From Alphaproteobacteria bacterium (GTDB lineage: Bacteria > Pseudomonadota > Alphaproteobacteria > Micavibrionales > Micavibrionaceae): 42,384 bases of DNA. Location of the stretch: the NCBI GenBank assembly GCA_030426925.1, contig JAUHXT010000008.1, positions 1-42,384 of the forward strand. Reading direction: 5' to 3'. Positions 1 through 42,384 of this stretch are shown piece by piece; positions within the stretch are counted from its first letter, which is position 1; the number at the start of each line of letters is the position of its first letter. Under the pieces are notes generated by a model. That model was not told the origin of the DNA. It ran no database searches and saw only the letters and a program-made list of their open reading frames with translations. A program made the position numbers and the translations under genes.

Positions 1-2
1 CT

Positions 3-1880
3 TCCATGCACCAGTCGATCGCGCACAGAGGGCCTGATGACGCCGATATCTGGCAGGACCCGGATGTTCCGCTGGTGTTGGCTCACCGGCGCCTGTCGAT
101 TATTGACCTAAGCGCCGAAGGCCGCCAGCCTATGGTTTCCGCATCCGGACGCTATGTCGTCGTTTATAATGGCGAGATATACAATTATATGGATATCCGC
201 ACCGATCTTGAAGGATTGGGGCATACGTTCCGCGGGCGCTCCGATACCGAAGTGATGCTGGCGGCGATGGATCGCTGGGGGGTCAATCAGGCGCTGCAAA
301 AACTGAACGGCATGTTCGCGATTGTCTTATGGGATCGGCAGGAACGCCAGATCCATTTCATCCGTGACCGTTTTGGCAAGAAACCGCTTTATGTCGGCTG
401 GGCCGGAAACAACCTTGTTTTCTCTTCCGAACTGAAGGCCTTTCACAAACATCCGGCCTTTAAACCGGAAATCAGCCGCGAAGCACTGACCAACTTCATG
501 CATTACGCCTGCGTGTGCGCGCCGTTCAGTATTTTTGAAAATGTCTGGCAGTTGCTGCCGGCAGGCCGCCTGACCTTGAGCGTGTCATCCTTACAGGCCG
601 GAACGGACTTGTCCGAACTGATGGAACCTTACTGGTTCATGCCCGATGTCATTCGTCACGCCCGCGCGCATCAGGTAAACAAATCAGAACAAGAAATTAT
701 CGATGATTTCGAAAGCAGGCTGCGCGTTGCAGTAAAGGAACGCATGATGTCCGATGTACCGCTTGGCGCGTTTCTGTCCGGCGGCATCGATTCATCTGTT
801 GTCGTGGCCATGATGCAGCAAGGGGCATCTTCGCCCGTAAAAACTTTTTCAATCGGGTTTGAAGAGCAGGGGTACAACGAAGCCCAGCACGCAAAAAAAA
901 TTGCCGACTATCTGGGGACAGAGCATAAAGAATTTTACGTCACGCCAAAGGAAGCGCAGGACATTATCCCGACTTTGCCCGACATGTACGACGAACCCTT
1001 TGCGGATTCATCGCAGATCCCCACGCATCTGGTATCCAGACACGCCCGTGACCATGTCACGGTGGTACTGACCGGTGATGGCGGCGATGAAATGCTGGGC
1101 GGGTATGACCGTCACTTCCTGATCCCTGCCGCATGGAAAAAAGTCGGCTGGATGCCGTATCCCATGCGCGCACTGGGCGCCGTTATCATGACCTGTGTGC
1201 CGGAAAAACTGTATGACACCGTCCATCCCGGCCATCCGCAGTTTGGCCGCCGTATCCATAAACTGGCAGGGCTGATAAAACAAAGCGGCACGATGGAAGT
1301 CTACGATTATCTGGTCAGCGCCTGGATGAACCCGGAAAGCGTTGTGGTTGGCGGGTACGATCCGTACACGCCGCTCACTGATCCGTTATGGCAGGTTGGC
1401 GGTTTGAATATGGGCGAAGGGATGATGTATGGTGATGCGCTTTATTACCGCCCCAACGATTTGATGGTCAAAACCGACCGCGCGTCAATGGCCGTATCGC
1501 TGGAAGCGCGCGCCCCGCTAATGGATTACAAATTATTCGAATATTGCTGGTCCCTGCCGCATGACATGAAGGTGCGGGGCCTCAGCGGCAAGTGGCTGCT
1601 GAAAGAAGTGCTGAAACGTCATGTACCGGAAAAATTATACGACCGTCCGAAAATGGGCTTCGGCGTGCCGATCAACCAATGGCTGAAAGGCCCGCTGAAT
1701 GAATGGGCGTCCGACTTGCTGCAACCCGACCGTATCCGCAATCAGGGTTTCCTGAACGCGGATGTTGTTGACAAAGCGTGGCAGGATCATAAAAAGGGCG
1801 TAATAGTCAGCGCGTCCGGCGGGCATTTATGGGCGACATTGATGTTCCAGGCGTGGTATGAACGCTGGATGAAGGGTTAA
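3..1880 (+). CDS. asnB: Asparagine synthase (glutamine-hydrolysing), 5' end cut by window edge
   Basis: Class B asparagine synthetase: it hydrolyses glutamine and passes the ammonia to an AMP-activated aspartate (or, in polysaccharide clusters, to another carboxylate such as a sugar acid). The reading frame is open to the left edge, and the expected N-terminal Met-Cys-Gly-Ile with the nucleophile Cys is missing, so roughly the first 30 residues lie outside the window. Numbering from the first visible Met, HRGPDD (7-12) and YNGEIYN (54-60) belong to the class II glutaminase domain. PLGAFLSGGIDSS (252-264) is the ATP-pyrophosphatase PP-loop with the SGGxDS signature, and the synthetase domain runs to the C-terminus. 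The stop lies 13 bases before an epimerase gene and a GT4 gene follows, so this copy probably acts in surface-glycan synthesis and is the tail of an operon continuing to the left. The family is clear; the physiological substrate is inferred. Confidence 0.93.
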   Translation, partial: SMHQSIAHRGPDDADIWQDPDVPLVLAHRRLSIIDLSAEGRQPMVSASGRYVVVYNGEIYNYMDIRTDLEGLGHTFRGRSDTEVMLAAMDRWGVNQALQKLNGMFAIVLWDRQERQIHFIRDRFGKKPLYVGWAGNNLVFSSELKAFHKHPAFKPEISREALTNFMHYACVCAPFSIFENVWQLLPAGRLTLSVSSLQAGTDLSELMEPYWFMPDVIRHARAHQVNKSEQEIIDDFESRLRVAVKERMMSDVPLGAFLSGGIDSSVVVAMMQQGASSPVKTFSIGFEEQGYNEAQHAKKIADYLGTEHKEFYVTPKEAQDIIPTLPDMYDEPFADSSQIPTHLVSRHARDHVTVVLTGDGGDEMLGGYDRHFLIPAAWKKVGWMPYPMRALGAVIMTCVPEKLYDTVHPGHPQFGRRIHKLAGLIKQSGTMEVYDYLVSAWMNPESVVVGGYDPYTPLTDPLWQVGGLNMGEGMMYGDALYYRPNDLMVKTDRASMAVSLEARAPLMDYKLFEYCWSLPHDMKVRGLSGKWLLKEVLKRHVPEKLYDRPKMGFGVPINQWLKGPLNEWASDLLQPDRIRNQGFLNADVVDKAWQDHKKGVIVSASGGHLWATLMFQAWYERWMKG

Positions 1881-1893
1881 GGATAAAAAGAAT

Positions 1894-2847
1894 ATGAGAA
1901 TAGCGATTACAGGTGGCGCGGGTTTTATCGGTAAACGTCTCGCTGATGCTTTGCAGCAGGACGGACACCAGGTTGTCAGCATCGACCTGAGTGAAGAAAC
2001 GCCCGTGGACATTACCGACCGTCAGGCGGTCATCAACGCCGTATCGGGATGTGATGCGATTTATCACCTTGCCGCCGCGCACCGCGACGATATTTTTCCG
2101 CGTTCCATCTATTACGATGTGAACGGCAAGGGGACGAAGAATGTCATTGATGCCGCTGAAGCCAACGGCATCGACCGGATAATTTTTACCAGCAGCTTCG
2201 CGGTCTATGGCCTCAATTCCGGCACACCGGATGAAGACAGCGCGCCGCACCCCTTCAACGATTACGGCAAAAGCAAACTCGAAGCCGAAACGCACCTGAA
2301 ATTATGGGCGGAAAAGGGGGAAGGGCGCAGTCTCGCCATCATCCGCCCGGTCGTGGTGTTCGGCGAAGGAAACCGCGGCAATGTCTATACGCTGATCAAC
2401 CAGATCGCGTCCGGAAAATTCCTCAAAATCGGCTCCGGAAAAAACAAGAAATCCATGGCCTATGTCGGCAACGTTGCAGACTTTTTAAAATTCTGCCTGA
2501 ACGGGCCGGAAGGCATGCAGCTTTTTAATTATGCCGATAAACCGGACCTCGACGTCAATGAAATGTTGGAGATCATTTACAAAGGCCTCGATAAGGAACA
2601 GCCGTCGTTCAGCCTGCCGTACGGTATTGGGCTGGGCGCGGGTTATGCCTTTGACGGGCTGGCGCGTGTAACGGGGAAAAACTTCCCGATTTCATCCGTG
2701 CGTATTCAGAAATTCTGCGCCGATACAACCTGTTCGGCAGAACGGTGCAGGCAGGCGGGCTTCGAACCGCGTTACAGCCTCGAAGACGGCCTGAAAAATA
2801 TGATAGACCATGAATTTGCCGGAAGGAAAAAGGCAAAGGCAGCGTGA
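1894..2847 (+). CDS. NAD-dependent epimerase/dehydratase (extended SDR)
   Basis: Extended short-chain dehydrogenase of the sugar-nucleotide epimerase/dehydratase type, 317 residues. The Rossmann dinucleotide-binding motif GGAGFIG is at residues 7-13, the HLAAA segment at 58-62, and the catalytic Tyr-x3-Lys pair at Tyr124/Lys128 (YGKSK) behind the Ser100/Ser101 region. This fold usually epimerises, dehydrates or reduces a nucleotide-activated sugar. It lies 13 bases downstream of the amidotransferase, and its stop overlaps the GTG start of the glycosyltransferase by four bases (GTGA at 2844-2847), so the three genes are almost certainly co-transcribed. The exact sugar cannot be read from the sequence. 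The C-terminal Arg/Lys-rich tail after about residue 308 is not part of the catalytic core. Confidence 0.9.
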   Translation: MRIAITGGAGFIGKRLADALQQDGHQVVSIDLSEETPVDITDRQAVINAVSGCDAIYHLAAAHRDDIFPRSIYYDVNGKGTKNVIDAAEANGIDRIIFTSSFAVYGLNSGTPDEDSAPHPFNDYGKSKLEAETHLKLWAEKGEGRSLAIIRPVVVFGEGNRGNVYTLINQIASGKFLKIGSGKNKKSMAYVGNVADFLKFCLNGPEGMQLFNYADKPDLDVNEMLEIIYKGLDKEQPSFSLPYGIGLGAGYAFDGLARVTGKNFPISSVRIQKFCADTTCSAERCRQAGFEPRYSLEDGLKNMIDHEFAGRKKAKAA

Positions 2848-4004
2848 GTAGTCAAAAACTCAAAGTGTTAATGGTGTTAAACGACCTGGCGTGGTTCTGG
2901 TCGCATCGTCTTCCCCTTGCGAACGGCATACTGGCCCGCGGCTGGGATTTAACCGTCGCAACGCACGGAGCGGCCAGCGACGAAAAAATGAAAGCCATGG
3001 GCGTTGAAGGCATCGACCTCGCAGACCCCGGCGAAAAACTGAACCCGATAGCCGAATTAAAACTCATCGCCAGCATCGCAAAGGCGATACGGAATGCCGA
3101 TGCGGACATCATCCACGCCATTACCCTGCGCCATGCGTTTTATACGGGGTTGATGGCGCGCCTGTTCGGTCATCAGAAGAAAATTATTTTCACAATCGCC
3201 GGGCTGGGCAGTTTCTTTTCATCGCAAAAGCTGAGTACAAAAATCCTGCGCGTCTTTATCATTCCATTTATGCGCTTTGCGTTCCGGCATAAAAATGCCG
3301 CCATTATTTTTCAAAACCCGGATGATTTTAAACTGATGCGCGCATGCAGCGCCGTGGGCTCATCCCAATCCGTTATCATCCGCGGCTCCGGCGTTGATTT
3401 ACAGAAATTCCCGTTCGCGGAAATTCCGGGTGGTGACCCTGTCCTGCTGTTTTCTTCGCGTTTGTTAAAGGAAAAGGGTTTGGGTGAATTCGTATCTGCC
3501 GCCCGCCTGTTGAAAGAAAAAGGGGTAAAGGCACGGTTTGAAGTAGCAGGTGCCGCCAGCGATGAAAACCCGCGCTGCTTTAAACCGCAAACAGTGCAGG
3601 CCTGGCATGATGAAGGGCTTATTCATTGGCACGGGCAGATATCGGACATGCCCGCGCTTATCAAGCAATGCACGATATTCGTCCTGCCGTCTTATTACCG
3701 TGAAGGTGTGCCGAAAGTATCGTTAGAGGCACTGTCGGTTGGCCGTCCGGTTATCACCACCGATATGCCCGGTTGCCGCGAAACGGTGGAGGACGGCGTA
3801 AACGGTTTCCTCGTCCTGCCCAAAGACCCGGTGGAACTGGCCGAGAAAATCGAAACGTTGTTATCCGATCCGGCGCGCCTGAAAGCGATGGGCAAGGCCA
3901 GCCGTGCAAAAGCGGAAAGCGAATTCGGTGTCGATTTCGTGGTCGAACGGACTCTGGAAATATACGATGGCGCGAAACCGCAAAGAATACGGAAAGCCGC
4001 CTAA
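2844..4004 (+). CDS. Glycosyltransferase family 4 protein
   Basis: GT-B fold retaining glycosyltransferase, 386 residues, expected to add a sugar from a nucleotide donor to a lipid-linked or growing glycan at the inner membrane. The N-terminal half begins with a Rossmann-like strand (KVLMVLNDLAWFWSHRLPLA), has HAITLRHAF near 91-99, and carries a basic/hydrophobic stretch around 111-150 typical of membrane-associated GT4 enzymes. The donor-binding half has the SSRLLKEKG segment (204-212) and the E-x7-E motif at Glu287/Glu295 in EGVPKVSLE. It starts with GTG at 2844, overlapping the upstream stop (translational coupling); no ATG lies near the N-terminus. Acceptor and sugar are unknown. It closes the visible glycan operon; no convincing terminator is visible in the 173 bases that follow. 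Confidence 0.9.
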   Translation: MSSQKLKVLMVLNDLAWFWSHRLPLANGILARGWDLTVATHGAASDEKMKAMGVEGIDLADPGEKLNPIAELKLIASIAKAIRNADADIIHAITLRHAFYTGLMARLFGHQKKIIFTIAGLGSFFSSQKLSTKILRVFIIPFMRFAFRHKNAAIIFQNPDDFKLMRACSAVGSSQSVIIRGSGVDLQKFPFAEIPGGDPVLLFSSRLLKEKGLGEFVSAARLLKEKGVKARFEVAGAASDENPRCFKPQTVQAWHDEGLIHWHGQISDMPALIKQCTIFVLPSYYREGVPKVSLEALSVGRPVITTDMPGCRETVEDGVNGFLVLPKDPVELAEKIETLLSDPARLKAMGKASRAKAESEFGVDFVVERTLEIYDGAKPQRIRKAA

Positions 4005-4177
4005 TTTTCTGCGAATAACAGGGCAAAAAAAAATAAATTCCGTTTACAGCTTTTTCCGTCTTGTTTATTCGTGGTTGTACTTACGAAACATTTTAAATGA
4101 TTTGGCCGCAGCGCAAACCAAGGATGGGTATTGCCGCAGCCGGAAAAGTTTAAGCACCAGAATAAGGATTATTCACG

Positions 4178-4753
4178 ATGCTGAAGACGAGGACACTTCC
4201 CCAAAAAGTAGCGCTTGGCGCTGTTCTGGTGGGCTTAAGCGGTTTTGTACCAAAGGTCACAAAGGTCGCAAAAGCGGCCACGGCGACTATCAGCGCATCC
4301 GGCTCCTTCACCGGCGGCATCCAGATAACGGCTAAAACCAATGTGAATTTCGGGAAGGTGGTCGCCACCGCCCCAAGCGGCAGTATCAGCATCACACCCG
4401 GCGGCGCGACTTTTGTAAACGGCGCGTTCTTCAACTCTCCCACAATTTCAAACGGCGCGGTTGTCTTTAACGCCGGCGCGGCAAAGGTGATGACGGTACA
4501 GGTAAGCGGCCTGCAAAAAACCATTCCGCTGGGCACGGTCGCCGGGCAAAAAACAGGTATTGTGAACTTCGCGACTGTAAAGGTCGGCGGTCCGTTCCCC
4601 GGCCTGCTAACGCTCACCACCGCTGCACCGAACGATACCGTCCTGCTGACCAGCACGACCCAGCCGGTACGCGTCGGTGCAATCCTGTCATGGGGCGCGG
4701 TACAGCCAATCGGCTCGTTCTCTCAGGCCGTTGTCATTACGCTAACGTTCTAG
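4178..4753 (+). CDS. Secreted DUF4402-like protein
   Basis: Exported protein of 191 residues with a Sec signal peptide: basic start (MLKTRTLPQK), hydrophobic core VALGAVLVGLSGFV, and a probable cleavage near AKAA/TATIS (about residue 34). The mature part is rich in Gly, Thr, Val and Ala with predicted beta-strands, and has the phrase NFGKVVATAPSGSISITPGG, which resembles the start of DUF4402 domains. It ends in alternating hydrophobics with a terminal Phe. DUF4402 proteins are small beta-sandwich surface or fimbria-like proteins of unknown role. An AAGGA ribosome-binding site lies nine bases before the ATG. It follows the glycan operon after a 173-base gap and is probably transcribed separately. 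The domain match is by eye and could be wrong; export is more certain. Confidence 0.75.
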   Translation: MLKTRTLPQKVALGAVLVGLSGFVPKVTKVAKAATATISASGSFTGGIQITAKTNVNFGKVVATAPSGSISITPGGATFVNGAFFNSPTISNGAVVFNAGAAKVMTVQVSGLQKTIPLGTVAGQKTGIVNFATVKVGGPFPGLLTLTTAAPNDTVLLTSTTQPVRVGAILSWGAVQPIGSFSQAVVITLTF

Positions 4754-4774
4754 CAATATTTTTTCGGGAAAATT

Positions 4775-4849
4775 TGGAGCGGGTGAAGGGATTCGAACCC
4801 TCGACTTCAACCTTGGCAAGGTTGCGCTCTACCCCTGAGCTACACCCGC
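4775..4849 (-). tRNA. tRNA-Gly (anticodon GCC)
   Basis: Read on the minus strand, the acceptor arm GCGGGTG pairs with CACCCGC. The D arm is GTAGCTCAGGGGTAGAGC, and the anticodon stem AACCT/AGGTT carries a loop with GCC. The T arm contains GGTTCGAATCC. The discriminator is T and the 3' CCA is encoded in the DNA (positions 4775-4777 read on the minus strand). The GCC anticodon decodes GGC and GGU glycine codons. It is convergent with the DUF4402-like gene, 21 bases beyond its stop. Confidence 0.97.
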
Positions 4850-4910
4850 GTGCCAATGAATAAGCAGTATTTATAGCGTTCAAAACGGGAATTGCAAGTG
4901 TGAATTCGCC

Positions 4911-5189
4911 CTATGGGACAATTCGGTGAAGGGGAACGTAGTATTCCTCGGTATCCTGCCCTTTGACATGGATAATCAGGACGTTTTCGGGGCTGCTGTC
5001 CAGAGCGGTGATGGCGTCGTCAGACAGCTTTTTGCCCAGCAGCCACCCACCGGACTCTTCATTTTCATAAGATATTTGCAGTTGGTGGTCATACCGGAAA
5101 TATTCAACAGACCCGATTTTATCGGGAAAATTTTCGTCTGATAGCAGGGCTATATGGCCGTCTCTGAGTTGGGCTAGTTCGATGGACAT
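4911..5189 (-). CDS. Hypothetical protein, 92 aa
   Basis: Small acidic soluble protein of 92 residues with no signal peptide or membrane segment. I do not recognise the family. It reads as a compact alpha/beta domain: MSIELAQLRDGHIALL, then the strand-like VEYFRYDHQLQISYE, a Gly-Trp turn (GGWLLGKKLSDDAIT), and a C-terminal strand ENVLIIHVKGQDTEEYYVPL. Codon use resembles the neighbours and it lies alone between a tRNA and a divergent gene. A 57-codon ORF on the same strand ends 16 bases inside its start, so the two may be translationally coupled. The start at 5189 is preceded by CGGGGAGC (GGGGAG about nine bases upstream), an acceptable ribosome-binding site. The function is unknown. Confidence 0.7.
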   Translation of the reverse strand: MSIELAQLRDGHIALLSDENFPDKIGSVEYFRYDHQLQISYENEESGGWLLGKKLSDDAITALDSSPENVLIIHVKGQDTEEYYVPLHRIVP

Positions 5190-5347
5190 GGCTTCGGCTC
5201 CCCGGTAATAAAAGGAAATTCTTTTGTACCTACGCTTGCCCTACCATGTATTTCTTTAACTGTTGATGGTGCGAGTTTGTGGAGTAAGCTCGGACCGCTC
5301 CCGTACTTCCACAATTCTCTTGCGCCGTATAGCTGCTGGTTCTTCAT
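5174..5347 (-). CDS. Possible small protein, 57 aa
   Basis: A 57-codon open frame starts with ATG at 5347 (MKNQQLYGARELWKYG...) and ends with TAG at 5174-5176, overlapping the start of the 92-residue gene by 16 bases in another frame. An AGGG lies about ten bases upstream of the ATG as a weak ribosome-binding site. The product is basic with no membrane segment or recognisable domain. In favour: the overlap arrangement, the ATG plus weak Shine-Dalgarno, and the lack of any other content in this 280-base gap. Against: the short length and no family match. A second in-phase-shifted start (36 codons) lies nine bases upstream. Treat as tentative. Confidence 0.35.
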   Translation of the reverse strand: MKNQQLYGARELWKYGSGPSLLHKLAPSTVKEIHGRASVGTKEFPFITGEPKPCPSN

Positions 5348-5471
5348 TATTTTTTACCCTGTTCATCTTTTTGACTTAATTCTGCCACAAACGGATTAAG
5401 GATTACAAATTTGACCGTCTATAACCTGTCAAAGCCTTGCTTTGCTTGGTATTTCACGCTATGCAGGTGAA

Positions 5472-6014
5472 ATGAACGAGCATGCATATCAAGAGAGTCA
5501 GGAAGAGGAATTGCCGACATCTCCGGACGCGTTAATGCGCAAACTGGACGATTTGGGCATTTCCTATCAAAAGCACGAACATGAAGCCGTCTTCACGGTA
5601 GCGGAGAGCGAAAAGCTGGAATCCGGCATTCCGGGAACGCATTGCCGCAACCTGTTTGTGCGGGACAAGAAAAAGAAAATGTTCCTGGTCGTCCTGCCCA
5701 ATGAAGTGCAGGTGGACATGAAAAAGCTGGCGCCGGTGATTGGGTCCGACCGCCTGTCTTTCGGCTCTGCGGACCGCTTGTGGCAATATCTGGGGGTACG
5801 CCCCGGTTCTGTCTGTCCGTTTTCGATTGTGAACGACACAGACAAGGACGTGAAAATCGTCCTTGATAAGGGAATGATGGAATCCGGCCTGGTGAACTAC
5901 CACCCGCTGGTGAATACGATGACCCTGACGCTAAGCCCTGCCGACCTTTTGACCTTTATCAAAGACTGTGGCCACGATCCGCTTATAGTGGACTTGAAGC
6001 AGGCGAAGCCCTAG
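5472..6014 (+). CDS. YbaK/ProX-type aminoacyl-tRNA deacylase (prolyl-tRNA editing domain)
   Basis: Free-standing prolyl-tRNA editing domain of the YbaK/EbsC/ProXp superfamily, 180 residues from ATG 5472. These cytosolic enzymes hydrolyse mischarged tRNAs such as Ala-tRNAPro or Cys-tRNAPro. Visible hallmarks are the opening LMRKLDDLGISYQKHEHEAVFT segment, GTHCRNLFVRDKKKKMFLVV (the conserved Lys/strand region), the GSDRLSFGSADRLWQYLGVRPGSVCPF core, and NYHPLVNTMTLTLSPADLLTFI near the C-terminus. The layout matches the PrdX/ProXp-ala subgroup. The frame can be extended to a TTG at 5442, but ATG 5472 has GGTGA just upstream and fits the family length better. A LON-domain gene follows 40 bases downstream on the same strand. 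Which mischarged species is edited cannot be told. Confidence 0.87.
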   Translation: MNEHAYQESQEEELPTSPDALMRKLDDLGISYQKHEHEAVFTVAESEKLESGIPGTHCRNLFVRDKKKKMFLVVLPNEVQVDMKKLAPVIGSDRLSFGSADRLWQYLGVRPGSVCPFSIVNDTDKDVKIVLDKGMMESGLVNYHPLVNTMTLTLSPADLLTFIKDCGHDPLIVDLKQAKP

Positions 6015-6054
6015 ATACCTTCACTTTTTAACGAACAAGACTATTTTTTTAGGT

Positions 6055-6696
6055 ATGGACGATACAGGTGCAAAAAATTTACCGGATGAACTGCCGATAT
6101 TCCCGCTGACGGGCGTATTGCTGCTGCCGCGTGGCCATTTGCCTTTGAATATCTTTGAACCCCGTTACCGCGCAATGGTTGATGAGGCCCTGAAAACCCA
6201 CCGCATGATCGGCATGATACAGCCGCGCAGTTGCGGTGAAAACCTGTACGAAGTCGGCTGTGCCGGGCGTATTATTGCGTATGAGGAAACGAATGACGAT
6301 CGTTACCTTATCACGCTGGAAGGGGTCAGCCGTTTCAGGGTGAAGAGCGAACTGGAACTGAAAAACGGTTTCCGCCGGGTGACGCCCGACTGGTCAGATT
6401 TTGAAAAAGACCGCGTCCCGATGGATTGTCTGGATCTGGACAAGGACAAACTGCTGGCCTTACTGCAGCAATATTTCGACCATGAAGGCCTGTCCTGTAA
6501 CTGGGAATCGATTGAAAATTCCGAAGACGAAAAACTGATTACCGCGCTGGCGATGATATGCCCCTTCGATGCATGCGAAAAACAGGTGCTGCTGGAAACC
6601 ACCTGTTGCCGGGAGCGCGCAAAAACCTTTATGACGATGCTCGACATGGCAGTGAAATGCGAACAATGCGGCCATGACCCCGATATCCAGCATTGA
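6055..6696 (+). CDS. LON substrate-binding domain protein
   Basis: Stand-alone LON peptidase N-terminal substrate-binding domain, 213 residues, without the ATPase or protease modules of Lon. The domain starts with LPIFPLTGVLLLPRGHLPLNIFEPRYRAMVDEAL (about residues 12-45), with the expected IGMIQPR and GCAGRIIAYEETNDDRYLITLEGVSRFR segments, followed by a helical C-terminal half with several Cys residues. In alphaproteobacteria these proteins are common and usually sit next to a Trm112 gene, as here (27 bases to TTG 6724, 33 to ATG 6730). The role is not established; binding of unfolded or partner proteins is assumed by analogy with Lon. The start ATG 6055 has only an AGG right in front, a weak ribosome-binding site. 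Confidence 0.9.
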   Translation: MDDTGAKNLPDELPIFPLTGVLLLPRGHLPLNIFEPRYRAMVDEALKTHRMIGMIQPRSCGENLYEVGCAGRIIAYEETNDDRYLITLEGVSRFRVKSELELKNGFRRVTPDWSDFEKDRVPMDCLDLDKDKLLALLQQYFDHEGLSCNWESIENSEDEKLITALAMICPFDACEKQVLLETTCCRERAKTFMTMLDMAVKCEQCGHDPDIQH

Positions 6697-6729
6697 TCTT
6701 TCCCCCCGATAAATCTATAGATTTTGTTT

Positions 6730-6924
6730 ATGAACCAGCTTGTTGATCCGAAATTGTTAGAAATACTGGTCTGCCCGTTGACCAAGGTTCCGCTGCGCTA
6801 TGACGGGGAAAAACAGGAACTGCTGTCCGATGCGGCTGCACTGGCGTACCCGGTGCGCGACGGCATCCCGATCATGTTGATCGACGAAGCTCGCAAAATG
6901 GACGATAGCGAAATAAAGAAATAA
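6730..6924 (+). CDS. Trm112 family protein
   Basis: Trm112/YcaR-like small protein, 64 residues from ATG 6730. In eukaryotes and some bacteria Trm112 is a cofactor that stabilises methyltransferases acting on tRNA, rRNA or release factors. The family pattern is clear: [20 protein letters not shown] near the N-terminus and the C-terminal [17 protein letters not shown]. The first metal site has only one Cys (CPLT rather than CPxC), so zinc binding is probably lost, as in many alphaproteobacterial members. A TTG two codons upstream is an alternative start, but the family begins close to the ATG. The gene ends one base before the end of a convergent gene, so the 3' ends abut. Confidence 0.9.
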
Positions 6925-6925
6925 T

Positions 6926-7306
6926 TTATGTGGTGGGACCGCCGGCCAGTCCGCTGACTGTTACGACCCTCTGCGGGGTTTGCACGGCATCTGCTTGCAA
7001 GCTTGCATCTGTGGCAGGCGTATCTGCATCTGCAGCAGACGTTTGAAATATTTCGGTCAGGCTGCCTAAACCAAAACCGTTTTCTGTTAGACCGGAAAGC
7101 GCACTCTGAATTTGTTCCATAAGTGGGCCAAGAAATTCGGATATTTGATCCATGATTTGTTGGCCGAGTTCACTAATATTGAAACCGCCCAAATCTATAC
7201 CTGAAAAATCAAAATTTGATGAAAGGCCGCTGCTTTGCGTCGGGCTGCCCTGCGCTGCACCGCTAAAGCTGTTCTGCAAATGCGTAATGCCTACTATATC
7301 GACCAA
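6926..7306 (-). CDS. Hypothetical Gln/Ser/Gly-rich protein, TTG start
   Basis: Orphan of 126 residues. The best start is TTG at 7306: reading the minus strand, GGGAGGA stands five bases before it, a strong Shine-Dalgarno, whereas the open frame extends to another TTG at 7396 with no ribosome-binding site. The product begins MVDIVGITHLQNSFSG, has a low-complexity Ser/Gln/Gly section, then an amphipathic helical segment (about residues 46-75, ISELGQQIMDQISEFLGPLM and on), and an Ala/Thr-rich tail ending AGGPTT. There is no signal peptide and no Cys. The composition suggests a flexible or secreted protein with a central helix, but I recognise no family. Its promoter region would lie between it and leuA, divergently. 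Confidence 0.6.
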   Translation of the reverse strand: MVDIVGITHLQNSFSGAAQGSPTQSSGLSSNFDFSGIDLGGFNISELGQQIMDQISEFLGPLMEQIQSALSGLTENGFGLGSLTEIFQTSAADADTPATDASLQADAVQTPQRVVTVSGLAGGPTT

Positions 7307-7431
7307 AAAATCCTCCCGTTTTTTTATATTCTTATTATACGAAAAACGGCCTTTGGATTGCGAATTTTCACCATAAGTATATGTTTTTAAATACAAAAAC
7401 TTCTTACTTTTTGGTGGGACAAAACAACTGA

Positions 7432-7461
7432 TTGACAGAAAAGCGCGTAATCCGGTACAAA
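7432..7461 (+). promoter_or_regulatory. Promoter of leuL-leuA
   Basis: A consensus -35 box TTGACA (7432-7437) is followed after 18 bases by TACAAA (7456-7461), a reasonable -10. The expected transcription start, about seven bases further on, falls at or next to the ATG of the leader peptide at 7468, so the leader mRNA would have almost no 5' UTR. Confidence 0.6.
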
Positions 7462-7467
7462 ATCCCT

Positions 7468-7527
7468 ATGCAACATGGTCTGACACAAAATCTGCTGCTT
7501 CTAGACCTCCTCCTTATGCGCCCCTGA
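7468..7527 (+). CDS. leuL: leuA leader peptide (19 aa, leucine-rich)
   Basis: A 19-codon ORF, MQHGLTQNLLLLDLLLMRP, ends in TGA at 7525. Eight of 19 residues are Leu, seven of them within codons 9-16 (CTG CTG CTT CTA .. CTC CTC CTT), just upstream of leuA. This is the signature of a ribosome-mediated attenuation leader that senses charged tRNA-Leu. No Shine-Dalgarno precedes it; the promoter spacing suggests a leaderless message, as known for the trp leader of Sinorhizobium meliloti. Alternative stems form immediately downstream (see the attenuator entry). The Leu cluster and position are seen; regulation is inferred. Confidence 0.75.
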   Translation: MQHGLTQNLLLLDLLLMRP

Positions 7528-7568
7528 CCGGGCATGAGGCGCCTTCGCTTGCGTCTGCGGTCATGGGG
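7520..7568 (+). promoter_or_regulatory. Candidate leu attenuator (mutually exclusive stems)
   Basis: Left arm 7521-7530 (CCCCTGACCG) pairs with 7558-7568 (CGGTCATGGGG), ten pairs with one bulged T. Inside it a short stem, 7537-7542 with 7551-7556, can form. An alternative small hairpin, GCCC (7520-7523) with GGGC (7530-7533), uses the same left arm and so competes. The leader stop codon lies inside the left arm, so ribosome position should control pairing. The T-run after 7568 is weak (mixed A/T), so a classic intrinsic terminator is not certain. Confidence 0.5.
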
Positions 7569-7633
7569 AAATCCTTTACATTTTCAACGCAATACGATTT
7601 ATAAAAGCCGTGACGGCATGAGGAGCTACAGAT

Positions 7634-9199
7634 ATGTCTGAACAGACACAAACACAGGACGAAAAAAACCGGGTTATCATTTTTGATACGACCCTGCGCG
7701 ATGGAGAACAATCGCCGGGCTGTTCCATGAACCTGGAAGAAAAACTGCGCATCGCCCGCATGCTGGACACGATGGGCGTTGATGTGATTGAAGCCGGTTT
7801 CCCGATTGCCTCCCCCGGCGATTTTGAGGCGGTGAGCGAAATCGCAAAGACCGTCAACAACGCCATCATTTGCGGGCTGTCCCGTGCGAAGGCAGGCGAT
7901 ATCGAAACCGCTGCCGCCGCACTGAAGGAAGCCAAACGCAAACGCATCCACACATTCATTTCAACATCGCCGCTGCACATGAAATACAAACTGCAGATGG
8001 GCCCGAATTCGGTTATCGAAGCAATCCATGAAAGCGTCACGCTGGCGCGTAATTTCACCGACGATGTGGAATGGTCGGCCGAAGACGGTTCGCGCACCGA
8101 AGATGATTTTTTATGCCAGTGCGTGGAAACCGCGATTAATGCGGGCGCCACCACGATCAACATTCCCGATACGGTGGGTTACGCAGTGCCGGACGAATAT
8201 TACCGCCAGATCAAAATGCTGTTCGACCGCGTCCCGAACATCGATAAGGCCATCATCTCCGTCCACTGTCACAACGATCTGGGACTGGCCGTCGCCAACT
8301 CTATTGCGGGGGTTCAGGCAGGCGCACGGCAAGTGGAATGTACGATCAACGGCATCGGCGAACGCGCAGGCAACGCCGCGCTGGAAGAAATCGTTATGGC
8401 CCTGCGCACCCGCCACGATGTCATGCCGTACCACAACAACATTGATACGACGATGATTACCAAGGCGTCCAAAACCCTGTCCACGACGGTGGGTTTCAGC
8501 GTCCAGCCAAACAAGGCGATTGTCGGGAAAAACGCTTTCGCCCATGAAAGCGGTATCCACCAGGACGGTATGTTAAAGAATGCGGCCACGTACGAAATCA
8601 TGACCCCGGAATCTGTAGGCCTGAACAAATCCGAACTGGTGCTGGGCAAACACTCTGGCCGCCACGCCCTGAAATCGAAGGTCGAAGAACTGGGCTACGA
8701 ACTGGGTGATAATTCGTTTCAGGATTTGTTTAAACGTTTCAAGGAACTGGCAGATAAAAAGAAACAGATTTTCGATGACGATATCACCGCCTTGATCGAA
8801 GACGAAATGGCGACCGAACATGACCGCATTCAGTTTGTATCGCTGCAGGTGCAGGCCGGATCAAAGGGGCCGCAGGTCGCCGAACTGGAAATCGAAGTAG
8901 ACGGCGAAATAAAACGTACAAGGGTCGAAGGCAACGGCCCTGTCGATGCGATCTTCAAGGCCATCCGCGAGATTGAGGCACACCCCGATGCAAGGCTTCA
9001 GTTATACCAGGTGCATGCGGTGACCGGCGGTACGGACGCGCAAGCCGAGGTAACGGTAAGGTTGGAAGAAAACGGCCGCACGGTCAACGGTTCCGGCGCC
9101 GATGCCGATACGCTGGTGGCCTCCGCCCGTGCTTATATTCACGCGCTGAACAAGCTGATGACCAAACGCGGTAAGGGAAAACCCGACGTAAATCCTTGA
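7634..9199 (+). CDS. leuA: 2-isopropylmalate synthase
   Basis: Condenses acetyl-CoA with 2-oxoisovalerate to 2-isopropylmalate, the first committed step of leucine synthesis, 521 residues. The N-terminal TIM-barrel (HMGL-like) opens with FDTTLRDGEQSPG (17-29), whose Asp binds the metal, and has the metal-binding His pair in SVHCHNDLG near residue 213. GIGERAGNA and HESGIHQDGMLKNAATYE are further family signatures. The C-terminal LeuA dimer domain (about 385-515), the leucine feedback site, is complete, with VTGGTDAQAEVTVRLEENG. The GAGG ribosome-binding site is nine bases before ATG 7634. It is preceded by a Leu-rich leader peptide, so both attenuation and feedback inhibition are likely. No other leu gene is linked in this window. 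Confidence 0.97.
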   Translation: MSEQTQTQDEKNRVIIFDTTLRDGEQSPGCSMNLEEKLRIARMLDTMGVDVIEAGFPIASPGDFEAVSEIAKTVNNAIICGLSRAKAGDIETAAAALKEAKRKRIHTFISTSPLHMKYKLQMGPNSVIEAIHESVTLARNFTDDVEWSAEDGSRTEDDFLCQCVETAINAGATTINIPDTVGYAVPDEYYRQIKMLFDRVPNIDKAIISVHCHNDLGLAVANSIAGVQAGARQVECTINGIGERAGNAALEEIVMALRTRHDVMPYHNNIDTTMITKASKTLSTTVGFSVQPNKAIVGKNAFAHESGIHQDGMLKNAATYEIMTPESVGLNKSELVLGKHSGRHALKSKVEELGYELGDNSFQDLFKRFKELADKKKQIFDDDITALIEDEMATEHDRIQFVSLQVQAGSKGPQVAELEIEVDGEIKRTRVEGNGPVDAIFKAIREIEAHPDARLQLYQVHAVTGGTDAQAEVTVRLEENGRTVNGSGADADTLVASARAYIHALNKLMTKRGKGKPDVNP

Positions 9200-9228
9200 A
9201 CGCTAAATCACAAAGATAATAAACTGTG

Positions 9229-10017
9229 ATGAAACTTCTTAGTAATAAAATAACAAAAGGACAAAAGATTACCCTCATTGTAATGTTTTTGCCCGCTTCG
9301 TTTTTGCTGCTCGGAATTTTTGATCAATACGACTCGGAGACAGTCACTATATTCTGGTTCTACACATTATTCTTGGTATGGGTATATCTTATATTAAGTT
9401 TAAGCTGCAGAAAATTTTTTGAGAAGCATCTAAATAAAATCTCACATATATCTGCTACACTATTTATTTTGTTAAATATAGCAACCTTTGGAGAAATAGA
9501 TGTTTATGAGCGATGGCATTGGGAACCTGAAATACCGGAAGCATTAAAAAAAGAAGATTCTTGGACACTTGAATACAAAGAGTTTTGTGAATCTGATTTA
9601 GCAACTTTACAAGCGGCAGCAACAAGAGAAAATCTAAACCTTTATATATATAATTCTGGATTAATTGAAATTGCAGAAAGGGATTTTTCCAAACGTAAAG
9701 GAAGTTTTGTTCCTACAAAAATTTCAGAAAGTTGTCTTGCTACGCCAAATATATATAAAGCTTATATTCGCTCTCTAAAAAAAGGAGAGCCATGGGTGGT
9801 AAATAACTATATTGACGAGAAATCCTATAAAGAGCGGCTAGAAATATTAACAATTTGGTACGAATGGTATGACAAAAGGCAGAAGAATAAAGATTTTCCT
9901 AAAATAAAATTATATGAAGACCCATTTGATCAGGATTATTTGATTTTGTGGCTTCTTACGGTATTTCTAGTGGGTATTTTGTTTTTTAATTTGTTTTCAG
10001 AAAGGAAATTTTTATAG
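9229..10017 (+). CDS. AT-rich hypothetical membrane protein
   Basis: Unrecognised protein of 262 residues from ATG 9229 (a GTG directly before it is the other option). Three hydrophobic helices lie at the N-terminus (about 14-32, 40-58 and 72-88). A large hydrophilic domain of some 150 residues (about 90-238, rich in Lys, Glu, Tyr and Trp) follows, and one more membrane helix near 240-257 ends in a short basic tail. The central domain would be on one side of the membrane. Base and codon use are strikingly AT-rich compared with both neighbours (frequent AAA, ATA, TTA), and a dispersed-repeat fragment follows at 10055-10115. This suggests acquisition by transfer. No strong ribosome-binding site is seen. 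It is a real gene by length and coherence; the function is unknown. Confidence 0.65.
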   Translation: MKLLSNKITKGQKITLIVMFLPASFLLLGIFDQYDSETVTIFWFYTLFLVWVYLILSLSCRKFFEKHLNKISHISATLFILLNIATFGEIDVYERWHWEPEIPEALKKEDSWTLEYKEFCESDLATLQAAATRENLNLYIYNSGLIEIAERDFSKRKGSFVPTKISESCLATPNIYKAYIRSLKKGEPWVVNNYIDEKSYKERLEILTIWYEWYDKRQKNKDFPKIKLYEDPFDQDYLILWLLTVFLVGILFFNLFSERKFL

Positions 10018-10054
10018 TCTCTTTTCCTCCTAAAAATGAGATTATCAGAAACTC

Positions 10055-10115
10055 TGCGTCTCTATGGTGAAAATAAAAGATCCTTCGACTATGCTCGGGA
10101 TGACAGGGTGGAGGT
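10055..10115. repeat. Dispersed intergenic repeat fragment
   Basis: Contains CTCTGCGTCTCTATGGTGAAA followed by GATCCTTCGACTATGCTCGGGATGACA in the same strand (two adjacent segments). Both strings look like widespread bacterial intergenic repeat families, recognised from memory rather than from a second copy here. It overlaps the 3' end of the uracil-DNA glycosylase gene and supplies its last codons and stop. Confidence 0.5.
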
Positions 10116-10727
10116 AATAGCAGCAAAAACATCTTCGAACATTTCGGTGGTAAGCCGCCCGGTGTTTGTGTTGTAGCGCGAGCAGTGATAGGAATCGAAC
10201 ACGCGCACACCATTCTTTAGAGAGTGCTTTGCCCCGTGCGCGAATTTAAAGGCGGAGATTTTCTCACCGCATGCTTTCAGCACATTGTTGTGAGAGATAA
10301 GCCCTAGGCATAAAATCGCCTTCAGGTTAGCCATGCCTTCAATCTCGCTTTGCAGGAACGGGCGGCACCGGTTCATTTCATCGCCCACCGGCTTGTTTTC
10401 CGGCGGCACACACTTCACGGCATTGGTGATGCGCGTATCAATAAGCTGTAATCCGTCATTGGGGTCGGCCTTATACGTGCCTGTCGCCAGCCCGAATTTT
10501 AAAAGCGTGCCGTACAAAAGCTCGCCCGCGTAATCACCGGTAAAGGGCCGTCCTGAAAAATTGGCCCCGCGTAATCCCGGCGCCAGTCCGACAATCAGGA
10601 GCTTGGCATCCAGATCGCCGAACGGCGATACGGGCGCGTTATGCTTGTCAGGAAATTTTTCCCGATTATCGTCACGGAAGGCGGCAAGGCGCGGGCATAA
10701 GGTACAATTGTGGTCAGGCAGCTGCAT
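10089..10727 (-). CDS. Uracil-DNA glycosylase, family 5 (UdgB)-like
   Basis: Iron-sulfur uracil-DNA glycosylase of 212 residues that removes uracil (and, in UdgB, other deaminated bases) from DNA to start base-excision repair. Motif A is GLAPG (47-51) and continues GRPFTGDYAGELLY, as in family 5 rather than family 4. Motif B near the C-terminus is SYHCSRYNTNTGRLT (179-193), matching the family-5 pattern in which a His precedes the S-R-x-N-T-x-T-G-R string. Cys8, Cys11, Cys106 and Cys121 are placed to hold a 4Fe-4S cluster. The last few codons (STLSSRA) and the TAG stop are read from a dispersed repeat, so the natural C-terminus was probably altered by that sequence. It lies 20 bases downstream of the NYN gene on the same strand. 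Confidence 0.85.
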   Translation of the reverse strand: MQLPDHNCTLCPRLAAFRDDNREKFPDKHNAPVSPFGDLDAKLLIVGLAPGLRGANFSGRPFTGDYAGELLYGTLLKFGLATGTYKADPNDGLQLIDTRITNAVKCVPPENKPVGDEMNRCRPFLQSEIEGMANLKAILCLGLISHNNVLKACGEKISAFKFAHGAKHSLKNGVRVFDSYHCSRYNTNTGRLTTEMFEDVFAAITSTLSSRA

Positions 10728-10747
10728 GGCGGCAAGCCTAGCAGATT

Positions 10748-11344
10748 TTATACGTCGATATAAGCCGGTTCTTCGGAATTTTGGTGCGTATCACTGCCTT
10801 GAGCGTCGCTGCGAATGATATATTGTTCCAGCGCGGATAAGTCGATGAAATGATCGGCTTGCCGTCGCAACTCGTCCGCCACCATGGACGGGTTGCTTAA
10901 AATGGTGCTGATGACCGTAAGGCGCACCCCTTTACGTTGCACGGCCTCCACCAGTGTCTTGAAATTGCCGTCGCCCGAAAACAGGATAATATGATCGACC
11001 CTGTCGGCGATTTCCATCATATCGATCGCCAGTTCGATATCCATGCTGCCTTTGATTTTCCTGCGGCCCTGATCGTCGGTGTATTCCTTGGTCGGTTTGG
11101 TGACAAGGCTGTAGCCATTATAATCAAGCCAGTCGACCAGCGGGCGCAGCGGGGAATAATCCTGCTCTTCCATCAAAGCGGTATAATAGTATGCGCGCAG
11201 TAGCCGGCTTTGGCCCGAAACCCATTCCAGGAGTTTTTTGTAATCAATCTCGAAATTCAGACTCTTTGCCGCAGCATGCAGATTTGCGCCGTCGATGAAC
11301 GCAGCTATTTTGTCTTCTTTATAAAATGGTAGTGCCTGTGGCAT
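10748..11344 (-). CDS. NYN domain protein (LabA/DUF88 family)
   Basis: NYN-domain protein of 198 residues, PIN-like fold, a predicted RNase in the LabA/DUF88 group. Signature acidic residues are visible: AAFIDGANLHAAAK (14-27, first Asp), GSMDIELAIDMME (mid-protein Asp cluster), and ILFSGDGNFKTLVEAVQRKGVRLTVIS (third acidic site and the typical SGDGDF-like motif). A short acidic tail follows the domain. The ATG at 11344 is preceded by AGGTGA at a good distance. Two perfect inverted repeats stand directly upstream, so expression is probably controlled by a DNA-binding regulator. The uracil-DNA glycosylase gene follows 20 bases downstream and may be co-transcribed. The RNA target is unknown. 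Confidence 0.87.
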   Translation of the reverse strand: MPQALPFYKEDKIAAFIDGANLHAAAKSLNFEIDYKKLLEWVSGQSRLLRAYYYTALMEEQDYSPLRPLVDWLDYNGYSLVTKPTKEYTDDQGRRKIKGSMDIELAIDMMEIADRVDHIILFSGDGNFKTLVEAVQRKGVRLTVISTILSNPSMVADELRRQADHFIDLSALEQYIIRSDAQGSDTHQNSEEPAYIDV

Positions 11345-11358
11345 AAAATCACCTTTAC

Positions 11359-11378
11359 ATATTAGAAAAGTCTAATAT
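11359..11378. promoter_or_regulatory. Perfect inverted repeat (operator candidate 1)
   Basis: ATATTAGA (11359-11366) and TCTAATAT (11371-11378) form 8-bp perfect arms with a 4-base spacer, 15 bases upstream of the NYN start codon. The position and symmetry suit a dimeric regulator, probably overlapping the promoter. No regulator is identified. Confidence 0.5.
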
Positions 11379-11379
11379 A

Positions 11380-11397
11380 TAATAATTCTCATTATTA
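11380..11397. promoter_or_regulatory. Perfect inverted repeat (operator candidate 2)
   Basis: TAATAAT (11380-11386) and ATTATTA (11391-11397) form 7-bp perfect arms around TCTC, one base beyond the first dyad. The sequence is loosely Fur-box-like, but the match is too weak to name the regulator. It lies between the NYN gene and the rpoZ promoter. Confidence 0.45.
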
Positions 11398-11448
11398 GGA
11401 AAGAAAAAAATAGTAATAATTTTACCGAGGTCAAGGGCGTGCTTTTTC

Positions 11449-11477
11449 TTGCGCTTTCGCGGCACTTTCATTATAAA
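11449..11477 (+). promoter_or_regulatory. Promoter of rpoZ
   Basis: TTGCGC (11449-11454) and TATAAA (11472-11477) are separated by exactly 17 bases, a good sigma-70 type promoter, with the rpoZ ATG 33 bases beyond the -10. Confidence 0.6.
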
Positions 11478-11510
11478 AAGCCCTGAATTCGTAAAAAAAG
11501 GTGAAATGAC

Positions 11511-11918
11511 ATGGCACGCGTGACCGTTGAAGACTGTATTGAAAAAATCCCGAACCGCTTTGAACTCGTGATGGTGGCTGCCCAGCGCGCCCGCAAAATC
11601 GGCTCTGGCGCTGCGTTGACACTGGAACGTGACAATGACAAGAACCCGGTTGTCGCGTTACGCGAAATCGCAGATGAAACCATCAATATTGATGATCTGA
11701 AGGAAGAACTCGTCCGCTCCCATCAGCGCATTATCGTGAATGACGATGATGATGAAGATGTCATTGATCTGATGGAAGGCGAAGAAGAGTGGAGCACGAT
11801 TGCCAAGCATGAAGGCGCGATCGACATTAATTCCGATGATCCTGTCGATGCTGGTGACGACGATGATGGGGAAGAACCGTCTCTTGAAGACTTGGCTGGC
11901 GCCCCTGAAGAAGACTAA
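11511..11918 (+). CDS. rpoZ: RNA polymerase omega subunit
   Basis: Omega subunit, which helps assemble the beta-prime subunit into RNA polymerase, 135 residues. The conserved core is [20 protein letters not shown] followed by the helix with RARKIGSGA and the [14 protein letters not shown] strand (about residues 1-65). Beyond the core there is a long, highly acidic extension (about 80-135) with runs of Asp/Glu (DDDDEDV, DDDDGEE), longer than the E. coli subunit but common in alphaproteobacteria. The ribosome-binding site AAAGGTGA is well placed. A rho-independent terminator follows 24 bases after the stop. As usual in alphaproteobacteria, the rsh gene comes next. Confidence 0.96.
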
Positions 11919-11942
11919 GTTATTCTTTTTGAACATTTTTTT

Positions 11943-11967
11943 AAGGCCGGCATTCGTCGGCCTTTTT
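11943..11967 (+). terminator. Intrinsic terminator of rpoZ
   Basis: Perfect 7-bp stem AAGGCCG (11943-11949) with CGGCCTT (11958-11964), 8-base loop, and a run of five T at 11963-11967. It lies just downstream of rpoZ and separates it from rsh. Confidence 0.85.
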
Positions 11968-12031
11968 AATTTTCAGTGATTCTTCACCCTCTTCATGGTA
12001 CGGTGGCAGATGATAAGGAAAATCAACAATA

Positions 12032-12048
12032 CAGGGGCTAAACCCCTG
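12032..12048 (+). promoter_or_regulatory. Hairpin in the rsh leader
   Basis: CAGGGG (12032-12037) pairs with CCCCTG (12043-12048) over a 5-base loop, 18 bases before the rsh ATG. It occupies the place where a Shine-Dalgarno would be expected, so it may affect initiation; no other evidence. Confidence 0.35.
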
Positions 12049-12066
12049 ATATGAAACTGTTAACAT

Positions 12067-14223
12067 ATGACCGGGCAAACTGAACTTCTCGATATGATGA
12101 AAAGCTATTCGCCGGACCTGGATGAGGGAGTAGTCATTCAGGCCCACGATTACGCCAAAAAAATGCATGAAGGTCAGACCCGTGCGTCTGGTGAACCGTA
12201 TTACACCCATCCGGTTGCCGTAGCCGGTATTCTGGCCGGTATGCGCCTTGATACGGCATCGATCCTGACCGCGATCCTGCACGACACGCTGGAAGATACG
12301 GACGCCACATATGGCGATCTGGAAAAAAAATTCGGCAAGGAAGTCGCCGATCTGGTCGAAGGCGTCAGCAAACTGACCAAGATTGAAAGCCAGACCTTTG
12401 AAGGCAAGCAGGCGGAAAATTTCAGGAAGCTTTTGCTGGCCATGTCCGAAGATATCCGTGTGCTGCTTGTAAAACTGGCTGACCGCCTGCACAACATGCG
12501 CACGCTCGACAGTTTCAAGAAAGCGGAAAAGCAGCGCCGTATTGCACGTGAAACACTGGAAATTTACGCACCGCTGGCCGAGCGCATCGGTATGCATGAA
12601 ATCAAGGAAGAGCTGGAAGATTTAAGCTTCAAATATATAAACCCCGAAGCACGGGAAAGCATTATCAACCGCCTGTCCTTCTTGCGCTCCGAAGGTACGG
12701 GCCTGGTCACAAAAATCCTTGAAACCCTGCAAACGGAAATCGACAACGCCGGTATCAACGGTGAAGTAAACGGCCGCGAAAAATCGCCTTATTCCATCTG
12801 GAAAAAAATGCAGCGTAAGAACGTGGCGTTCGAACAGCTTTCCGACATTATGGCCTTCCGGATTATCGTGGACAATATTGAAGAATGTTATCACGTGCTG
12901 GGCATTATCCATTCCAAATACCCGACAACGCCGGGCCGCTTTAAGGATTATATTTCAACGCCCAAACCCAACGGTTACCGCTCCATTCACACGACCGTGA
13001 TCGGCCCGGAACGCCAGCGCATTGAAATCCAGATCCGCACGCGTGAAATGCACGAAGAAGCGGATTTGGGGGTTGCCGCGCACTATGCTTATAAGGAAGG
13101 TAAAGATAAGGTCAATCCACAGGACATCCGCAAATACCGTTTCATGCGCGAGCTTCTGGATATTCTGGAACAGGAAGCAAAGCCTGAAGAATTTCTGGAG
13201 CACACCAAGCTGGAATTGTTCCAGGAACATGTCTTCGCCTTTTCACCCAAGGGCGATTTGATCGAATTGCCGACCGGCTCGACCCCCGTGGATTTCGCCT
13301 ATGCTATTCACTCCGGCGTTGGCGACCGATGCGTCGGGGCGAAAGTGAACGGCCGCATTGCGCCGCTGAACACCAAGTTGCAAAACGGCGACCAGGTGGA
13401 AATCATCACCGGTAAAACGGAAAACCCGTCCCCGACATGGGAACGTTTTGTCGTGACGGGCAAGGCGCGTTCGCACATTCGCCGTTTTATCCGCCAGCAA
13501 CAGCGCGACGAATACATCCTGCTTGGCCGCGCGATGTTGAAAAAGATTTTTGAACAGGAAGGCTACGATTTCACCGATAAGGCCGTGGCAGGCATTATCA
13601 AGAAATTAAGGGTCGAAGAGGTCGATGATGTGTTTGCCAATATTGGCTCCGGTCATTTTTCCGCGCGCGATGTGTTTCGTGCGATTTTCCCCGCCCATAA
13701 AACGGAACCCAAAAGCCTGCCCAAGGAAGAAAGCGATATTGCCTTCGCCAAACGGGAAGGGCAGGAAAAACCGGTACCGATCAAGGGGCTTATTCCCGGC
13801 ATGGCTGTGCATTTCGCCCGTTGCTGTCACCCGCTGCCCGGCGACCGCATTGTCGGGATTGTGACAACGGGTAAGGGCGTCACCGTCCATACGATTGATT
13901 GTGATACGCTGGAAACCTTTGCGGATACACCGGAACGCTGGCTCGACATCGCATGGGGAGAAGGACCGGACGCACCTGAGGCTCATGTAGGGCGTCTGAC
14001 TGTCACCATTGCGAACAAACCCGGCGCACTGGGCACGTTATCGACCGTGATCGCGAAAAACGGCGGCAATATCACCAATTTAAAGATTGTGAACCGGACG
14101 CTGGACTTCTGGGACATGAACCTCGATGTCTATGTCAACGACACAAAACATCTAAGCAATATCATTGCCGCCTTGCGCGCCACGCCGGAAGTCGCCACTG
14201 TTGATCGCGCCCGCCCGCGCTAA
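12067..14223 (+). CDS. rsh: Bifunctional (p)ppGpp synthetase/hydrolase (Rel/Spo family)
   Basis: Makes and degrades (p)ppGpp, the stringent-response alarmone; 718 residues. Domain order: HD hydrolase (about 25-190) with AHDYAKKMHEGQTRASGEPYYTHP and the HDTLEDTDATY metal motif intact; synthetase (about 230-350) with GRFKDYISTPKPNGYRSIH. The latter carries the RxKD signature of bifunctional enzymes, and EIQIRTREMHEEADLGVAAHY closes the domain. Then come TGS (about 390-450, VFAFSPKGDLIELPTGSTPVDFAYAIHSGVG), a helical and zinc-finger-like part with HFARCCHPLPGD near 580, and a C-terminal ACT domain (about 640-718). As the only Rel/Spo gene here, it fits the single-Rsh arrangement of alphaproteobacteria. 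The ATG at 12067 follows an in-frame stop. It has no clear Shine-Dalgarno, and a small hairpin lies at 12032-12048. Confidence 0.96.
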   Translation: MTGQTELLDMMKSYSPDLDEGVVIQAHDYAKKMHEGQTRASGEPYYTHPVAVAGILAGMRLDTASILTAILHDTLEDTDATYGDLEKKFGKEVADLVEGVSKLTKIESQTFEGKQAENFRKLLLAMSEDIRVLLVKLADRLHNMRTLDSFKKAEKQRRIARETLEIYAPLAERIGMHEIKEELEDLSFKYINPEARESIINRLSFLRSEGTGLVTKILETLQTEIDNAGINGEVNGREKSPYSIWKKMQRKNVAFEQLSDIMAFRIIVDNIEECYHVLGIIHSKYPTTPGRFKDYISTPKPNGYRSIHTTVIGPERQRIEIQIRTREMHEEADLGVAAHYAYKEGKDKVNPQDIRKYRFMRELLDILEQEAKPEEFLEHTKLELFQEHVFAFSPKGDLIELPTGSTPVDFAYAIHSGVGDRCVGAKVNGRIAPLNTKLQNGDQVEIITGKTENPSPTWERFVVTGKARSHIRRFIRQQQRDEYILLGRAMLKKIFEQEGYDFTDKAVAGIIKKLRVEEVDDVFANIGSGHFSARDVFRAIFPAHKTEPKSLPKEESDIAFAKREGQEKPVPIKGLIPGMAVHFARCCHPLPGDRIVGIVTTGKGVTVHTIDCDTLETFADTPERWLDIAWGEGPDAPEAHVGRLTVTIANKPGALGTLSTVIAKNGGNITNLKIVNRTLDFWDMNLDVYVNDTKHLSNIIAALRATPEVATVDRARPR

Positions 14224-14273
14224 AAAGGCATTATTTTCTTGCTTCTGCGCCCACTTTTCTTATTTCTAGTCCT

Positions 14274-14852
14274 ATGTTATTTGCACGCCGCGATAAGGAA
14301 TCCCTCAAAAACAAGTTCCGCAATATGGTCTGGCCCAAAATGGGCTGGTGGCGGACCCTGAAATATTACAAACACAGGGCCGTGCGGATTGAGGACAGTT
14401 CGTACAGCATCGCGGCCGGACTGGCGTTTGGCTGCGCGATTTCGTTTACGCCTGCCTTCGGTACGCATATTATTCAAAGCGCGGTATTCTGCTGGGCCTT
14501 CCGCGCGAACTGGATTGCGGCTGTATTGGCCACGACATTCGGCAACCCGCTGACCTTTCCGTTTTTATGGTCGATCAGTACTTTTATCGGTGTGAGTCTG
14601 TTTCACCTTTTTGGTTTCGGCGATTTCCTCGACGGGTTTTACTTTCCGGATAAAATCGAAGATATCTGGGACCTGCCTGTCAAATACCTTGCCCCCGTCA
14701 TGGTCGGTGGCTATGTCGTTGGTGCGGCCAGTTACCCGATGTTTTATTACCCGTTCCGCGCGATGTTGAAGGCCGAACGCAAAGCGCGGAAAGCGCGCCT
14801 GAAGAAAAAAGTTCATCAGGTCGCAAAAGAAGTAACGGGGCAGGAGGAATAA
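14274..14852 (+). CDS. DUF2062 domain membrane protein
   Basis: Inner-membrane protein of 192 residues with a DUF2062 domain. After a basic amphipathic N-terminus ([19 protein letters not shown]) come the conserved [21 protein letters not shown] segment, a second hydrophobic stretch [28 protein letters not shown] (with the typical NP-x-T), a third helix ([14 protein letters not shown]) and a C-terminal helix ([19 protein letters not shown]), then a very basic cytoplasmic tail. The function of the family is unknown. It lies 50 bases after rsh and its stop is two bases from the acpS start, so acpS is probably translated from the same message. This position between rsh and acpS seems common in alphaproteobacteria. 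The ribosome-binding site for ATG 14274 is poor. Confidence 0.88.
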
Positions 14853-14854
14853 CC

Positions 14855-15259
14855 ATGATTATCGGTATGGGTAGTGATTTAATAGATATCCGCCGCGTGG
14901 AAAAAACGCTGGAACGCTTTGGTGAAAAATTCATTCGCCGTTGCTTTACCGAAACGGAAATCGCCAAGGCGGAAAGACGCCGCGGCGGCGGTACGCATAT
15001 CGCCACCTATGCCAAACGGTTCGCGGCGAAAGAAGCATGTTCCAAGGCACTGGGCACCGGGTTTTCGAATGGCGTTTATATGCGTGATATCGGCGTGGTG
15101 AACGATGCGCTGGGCCGCCCGACCCTGCATTTGACGAACGGTGCATTGAAACGCCTGCAATCTATGCTGCCTGATGGGAAGGAAGCGCTCATTCATTTGA
15201 CCCTGACCGACGAACCGCCAATCGCCAGTGCCCATGTGGTTATTGAGACGGCTGATTAG
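14855..15259 (+). CDS. acpS: Holo-[acyl-carrier-protein] synthase
   Basis: Transfers 4'-phosphopantetheine from coenzyme A to the serine of acyl carrier protein, activating it for fatty-acid synthesis; 134 residues, the normal length. Signature parts: [15 protein letters not shown] (2-16) with the metal-binding Asp8, [15 protein letters not shown], and [17 protein letters not shown] (about 50-66) with the second acidic ligand. The C-terminal strand-rich half ends VVIETAD. AGGAGG lies seven bases before ATG 14855, within the end of the DUF2062 gene. The 3' end overlaps the convergent SGNH-hydrolase gene by 20 bases, and lepB follows beyond that gene rather than directly, unlike the usual acpS-lepB adjacency. 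Confidence 0.96.
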
Positions 15260-16277
15260 CGGCAAGGTCGCCAGCAATAAAACCGGCAATCGCCTGCGCC
15301 CCCGCTGGTGTCACATGTCCGTCCAGCGGATAGTAAATGTCGGAAATATCATCATACCCGGTAAGGGCAGGGGCCGTGCTTGTCACGCGCCCGGTCACCG
15401 CGATGGCCTGCAAATCGCGCTCGGTCTGTTCCCAGCTTCCGCGCATCACGTCCTGCATCGGGTGGACAAGGTAAATGCTTGTATCAAAGTGATAGGTTTG
15501 TGACAGCCGCTCCAACCGCTCGAGTTGCCCGCGCATGATGTCCAGTGCGTGCACGCGTTCTTCGTCTTTCAGACCGGGGCTTAAAGCTTCCCGCAGCATC
15601 GGTCCGAAAATGTAATACCCAAGACGCGCAAGGTTGATATGTTCCAGCACCCAGTGCCGTTGTTCCAGTATGCGTCGTGCCAGGGATGGTTTGGGGGCGG
15701 GCGCGGCTGCCAAATCCTGCACGGGCGTTTCGGCTGGCGATTGCGCCGCGATGTCACGCAAATTATCGGCAAGGTCGTTACCGCCCATGAACGCGGACGT
15801 CATCACGTTGGGCATCAGGATAACGCGCTCCGGCTTCCATCCCTGTGCTTTCAGGAAATCTTCCAGCCGGTCAATCTGTGCAATGGTTGAAGATCCCGGC
15901 AGGCCGAGATTGACGCATTGTTTCTGTAATTCCCCGCAAACCAGTCGCGGGATTGTTTCATCACCGGCCAGCCCGACACCATAGGTCATGGAATCCCCGA
16001 TAAACAGAATGTCCGGTTTGTCCGGCACATTCGGTCCGCGCGTACCGATCGCACTGTGCCGTGTCGGCACATCGAATTCCTGTGTAATCTGCCGGTATTC
16101 CAGCCCGGGCTTTAACGTGTATTGCGGTGTGAAGATCGAAATAGGGTTTTCGCCGTTTGTTTGAAACGTTTTGTTTCCATATTGGATTGGAAAAACGAGG
16201 CGTGATATCCCTTCCAGAAGGGCGAACGAAAGCGTGATGCTGACAAAAAGAACGAGGATGTTCTTGCTCAACTGCAT
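15240..16277 (-). CDS. SGNH/GDSL-family hydrolase, membrane-anchored
   Basis: Predicted serine hydrolase of the SGNH fold, 345 residues, on the opposite strand between acpS and lepB. From ATG 16277 (AAGGAA just upstream) there is an N-terminal hydrophobic signal/anchor ([24 protein letters not shown], 6-29), so the domain lies in the periplasm. Block I is [11 protein letters not shown] with catalytic Ser96 (GDS 94-96), and a GLPGSST block II-like turn follows. The C-terminal D-x-H (Asp319, His321 in [10 protein letters not shown]) completes the triad. An earlier in-frame start gives 28 more residues without a ribosome-binding site. Relatives include AlgX/WssI-like acetylation proteins and lipases; the substrate is unknown. 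It interrupts the acpS-lepB block and overlaps the acpS 3' end. Confidence 0.8.
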
Positions 16278-16325
16278 TTCCTTTCTGGATTTCTGTATAA
16301 AGTTCGGATAAAACCCTTGGATACC

Positions 16326-17210
16326 ATGAGTGAGAATATTGAAAAACAGGCGGAAAGCCAAGAAAAAGTCCAGCCGCTTGCACTGTCTGCAAAGCCAAGG
16401 GACAGGGCGTCAAAACAGGCGCAGGACGCAAAGCTGATTGAAAAAGAAGACATGGGCGAATTTTTTAGGACGGCGTTGATCGCGATCATCCTGGCGCTGG
16501 TAATCCGCTCGTTTTTCTACGAACCGTTCAATATTCCGTCCAGTTCCATGAAACCGACATTGCTGGTGGGTGATTATCTGTTCGTCAGCAAGCCTGCCTA
16601 TGGGTATTCCAAATATTCTTTTCCGCTAAGCTCCATCATCCCGATTGACGGACGCGTTATGTTCAAGGAACCAAAACGCGGGGACGTTGCCGTATTCAAA
16701 CTGCCCAGCAACCCGTCCGTTGATTACATCAAGCGCATTGTCGGTCTGCCCGGCGATACAGTGCAGGTTCAGCGCGGCCGCCTTTATATCAATGGTGAAA
16801 TCGTTCCACGTGAAATGGTGGGATTGAAAGAAGTCAGCAAGGATTTCGGATTGGACGTCACCATGATGGAATATATAGAAACATTGCCCGGCGGTGTGAT
16901 GCACCGTATTTACGAGGAAACCGATAACGGTGAACTCGACAACACGACAGAATATGTCGTTCCGCCGAACCATTATTTCATGATGGGCGACAACCGCGAT
17001 AATTCGCAGGACAGCCGTGTAACAGGCATGGTCGGCCCCGTACCGTACGAAAACATTGTCGGCCGCGCATCCTTCCTGTTTTTCTCGATTGATGAAACGG
17101 CGGATTTATACAACCCGCTGACATGGCCGGGTGCAATCCGTTACGGACGTATCTTTGATACGATTGGCCCGGTGCGCCCCAAAGACGACGAAGAACAAAC
17201 CCCCCAGTGA
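16326..17210 (+). CDS. lepB: Signal peptidase I
   Basis: Membrane-bound leader peptidase that cleaves Sec/Tat signal peptides on the outer face of the inner membrane; 294 residues. One transmembrane helix near 49-64 follows a polar N-terminus of about 45 residues. Box B is IPSSSMKPTLLVGDY with the nucleophile Ser74, box D is DYIKRIVGLPGD with the general-base Lys, and box E is GDNRDNSQDSR. All catalytic residues are present. I chose ATG 16326 over TTG 16317, three codons earlier. The gene ends five bases before rnc, giving the standard lepB-rnc-era operon. Its start is 48 bases from the divergent SGNH hydrolase start, so both promoters must share that space or overlap coding sequence. Confidence 0.96.
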   Translation: MSENIEKQAESQEKVQPLALSAKPRDRASKQAQDAKLIEKEDMGEFFRTALIAIILALVIRSFFYEPFNIPSSSMKPTLLVGDYLFVSKPAYGYSKYSFPLSSIIPIDGRVMFKEPKRGDVAVFKLPSNPSVDYIKRIVGLPGDTVQVQRGRLYINGEIVPREMVGLKEVSKDFGLDVTMMEYIETLPGGVMHRIYEETDNGELDNTTEYVVPPNHYFMMGDNRDNSQDSRVTGMVGPVPYENIVGRASFLFFSIDETADLYNPLTWPGAIRYGRIFDTIGPVRPKDDEEQTPQ

Positions 17211-17214
17211 CCCT

Positions 17215-17907
17215 ATGTCTGAAGTGCTGACAGATCTTGAAAAAAAACTGGGCTATACTTTCAGCAACCGCCCGCTTTTGACCAAGGCTCTGACCCATTC
17301 CAGCACGGGGCATTCCAGTACCGGCGAACAGCGCAATTATGAACGCCTTGAATTTTTGGGCGATCGCGTACTTGGCCTGATCATGGCTGACATTTTGTAT
17401 AAGACTTTTCCCGATGAAAGCGAAGGCGGTCTGGCCAAACGGCACAGCGCATTGGTACAGGGTAAGACCCTGGCCGATATCGCTACGGAATATCAACTGG
17501 GGGAATACGTCCTGATGTCGGATTCCGAACGGGATTCCGGCGGCGCGGAAAACGAAAATATTCTGGCCGATGTGATGGAAGCGCTCCTGGCCGCACTTTA
17601 CCTTGATGGCGGCTTGGAAAGTGCGTGCAAAGTCATTGAAAGCTGGTGGGGCGATCGCATCCACACGATGGACAAGGCCCCGCAGGACCCGAAAACCGCG
17701 CTGCAGGAATGGGTACAGGCGCGCGGCTTGCCATTACCGGCCTATGACGTTGTTGCGCGCGAAGGTCCTGATCACGCGCCCTTATTTGTCGTCGAGGTGC
17801 AGGTGCTGGGCGAAAAGCCGATACGCGCTGATGGCCCCTCCCGGCGGCAGGCGGAAAAGATGGCCGCTGAATCCATGCTCACCGTTTTGAAAAAGGGCCG
17901 CAAGTGA
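17215..17907 (+). CDS. rnc: Ribonuclease III
   Basis: Double-strand-specific endoribonuclease for rRNA processing and mRNA/sRNA turnover; 230 residues. The N-terminal RNase III domain has the signature ERLEFLGDRVLGL (about 43-55) with the catalytic acidic residues, and the later Asp/Glu pair in ENILADVMEALLAALYLDGG. The C-terminal double-stranded-RNA-binding domain (about 158-228) reads DPKTALQEWVQARGLPLPAY through PSRRQAEKMAAESML. The frame extends 28 codons upstream into lepB, but ATG 17215, directly after the lepB stop, gives the normal N-terminus. Its TGA overlaps the GTG start of era (GTGA at 17904-17907), so rnc and era are translationally coupled. Confidence 0.97.
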   Translation: MSEVLTDLEKKLGYTFSNRPLLTKALTHSSTGHSSTGEQRNYERLEFLGDRVLGLIMADILYKTFPDESEGGLAKRHSALVQGKTLADIATEYQLGEYVLMSDSERDSGGAENENILADVMEALLAALYLDGGLESACKVIESWWGDRIHTMDKAPQDPKTALQEWVQARGLPLPAYDVVAREGPDHAPLFVVEVQVLGEKPIRADGPSRRQAEKMAAESMLTVLKKGRK

Positions 17908-18812
17908 CGACAGACACCTCACAAACACGCTGTGGTTATGTTGCCGTTGTTGGTGCGCCCAACGCCGGTAAATCCACATTGATCAATGAAATGGTCGGCA
18001 CCAAGGTGTCGATCGTCTCCCCGAAGGTGCAAACAACCCGCACCCGTGTTCTGGGCATGCTTGTCCATGAAGGTGCGCAGGTGATACTGGTCGACACGCC
18101 CGGCATCTTTGAACCTGATAAACGTAAAAACCTCGAACGCGCAATGGTGGCCGCGGCGATGGACGGTTTGTCCGATGCTGATGCAATCCTGCTGCTCGTT
18201 GATGCCGCTTCCTATAAAAAGCAGGAAATTGAGATGATTATCGGCCGTTTAAAAGGCCATGACCGCCCGGTTATTCTCGCACTCAACAAGGTAGACAAGA
18301 TAAAGCCGGAACGCCTGCTCGACCTCTCCCGTGAACTGAACGACCTGCACGATTTCAAGGCGACTTTTATGATTTCGGCCCTGAAAGGCAACGGCGTGCA
18401 GGACGTTGTAAAATACCTCTCACAAATCATTCCCGAAGGGCCGTTCCTGTTCCCCGAAGACCAGGTGTCGGACATGCCTATGCGGTTGCTCGCCGCCGAA
18501 ATTACGCGTGAGAAGCTCTTTTACAAGCTTCACCAGGAACTGCCCTATGCGCTGACCGTCGAAACGGAAAGCTGGGAGCCGTTTAAAGACGGCAGTATTA
18601 AGATAGACCAGACCATATATGTGTCACGTGACAACCATAAAGGCATAGTGCTGGGCAAGGGTGGAAGCCTCATTAAGGAAATCGGGGAGAAGTCGCGCAT
18701 AGAATTGGAAGAGATTTTGGATACCCGTGTACACTTGAAATTGTTCGTCAAGGTGCGCGAAAACTGGATGGACGATCCCGAGCGCTTTTCAATCTGGGGC
18801 TTGAAGCAATAG
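17904..18812 (+). CDS. era: GTPase Era
   Basis: Essential GTPase that binds the 3' end of 16S rRNA and assists 30S maturation; 302 residues. G1 is VGAPNAGKST (12-21), the switch region has KVQTTRTRVLG, G3 is DTPG, and G4 is LNKVDK. The C-terminal KH RNA-binding domain (about 200-290) carries HKGIVLGKGGSLIKEIGEKSR, with the GxxG loop. The start is GTG at 17904, overlapping the rnc stop; the next ATG is too far inside. The lepB-rnc-era order is standard. recO, often next in alphaproteobacteria, is not found here; gcrA follows after a 184-base gap with no strong terminator. Confidence 0.97.
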   Translation: MTTDTSQTRCGYVAVVGAPNAGKSTLINEMVGTKVSIVSPKVQTTRTRVLGMLVHEGAQVILVDTPGIFEPDKRKNLERAMVAAAMDGLSDADAILLLVDAASYKKQEIEMIIGRLKGHDRPVILALNKVDKIKPERLLDLSRELNDLHDFKATFMISALKGNGVQDVVKYLSQIIPEGPFLFPEDQVSDMPMRLLAAEITREKLFYKLHQELPYALTVETESWEPFKDGSIKIDQTIYVSRDNHKGIVLGKGGSLIKEIGEKSRIELEEILDTRVHLKLFVKVRENWMDDPERFSIWGLKQ

Positions 18813-18947
18813 GGTAAAAAAGGCCGTAAATTTGGCGAAAAAATTTTTCACTGTGGATAAAGAAGCCTTTTCTTTTCTCGGTATCTGGCGTAAGAGTCAT
18901 GGAATTGTTACTCTCCAATTTATAGTTTGAATTGTTGTTTTTATTAT

Positions 18948-18973
18948 ATTTATCAGCGCGTTAGCTGATAAAT
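18948..18973 (+). promoter_or_regulatory. 10-bp inverted repeat in the gcrA leader
   Basis: ATTTATCAGC (18948-18957) and GCTGATAAAT (18964-18973) are perfect arms around a 6-base loop, 23 bases upstream of the chosen gcrA start. It could be an operator or an mRNA hairpin. A GANTC site (GAGTC, 18894-18898), the target of CcrM methylation, lies about 50 bases further upstream. Confidence 0.55.
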
Positions 18974-18996
18974 GCATTTGCGGGAGAATGTCTGAA

Positions 18997-19479
18997 ATGA
19001 GTTGGACTGAAGAGCGGGTCAATTTGCTAAAGCAATTGTGGGGTGAAGGTAAAACGGCAGCCGAAATTGCAAAGGCATTGGGTGACGGTGTAACAAGAAA
19101 CGCCGTGATTGGAAAAGCCCACCGATTGAAATTGTCCAGCCGTGTCTCCCCGATACAACAAAACACCAAGAAACCAAAAGCGCCCGAAGCGCCTAAGCCA
19201 AAGAAACCGCAGCAAGTAAGAAAAACCGACTTTAAAGGCCGTGGCATCAAGATGTCAGAGCTGGAAGCCGGTATGTGCCGCTGGCCGAATGGCGACCCGA
19301 AAGATGAAGATTTTAATTTCTGCGGCTGCAAGGCTGTTGCCGGTCTTCCATATTGTGAAGAGCACGCCAGGGTCGCATATCAGGTTAGCTCACGTGCACG
19401 CACGCTTAACGCGTCTGACTTTTCCGAAGACTCCGGTTCACCGGTTGAATTTGAGATTAAGACAGCTGCATCCGGCTAA
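18997..19479 (+). CDS. gcrA: GcrA-type cell-cycle regulator
   Basis: GcrA is an alphaproteobacterial transcription factor that binds sigma-70 RNA polymerase and activates cell-cycle genes at CcrM-methylated GANTC sites. The product is 160 residues from ATG 18997. The N-terminus MSWTEERVNLLKQLWGEG and the helix-turn-helix segment TAAEIAKALGDGVTRNAVIGKAHRL (about 19-45) are diagnostic. A Pro/Lys-rich linker follows, then the sigma-interacting C-terminal part with MCRWPNGDP and a Cys/His cluster (CGCKAVAGLPYCEEH). An ATG three codons upstream (18988) is possible, but GGGAG sits better for 18997, and family members start at MSW. A hairpin-like terminator follows. Confidence 0.93.
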   Translation: MSWTEERVNLLKQLWGEGKTAAEIAKALGDGVTRNAVIGKAHRLKLSSRVSPIQQNTKKPKAPEAPKPKKPQQVRKTDFKGRGIKMSELEAGMCRWPNGDPKDEDFNFCGCKAVAGLPYCEEHARVAYQVSSRARTLNASDFSEDSGSPVEFEIKTAASG

Positions 19480-19506
19480 AAATCCAAGTTAGTATACTGC
19501 GTACTG

Positions 19507-19544
19507 AAGCCGCCTTGTTAGAAAAACAGGGCGGCTTGAATTTT
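19507..19544 (+). terminator. Probable terminator of gcrA
   Basis: A 13-bp stem, AAGCCGCCTTGTT (19507-19519) with AACAGGGCGGCTT (19525-19537), with one G-T pair and a 5-base loop, is followed by GAATTTT. The stem is strong; the T-run is short. Confidence 0.6.
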
Positions 19545-19572
19545 GTGGGTATGGGAATGAATGAGCCGAAGA

Positions 19573-20127
19573 TTATTCTTCGTCGGAACTCCCGCCGTCA
19601 TCGTCGGTCATAAATTCGAACTCGACGACTTCGCGGCCCTTGGGAACCGTCCGTACGATCATTTTAACCCGTTGCCCGGGGATCAGGATCTGCAGCTCAT
19701 GCCGCTCCAGGCAGGTTTTATGGACGAACACGTCTTTTTGCCCGTCTTCCGGGATAATAAAGCCAAAACCCTTGTCCGGTTTGTACCATTTGACCGTACC
19801 GGTCATAGTCGACAGGCTTTCTTCATCGCCTTCCACCCGGTGTGAAATAGGGGTCGGCGCCACACCGACATCCAGCAATTCTTCGACGGATGTAATCAGG
19901 GCGCCTTTCGGCCCTTTGACAATGTTACAGATAATGCGGGCACCTTCGCCCAGCTCGTGAATATCGGCTTGCTGTAAAGTAGTAATATGTATAAAGGCGT
20001 CACAGGGATCGTCTTCAGGGATGACGAAGCCGAAACCCTTCGTCGAGTTAAACCATTTCAATCTGGCCGTCACAGTTTCCTGTGGCGAGTCAGCAGCGGC
20101 ACTCTGGAGTTCATGTATATCCAACAA
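19573..20127 (-). CDS. Double cold-shock-domain protein
   Basis: RNA/single-stranded-DNA-binding protein of 184 residues with two cold-shock domains. CSD1 covers about 18-83 (ARLKWFNSTKGFGFVIPED, FIHITTL) and CSD2 about 107-172 (GTVKWYKPDKGFGFIIPED, VFVHKT). Both keep the aromatic RNP1 (KGFGF) and RNP2 motifs. A linker of about 23 residues joins them and an acidic tail (DDDGGSSDEE) ends the protein. Double-CSD proteins are typical of alphaproteobacteria (CspC/CspD of Caulobacter) and may act in stationary phase or cold. Translation must begin at TTG: 20127, or the next codon, 20124. AGGA (20132-20135 on the minus strand) is four bases before the first and seven before the second, and there is no ATG until deep in the domain. 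The 3' end is convergent with gcrA. Confidence 0.92.
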   Translation of the reverse strand: MLDIHELQSAAADSPQETVTARLKWFNSTKGFGFVIPEDDPCDAFIHITTLQQADIHELGEGARIICNIVKGPKGALITSVEELLDVGVAPTPISHRVEGDEESLSTMTGTVKWYKPDKGFGFIIPEDGQKDVFVHKTCLERHELQILIPGQRVKMIVRTVPKGREVVEFEFMTDDDGGSSDEE

Positions 20128-20365
20128 AAAATCCTAACTTTATATTACCGGCCCGCAAACGGACGCGGTAACGTCAGTTACAACTCCTATCAATACCATA
20201 TGTGTATCCGTTTTTTTAGACAATAGATTTGCTTTTCAAAAATTATCCCAAGCGATGGTTGTATTTTCGTATTTTATTTTATTAGAAAATTCATCGTGTT
20301 CAGCTTACAATAATTATGAGTGATATCAGATATTTAAATTCGCACTGCAACAAAAGCTTTGGATT

Positions 20366-22084
20366 ATGGAACAAGACAACACCCCGGCCGGCACACAAAA
20401 TTTTCCTTGGATAAAATCATATCCCGACGGGATGCGCTGGGACGCGCCGGTACGAAGCTACGCCGCGTTCGACATGCTGGCCCGCACGGCAGAAAAATAT
20501 GGTAACCGCCCTGCCGTCGATTTCCTGGGCACAAAATACACCTGGTCCGACATTCATACGCAGGCATTAAAGCTGGCCAAGGGTTTGCAGGAGCAGGGCA
20601 TCGGCAAGGGCACGAAAGTCGGCCTGTTCATGCCGAACTGCCCGTATTTCCTGATTGCCTTTTACGCGCTGATGAAAATCGGCGTGACGGCGGTTAATTA
20701 TAATCCGCTCTATGCCGAAGAAGGCCTGGCCAAGCAGATCGAGGACAGCGAAACCGATGTCATGGTCACGGTCGACCTGGAACTCACCCATTCCAAAATG
20801 GTGAAAATGTTGAGCTCTACGCGGCTGTCCAAGCTCGTGATCTGCTCCTTTGTTGATATATTACCGTTTCCAAAAAACCTGCTGTTCAAATATCTGAAGG
20901 GCAGGGAACTCGCGGCCATCCCCAACGACAAACGCCACTTGCTGTACGCGGACTTGACCGCCAATGACGGCAACCCCGACCCCGTCAGCATCGATATATA
21001 TGAAGATATCGCCGTGCTGCAATATACCGGCGGCACAACGGGCGAACCGAAGGGCGCGATGCTGACCCACGCCAATATCACATCGAATACGGAACAGGCG
21101 GGCATCCTTTTGCACATGACGCGCAAGGGCGAGGACAAGATGGTGGGCATTTTGCCGTTCTTCCACGTCTTCGCCATGACGGCCGTGATGAATATCAGCG
21201 TCCTCAAAGGATGGGAAATCATCATGCTGCCGCGCTTTGACCTCGACCAGACGTTAAAGCTCGTCCATAAGCACCGCCCGCAAATCATGCCCGCTGTGCC
21301 CGCGATTTTTAACGCCATCAATAACCACAAGAAACTGGGGCATTTCGATTTAACGTCACTGGAATACTGCATTTCCGGCGGCGCGCCGCTGCCCGGCAAT
21401 GTGAAGGAAAAATTCGAAGACAAGACCGGCGCAAAGATTTTTGAAGGATACGGCCTGACCGAAGCCTCGCCGATTTTATCGTGCAGCGTCCCCGGCGCGG
21501 AAAACAAGCCCGGAACCATCGGCCCGCCATTCCCGCAAACGATTATCCAGATTGTCGACCCCGACGATAAAAAAACCTTGAAAGGCCCGGGGGAGCGGGG
21601 GGAGCTGTGCGCTATCGGACCGCAGGTGATGAAGGGATACTGGAACCGGCCCGACGCCACCGCGCAGACGTTACGCAAAACAGAAGACGGGCAGGCCCGC
21701 CTGCACACCGGCGACATCGCGATTATGGACGAAGACGGGTTCTTCTTCATCGTTGATCGCATCAAGGACTTGATCATCACCAACGGATACAACGTGTACC
21801 CGCGCAATGTCGAAGAAGCGATATACAAACATCCGTCGGTGGAAGAATGCATCGTCGCCGGACTGCCCGATACCAACCGCGGGGAAATCGTGAAAGCGTG
21901 GATCAAGCGCAAGGACGGGCGGGAATTAACGGTCGAAGATTTAAAGACATTTCTGGAAGACAAATTATCGCCGATGGAAATTCCCAAACGCGTGGAATTC
22001 CGCGAAGACCCCCTGCCCAAAACCCTGATCGGGAAATTATCACGCAAGGATATCGTCGAAGAAGAACTGGCGAAAAAATCGTGA
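20366..22084 (+). CDS. fadD: Long-chain fatty-acid--CoA ligase
   Basis: AMP-forming acyl-CoA synthetase: activates long-chain fatty acids to acyl-CoA for beta-oxidation or lipid synthesis; 572 residues. The P-loop-like signature is YTGGTTGEPKG (220-230), the adenylate motif FEGYGLTEASP lies near 364, and HTGDIAIMDEDGFFFIVDRIKDLI (about 445-468) carries the conserved Asp and Arg. The C-terminal swinging domain ends PLPKTLIGKLSRKDI with the catalytic Lys. The N-terminal WIKSYPDGMRWD resembles the FadD group. The ribosome-binding site before ATG 20366 is weak. It is divergent from the cold-shock gene across a 238-base region in which I see no clear promoter. A long antisense ORF over this gene is a shadow. 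Confidence 0.92.
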   Translation: MEQDNTPAGTQNFPWIKSYPDGMRWDAPVRSYAAFDMLARTAEKYGNRPAVDFLGTKYTWSDIHTQALKLAKGLQEQGIGKGTKVGLFMPNCPYFLIAFYALMKIGVTAVNYNPLYAEEGLAKQIEDSETDVMVTVDLELTHSKMVKMLSSTRLSKLVICSFVDILPFPKNLLFKYLKGRELAAIPNDKRHLLYADLTANDGNPDPVSIDIYEDIAVLQYTGGTTGEPKGAMLTHANITSNTEQAGILLHMTRKGEDKMVGILPFFHVFAMTAVMNISVLKGWEIIMLPRFDLDQTLKLVHKHRPQIMPAVPAIFNAINNHKKLGHFDLTSLEYCISGGAPLPGNVKEKFEDKTGAKIFEGYGLTEASPILSCSVPGAENKPGTIGPPFPQTIIQIVDPDDKKTLKGPGERGELCAIGPQVMKGYWNRPDATAQTLRKTEDGQARLHTGDIAIMDEDGFFFIVDRIKDLIITNGYNVYPRNVEEAIYKHPSVEECIVAGLPDTNRGEIVKAWIKRKDGRELTVEDLKTFLEDKLSPMEIPKRVEFREDPLPKTLIGKLSRKDIVEEELAKKS

Positions 22085-22092
22085 CACCACAC

Positions 22093-22169
22093 GTCATTGC
22101 GAGCCAAAGGCGAAGCAATCCACACGAAACTGGATTGCCGCGTCGGCCCTTCGGCCTCCTCGCAATGAC
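22093..22169. repeat. Palindromic intergenic repeat, copy A
   Basis: The outer arms GTCATTGCGAG (22093-22103) and CTCGCAATGAC (22159-22169) are perfect, and the inner arms GCAATCCA (22115-22122) and TGGATTGC (22131-22138) are perfect too. The same architecture recurs, inverted, at 32701-32773. It lies nine bases after the acyl-CoA ligase stop and could also act as a transcript-end hairpin. Confidence 0.85.
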
Positions 22170-22293
22170 AGTATTCAGTTCGTTGCAAAACGGGTGTGTT
22201 TTTGACGCTCCGGCCATTGATAATAAACGATTTTCTCTCAGTTCGTTTTCTGGCCTCTTCCGGCCACACAGCCTTTTTTCGATACAAAAACAT

Positions 22294-22311
22294 ATAGGAA
22301 TTATATCCTAT
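22294..22311. repeat. Short dyad
   Basis: ATAGGA (22294-22299) and TCCTAT (22306-22311) flank six A/T bases, in the gap between repeat copy A and the DUF559 unit. The rest of 22170-22329 shows nothing recognisable. Confidence 0.3.
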
Positions 22312-22329
22312 TAATAGTGCTTTTGTAAA

Positions 22330-22379
22330 CCTCTCCCTTCAGGGAGAGGTCGAAATCATGGTATGATTTCGGGTGAGGG
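22330..22379 (+). repeat. REP-like palindrome C1, left border of the DUF559 unit
   Basis: Two consecutive perfect hairpins: CCTCTCCCT/AGGGAGAGG (22330-22338, 22341-22349) and CGAAATCAT/ATGATTTCG (22351-22359, 22363-22371), then GGTGAGGG (22372-22379). The tail runs into the start region of the DUF559 ORF. Inverted and direct copies lie at 22710-22760 and 22783-22830. Confidence 0.85.
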
Positions 22380-22384
22380 CCGCA

Positions 22385-22729
22385 ATGTCGATAACACAAA
22401 AAGCAAGACAGCTACGCGCAGACCAGACGCAAGCAGAGAAAAAACTCTGGCTGCATTTGCGCAATCGTCAAATGGCAGGATGCAAATTTTATCGCCAGTT
22501 CCCTGTCCCGCCCTATACGGTTGATTTTTGCTGCCGGACCGCTGATTTGATTATTGAGGTAGACGGCGGCCAGCACGCAGACAGTAAGGCGGATATCATA
22601 CGGACAAAATTTCTGGAAGACAAAGGCTATACGGTTTTGCGCTTCTGGAACAATCAGGTGATGGAAGAAACGCAAAGCGTATTGCAGGAAATTCACAATA
22701 CGCTGCTGTCCCTCACCCGCTCGGATTGA
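22385..22729 (+). CDS. DUF559 endonuclease-like protein
   Basis: Small predicted nuclease, 114 residues from ATG 22385, of the DUF559 family, which shares the Vsr-like PD-(D/E)XK fold. The typical N-terminus is ARQLRADQTQAEKKLWLHLRNRQ (7-29). The core has YTVDFCC (44-50) and LIIEVDGGQH (55-64), offering Asp47, Glu58, Asp60, Gln63 and His64 as active-site candidates. GYTVLRFWNNQV (81-92) is also characteristic. A GTG at 22373, inside the left repeat, is an alternative start, and the last codons (SLTRSD) and the stop lie in the right repeat. No strong ribosome-binding site is visible. The gene sits between inverted copies of one palindromic repeat. The cellular role is unknown; a link to repeat movement is inference. 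Confidence 0.85.
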   Translation: MSITQKARQLRADQTQAEKKLWLHLRNRQMAGCKFYRQFPVPPYTVDFCCRTADLIIEVDGGQHADSKADIIRTKFLEDKGYTVLRFWNNQVMEETQSVLQEIHNTLLSLTRSD

Positions 22730-22760
22730 CATCCTCGCGACCTCTCCCTAAAGGGAGAGG
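22710..22760 (-). repeat. REP-like palindrome C2, inverted, right border of the DUF559 unit
   Basis: CCCTCACC (22710-22717) is the complement of the GGTGAGGG tail of C1, and CCTCTCCCT/AGGGAGAGG (22741-22749, 22752-22760) is the same hairpin. So C2 is an inverted copy of C1. The stop codon of the DUF559 gene (22727-22729) is inside it. Confidence 0.85.
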
Positions 22761-22782
22761 TTGAATACCGCACCTGACAATA

Positions 22783-22830
22783 CCTCTCCCTTTAGGGAGA
22801 GGTCGGCGAATGCAATGAGCCGGGTGAGGG
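22783..22830 (+). repeat. REP-like palindrome C3, solo copy
   Basis: CCTCTCCCT/AGGGAGAGG (22783-22791, 22794-22802) and terminal GGTGAGGG (22823-22830), in the same orientation as C1, without a gene attached. It ends five bases before the pheT stop codon. Confidence 0.85.
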
Positions 22831-22835
22831 AAGAA

Positions 22836-25217
22836 CTACCCCCTCAACACCCCGCCCGTCTTGCTGGTCACGGCGGCGATGATTTTCTGGGACAGGCCGT
22901 CAATTTCGCTATCCGTCATCGTCTGCTCTTTTGGTTGCATGATGACGTTAATGGCCACGGACTTCTTGCCCTCATCCACGCCCTTGCCCTGGTAAACGTC
23001 GAACACGTCGACGTCGGTAATCAGGTCTTTGTCGGCGCCCTTCGCCGCGCGGATGATGTTGTCTGCTTCCACGTTTTCATCGACGATAAAGGCGAAGTCG
23101 CGTTCCACCGGCTGGAAGGCCGAGAGTTTTAACAGCGGCTTGGCAGACCCTTTTTTCTTGGCGTCCGGTATCGCTTCAAGGAACACTTCAAACCCGCACA
23201 CCGGGCCTTTGATGTCCATGTCTTCCAGCACCGCCGGGTGCAAATCACCGAATTGCGCCAGCACGAATTTGCCAAGGCGCAGCGTACCGGACCGTCCCGG
23301 GTGATAATAATCCGGCGCATCGCGGGACACCTGGAGGTTCGCAGCCGGAGCGCCGGCTGCTTCCAGCGCGGCAATCGCATCCGCCTTCACATCCATCAAA
23401 TCAATATCGCGGCTGGCGTCCGCGCCTGACCAGTGCTTGGACGATACGCTGCCGTGACGGATACCCGCGGCCACAATCTGCTGCCCGTCTGCTTTTACGG
23501 ATTGGAACGCGGGGCCGACTTCAAACAGCGCCGCATTCGGAGTGCCACGGTCGGCATTCTTGCCCGCCGCCTGTATCAGGTTGGGCAGGATCGACGGGCG
23601 CATCTGGTCCAGCTCCGAACTGATCGGGTTGGACAGGGTAAGGGAATTATCGTTGGAACCGAAAGATCCGGCGAGTTCCTTTGACATGAACGACCATGTG
23701 ACACATTCATTGAGGCCCCGCGCAGCCAGCGCCGTGCGGGCAAGGCGCGTGCGCATCTGCGTTTTTGTCTCTGCCGATGCCGTGACCGCCCCTTCGGAGC
23801 GCACAGACACGGGCGCGATATTGTCAAAGCCGTAAATCCGCACGACTTCTTCTACCAGGTCGGCCTTGCCTTCTACATCGACGCGCCATGACGGCACGCT
23901 CGCCGTATTGCCCTTGAAGGTAAAGCCCAGCGTTTCCAGAATTTGTTTTTGCTTGCCCGCATCAATCGACACGCCCGCCAGCTTTTCGGTATAGGCGGGG
24001 TCGAAATCAATCGTGCGCGTGGCGTCCGGTTTCTTTCCGGCAATCAGGATTTCGGACGCTTCACCGCCGCACAGCTCCAGAACCATTTTCGTGGCAAGCT
24101 CCATCCCGACCTGCGTGAAGTCCGGGTCGACCCCGCGTTCAAAACGGTAACGTGCATCGGAAATAATACCGTGGTCGCGGCCTGTGCGCGCGGTTGACAT
24201 AGGGTCGAAATACGCGGCTTCGATAAACACGTTGACGGTGTCCTCTTCACTGCCCGTGCTTGTTCCGCCGACAATCCCGCCAAGACCGATCACGCCGCTG
24301 TCATCACAAATCGCGGTTTCCCCGCCGGCCAGCGTGTAGGACTTGTCGTTCAGCGCATCGAGCGTCTCTCCCGCTTCGGCCAGCCGCACATGGATATTGC
24401 CGGACAGCTTGTCGGCATCGTAAACGTGCAGCGGACGGCCATAGGCCATGGAGAAAAAGTTCGTGATATCCACCAGCGCGGAAATCGGGCGCAGGCCGAC
24501 GGCCTTTAATTGCTTTTGCAGCCAGTCCGGTGACGGGCCGTTCTTCACGCCGCGTACCAGCCGCCCGACAAAATGCGGGCAGGTATCGGGTGTTTGAAGG
24601 TCAACGTCAATAGGACAGTCGCCCATCCCTTTGACGGGTGTGGTATCAATCGGCTTGAGTGTACCAAGCCCGGCAGCGGCAAGGTCGCGCGCAATCCCGT
24701 ATACGCCCGTACAATCGGAACGGTCGGGCGTGAGGCCAATATCGATGACCGGATCGTCCATGCCATAAATTTGTGTGAACGGTGTGCCGACCGGCGTATC
24801 CTCCGGCAAATCGATAATGCCCTCATGGTCGTCGGACAATCCCATCTCGCGTTCGGACACCAGCATCCCGTTGGATTCCTGCCCGCGGATATTCCCCTTT
24901 TTCAGCCATAGGTCCGTGCCCGGCACGTAAGACCCGACAGGGGCGAAAATGCCCTTCATCCCCGTGCGCGCATTGGGCGCGCCGCAGACAACCTGTAACA
25001 CTTCCTCACCGGTATTGACCTGGCACACGCGCAGCTTGTCGGCATCCGGATGCTTTTCAGCGGATTCCACGTAAGCGACTTTGAACGGCGCGAACTTCTC
25101 GCCCGGGTCTTCCACGCCCTCAAGTTCCAACCCGATGGCGGTCAGCGTGTCTGTAATTGTTGTCAGGTCGGCATCTGTATCCAGATACTCTTTTAACCAG
25201 CTTAAAGTGAATTTCAT
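22836..25217 (-). CDS. pheT: Phenylalanyl-tRNA synthetase beta subunit
   Basis: Beta chain of the alpha2-beta2 PheRS, which charges tRNA-Phe; 793 residues, normal length. MKFTLSWLKEYLDTDADLT is the standard N-terminus. The EMAP-like tRNA-binding OB fold (about 40-150) has KLRVCQVNTGEEVLQVVCGAPNAR. The B3/B4 editing domain, B5 domain, catalytic-like core (about 480-680) and the C-terminal ferredoxin-like anticodon domain with VERDFAFIVDENV follow. The start is ATG 25217, two bases after the stop of the GNAT gene, with GGAG in that overlap, so translation is coupled to it. pheS lies about 1.1 kb upstream, separated by two genes. The 3' end abuts a solo REP-like repeat. Confidence 0.97.
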   Translation of the reverse strand: MKFTLSWLKEYLDTDADLTTITDTLTAIGLELEGVEDPGEKFAPFKVAYVESAEKHPDADKLRVCQVNTGEEVLQVVCGAPNARTGMKGIFAPVGSYVPGTDLWLKKGNIRGQESNGMLVSEREMGLSDDHEGIIDLPEDTPVGTPFTQIYGMDDPVIDIGLTPDRSDCTGVYGIARDLAAAGLGTLKPIDTTPVKGMGDCPIDVDLQTPDTCPHFVGRLVRGVKNGPSPDWLQKQLKAVGLRPISALVDITNFFSMAYGRPLHVYDADKLSGNIHVRLAEAGETLDALNDKSYTLAGGETAICDDSGVIGLGGIVGGTSTGSEEDTVNVFIEAAYFDPMSTARTGRDHGIISDARYRFERGVDPDFTQVGMELATKMVLELCGGEASEILIAGKKPDATRTIDFDPAYTEKLAGVSIDAGKQKQILETLGFTFKGNTASVPSWRVDVEGKADLVEEVVRIYGFDNIAPVSVRSEGAVTASAETKTQMRTRLARTALAARGLNECVTWSFMSKELAGSFGSNDNSLTLSNPISSELDQMRPSILPNLIQAAGKNADRGTPNAALFEVGPAFQSVKADGQQIVAAGIRHGSVSSKHWSGADASRDIDLMDVKADAIAALEAAGAPAANLQVSRDAPDYYHPGRSGTLRLGKFVLAQFGDLHPAVLEDMDIKGPVCGFEVFLEAIPDAKKKGSAKPLLKLSAFQPVERDFAFIVDENVEADNIIRAAKGADKDLITDVDVFDVYQGKGVDEGKKSVAINVIMQPKEQTMTDSEIDGLSQKIIAAVTSKTGGVLRG

Positions 25218-25219
25218 CG

Positions 25220-25654
25220 TTATTTCTCCGTAGGGAGAATATGTAACGTGAAATCGACTGTAATTCCAAGGTTTTTATACAGATTTTGGGCGGCGATATT
25301 GTCGTTTTCGGCCATCCAGTAGATGCGGGCCCAGCCCTGTTCACGCCCTTCCAGCGCCAGCCGTTCGACCAGCGCACGGGCGATCCCCCGCCGGCGCATG
25401 TCCTCGGCCACGAAAACGTCCTGCATATAGGCGGCCGGGTTCATATTCCCGGTGATGGGGTGAAGGATATAATGGACAATTCCGGCCAGCTTGCCGTTCA
25501 CATGCGCGCCAAACCCTTTCACGTCGCTGGCGGGGTCGCAAATGCGCTGCCATGTCTGGTTGGTCACGTTCTGGTCGATGCGGTGCAGGCAATTGGCGTT
25601 CCAAAGCGGAAGCCAGGCTTTATAGTCGGATTTTTCCAGCGCTCTGATATCCAT
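25220..25654 (-). CDS. GNAT-family N-acetyltransferase
   Basis: GCN5-related acetyltransferase, 144 residues, the usual size for one domain, transferring an acetyl group from acetyl-CoA to an amine (substrate unknown). The acetyl-CoA-binding motif A is visible as QDVFVAEDMRRRGIARALVERLALEGREQGWARIYW (R-R-R-G-I-A at about 90-95). The preceding strand is LAGIVHYILH, and the final beta strand has NIAAQNLYKNLGITV, with the Tyr typical of the family. It is the gene directly before pheT, two bases apart, and 18 bases after a hypothetical gene, so the three form one transcription unit. Its insertion separates pheS from pheT. Confidence 0.9.
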   Translation of the reverse strand: MDIRALEKSDYKAWLPLWNANCLHRIDQNVTNQTWQRICDPASDVKGFGAHVNGKLAGIVHYILHPITGNMNPAAYMQDVFVAEDMRRRGIARALVERLALEGREQGWARIYWMAENDNIAAQNLYKNLGITVDFTLHILPTEK

Positions 25655-25672
25655 GCCGGAACTGTAGGAGGG

Positions 25673-26257
25673 TTAAGCGACTTTCGCAACCGGTTCGTGC
25701 CTGGCTTTACGGCGTCTTTCCCCGAATTCCCTGGCGACCTTTTCTTTAAAGGCATCGTATTCGGCATGCATGTCATCCAGTGTGGCTTTCGCATTGTCTC
25801 CTATGTCGCCTGTGTCCGTTAACTCGGACATGGTCGCGGTAAATTCCGTTACACGCCGGTTATTTTCCCGAACGATCCATGAATCGCCGTCAGTTTCAGC
25901 CAGCGCTCTTTGGAAATCATTACAAAGGAAACGGTCTTTCACATCAGGGAAGAAAGTCTGGAATAAGAAACTGTCTCTGTCGGAAATACCGCGCACGCAC
26001 GCCCTCCGCCCGCTTTTAGGCAAGTCTCCGCACTCTTTGCGGAAAGCTTCAAGGTCTTCTTCATGTTCAAAGATGATTTCAAGCCGGTATATACCCCAGC
26101 CATCTGTATTCTCTTCCAGTGGCGTGTCTAAAATGAAAACCCTGCCAAGGATCGCCCCGTTTTTCGCCAATTCAGTGATTTTGTCCTTTGCGTCCCTCAG
26201 CTTGTGAAAAGGAAGCAGCGTTTCTACATGCGGCTTTAATTTTTCTATATCTAGCAT
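25673..26257 (-). CDS. Hypothetical protein, 194 aa
   Basis: Soluble, charged protein with no signal peptide or membrane helix; family not recognised. The first half reads as alpha/beta (VETLLPFHKLRDAKDKI, then GRVFILDTPLEENTDGWGIYRLEIIFEHEEDLEAF). The middle has a Cys/Arg-rich stretch (SGRRACVRGISDRDSF), and the C-terminal third is predicted helical (DDMHAEYDAFKEKVAREFGERRRK). It begins at ATG 26257 with GAGGG upstream, behind a plausible own promoter (26291-26318). It ends 18 bases before the GNAT start, so it leads a small operon with the GNAT gene and pheT. Codon use is like its neighbours. Confidence 0.75.
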   Translation of the reverse strand: MLDIEKLKPHVETLLPFHKLRDAKDKITELAKNGAILGRVFILDTPLEENTDGWGIYRLEIIFEHEEDLEAFRKECGDLPKSGRRACVRGISDRDSFLFQTFFPDVKDRFLCNDFQRALAETDGDSWIVRENNRRVTEFTATMSELTDTGDIGDNAKATLDDMHAEYDAFKEKVAREFGERRRKARHEPVAKVA

Positions 26258-26290
26258 AATCTTACACCCTCTATATGCTTATAAGGGCGG

Positions 26291-26318
26291 ATATTATGCG
26301 CATTATGAAAAAATGCAA
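26291..26318 (-). promoter_or_regulatory. Putative promoter for the hypothetical-GNAT-pheT unit
   Basis: On the minus strand TTGCAT (26318-26313) is followed after 16 bases by TAATAT (26296-26291), 34 bases before the ATG at 26257. If real, pheT is transcribed apart from pheS. Confidence 0.4.
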
Positions 26319-26341
26319 CTAAAAAATATTATGGTTAATGG

Positions 26342-27427
26342 TTATTTCTCGCCGGTGGCACGGTTCGGGCGGTCCAGCGGGCTAAAGCCATAATGGTTCA
26401 GCCAGCGCGTATCGCTTTCAAAGAAGGTGCGAAGGTCCGGAATCCCGTATTTCAGCATCGCCACGCGCTCAATTCCCATCCCGAAGGCAAAGCCCTGGTA
26501 TTCATCGGGGTCGAGCCCGCAATTCTTCAGCACGTTCGGATGCACCATGCCGCACCCAAGGATTTCCAGCCAGTCGTCACCGGCCCCGATTTTCAGGCCG
26601 CCGTCTTTGCGCGAACAGCCGATATCCATTTCCGCGGACGGTTCGGTAAACGGGAAGAAAGAGGGGCGGAAGCGCACAGGCAGATCGTCGATATCAAAGA
26701 AAGTCCGCGCGAAATCCATCAGGCAGCCTTTTAAGTGCCCCATATGGGTTTGCTTGTCGATGACCAGCCCTTCAATCTGGTGGAACATCGGCGTGTGGGT
26801 CATATCGTAATCCGAACGGTACGTGCGGCCGAAACAGACGATTTTGTGCGGCGGCTCTTCGTTCATCATCGTGTGGATCTGAACGGCGGAGGTATGCGTG
26901 CGCAAAAGCTTCTTCGCGCGCTCGCCTTCTTCCGTCGGGTCTTCGGGCAGGAAGAACGTGTCCTGCATTTCGCGCGCCGGGTGACCGGGCGGGAAGTTCA
27001 GCGCCGTGAAGTTATGAAAGTCGTCTTCGATATCCGGCCCTTCGCGCACCTCAAATCCCATGGACGCGAAGATTGCCAGCATCTCTTCCACCGTCTGAGA
27101 AATCGGGTGGATATGGCCGGCCGGTTCAGGCCGGACGGGCAGGGTGACGTCAAAGCGTTCTGTGGACAGGCGCTCTTCCATGGCCTGTTTCTTAAGCGCC
27201 TTTTCCTGGCGCTCCAGCAGCGTCGCAATCTCGTTTTTCAGTTCGTTCAGTGCCTGACCCGTGGCTTTGCGTTCGTCCGGGGCCATTTTGCCCAGACCCG
27301 CCATCAGGCCTGTAATCTTGCCCTTTTTCCCAAGCGCCGCCACCCGCGCGCTTTCCAGCGCATCCAGGTCGTTGGCCGCTTCTACCATGCCCGTCAGTTC
27401 GGTTTTCAGTGTATTAATATCAGTCAT
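26342..27427 (-). CDS. pheS: Phenylalanyl-tRNA synthetase alpha subunit
   Basis: Catalytic alpha chain of PheRS, class II aminoacyl-tRNA synthetase; 361 residues. The N-terminal coiled-coil (about 1-85) precedes [52 protein letters not shown], which is motif 1 and the conserved linker. [10 protein letters not shown] and [27 protein letters not shown] form motif 2. [18 protein letters not shown] near 325-345 is motif 3, which includes the ATP-binding Arg. The C-terminus carries a short extension ([13 protein letters not shown]) past the usual end. The Shine-Dalgarno is poor. Upstream on the same strand lie the CBS and P-loop genes and then rplT and rpmI. Confidence 0.97.
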
Positions 27428-27488
27428 AGGGATTGGTTTTAATGCCAGACCTCGGCTTTTGCAAGCTTACTGCGCGTCTCGGTAAAGA

Positions 27489-27872
27489 TTAGTCCTTGAT
27501 ACGGCTGACATCCCGCTGGGAAATCATGGCAATGACCTGTCCCATATTACTGATAATGGGCAGGTGGCGAAATTTCCCCTTTTCCATCTTCTGGCGGCAA
27601 TCCTCAACATCATCGTCCGGAAAGGCCGTTTCCACCTCGGTCGTCATAACGTCAGCCAGACGCGTGCTGTCCGGATCCAGTTTTTGCGCGATCACCTTCT
27701 TCATAAAATCGCGTTCGGTGGCGATACCGCACATCATGTCCCCTTGCGTGACCATCACGGCCCCGATATTCAGTTCGGACATTTTCTGGGCGGCTTCCAG
27801 AACGGTGACGTCCTGATCCATGCTCAGCACGTCGCTGTTTGTTTGGAAACATTCCAGATCGCGGACTTTCAT
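27489..27872 (-). CDS. Two-CBS-domain protein
   Basis: Stand-alone pair of CBS domains, 127 residues, which usually bind adenosine nucleotides and sense energy state. CBS1 is about 14-65 (TVLEAAQKMSELNIGAVMVT, CGIATERDFMKKVI) and CBS2 about 74-125 (VMTTEVETAFPDDDVEDCRQKM, RHLPIISNMGQVIAMISQRDV). The frame runs 31 codons further upstream, but the start at ATG 27872, preceded by GAGGAG, gives the family's normal N-terminus MKVRDLECF. No effector domain is attached, so it probably regulates a partner protein. It lies between the P-loop gene and pheS on the same strand. Confidence 0.88.
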   Translation of the reverse strand: MKVRDLECFQTNSDVLSMDQDVTVLEAAQKMSELNIGAVMVTQGDMMCGIATERDFMKKVIAQKLDPDSTRLADVMTTEVETAFPDDDVEDCRQKMEKGKFRHLPIISNMGQVIAMISQRDVSRIKD

Positions 27873-27948
27873 AATGTCTGGCTCCTCGTAGCGTCTAACC
27901 GTACGCAAAAAAAGTCTACAGAAAACCGGGGATCGGCCACAGGGGTTT

Positions 27949-28743
27949 CTATGCGCTTTGCACATCCTTGTATGGCTGGCTGGATTGTAAGGAATCCTTG
28001 ATAAGCCGGATGAAGTCGTCTGTGCTCTGGACTGATTTCAGCGCATCGGAAGAAATCGTGATTCCGTACTGATCGGCGATGGCTTTGTATTTCGGCAGGC
28101 GCTGTTCAAACAGTTTCGGGTAGCACCAGTCAAAGAACGCTTTCGGGTCGATGGCATTCTCGTCGCTCACGCCCTGTTCGGCCATGAAGTCCACGACCGC
28201 CTTATCCAGAAATCCTTTTGGATAGAACATCGGTTTCGGGTATTCGGCAGCGCGCTCGAAAATCGCGTTTTTGTCTTCGTCCGACGCTTCGATGTAAACG
28301 ATCAGACTTTTCTCTGCGATGATTTCCGGCAGTTCGGGGTAATCCAGTTCGACGAAGCTGCCAGTCGTATCGTTAATAATACCGGCATGCCCCTGTTCCT
28401 TGGCAACATTGGCGAAGGCGGGCAGCGCCTGGCAGGCCAGCACTTCCGCGTCATGGTACAGGCGCTGGTGGCGCTTGATGGTTTTCAGCTTCGTGCCGCC
28501 CTTCGCCGGATCACCCAGAATACCCATCCACCTGGCGATGGGCGTGATATCCTCCTTCGTGATCTCATCCGCATGCGGGATATGGTCGGCGATGTAATAT
28601 TTGCCGATCAGGTAATCGACGGAAAAATGATACCAGTTATCGGATTTTTCCAGCATTGCGGAAATGTGGCTCTTGCCCACGCCCGACATACCGATCAGCG
28701 TAATGGCCTTAAACGGCGTTTTGATAAACTTGTCTTTGAACAT
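27949..28743 (-). CDS. P-loop NTPase of unknown function
   Basis: Predicted nucleotide-binding protein of 264 residues from ATG 28743 (an earlier TTG falls inside the rplT terminator and is unlikely). The Walker A loop is GMSGVGKSH (about 18-26), preceded by the strand KAITLI. A kinase-like hhhD/hhh pattern is present in KSLIVYIEASDEDK, and AGIINDTTGSFVELDYPE may hold the second acidic site. The overall layout resembles small-molecule kinases or shikimate-kinase-like ATPases, but the lid and the length do not match a family I can name. It is conserved in form, well composed and sits directly after rplT, where pheS would normally be. Function unknown. Confidence 0.75.
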   Translation of the reverse strand: MFKDKFIKTPFKAITLIGMSGVGKSHISAMLEKSDNWYHFSVDYLIGKYYIADHIPHADEITKEDITPIARWMGILGDPAKGGTKLKTIKRHQRLYHDAEVLACQALPAFANVAKEQGHAGIINDTTGSFVELDYPELPEIIAEKSLIVYIEASDEDKNAIFERAAEYPKPMFYPKGFLDKAVVDFMAEQGVSDENAIDPKAFFDWCYPKLFEQRLPKYKAIADQYGITISSDALKSVQSTDDFIRLIKDSLQSSQPYKDVQSA

Positions 28744-28759
28744 CTGATGGTTAAAGCAC

Positions 28760-28787
28760 AAAAAAAAGCCCCGAAAAAGGGGCTTTT
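28760..28787 (-). terminator. Intrinsic terminator of rpmI-rplT
   Basis: Stem AAAAGCCCC/GGGGCTTTT (28764-28772, 28779-28787) with a 6-base loop; on the minus strand it is followed by eight T. It ends the ribosomal protein transcript 24 bases after rplT. Confidence 0.9.
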
Positions 28788-28811
28788 ATTCAATTCATAT
28801 AGCAAAAACGC

Positions 28812-29168
28812 TTATTTCAGGGCTGCAGCAGCCTGCTTCGCGATTTCTGCGAACGCTTTTTCGTCATGTACGGCGATATCTGCCAGCACTTTACGGTCCA
28901 GTTCCAGACCGGATTTTCTCAACCCGTTCATGAACGTGCTGTAGGTCATGCCGTTCAGGCGGGCGGCTGCGTTGATACGCTGAATCCACAATTTGCGGAA
29001 TTCGCGCTTTTTAACGCGGCGGTCGCGGTAAGCGTACTGGCCCGCTTTTTCAACAGCCTGAACGGCTGTGCGGAAACAGTTCTTGCGGCGGCCGAAATAG
29101 CCTTTCGCGTTCTTGATAACTTTACGGTGGCGGTTGTGCGCCGGAACTTTTGCTGTAACGCGTGCCAT
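28812..29168 (-). CDS. rplT: 50S ribosomal protein L20
   Basis: L20 binds 23S rRNA early in large-subunit assembly; 118 residues, the normal length. The N-terminus [35 protein letters not shown] and the later [30 protein letters not shown] segment are the conserved basic extension and globular domain. The start ATG 29168 lies three bases beyond the rpmI stop, so L35 and L20 are translationally linked. In many bacteria L20 represses its own operon by binding the mRNA; nothing in the short leader here shows that clearly. A strong terminator follows. infC, the usual first gene of this operon, is not upstream. Confidence 0.98.
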
Positions 29169-29171
29169 TGT

Positions 29172-29414
29172 CTATTCTCCTTTTGCTTCTGGGGCCGGAG
29201 ATTTCTTCTTCTTGCGGCCGTAGGGCAAGAAGTTGCGCAGGACAATACGTGCATCGGCATCTGACAGGATGCTCATGCCCTTGGCTTTACGCTTCATCTT
29301 CTTGGATTTGTTCATCATCATGTGGGACGTAAAGGCGTTTTTGGACTTCACCTTACCTTTAGACGTCACCTTGAACCGCTTTTTAGCGGAGCTTTTCGTC
29401 TTCATCTTCGGCAT
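29172..29414 (-). CDS. rpmI: 50S ribosomal protein L35
   Basis: L35, a small basic 50S protein; 80 residues from ATG 29414 with AAGGA seven bases upstream. MPKMKTKSSAKKRFKVTSKGKVK is the usual N-terminus, followed by the basic KSKKMKRKAKGMSILSDADARIVLRNFLPYG. The last 13 residues (KKKKSPAPEAKGE) extend past the normal end of about 65, and are not part of the standard domain. An earlier in-frame start at 29435 lacks support. It is followed three bases later by rplT. Confidence 0.97.
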   Translation of the reverse strand: MPKMKTKSSAKKRFKVTSKGKVKSKNAFTSHMMMNKSKKMKRKAKGMSILSDADARIVLRNFLPYGRKKKKSPAPEAKGE

Positions 29415-29556
29415 TTTATTTTCCTTTATTATCAAATATTTAGCAATCGAGGCATACCGATATCAAGGCCAGATTGCTTATGGATAGCCGTGTTATACGA
29501 GGAAAAGGGGGCAAAAATCAAGGGTTTTTATGCCTTTAATACCCCTGCGGCGCTTA

Positions 29557-30327
29557 TCAGGAGAACTTACTTAAAAACTGGCCGATATGATAGAAAATCA
29601 TCTGGCGGTGCCGCGCGGTGCTCAAACCGTTCTCCCCATCTTCATAACTGGTGATATCAATGCGCGGCGCTTTCGCATGTTTGCGGAAATATTCAATCTG
29701 GTGCTCATCGGCAAGTTTGTCCTGAAGGCCGTATTGCATCAGGATCGGCGCGCGCAGCTCATGCAGGTAAGGGGTTAAGTCGGTTTCCTTCATTTCCTCA
29801 ATCAGCGGCAGGCCGATGCGGTCTTTGTTTAAAATGATATGCGGCACGTTAATCGTGTCCTGTTGCGTGGCACCCAGATAATGCTGTTCACAAAAACTTT
29901 TCAGGTCGAGGATCGGCCAGAAAAAGAAAGCCATACGCGTTGTCTTGTTCATCTTGCGCACCACATGCGCCGCGCCCATTCCTTCGGCCACATAAATGAT
30001 TTTTTCAAATCCCTGCTTATGCGCCCAGTCTAAAATAGCGTCCATGTCCGTATTCGCGCCCTGCAGCGTGAATTCTTCCTGCAACCCTTCCGAACTGCCG
30101 CAACAGCGCATGTCAAAACGTAAGGTGTGCAGGCCGGACGTGGTGAAAAGATATTCAAGGTCGCCGAATAAATCCTTGTGCCCTTGTTTATGCCCTTCGG
30201 GAAACCCGTGCACCATGATGACCAGCGTTTTTTTATGCTCAGGCGTCGTCAGTTCCGAAGGTTCGGAATAGAGCGCAGACATAAACTGCTTCTTTTGGCC
30301 GGACTGGATTTCGAAAACTTGTGCCAT
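29557..30327 (-). CDS. Alpha/beta-hydrolase-fold protein lacking the nucleophile serine
   Basis: Alpha/beta-hydrolase-fold protein of 256 residues. The oxyanion-hole motif VHGFPEG (39-45), RFDMRCCGSSEG (strand 4 and loop, 70-81) and later YGLQDKLADEH (the acidic-residue loop) fit the fold. The nucleophile elbow, normally G-x-S-x-G, reads A114-E-G-M-G118, so Gly116 replaces the catalytic serine. The C-terminal His is possible (TARHRQM). It is therefore probably not a classical serine hydrolase; it may bind a ligand, use another residue, or act as a scaffold. The ATG at 30327 is divergent from zntB across about 100 bases. The 3' side is followed by rpmI on the same strand. Confidence 0.78.
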   Translation of the reverse strand: MAQVFEIQSGQKKQFMSALYSEPSELTTPEHKKTLVIMVHGFPEGHKQGHKDLFGDLEYLFTTSGLHTLRFDMRCCGSSEGLQEEFTLQGANTDMDAILDWAHKQGFEKIIYVAEGMGAAHVVRKMNKTTRMAFFFWPILDLKSFCEQHYLGATQQDTINVPHIILNKDRIGLPLIEEMKETDLTPYLHELRAPILMQYGLQDKLADEHQIEYFRKHAKAPRIDITSYEDGENGLSTARHRQMIFYHIGQFLSKFS

Positions 30328-30431
30328 ATGGATTTTTCGTGGTGGTTTCGCCGTTACCGTTTAGTATGGTAATTCAGTATGATACATTTTCAAGTAAAGT
30401 CTTTGAAAAGAGGGCTTTAAGGAAAACGGAC

Positions 30432-31415
30432 ATGAACGATAAGCAAAACGATCCGGTGTTATTTGCATACAAACTCGACCGTGAGGGCGGGGCGCAGGCG
30501 CTGGAGCATGGTGAAGTCAGCCGTATTCTGGAATCGGTCGAGCTGGGCTGGGCGCATCTGGACGCGACAAACCCGCTGGCCAGAAACTGGCTGGAAGAAA
30601 ATATCCCTTACCTGCCGACATGGATTTTGGATGCGTTGCTAGTCAAGGAAACGCGCCCACGTCTGGTGGAATACGAAAACGGGATGATGGTGATTTTACG
30701 TGGCGTGAACACGAACCCGGAGTCCAACCCCGAAGACATGGTGTCCCTTCGTATATGGATTGATGAACATCGCATTATTACAACGCGCATGCGCCGGCTG
30801 ACATCCGTACGGGAAGTAGAGGCAGCGCTGCTGGCAGGGCATGGCCCGAAAGACAGTGGGGAATTTCTGGGCATGCTGTGCGCCCGCTTGTTTGAAAAAA
30901 TGGAGCCGGTGATCGGCGAACTGGATGATACGGCAGACGACCTCGAAGAACAGGTGATGGACGAACCCAGCACGCAATTGCGTCAGGACATTGTTGACTT
31001 GCGAAAAACGGCCATTGCGCTGCGCCGTTACATCGCCCCGCAAAAGGACGTGATGGGCCATATCAGGACAAGCGAACAGGGATGGCTGACACTCACCGAC
31101 CGCCGTTTGATGCAGGAAAATTTCGACCGTACATTACGGTATGTTGAAGACCTGGATGCCGTGCGTGAACGCGCGCAGATTATCAAAGACGAACTCGCCA
31201 ACGCGCTGACTGACCGCATCAACAAAAACATGTATGTACTGTCCATCATTGCCGCCATCTTCCTGCCGCTTGGGTTTCTGACCGGACTGTTAGGAATTAA
31301 TGTTGGCGGCGTTCCCGGCGCGGACAATACGCAGGCCTTCTGGATTTTTTCCGGCGTACTGGTCGTACTGGTAGGATTCCAGGTCTGGCTTTTCAAAAAG
31401 ATGAAGTGGTTTTAA
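30432..31415 (+). CDS. zntB: CorA/ZntB-type divalent-cation transporter
   Basis: CorA-superfamily channel/transporter of 327 residues, in the ZntB branch (zinc efflux or uptake). A large cytoplasmic domain (about 1-260), rich in helices, ends in the long stalk helix. Two membrane helices follow: YVLSIIAAIFLPLGFLTGLLG (about 268-288) and FWIFSGVLVVLVGFQVWLF. The signature after the first is G-I-N-V-G-G, i.e. the GxN motif with ZntB-like GINVGG rather than the YGMNF of CorA, supporting the ZntB assignment. The frame is open 37 codons upstream, but ATG 30432, with AAGGAA upstream, begins at the normal MNDKQND. Substrate ion and direction of transport are inferred. Confidence 0.88.
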   Translation: MNDKQNDPVLFAYKLDREGGAQALEHGEVSRILESVELGWAHLDATNPLARNWLEENIPYLPTWILDALLVKETRPRLVEYENGMMVILRGVNTNPESNPEDMVSLRIWIDEHRIITTRMRRLTSVREVEAALLAGHGPKDSGEFLGMLCARLFEKMEPVIGELDDTADDLEEQVMDEPSTQLRQDIVDLRKTAIALRRYIAPQKDVMGHIRTSEQGWLTLTDRRLMQENFDRTLRYVEDLDAVRERAQIIKDELANALTDRINKNMYVLSIIAAIFLPLGFLTGLLGINVGGVPGADNTQAFWIFSGVLVVLVGFQVWLFKKMKWF

Positions 31416-31439
31416 GCAAAAATATTCTCGCTTAAGGGA

Positions 31440-31919
31440 TTAGATAGGTTGTGCGTCAGTGGAGTTGAGCAGCGTATAGCCGTCAATCAGCCACGTGCCA
31501 CGTTCGTTTTCCGTCAGGTAAATCATCATAATGACAGACGTGCCGTCCTTGTTCATCATCGCGACTTTTTGCACCAGCTTGGACCCGACCTGTGACTGGT
31601 CGAGGAACGTATAAGACACATGCGACGTCAGCGGCTTGTTCAGAATACGCATCATGCTCATAAAATGATTGCCGTCGCGGTATTGTGATTTGAAATGATT
31701 GGATGTGTAACCGTAAGCTTTGTCACCGTCATATTCGCGGAACGCGCGCAGCTGCTTTTCAATGATGGCCTTGACAGGCTCGCTGAAATCCACGGATACA
31801 TTTTTTGATATGGAATTGTCCTGTGTTCCTTCTTGTGATTCAGCGCGTACATCTGATAAAGATGTAAAAGCTATCAGGATGGACAACGCAATTGAGCTGA
31901 AAAACAAGACAAGACGCAT
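31440..31919 (-). CDS. Secreted DUF4864 protein
   Basis: Exported protein of 159 residues with a signal peptide (MRLVLFFSSIALSILIAFTSLSDVRA, cleavage near residue 26) and a C-terminal DUF4864-like domain. The domain starts EPVKAIIEKQLRAFREYDGDKAYGYTSNHFK and continues with a strand-rich half ending GTWLIDGYTLLN. It resembles SnoaL/NTF2-like folds, which bind small ligands. The function is unknown. It begins at ATG 31919 with GAGGGGA upstream; a TTG three codons earlier is worse. The 3' end is convergent with zntB. Its start codon overlaps the ATG of the divergent DUF1223 gene (31917-31920), leaving no intergenic space. Confidence 0.85.
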   Translation of the reverse strand: MRLVLFFSSIALSILIAFTSLSDVRAESQEGTQDNSISKNVSVDFSEPVKAIIEKQLRAFREYDGDKAYGYTSNHFKSQYRDGNHFMSMMRILNKPLTSHVSYTFLDQSQVGSKLVQKVAMMNKDGTSVIMMIYLTENERGTWLIDGYTLLNSTDAQPI

Positions 31920-32694
31920 GAAACTCAAATCCCCTCAAAAACCACACATTATACATAATTATTATACACTATTTGTGTTTAAGAGTTCATTAATCGTGTT
32001 TTTGGCCGCGGTTTTGGGCCTGTCCGCCGCCCATGCCCAGACCATGCCCGCAGACCAGCAAACCCCTGTAGTTGTTGAACTTTTCTCCTCCCAGGCCTGT
32101 TCTTTCTGCCCTGAAGCAGACAAGATTATGGAGGATATCGCCACCATGGATAACGTCATCGCCCTGAGCTGCCATGTCGATTATTTCGATGTGAAAATCG
32201 GGGCGCTGTCCAAGCCGTTTTGCACCGACCGCCAGACCGAATATGTCGGTCTTTTTGGTGGCGGCACGCATTACACCCCGCAAATGGTCGTAAACGGTTA
32301 CATGGACGTGGTAGGATACAAGGCAGAGAAAATTTCAGCCGCGCTGATTAAAGGCCGCGCCGACCGCATCGCCGGTATCTCTATTCAGCCCAAGGCGGAA
32401 GGCGTGTATGAAGCGCAGCTTCCGGCGATGGATGTCAGTGGCCGCAATGTAAAATTATGGCTGGCGACAATCGACAAACCGCACAAACTGACCGTTGCAT
32501 CCGGTGCGAACAAAGGAAAACGCATGGTGTATACCAATATTGTGGATACACTGTCCGGACAGGGTGCTTGGGACGGAACGGAAAAGCATTTCGCCGTGTC
32601 TCCGCAACTGACCGATGCACAGGCAGGTTTCGCCATCATCGCGCAGGACATGACCAGCGGTAATATCCTCGCCGCCGGCCAGGTTAAGAAGTAA
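31918..32694 (+). CDS. Secreted DUF1223 thioredoxin-like protein
   Basis: Periplasmic protein of 258 residues from ATG 31918, or 239 from GTG 31975. The signal peptide is clearest from the later start (VFKSSLIVFLAAVLGLSAAHA then Q); the first 19 residues would be an unusually long polar lead. The mature domain begins VVVELFSSQACSFCPEADKI with a CxxC (Cys61-Cys64 in the long form), which suggests a thiol-redox function, then HVDYFDV, LFGGGTHYTPQMVVNG and a beta-rich C-terminal half. This matches DUF1223 proteins, which have a thioredoxin fold and unknown partner. The DNA just before 31975 contains TATAAT-like sequence on the minus strand, consistent with the shared promoter region lying between 31918 and 31975. 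A repeat follows seven bases after the stop. Confidence 0.85.
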   Translation: MKLKSPQKPHIIHNYYTLFVFKSSLIVFLAAVLGLSAAHAQTMPADQQTPVVVELFSSQACSFCPEADKIMEDIATMDNVIALSCHVDYFDVKIGALSKPFCTDRQTEYVGLFGGGTHYTPQMVVNGYMDVVGYKAEKISAALIKGRADRIAGISIQPKAEGVYEAQLPAMDVSGRNVKLWLATIDKPHKLTVASGANKGKRMVYTNIVDTLSGQGAWDGTEKHFAVSPQLTDAQAGFAIIAQDMTSGNILAAGQVKK

Positions 32695-32700
32695 AATCTT

Positions 32701-32773
32701 GTCATTGCGAGGAGGGTAACGCCCGACGCGGCAATCCAGTTTTTATGGATTGCTTCGCTACGCTCGCAATGAC
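32701..32773. repeat. Palindromic intergenic repeat, copy B
   Basis: The outer arms GTCATTGCGAG/CTCGCAATGAC (32701-32711, 32763-32773) and inner arms GCAATCCA/TGGATTGC (32731-32738, 32746-32753) are identical in design to the copy at 22093-22169, in inverted orientation. Its right end is read as the C-terminus and stop codon of the GT25 gene. Confidence 0.85.
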
Positions 32774-33546
32774 GATTTATCGCGGAAGTAAGTGGAATAG
32801 AAGAACCAGCGCTTGCCCAGACCTTCATTCAGTTTGAACCATGTGCGCGTCAGCGGGTACAGCGTCTTATCCACCCCCTCCAGCTCGATGATTTTCTGAA
32901 AGCGTTTGTCGCCGATAGCGGATTCCAGCTCTTCGTTATGTAGCGCAAGGCCGGGAATGATGGTGTAGGCGTTCAGCCCGGTTTCCCAGCACCGCCCCAG
33001 AACCGTATCAATCGGGTACGGGGTAGGGGACAGATGCGGCATTAATTTCTTTACGCCCTTAAGCGTCATTAGCGTCGCATGCGCACCGCCCGGCGCCGTC
33101 GGCATCCGCACCAGCCAGTGCCCGCCTGTAAGCTCCAGCACCTTGCGCCCGCCGCGCTTCATCACCTTGTCGGAACCAAGAAAACGGATGCAGTCAAACA
33201 AATGCGTTTTGCCCATCAGCTCGTCCAGCACCGCTCCGAACTGTTCACTGATGATGCAGTCATCTTCGAAAATCACGGCGGCTTCGATATTTTCATCGAG
33301 CATTTTCTGGTACAGAGCTTTGTGGGAGAGCAGGCAGCCGATTTCACCACCGGTCAAATCGCGCCCGAAATACCGTCTGCGTTTATCGGAATCGTAATCC
33401 AGGCAATCGGTGACTTTTGTGCCGCGCGCATCAATCGCATCAAAAAATTCATAAGAAAGCCCCAGCGCGTTAAGCTGCGCTGCCATGTTCTTTCGCCGTT
33501 CATGGCTGTCAGGCAAAGAGATGATGTATATAGGTGGTTGGGTCAT
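32758..33546 (-). CDS. Glycosyltransferase family 25 protein
   Basis: LPS-core or glycan glycosyltransferase of family 25, 262 residues. The signature opening is PPIYIISLPDSHERRKNMAAQLNALGLSYEFFDAIDAR, followed by LTGGEIGCLLSHKALYQKML (the typical GEIGC-x-SH segment, about 66-85) and AAVIFEDDCIISEQF with the acidic D-D metal/donor motif. The end of the protein, DKSSLRA, and the stop are encoded by an intergenic repeat, so the natural C-terminus was probably truncated or extended there. The start ATG 33546 is three bases from the polA stop on the same strand, with the ribosome-binding site in that overlap. Acceptor and sugar are unknown. Confidence 0.9.
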   Translation of the reverse strand: MTQPPIYIISLPDSHERRKNMAAQLNALGLSYEFFDAIDARGTKVTDCLDYDSDKRRRYFGRDLTGGEIGCLLSHKALYQKMLDENIEAAVIFEDDCIISEQFGAVLDELMGKTHLFDCIRFLGSDKVMKRGGRKVLELTGGHWLVRMPTAPGGAHATLMTLKGVKKLMPHLSPTPYPIDTVLGRCWETGLNAYTIIPGLALHNEELESAIGDKRFQKIIELEGVDKTLYPLTRTWFKLNEGLGKRWFFYSTYFRDKSSLRA

Positions 33547-33548
33547 AT

Positions 33549-36359
33549 TTAATGCGCCTCGGCCCAGGAGTGGCCGGAACCTGCTTCGGCAATCAGCGGA
33601 ACGGACAGTTTGGACACAGTTTCCATGGTTTCTTTCACCACGGCCGATGTTTCTTCCAGCTCTTTTTCCGGCACTTCAAAAATCAGTTCATCATGCACCT
33701 GCAGTAGCATCTTGGCGCTTAAGTTTTTCTCTGCCAGTACGCGCGGAATTTTAATCATCGCCCGTTTCATGATGTCCGCCGCCGTGCCCTGAAGCGGTGC
33801 GTTAATCGCTGCGCGTTCCGCACCGCTGCGCTGCGCCGGAATTTTCGCATTAATATAGGGCGTGTAACATTTACGTCCGTAGAGCGTTTTGACGTAGCCG
33901 AATGTCCGTGCCTCTTCCTTTTTATCTTCCATGTATGTCTGGATTTCACTGAAGGTAGTCAGATACCGGTTGATGAAGTCATTGGCATCCTTGGGCGTAC
34001 ACCCCAGCTGCTTGGCCAGACCCCACCCCGATATACCGTAGATAATACCGAAATTGACGGCCTTGGCCTGACGGCGCAAATCGGGCGTGACGTCACTTTC
34101 CGGTACACCGAACACGCGCGCGGCGGTGAGCGCGTGAATATCCACGCCATCCGCGAATGCTTTTTTGAGCGCTTCCACACCCGCCATTTCCGCGGCCAGC
34201 CGCAGCTCCACTTGTGAGTAGTCAACAGACAGCAGCACATGACCGTCTTCGGCGATAAAGGCCTCGCGGATTTTGCGCCCGTCTTCGGTGCGGATGGGAA
34301 TGTTTTGTAAGTTCGGGTCGGACGACGCGAGCCGCCCCGTGCTTGTCCCCGTCATGTGATAGGAGGTATGCACACGGCCCGTCGCCGGATTGATTTCTTC
34401 CTGTAGCGCGTCCGTGTAAGTGGATTTCAGCTTGGCCAGCCCGCGCCAGTCGAGGATATGCTGCACAAATTCATGCCCCTGCGCGGCCAGCATTTCCAGC
34501 ACGTCGACATCCGTCGACCACTGCCCGGTTTTGGTTTTCTTGCCGCCTTCCAGTCCCATCTGTTCGAACAGGATTTCCCCGATTTGTTTGGGGGAGGCGA
34601 TATTGAACTGCGTGCCGGCTTCTTTATGAATCTGTTCTTCCAGCTCCACCAGCTTTTTCGCAAAATCGTTGCTCATCTTTTTCAAAATGGCAGGGTCGAC
34701 TTTGATACCGTGCAGTTCCATCTGCCCGATAACGGGCACAAGCGGGCGTTCGATATCTTCGTACACCGCGCACATCTGTTCCTGCGCCAGACGCGGTTTG
34801 AAAATCTTGTGCAGGCGCATGGTGATTTCCGCATCTTCTGCGGCGTAATTCAGCGCATCGGGAATGGCAACCTTATCAAACGTAACCTGGTTCTTGCCCT
34901 TGCCCGCAACCTCTTCATATTTAATGGGTTCGTGACCGATAAATTCAGCCGACAGCGCATCCATGCCGTGCCCGTGCGTGTGCCCGTCCAGTGTATAGGA
35001 AATCAGCATCGTATCGTCGACCGGCGCCATGTCGATGCCGTGCTTTTTCAAAATCTGCCAGTCATATTTGGCGTTGTGTGCAATCTTCAAAACGCTGTCA
35101 TCTTCCAGAACAGGTTTCAGCGCCTTGATGACATCTTCCAGTTTTAACTGCGGCGTATCATCGGTATTTTCGCCCAGCAAATCCATTTCCTGCACATGGC
35201 CGATGGGGATGTAACCGCCAACGCCCACACGGTAGGACAGGCAGATACCGACAAGCTTCGCCTTCGCCGGGGTGAGTGACGTTGTTTCGGTATCGACCGA
35301 CAGCACGCCCGTTTCATACGCCTTCGTTATCCATGCCTGCAACGTGTCCATGTCGTTGATAAGCGCGTATGTGTTGGATGAGACGGGCGGCATGACTTCG
35401 TTGTCATTACTGCTGTCCGCACAGCCGGTGCTTTCCTGCGGCGCGGCTTCGGTCGTAGTGGCCGTCGATTGCCCAAGGCGCGAAAGCAGGGACTTGAAAC
35501 CCTGCTTTTGCAAATAGGGTACGAGCTTCGATGTGTCGGGATCATGCGCTTTTAATTCTTCTAACTTGAACGGCACGGCGACATCATCGGCCAGCTTCAC
35601 CAGCCGACGCGACATGCGCGCAGCGTCGGCATATTCGATCAGGGATTCACGGCGCTTGTTCTGCTTAATCTCTTCCGCGCGTTCCAACAGCGTATCAAGG
35701 TCGCCGAAGTCGTTGATAAGCTGCGCCGCCGTTTTAACGCCGATGCCCGGAACGCCGGGAATGTTGTCAACGCTGTCCCCGGCCAGTGCCTGAACGTCCA
35801 CGACCTTGTCGGGCGATACGCCGAATTTTTCCTCGACTTCTTTTGCGGTAATGTACACGCCCTTCATCGGGTCGTACATCCGCACATCGCCGTTCACCAG
35901 TTGCATCAAATCCTTGTCCGTGCCGACGATGGTAACTTTCTTGCCCTGCGCCACCGCGATTTTCGCGTAAGTGGCAATCAGGTCGTCCGCTTCATACCCT
36001 TCCATTTCAATGGCCGGAATACCGAACGCATCGCAGGTTTCGCGGAACATCGGGAATTGCGGAATCAAATCCTCCGGCGGTTCGTCCCGGTTCGCTTTAT
36101 ACTGGTCGTAAATGTCGTAGCGGAAATTCGCCCGCGCGGCATCGAAGATAACGGCGAGGTACGGCGCATCCAGGTCGTTCAGCAATTTATGCAGCATATT
36201 GGTAAAACCGTACACTGCGCCAACCGGCGTTCCTTCCGGGTTGGTCATGTTCGCCTTGGCCATCGCGAAATAGGCGCGGAAGATATAGCCCGACCCATCG
36301 ACCAGAAAGATTTCGTTATCGTTTGAAGTTTCCATTTTCGCTGCTGCTGTTTGTGACAT
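33549..36359 (-). CDS. polA: DNA polymerase I
   Basis: Replication/repair polymerase for Okazaki-fragment processing and gap filling; 936 residues. The N-terminal 5'-3' exonuclease domain (to about 310) begins IFLVDGSGYIFRAYFAMAK and has AGDSVDNIPGVPGIGVKTA. The 3'-5' exonuclease domain (about 325-515) keeps its acidic residues in LSVDTETTSL, HNAKYDWQIL and YAAEDAEITMRL, so proofreading is probably active. The polymerase domain holds motif A SVDYSQVELRLAAEM (about 710), motif B RRQAKAVNFGIIYGISG (about 760) and motif C QVHDELIFEVP (about 890). All three catalytic activities look intact. The two histidine phosphatases and rlmB lie upstream on the same strand. A large plus-strand ORF across this gene is a shadow. 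Confidence 0.98.
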   Translation of the reverse strand: MSQTAAAKMETSNDNEIFLVDGSGYIFRAYFAMAKANMTNPEGTPVGAVYGFTNMLHKLLNDLDAPYLAVIFDAARANFRYDIYDQYKANRDEPPEDLIPQFPMFRETCDAFGIPAIEMEGYEADDLIATYAKIAVAQGKKVTIVGTDKDLMQLVNGDVRMYDPMKGVYITAKEVEEKFGVSPDKVVDVQALAGDSVDNIPGVPGIGVKTAAQLINDFGDLDTLLERAEEIKQNKRRESLIEYADAARMSRRLVKLADDVAVPFKLEELKAHDPDTSKLVPYLQKQGFKSLLSRLGQSTATTTEAAPQESTGCADSSNDNEVMPPVSSNTYALINDMDTLQAWITKAYETGVLSVDTETTSLTPAKAKLVGICLSYRVGVGGYIPIGHVQEMDLLGENTDDTPQLKLEDVIKALKPVLEDDSVLKIAHNAKYDWQILKKHGIDMAPVDDTMLISYTLDGHTHGHGMDALSAEFIGHEPIKYEEVAGKGKNQVTFDKVAIPDALNYAAEDAEITMRLHKIFKPRLAQEQMCAVYEDIERPLVPVIGQMELHGIKVDPAILKKMSNDFAKKLVELEEQIHKEAGTQFNIASPKQIGEILFEQMGLEGGKKTKTGQWSTDVDVLEMLAAQGHEFVQHILDWRGLAKLKSTYTDALQEEINPATGRVHTSYHMTGTSTGRLASSDPNLQNIPIRTEDGRKIREAFIAEDGHVLLSVDYSQVELRLAAEMAGVEALKKAFADGVDIHALTAARVFGVPESDVTPDLRRQAKAVNFGIIYGISGWGLAKQLGCTPKDANDFINRYLTTFSEIQTYMEDKKEEARTFGYVKTLYGRKCYTPYINAKIPAQRSGAERAAINAPLQGTAADIMKRAMIKIPRVLAEKNLSAKMLLQVHDELIFEVPEKELEETSAVVKETMETVSKLSVPLIAEAGSGHSWAEAH

Positions 36360-36374
36360 ACACAGCAGTAAAGC

Positions 36375-36965
36375 CTATTGCGGTATATGTTGTCTAGCGC
36401 GAGTTGCGTGCAAAGTTTTTGCTTCGGCGCGGGTGCATGAGGAATAAGGGCTGTCGTAATCACGGAAGCGGTAGGGAACACAATGCCCCGGCTTGTCTGC
36501 AAGCGGTGAGGTGCAGTTGCTGTTCAGCGCATTGAACACCCCGCCATGCGACACGACCAGCACACGAAAGCGCATGACATAAGGCGCGATGGCGGCTTCC
36601 GCCCGCTGCCTGACCGAAGTGATGCTTTCGACCGTACCGGTTTCTGCAACATTGCCGTCGCTGTCCAGCGGTGCAAAAGCCCGCAAAAGCCCTTCAAACG
36701 CGCCGAAATCCCGTTCGGCCAGCTGGTAATCGAAACGTATCGTCACAGGAACCCGCCTGTAGCGGTTGATGACATGGGCTGTTTCCACACAACGCTGAAG
36801 CGGAGAACAAAGAATCAGGTCAAATGAAACATCGCGCAATGCCGTGCCTGCCTGCCGTGCCTGTTGGTATCCGCGCTCATTCAGGGGCGCGTCTGTTGAA
36901 CCAAGCAGGATGCCGCGCTCATTCGCGTCCGTCAGCCCGTGCCGCATGAAATCAAAATCAAACAT
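36375..36965 (-). CDS. Histidine phosphatase family protein (first of two)
   Basis: Phosphoglycerate-mutase-like histidine phosphatase, 196 residues. The RHG motif is in FDFMRHGLTDANERG, the nucleophile His being His9. ERDFGAFEG is the middle acidic site, and VVSHGGVFNAL gives the second His. Substrates of this superfamily range from sugar phosphates to nucleotides, so the function is open. It lies 15 bases before polA and about 40 bases after the second phosphatase, all in the same direction. The C-terminal stretch (ATRARQHIPQ) is short and basic. It differs considerably from its neighbour, so they are old paralogues or independent recruits, not a recent duplication. Confidence 0.87.
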   Translation of the reverse strand: MFDFDFMRHGLTDANERGILLGSTDAPLNERGYQQARQAGTALRDVSFDLILCSPLQRCVETAHVINRYRRVPVTIRFDYQLAERDFGAFEGLLRAFAPLDSDGNVAETGTVESITSVRQRAEAAIAPYVMRFRVLVVSHGGVFNALNSNCTSPLADKPGHCVPYRFRDYDSPYSSCTRAEAKTLHATRARQHIPQ

Positions 36966-37006
36966 GCCTCGGCTTTACCATAAAAACTTTTGGTGTGACA
37001 ATATAA

Positions 37007-37543
37007 TTATAAGGGCAGCGCCTGCCAAACGCCGTTTTCCTGCAAGAAGCGGTAAGGAATAGCATTGCCCGTACTCACATTCTCCCCGCAAAAATGCGTA
37101 TGCACAGCGCGGAATACCCCGCCATGCGATACGAACAAAATTTTGTCATCCGGATACTGGATAAAGGCCGCTTCAATCACCGCCGTCGCCCGCTGCTTCA
37201 CCGCGGACAGATATTCAATCCCGTGCAGCTCGTGGTCCTGTTCTTCGATATCGCCAATCTCGTCCCGGTGCTTGCCGTTCAGCTTGCCAAAGCATCGCTC
37301 GCGCAAATTCTCATGCTCGCTGACGGGAAGGCCAAGCTCTTTATTGAAGATCTCCAGCGTCTGGATACAGCGCTTCATGGGGGAGGTAATAATGCGCGTC
37401 AGGCCGATACCGCTCAGTTTGGGGATAGCGGCTGCGGCCTGCGCTCGGCCGGTCTCGTTCAGGTCGGTATCGGTCGTGCCCTGCCAGCGTCCTTGCCTGT
37501 TCCAGTCGGTTTCACCGTGACGGATAAAATAAAATTCGCTCAT
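37007..37543 (-). CDS. Histidine phosphatase family protein (second of two)
   Basis: Second PGM-like histidine phosphatase, 178 residues. The RHG motif is in EFYFIRHGETDWNRQGRWQGTTDTDLNETG, as in the PhoE/CobC/GpmB-like group. ITSPMKRCIQT, ENLRERCFGKLNG and FVSHGGVFRAVH carry the remaining active-site residues. It looks fully active, perhaps a broad-specificity phosphatase. It starts ten bases after the rlmB stop, on the same strand, and likely belongs to one transcript with rlmB, the other phosphatase and polA. The substrate is unknown. Confidence 0.9.
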   Translation of the reverse strand: MSEFYFIRHGETDWNRQGRWQGTTDTDLNETGRAQAAAAIPKLSGIGLTRIITSPMKRCIQTLEIFNKELGLPVSEHENLRERCFGKLNGKHRDEIGDIEEQDHELHGIEYLSAVKQRATAVIEAAFIQYPDDKILFVSHGGVFRAVHTHFCGENVSTGNAIPYRFLQENGVWQALPL

Positions 37544-37552
37544 AAAAATGTT

Positions 37553-38350
37553 TTAAGCTTTGAAGGCGTAAAGCGCAACAGCCGCCGCGTTCGAAACATT
37601 GATCGACGGCATCGGCCCGTGCATGGGCAGGCGCAAAAGCAAATCGCAATGTTCTTTCACCATCCGGCGCAGGCCCGGCCCTTCGGCCCCCAGCACCAGC
37701 ACCGCTTTGTCGGCAATAGTGGCAGCGCCGATATCATCCCCGCGTTCATCCAGCCCGTAGACGAAATACCCGGCTTCCTGTAACGCTTCGATGGTGCGGG
37801 ACAGGTTTGTTTCGTAAGCTATCGGCACATGCTCCACCGCTCCGCAGGCCGTTTTGGCAAGAATGCCGTCCGCTTCCGGCGCATGCTTGGACTGCATGAT
37901 AAGCCCGTCCGCCCCGAACGCGCAGGCCGAACGCAAAATCGCCCCGACATTATGCGGGTCCGTCACCTGGTCCAGCATCACCAGCAGGGATTTGTCTTTA
38001 CTGGAACCGGAAATAACAAGATCCTGTACGCCCAGTTCCTCCAGCGGCTGGCAGGACAGGGCAATCCCCTGATGCACCGTGCCGGGGGGAAGGGAGCGGT
38101 CCAGCTCCTCCTTGGATACGATGACCGGCTGCGGCCGCTTGGCGTCACTGGCCAGATCAAAATCCTTTAGCGCGTTATCCGTTATATAAAGCACATGGAC
38201 ATGGCGCTTCGGGTTGTCCCACGCCGCACGCACGGCATGCTGGCCGAAAAGGTCGATTTTCAGCCGTTTTCCCTTGTCTTTGTCCTGCTGCCTTCCATGC
38301 GGTTTGTCCTGGTGTTTTGGCCTGTGGCCCTTGTCTTTGCGGTGTTTCAT
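37553..38350 (-). CDS. rlmB: 23S rRNA (guanosine-2'-O-) methyltransferase, TrmH family
   Basis: SpoU/TrmH-type SAM-dependent RNA 2'-O-methyltransferase of 265 residues, most similar in layout to RlmB (Gm2251 of 23S rRNA). An unusually basic, low-complexity N-terminus (residues 1-30, rich in Lys, His, Gln) precedes the small RNA-binding L30e-like domain (about 32-100). The knotted SPOUT domain has motif 1 LDQVTDPHNVGAILRSA (126-142), motif 2 VLGAEGPGLRRM (219-230) and motif 3 PSINVSNAAAVALY (248-261). The family is certain; the exact target is inferred. Upstream, divergently, lies tRNA-Tyr, and the ATG at 38350 shares the promoter space with it. Confidence 0.9.
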   Translation of the reverse strand: MKHRKDKGHRPKHQDKPHGRQQDKDKGKRLKIDLFGQHAVRAAWDNPKRHVHVLYITDNALKDFDLASDAKRPQPVIVSKEELDRSLPPGTVHQGIALSCQPLEELGVQDLVISGSSKDKSLLVMLDQVTDPHNVGAILRSACAFGADGLIMQSKHAPEADGILAKTACGAVEHVPIAYETNLSRTIEALQEAGYFVYGLDERGDDIGAATIADKAVLVLGAEGPGLRRMVKEHCDLLLRLPMHGPMPSINVSNAAAVALYAFKA

Positions 38351-38371
38351 AAAAAGAAGTCATACGCGCTC

Positions 38372-38377
38372 TTGACA
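38372..38377 (+). promoter_or_regulatory. -35 element of the tRNA-Tyr promoter
   Basis: TTGACA in the context CTTGACAT, 46 bases before the tRNA 5' end, fits the strong CTTGAC -35 boxes of alphaproteobacterial stable-RNA genes. The matching -10 is not clear in the T-rich stretch that follows. Confidence 0.4.
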
Positions 38378-38423
38378 TCAGACGCAAAAACCTTTTTTTT
38401 AAGGCTCGCTATTTCTCAAGCGT

Positions 38424-38509
38424 GGAGGGATGGCAGAGCGGTCAATTGCACCTGACTGTAAATCAGGCGTCTTCGGACTACGTTGGTTCAAATCCAGCTC
38501 CCTCCACCA
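38424..38509 (+). tRNA. tRNA-Tyr (anticodon GTA)
   Basis: A class II tRNA of 86 nt. The acceptor stem GGAGGGA pairs with TCCCTCC, and discriminator A and CCA are encoded. The anticodon stem CCTGA/TCAGG encloses GTA. A long variable arm (CGTCTTCGGACTACG) and the T-loop GGTTCAAATCC are present. It reads UAU and UAC. The island-like autotransporter locus begins less than 200 bases downstream. Confidence 0.97.
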
Positions 38510-38702
38510 TTTTCTCTAAGCAGTTGAAAACAAGCCGGATTTCCGATTACAGGAAGAATGGCTCAATTTAAAAACTTTGTATCTGTTTGAATGGAATAGG
38601 TTTTTGGTTCAATGCCAAGAACAGTCGATCATTGTCTTGACTCATGAACAATAGTAACTGCACCCAAAAGCCAGAAAATTATGAAATTATTCCGACATTA
38701 CT

Positions 38703-41700
38703 CTACCATTTCACTTTGATACCCGTCGTCAACGCATGACTTCGGGCGTCATCCGCGAAAACACCGTCGTATTTCGTATAAAAATTGGATATCTCGTTAG
38801 GTTCGGTAATAGAAAGGTCAAATCCTACCCGCATGGAATTCCGGCTCAACTCGGGCCCCTGAGTTTTAAACGTTGCTCCGGGCACGTTCGAAAAACTGGA
38901 ATTCACCTCTGATTTATTGTCGGCAAATTCATGATGCCAGCCAACCTTCAATGTTGGCGTGACGATGTGATTTGTTGTCTTTGCTGCAGTTTCTATCTGA
39001 ACACCCACCCCGGAAGAAATTTTTGTAGTAGTATTATCATTTACTGACATATCAAGAGCGCCAGCACCTGACTCGCTGTAATTCTGATGATAAACCGAAG
39101 AAGCTTCAAGACTGATATACGGTGAATATGTTATGCCGTCATCGACCATGTCATATAAAAGTTCTGTCCGACCGAATACCCCATGCCCCGAAAAATCTGC
39201 CTCCGCCACTCCGGTTGCCACTGGCCGCTGTGTATCAAATTCAAGCCAGGACGCAGACATTGATCCATTCATATGCCAGCGAGTGTCAAAGCGTTTAAAT
39301 CCATATAATCCCGCTTGGTAACTTACAACGTCGCTTTCATCCGCCAGCGTATTAACATCAGAACTTGTTTTGGAAACAGCTCCAAATGCACCGAGAACGA
39401 TATCACTGTCCGGACTGGTCCGATCAGCACCGGCAGCAACACCATAGGTTTTGTAGTCCGCTCCAAGTCCATGTATGTCATTGTCAACGCTGCCGACTCC
39501 GCCTACTGCCTGCACCCAGAAATGCCGGTCATGCGTGTCTGCGCCGCCGGCTGCGGGCGCAATGCCCGCTAAATTCGCTGGGTTCTGTGATATGTTTGTA
39601 TTACTCGGCCCGGCAACCACTGATGCTAGGTGCCCCTGCACAACATCCGTAACCTGTCCCATCGACGTGCCCGCTGAATTGACAGCATTTAACGTCACTG
39701 TACTGGCTTGCGAAGACAACAGGTTCTGTGCCGCCTGCATTGATGGCATGTTGTTCACAATACCAAAAATCTCTGCTCCACCGCTTGAACTGGCCACCGC
39801 GTCGATTGCATTTGCTACAGTGCTGCTGTCAGACGTATTCGCTGCTGTGTTTACCGGCATGGTACCAATTACGCTGGCCTGAACATCATTGCCGACAACC
39901 ATCACATTGCCAATATCAACAAACAACATCGTATCTTCGACTGCACTGAAAGCGCCGCCCACGCCGCCTGCAGTTTGAATGAAAGTATAAGTATCCGAAG
40001 TATCAAATCCAGCTCCGCTACCTGAAAAACGGGCTATACCATTCAGCGTAGCTGTTCCTGTAATATCTAAAAGGTCACTATTGCCAGCACCGTCAGTTTC
40101 AATAGACAAAACACCACCTGCACCTTGGGAAAAATTTCCGGCAATAGTTTGCGTTCCTATGGAATTGCCCGGTGCCACGGTGCCATTATTAACAATGTCT
40201 CCGATGATGGTCCCGGCGCCGCCGAAGGTTGCACCATTGTCTACTGTCAAAATATTATTTACGGTAAGCGTACCGTTATTCTTAAACAAACCTGTGTTTA
40301 GATTTATATCATCAAATGTAGAATTTGTTGTGAAAGTCCAGCCTGCATTATTCGCGTTCACTTCCAATGTCTCAATATTTAAAAATGTCTCGTCTTCGCT
40401 GGATGTTCCGACCAGTGTCAGTGTATCGTTTCCAGCACCCAGATCAGCGCCAGCGGGCGAAGAAAGATTGGAACCTGTTCGTAAGGTCAGGCTGTCATTT
40501 CCATCATCCAGTGATATTGAATTCGTACCTCCTTGAATAAGCCCCGCGCTATCAATACTGGACCCAGGGTTGCCACCTGCCGCGCCGGACACCACAATGG
40601 CGGCGCTCTGTGAACTGACAACCGAAGTATTCTGCCCCAGAGTTACATTCGTTTGAGACGTACCGCCCAGAGAGTTCGAAGTGATAGCTTCCGAACCGAC
40701 ACCAGTAGCAATAATGTTAGAGCCTGCCCCTGAAAGCGTTATTTGCTGTGTTGTGTTCCCTGTCCCACGGCTGTACGAGTTTGCAGTGATAGAGTTATTT
40801 CCCGTTGTTGCAAGCTGCGCATTCTGGCCCGACAGGGTAACGACCTGTGATATAGGTCCCGCGGTCCATGTATAGGCAAACGCAGCTGTCCGGTTGTCTG
40901 CCGCCGACACGATTTGTGTATCCCTACCCGAAAGGGTAATCGTCTGAAACGTTGGACCGTTGTGTGTATAGGCATTCAGTCCATGATTATTCTGGCTTCG
41001 GATCATTGTATTTGACCCTGATAAGGTAACGGTCTGTCTGGTAGTGTTGGCCGCGTATGACCATGCTATTGCAGCGCTTCCGTTAGTATCTATCCGCGAT
41101 GAGTCCCCCGAAAGAGTGATGACTTGCGTTGCGTCACCCGAATACGTTCGTATAAAAAAACCAGTTGCTTGATTTCCAGTCGTTACAATACTCGAACCTT
41201 CCCCTGCCAAAATCAAAGTTTCTGTTAAGTTGCCAGTACTGGAACGTGTATTCAAAGGACGAGCATACACACCAGCCGTCACAATCTGGCTATTGTTACC
41301 CTGCAAAGTCACAGTTCGGGTGATATTATTGTTCGGGGCGTTGATCCGAAGCGCGTGGGTGTAATATCCCTGCGTTGAAACACGTGCATTATCACCAAGC
41401 GTTACATTGGATGTTATATCATTCGCGTTGCTGTAAGAATAAACCGCTTCGTCGTAATCGCTGTTGGTATTAATAACGGCTCCGGAACCCAAAGTGACTG
41501 TAGCATCATCAATGGATACAGCCTCGCCTGCTACTGTATTGATAATGGCACCGGGTTCAAGGTTTACGGTTGCAGCAACTCCATCTGTACCGTCACCGAC
41601 AGTTGATGTCTGCTCTCCACCCACCGTCGTGCAGGTAACAATTGCCCCGTTTGCAGGCGAAGCGGTGGTACCGGCACCGGATGTAATCGCACAATTGGCG

Positions 41701-41795
41701 AAGGCCGGCGCAGATGCAGCTACAATCGCTGCCACAGGGACAGCAAGCATGGTAGTAGTTAAAATTCTCTGTCTAAACGATATTACGGTAAACAT
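38703..41795 (-). CDS. Autotransporter (type Va) with ~31-residue passenger repeats
   Basis: Large surface protein of 1030 residues. The signal peptide (about 1-34, hydrophobic core MLAVPVAAIVAASAPAFA) is followed by a beta-solenoid passenger. Ten repeats of 30-33 residues each, keyed on V/I-T-L-S-G plus a following I-x-T-x-G, begin near 100, 131, 162, 194, 226, 256, 286, 319, 352 and 384. Then come Gly-Asn-Asp-rich turns (DDGNDSLTL at 430-438, GAGNDTLTL at 453-461), and a pertactin-like segment about 505-640 with autotransporter-associated NNGTV-APGNS. The C-terminal beta-barrel covers about 755-1030, ending in GIKVKW. No catalytic motif is seen in the passenger, which is likely an adhesin or surface array. 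No good Shine-Dalgarno is found before ATG 41795. Confidence 0.9.
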   Translation of the reverse strand: MFTVISFRQRILTTTMLAVPVAAIVAASAPAFANCAITSGAGTTASPANGAIVTCTTVGGEQTSTVGDGTDGVAATVNLEPGAIINTVAGEAVSIDDATVTLGSGAVINTNSDYDEAVYSYSNANDITSNVTLGDNARVSTQGYYTHALRINAPNNNITRTVTLQGNNSQIVTAGVYARPLNTRSSTGNLTETLILAGEGSSIVTTGNQATGFFIRTYSGDATQVITLSGDSSRIDTNGSAAIAWSYAANTTRQTVTLSGSNTMIRSQNNHGLNAYTHNGPTFQTITLSGRDTQIVSAADNRTAAFAYTWTAGPISQVVTLSGQNAQLATTGNNSITANSYSRGTGNTTQQITLSGAGSNIIATGVGSEAITSNSLGGTSQTNVTLGQNTSVVSSQSAAIVVSGAAGGNPGSSIDSAGLIQGGTNSISLDDGNDSLTLRTGSNLSSPAGADLGAGNDTLTLVGTSSEDETFLNIETLEVNANNAGWTFTTNSTFDDINLNTGLFKNNGTLTVNNILTVDNGATFGGAGTIIGDIVNNGTVAPGNSIGTQTIAGNFSQGAGGVLSIETDGAGNSDLLDITGTATLNGIARFSGSGAGFDTSDTYTFIQTAGGVGGAFSAVEDTMLFVDIGNVMVVGNDVQASVIGTMPVNTAANTSDSSTVANAIDAVASSSGGAEIFGIVNNMPSMQAAQNLLSSQASTVTLNAVNSAGTSMGQVTDVVQGHLASVVAGPSNTNISQNPANLAGIAPAAGGADTHDRHFWVQAVGGVGSVDNDIHGLGADYKTYGVAAGADRTSPDSDIVLGAFGAVSKTSSDVNTLADESDVVSYQAGLYGFKRFDTRWHMNGSMSASWLEFDTQRPVATGVAEADFSGHGVFGRTELLYDMVDDGITYSPYISLEASSVYHQNYSESGAGALDMSVNDNTTTKISSGVGVQIETAAKTTNHIVTPTLKVGWHHEFADNKSEVNSSFSNVPGATFKTQGPELSRNSMRVGFDLSITEPNEISNFYTKYDGVFADDARSHALTTGIKVKW

Positions 41796-41807
41796 GGATC
41801 AGTCTGA

Positions 41808-41848
41808 GAGACAAAGGAGGGGTAGAGGCCAAATTCCTCTAGTGTCTC
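41808..41848. promoter_or_regulatory. Nested inverted repeats in the autotransporter/TIGR03032 divergent region
   Basis: TAGAGG (41823-41828) pairs with CCTCTA (41836-41841), and GAGACA (41808-41813) with TGTCTC (41843-41848). The arms are perfect but unevenly spaced. The 112 bases between the two divergent start codons contain nothing else clear; this may be an operator. Confidence 0.4.
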
Positions 41849-41907
41849 ATCGTACTATGGATTACTAATAATTTGAAGAAAAAGCATGAATTGGTAGAAT
41901 CCGGGAC

Positions 41908-42384
41908 ATGAAGCAAGGGAACATAAGCGCGATCGTTGGCGATACGCCACAGGACTTAAGCACTATCGCCGCCCCCTTCCACCTGGAGTTGCAAGGCGGA
42001 TTCCGGCGCTGGCTGGCGCAAGAAGGCATGAGCCTGGCTCTCACAACATATGAGGCCGGCAAACTCATCATCATCGGCCCAGGGCTCGAAGGCGGTACAA
42101 TCGTTACTGAGAGGGATTTTGAACGATGCATGGCTACTTATGTCGAAGGTGGGAACATCCTCATTTCGACACATCACCATATCTGGCAGTTGGAAAATGG
42201 CTTGGACGAAGGGCTGTTTTTTGAAGGCCAATGGGATCGCGTTTACCTCCCTCGCTCATCGTTTGTGACTGGTGGGGTAGATGTTCACGATATCATGCGG
42301 GCCGGGGACGGATATCTATACGGCGTCATTACAGGCTATAACTGCATTGCACGCATCACTCATGAGGAAAAAGGCAGCTTTTCA
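41908..42384 (+). CDS. TIGR03032-family protein, 3' end cut by window edge
   Basis: An open frame of 159 codons runs from ATG 41908 to the window edge without a stop, so the gene continues. The N-terminal half matches TIGR03032: FRRWLAQEGMSLALTTYEAGKLIIIG (about 32-57), then ERDFERCMATYVEGGNILIST, HHIWQLENGL, YLPRSSFVTGGVDVHDI, and GYNCIARI. The family is of unknown function and beta-propeller-like. Members are often found near exported repeat proteins. An in-frame stop just upstream (TGA 41887-41889) makes ATG 41908 the likely start, although the ribosome-binding site (GGGA) is weak. It is divergent from the autotransporter, sharing a 112-base regulatory region. Confidence 0.82.
   Translation, partial: MKQGNISAIVGDTPQDLSTIAAPFHLELQGGFRRWLAQEGMSLALTTYEAGKLIIIGPGLEGGTIVTERDFERCMATYVEGGNILISTHHHIWQLENGLDEGLFFEGQWDRVYLPRSSFVTGGVDVHDIMRAGDGYLYGVITGYNCIARITHEEKGSFS

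Follow-up and report, generated by a model that had tools for sequence, protein, structure and literature searches.

The window, by which we mean the whole 42,384-nt stretch of DNA analyzed, carries between positions 22330 and 22830 three copies of one repeat type, C1 (22330-22379, plus strand), C2 (22710-22760, minus) and C3 (22783..22830, plus), within a 751-nt stretch (22085..22835) between the stop codons of two convergent genes. The left flanking gene (20366..22084, plus), an open reading frame (ORF) conserved as a neighbor in relatives, we take from its sequence to be AMP-dependent/acyl-CoA ligase-like, and the right one (22836..25217, minus), an ORF also compared among relatives, is presumably pheT-like. 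Each copy consists of a 20-nt hairpin, CCTCTCCCT nn AGGGAGAGG, a linker of 20-23 nt and then GGTGAGGG, so that a pyrimidine/purine hairpin is followed downstream by a third strand mirroring its purine arm. In C1 the pyrimidine arm, loop and purine arm occupy 22330..22349 (plus), the gene-facing third strand GGTGAGGG occupies 22372..22379 (plus), and the linker between them (22350..22371, plus) is a second small hairpin, TCGAAATCAT GG TATGATTTCG (cgaaatcat-ggt-atgatttcg). C2 has its hairpin at 22741..22760, its linker at 22718..22740 and its third strand, which reads CCCTCACC on the plus strand, at 22710..22717, all on the minus strand. C1 and C2 are mutually inverted, and the GGTGAGGG of both points inwards at a gene for a DUF559 nuclease (22385..22729, plus, with its ATG at 22385; 114 aa and a stop codon) of EDxHD type and Vsr-like fold, the last codons of which are overlapped by the third strand of C2. 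C3 (hairpin 22783-22802, linker 22803-22822, third strand 22823-22830) forms with C2 an outward composite at 22710-22830, built as third strand-hairpin-22 nt-hairpin-third strand, and this layout was found again on contigs C29 and C88 of the same genome.

When the pattern positions were re-checked, the coordinates originally predicted for the three copies proved correct, and the sequence confirms that C1 and C2 are inverted copies with a common hairpin and border and that the gene between them encodes a DUF559 protein. Two descriptions were refined: the border is present in the copies and is, more exactly, the third strand mirroring the purine arm, and C3, which had been called a solo copy, does lie outside C1-C2 but is not simply solo, given the composite that it forms with C2. 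We also note a second palindromic repeat, CGTCATTGCGAGCC ... CTCGCAATGACA, just left of the unit at 22093-22172 of the window, which begins with CGTC and resembles the CGTC-tagged REPs described, without a dedicated transposase, in the accessible part of PMC3733652.

The window protein matches PF04480 with 136.2 bits against a curated cut-off of 20.6 (E 5.1e-40); PF03852 (Vsr) is not among its Pfam matches at E up to 1 and has no match in the genome from which the window comes. The closest structure to its predicted model (mean pLDDT 88.1) is NGO0050 of Neisseria gonorrhoeae (3hrl, E 8e-9), followed by 3r3p, the catalytic domain of I-Bth0305I, an EDxHD homing endonuclease (E 1.1e-4, TM-score by target 0.78), and Vsr is a weak structural match (E 0.16 and 0.8). 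The residues E58, D60, H64 and D70 are invariant across 14 proteins aligned without a motif filter, and we read them as the probable E-x-D ... H ... D residues of the EDxHD family name. A larger set retained 134 of 149 sequences after a motif filter asking for D/E, E/V and D/E-G positions, and the near-100% conservation at these positions in it is partly circular because the filter demanded them. The extended DNA-binding region of EDxHD homing endonucleases is absent from the window protein, whose 114 aa form one domain. In the available portions of earlier papers, a DUF559 gene had already been placed in the EDxHD family (PMC9403480) and YcjD related to Vsr (PMC1189080).

The genome of the window (2.14 Mb) contains a single DUF559 match; CCTCTCCCTNNNGGGAGAGG and the full stem-linker-border element each occur 9 times in it, and reversed-pattern controls returned 0 for both patterns. 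Such controls also gave 0 in the relatives and in the genus of genome G309, which rules out a chance origin of the repeats. BoxC/PIT/TM repeats have been known since the 1990s. They were published as an intrastrand-triplex repeat (Holder et al. 2015, PMC4666352), and the window copies show the same pyrimidine arm, purine arm and mirroring third strand, as do all 9 copies found genome-wide. According to the part of that paper available to us, BoxC/PIT/TM repeats occur in hundreds of genomes and are linked to genome instability, without an enzyme explaining their spread and with no mobility gene found beside them by the authors; triplex formation of the E. coli sequence was reported in vitro, and PIT elements were without promoter or terminator activity in earlier work. 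The terms ycjD, endonuclease and Vsr do not occur in its main text, nor DUF559 in the paper, as accessible, and no link between the repeat and DUF559 was found among the matches listed from the open-access full texts searched. This corrects the original prediction of a possibly undescribed unit in so far as the repeat itself had already been described.

Stems vary by lineage (GGGAGAGGG, GGGGGAAGG, GGGGGAGAT, AAAGAGGGG, GGGAGAAGG and others), and the third strand follows its own stem as a mirror, with T allowed opposite A; it is structure rather than sequence that is conserved in the repeat. We examined this with a mirror test that required no prior match and that used the 187 of 298 gene sides with a perfect hairpin, in which the mirror score of the own arm was 0.934 against 0.843 for 500 permutations (sd 0.005, maximum 0.857). 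The arm in direct sense scored 0.879 versus 0.838 permuted, above the permutations and below the mirror, and nearly symmetric stems therefore supply part of the signal, with the mirror clearly better. Long linkers are themselves hairpins: of 45 distinct linkers, 69% have a stem of at least 5, against 9% of shuffled ones. In the genus of G309, 32 of 33 copies, drawn from 20 loci, are complementary at the two open positions of the linker. Within a unit, the left and right ends have 8 or more arm letters in common in 61 of 81 cases, compared with 35% (maximum 48%) after shuffling. Stem type correlates weakly with DUF559 sequence (r 0.105, p 0.016), and we rejected coevolution of the two as weak on this value.

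A finder for a stem with a mirror third strand was run on 250 nt at each side of 149 DUF559 genes, comprising 43 from the relatives and the named-genome collection (set A) and 106 from 398 genomes of the phylum (set B, the best-scoring 106 of a longer list and not a random draw), with the contig-edge genes L027 (set A) and G242:C16 (set B) left out. Inward elements, their third strands facing the gene, were present on both sides of 81 of the 149 genes and on one side of 45, at a median distance of 27 nt from the matched DUF559 domain; no element was detected at 23 by this finder, which misses some variants, for example the Pseudanabaena unit. Of 78 other ORFs in these loci, none had elements on both sides and 1 had an element on one side, and sliding windows in the set B loci gave 10 of 706 on the left and 2 of 706 on both sides. 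Thirty further loci were chosen for the repeat alone: DUF559 lay within 1.5 kb in 5 of them, all 3 inward pairs with a gene-sized interior held DUF559 (the window's own locus being one in each count), and a close inverted pair, inward or outward, was present in 22.

Vsr genes served as another control, and none of 28 (30 loci, 2 of them short and dropped) had an element on either side, also within 450 nt; together with the absence of PF03852 from the protein and its genome, this led us to reject membership of the window protein in Vsr. It also bears on the possibility that DUF559 is a host Vsr-like repair nuclease and the adjacent repeats are hitch-hikers or hot spots rather than its substrate. 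The Vsr-like fold relatives (PMC1189080, as far as available) are in keeping with such a role, as is Caulobacter VsrA, a DUF559 protein which, in the accessible text of PMC12907096, is induced in the SOS-linked DNA-damage response and is harmful in cells lacking a methylase, with mismatch repair proposed as its function. A repair function nonetheless appears decidedly unlikely to us, given that true Vsr genes are without the element, that the inverted ends match each other, and that DUF559 is missing from 120 of 193 relatives and sits at varying places.

The pairing of DUF559 with the repeats was seen here in Alpha-, Beta- and Gammaproteobacteria, Planctomycetota and one cyanobacterium. Named carriers with elements on both sides by the finder were 4 Pseudoxanthomonas and 1 Rhizobium, and among 9 Planctomycetota DUF559 genes the finder placed elements on both sides of 1, on one side of 3 and at none of 5. 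Reading by eye added elements beside DUF559 on an Azospirillum plasmid and, on both sides and in the same orientation, in Neisseria gonorrhoeae, as well as a unit with a C6/G6 stem in the cyanobacterium Pseudanabaena. Plasmids and phages are not usual carriers: relatives of the window protein occurred in 45 of 72,556 plasmid records, some of which are chromosome-sized, and in 5 of 50,697 phage records, and a plasmid search with a planctomycete DUF559 returned 47 records.

Enteric units occupy the sites fabI-sapF (ycjD), yggN-hemW (G464, G531) and, in G351, one upstream of cysP. At fabI-sapF, the E. coli DUF559 gene ycjD is followed by such an element some 170 nt past its 3' end, and its region is covered in 3,362 of 5,375 matching E. 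coli genomes (5,426 in the collection); a large minority of E. coli genomes lack ycjD. In three strains without ycjD an efflux gene pair stands next to sapF, and therefore there is no simple empty site at fabI-sapF, which we rejected as a clean example. A length difference between ucpA and cysP among E. coli was likewise rejected, not being a TM element. On the 5' side of DUF559, the enteric units L079, L117, L118 and L124 have a different hairpin instead of a TM element, one example being the palindrome upstream of ycjD (L079, about 6760-6802). Upstream of cysP in G351, several tandem ~80-nt TM units adjoin the DUF559 gene (L118, about 745-1490).

Co-occurrence was scored in the 398 genomes from the phylum, taking E <= 1e-10 as a strong DUF559 hit and an exact pattern for the main repeat type: the repeat was found in 80 of 110 genomes with a strong hit versus 17 of 288 without (odds ratio 42.5), and stratification by family left an odds ratio of 18.1 (p 1.7e-13, 13 informative families). 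Repeats in genomes without DUF559, which the original prediction had named as an observation against it, do occur in a minority, namely in those 17 genomes, with 413 of 2,178 copies. Among them are G326 with 127 copies, G347 with 90 and G485 with 86, G326 and G347 being incomplete genomes. The main repeat type is absent from 30 of the 110 DUF559 genomes, some of which have other stems. Among 193 nearer relatives, counted by eye, the palindrome occurred in 27, and 23 of these have DUF559.

The same genomes allow us to weigh whether a RAYT or IS200/IS605 (HUH) transposase moves the repeats as it would ordinary REPs, with DUF559 as a passenger. Their REP-like size, inverted pairs and intergenic place fit that description, but Y1/HUH transposases show no association with the repeat (48 of 212 genomes with one, 49 of 186 without; p 0.41), the DUF559 effect persists in both Y1/HUH strata (odds ratios 58.5 and 35.1), a profile search found no PF01797 match in the genome of the window, and no GTAG abuts the foot of the window hairpins as read by eye. 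We accordingly rejected membership in RAYT/REP systems and give almost no credence to a HUH-driven origin.

Gain and loss at fixed sites could be followed around unit L189 of G309, which lies between two convergent genes. Of 81 genomes of the genus searched, 80 matched, and among the 30 best-matching loci of these 80, 27 hold both flanks. The full unit is present in 7 of them (641-663 nt), an internally deleted unit in 2 (525 and 526 nt), a gene-less inward pair in 7 (211-344 nt, two with further sequence inside), a single hairpin in 3 (52-58 nt) and an outward composite of other stem types in 6 (142-192 nt), and the site is empty in 2 (4 nt). These states are intermingled among genomes whose left flanks are about 93-96% identical. 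The gene-less pairs have the same stem, linker and third strand as the gene-bearing unit, L243 also some 25 further nt. Gene-less copies are plentiful as well: an element matching L189 is present in 38 of 41 genomes of the genus, with as many as 145 copies in one genome and 0 for the control pattern.

For the site occupied in the window, 42 of 44 genomes gave a pheT match, and 30 loci were examined, one of them the window's own. DUF559 and the elements are absent from the other 29 over the stretch about 1.5 kb beyond the match, and a DUF559 gene at the same place without the repeats, the other observation named as adverse in the original prediction, was seen in 0 of 29 relatives. Twelve of the 29 have the ligase homologue beside pheT: the two genes overlap by 4 nt in 3 genomes, are 10 nt apart in 2 and are separated by other sequence of 353-1,313 nt in 7, compared with 751 nt in the window; the empty-site comparison proposed at the outset thus finds empty versions at this very site. 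No target-site duplication is definable at either the L189 or the window site, where the empty form consists of stop codons that overlap or of a short gap. We note that the empty form at two unrelated sites is a pair of convergent genes with stop codons overlapping in CTAA or CTAG (L252, L253; L313, L315, L316).

A place between convergent genes at the studied sites, together with the proximity of the hairpins to the gene, would also suit terminators or expression controls kept beside DUF559 for its regulation. We consider this very improbable: gene-less copies reach the numbers given above in the genus of G309, and PIT elements were without promoter or terminator activity in the accessible text of PMC4666352.

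We favor, as the likelier account though with real reservations, the reading that the segment represents a mobile unit of wide distribution, REP-RAYT-like and built on an EDxHD-type DUF559 nuclease, and the comparative tests support the original proposal of a DUF559 gene carried between inverted palindromes in parallel to REP-RAYT with another enzyme. The comparisons show the architecture and its specificity to DUF559, the co-occurrence, the covariation of stem with third strand and within linkers, the gene-less derivatives and the presence or absence of the unit at fixed sites; that DUF559 binds, cuts and moves the element is inferred. The same pairing in distant bacteria suggests that DUF559 is probably the missing partner that spreads this common bacterial repeat family. 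We hypothesize that the mobile unit is the DUF559 gene bounded by two inverted intrastrand-triplex elements, the ends being recognized by the nuclease. When single-stranded, during replication or repair, the hairpin and mirror third strand would fold into a compact structure, and the nuclease would bind the element and cut DNA at or beside it. Host repair, or a strand-transfer route, might then copy or move the segment to another intergenic site, or remove it. To our knowledge, enzymes of the DUF559-type fold hydrolyze DNA and join nothing, which makes repair indispensable to the model. Pairs without a gene and solo copies would be non-autonomous derivatives that depend on the nuclease in trans, much as REPs depend on RAYTs, and recombination between the two near-palindromic ends could remove the interior and leave a single hairpin, which fits the single hairpins observed.

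Several observations weigh against the mobile-unit reading: no target-site duplication is definable at two sites, 17 of the 288 genomes without a strong DUF559 hit keep repeats, 23 of the 149 DUF559 genes are without a detected element, the stem-DUF559 correlation is weak, the direct arm orientation also scores above permutations, joining must come from the host, and the Caulobacter DUF559 protein has been interpreted as a mismatch-repair enzyme (PMC12907096, as far as accessible). It is also conceivable, if rather unlikely, that the repeats spread otherwise and that a selfish homing-type DUF559 gene cuts and inserts into existing repeats, so that it always ends up between two of them. The nearness of the modeled fold to an EDxHD homing endonuclease, the commonness of repeats without a gene, and the fact that in two-sided units the third strands always face the gene, which follows from the finder's definition, all agree with such colonization, yet the co-occurrence of repeat and gene across genomes would need another explanation, and DUF559 is the one enzyme gene found with the repeats, Y1 transposases, the other family tested, not tracking them.

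Should the mobile-unit reading hold generally, there may exist a bacterial mobile-element class in which a stand-alone EDxHD-type DUF559 nuclease recognizes a three-strand fold at both ends, propagates both itself and gene-less copies numbering up to hundreds, and is the source of BoxC/PIT/TM repeats, a proposal that we make tentatively and regard as slightly more doubtful than an even bet. A class of this kind, combining DUF559 with triplex ends, was not found among the matches listed from the open-access full text searched. The link between BoxC/PIT/TM and DUF559 supplies a candidate enzyme for repeat spread, puts the question of that spread directly within reach of testing in E. coli K-12 through ycjD, and offers a role for a family still of "unknown function" in Pfam. 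If true, it would constitute a second enzymatic route, beside HUH/RAYT, by which bacteria gain palindromic repeats, and if the ends are recognized as a triplex fold, a DNA structure known mainly in vitro would gain a biological role.

Compared with known systems, as far as these are described in the accessible parts of the papers cited, the unit shares with Vsr and Caulobacter VsrA (PMC1189080, PMC12907096) a nuclease superfamily, VsrA being itself a DUF559 protein, and differs in that the window protein is without PF03852 and Vsr genes are without elements. The EDxHD homing endonucleases represented by I-Bth0305I (PMC3943268, PMC9403480) offer the nearest experimentally studied fold after 3hrl and a nuclease able to drive the spread of its own gene, but the window protein is one short domain of 114 aa with no intron or intein seen, and inverted triplex ends are not described for that family in the text available. 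With BoxC/PIT/TM_ECO (PMC4666352) the unit has in common a stem with a mirror third strand, intergenic location, inverted pairs, many copies and variation between strains; no gene had been tied to that repeat earlier, whereas here the elements bound DUF559 genes as inverted ends and have many stem types and hairpin linkers. The REPtrons of REP/RAYT (TnpAREP) systems (PMC8266576, PMC3733652) likewise place an enzyme gene beside inverted palindromes, one gene with many gene-less copies, and at the window too a gene is flanked by inverted repeats that also occur alone; here, however, the enzyme is DUF559 rather than HUH, GTAG is lacking and the repeat has a third strand. Both the repeat and the protein family were known before, and DUF559 and the three-strand fold constitute a different enzyme and a different repeat fold from those of REP/RAYT; the unit has a fair chance of deserving a class of its own.
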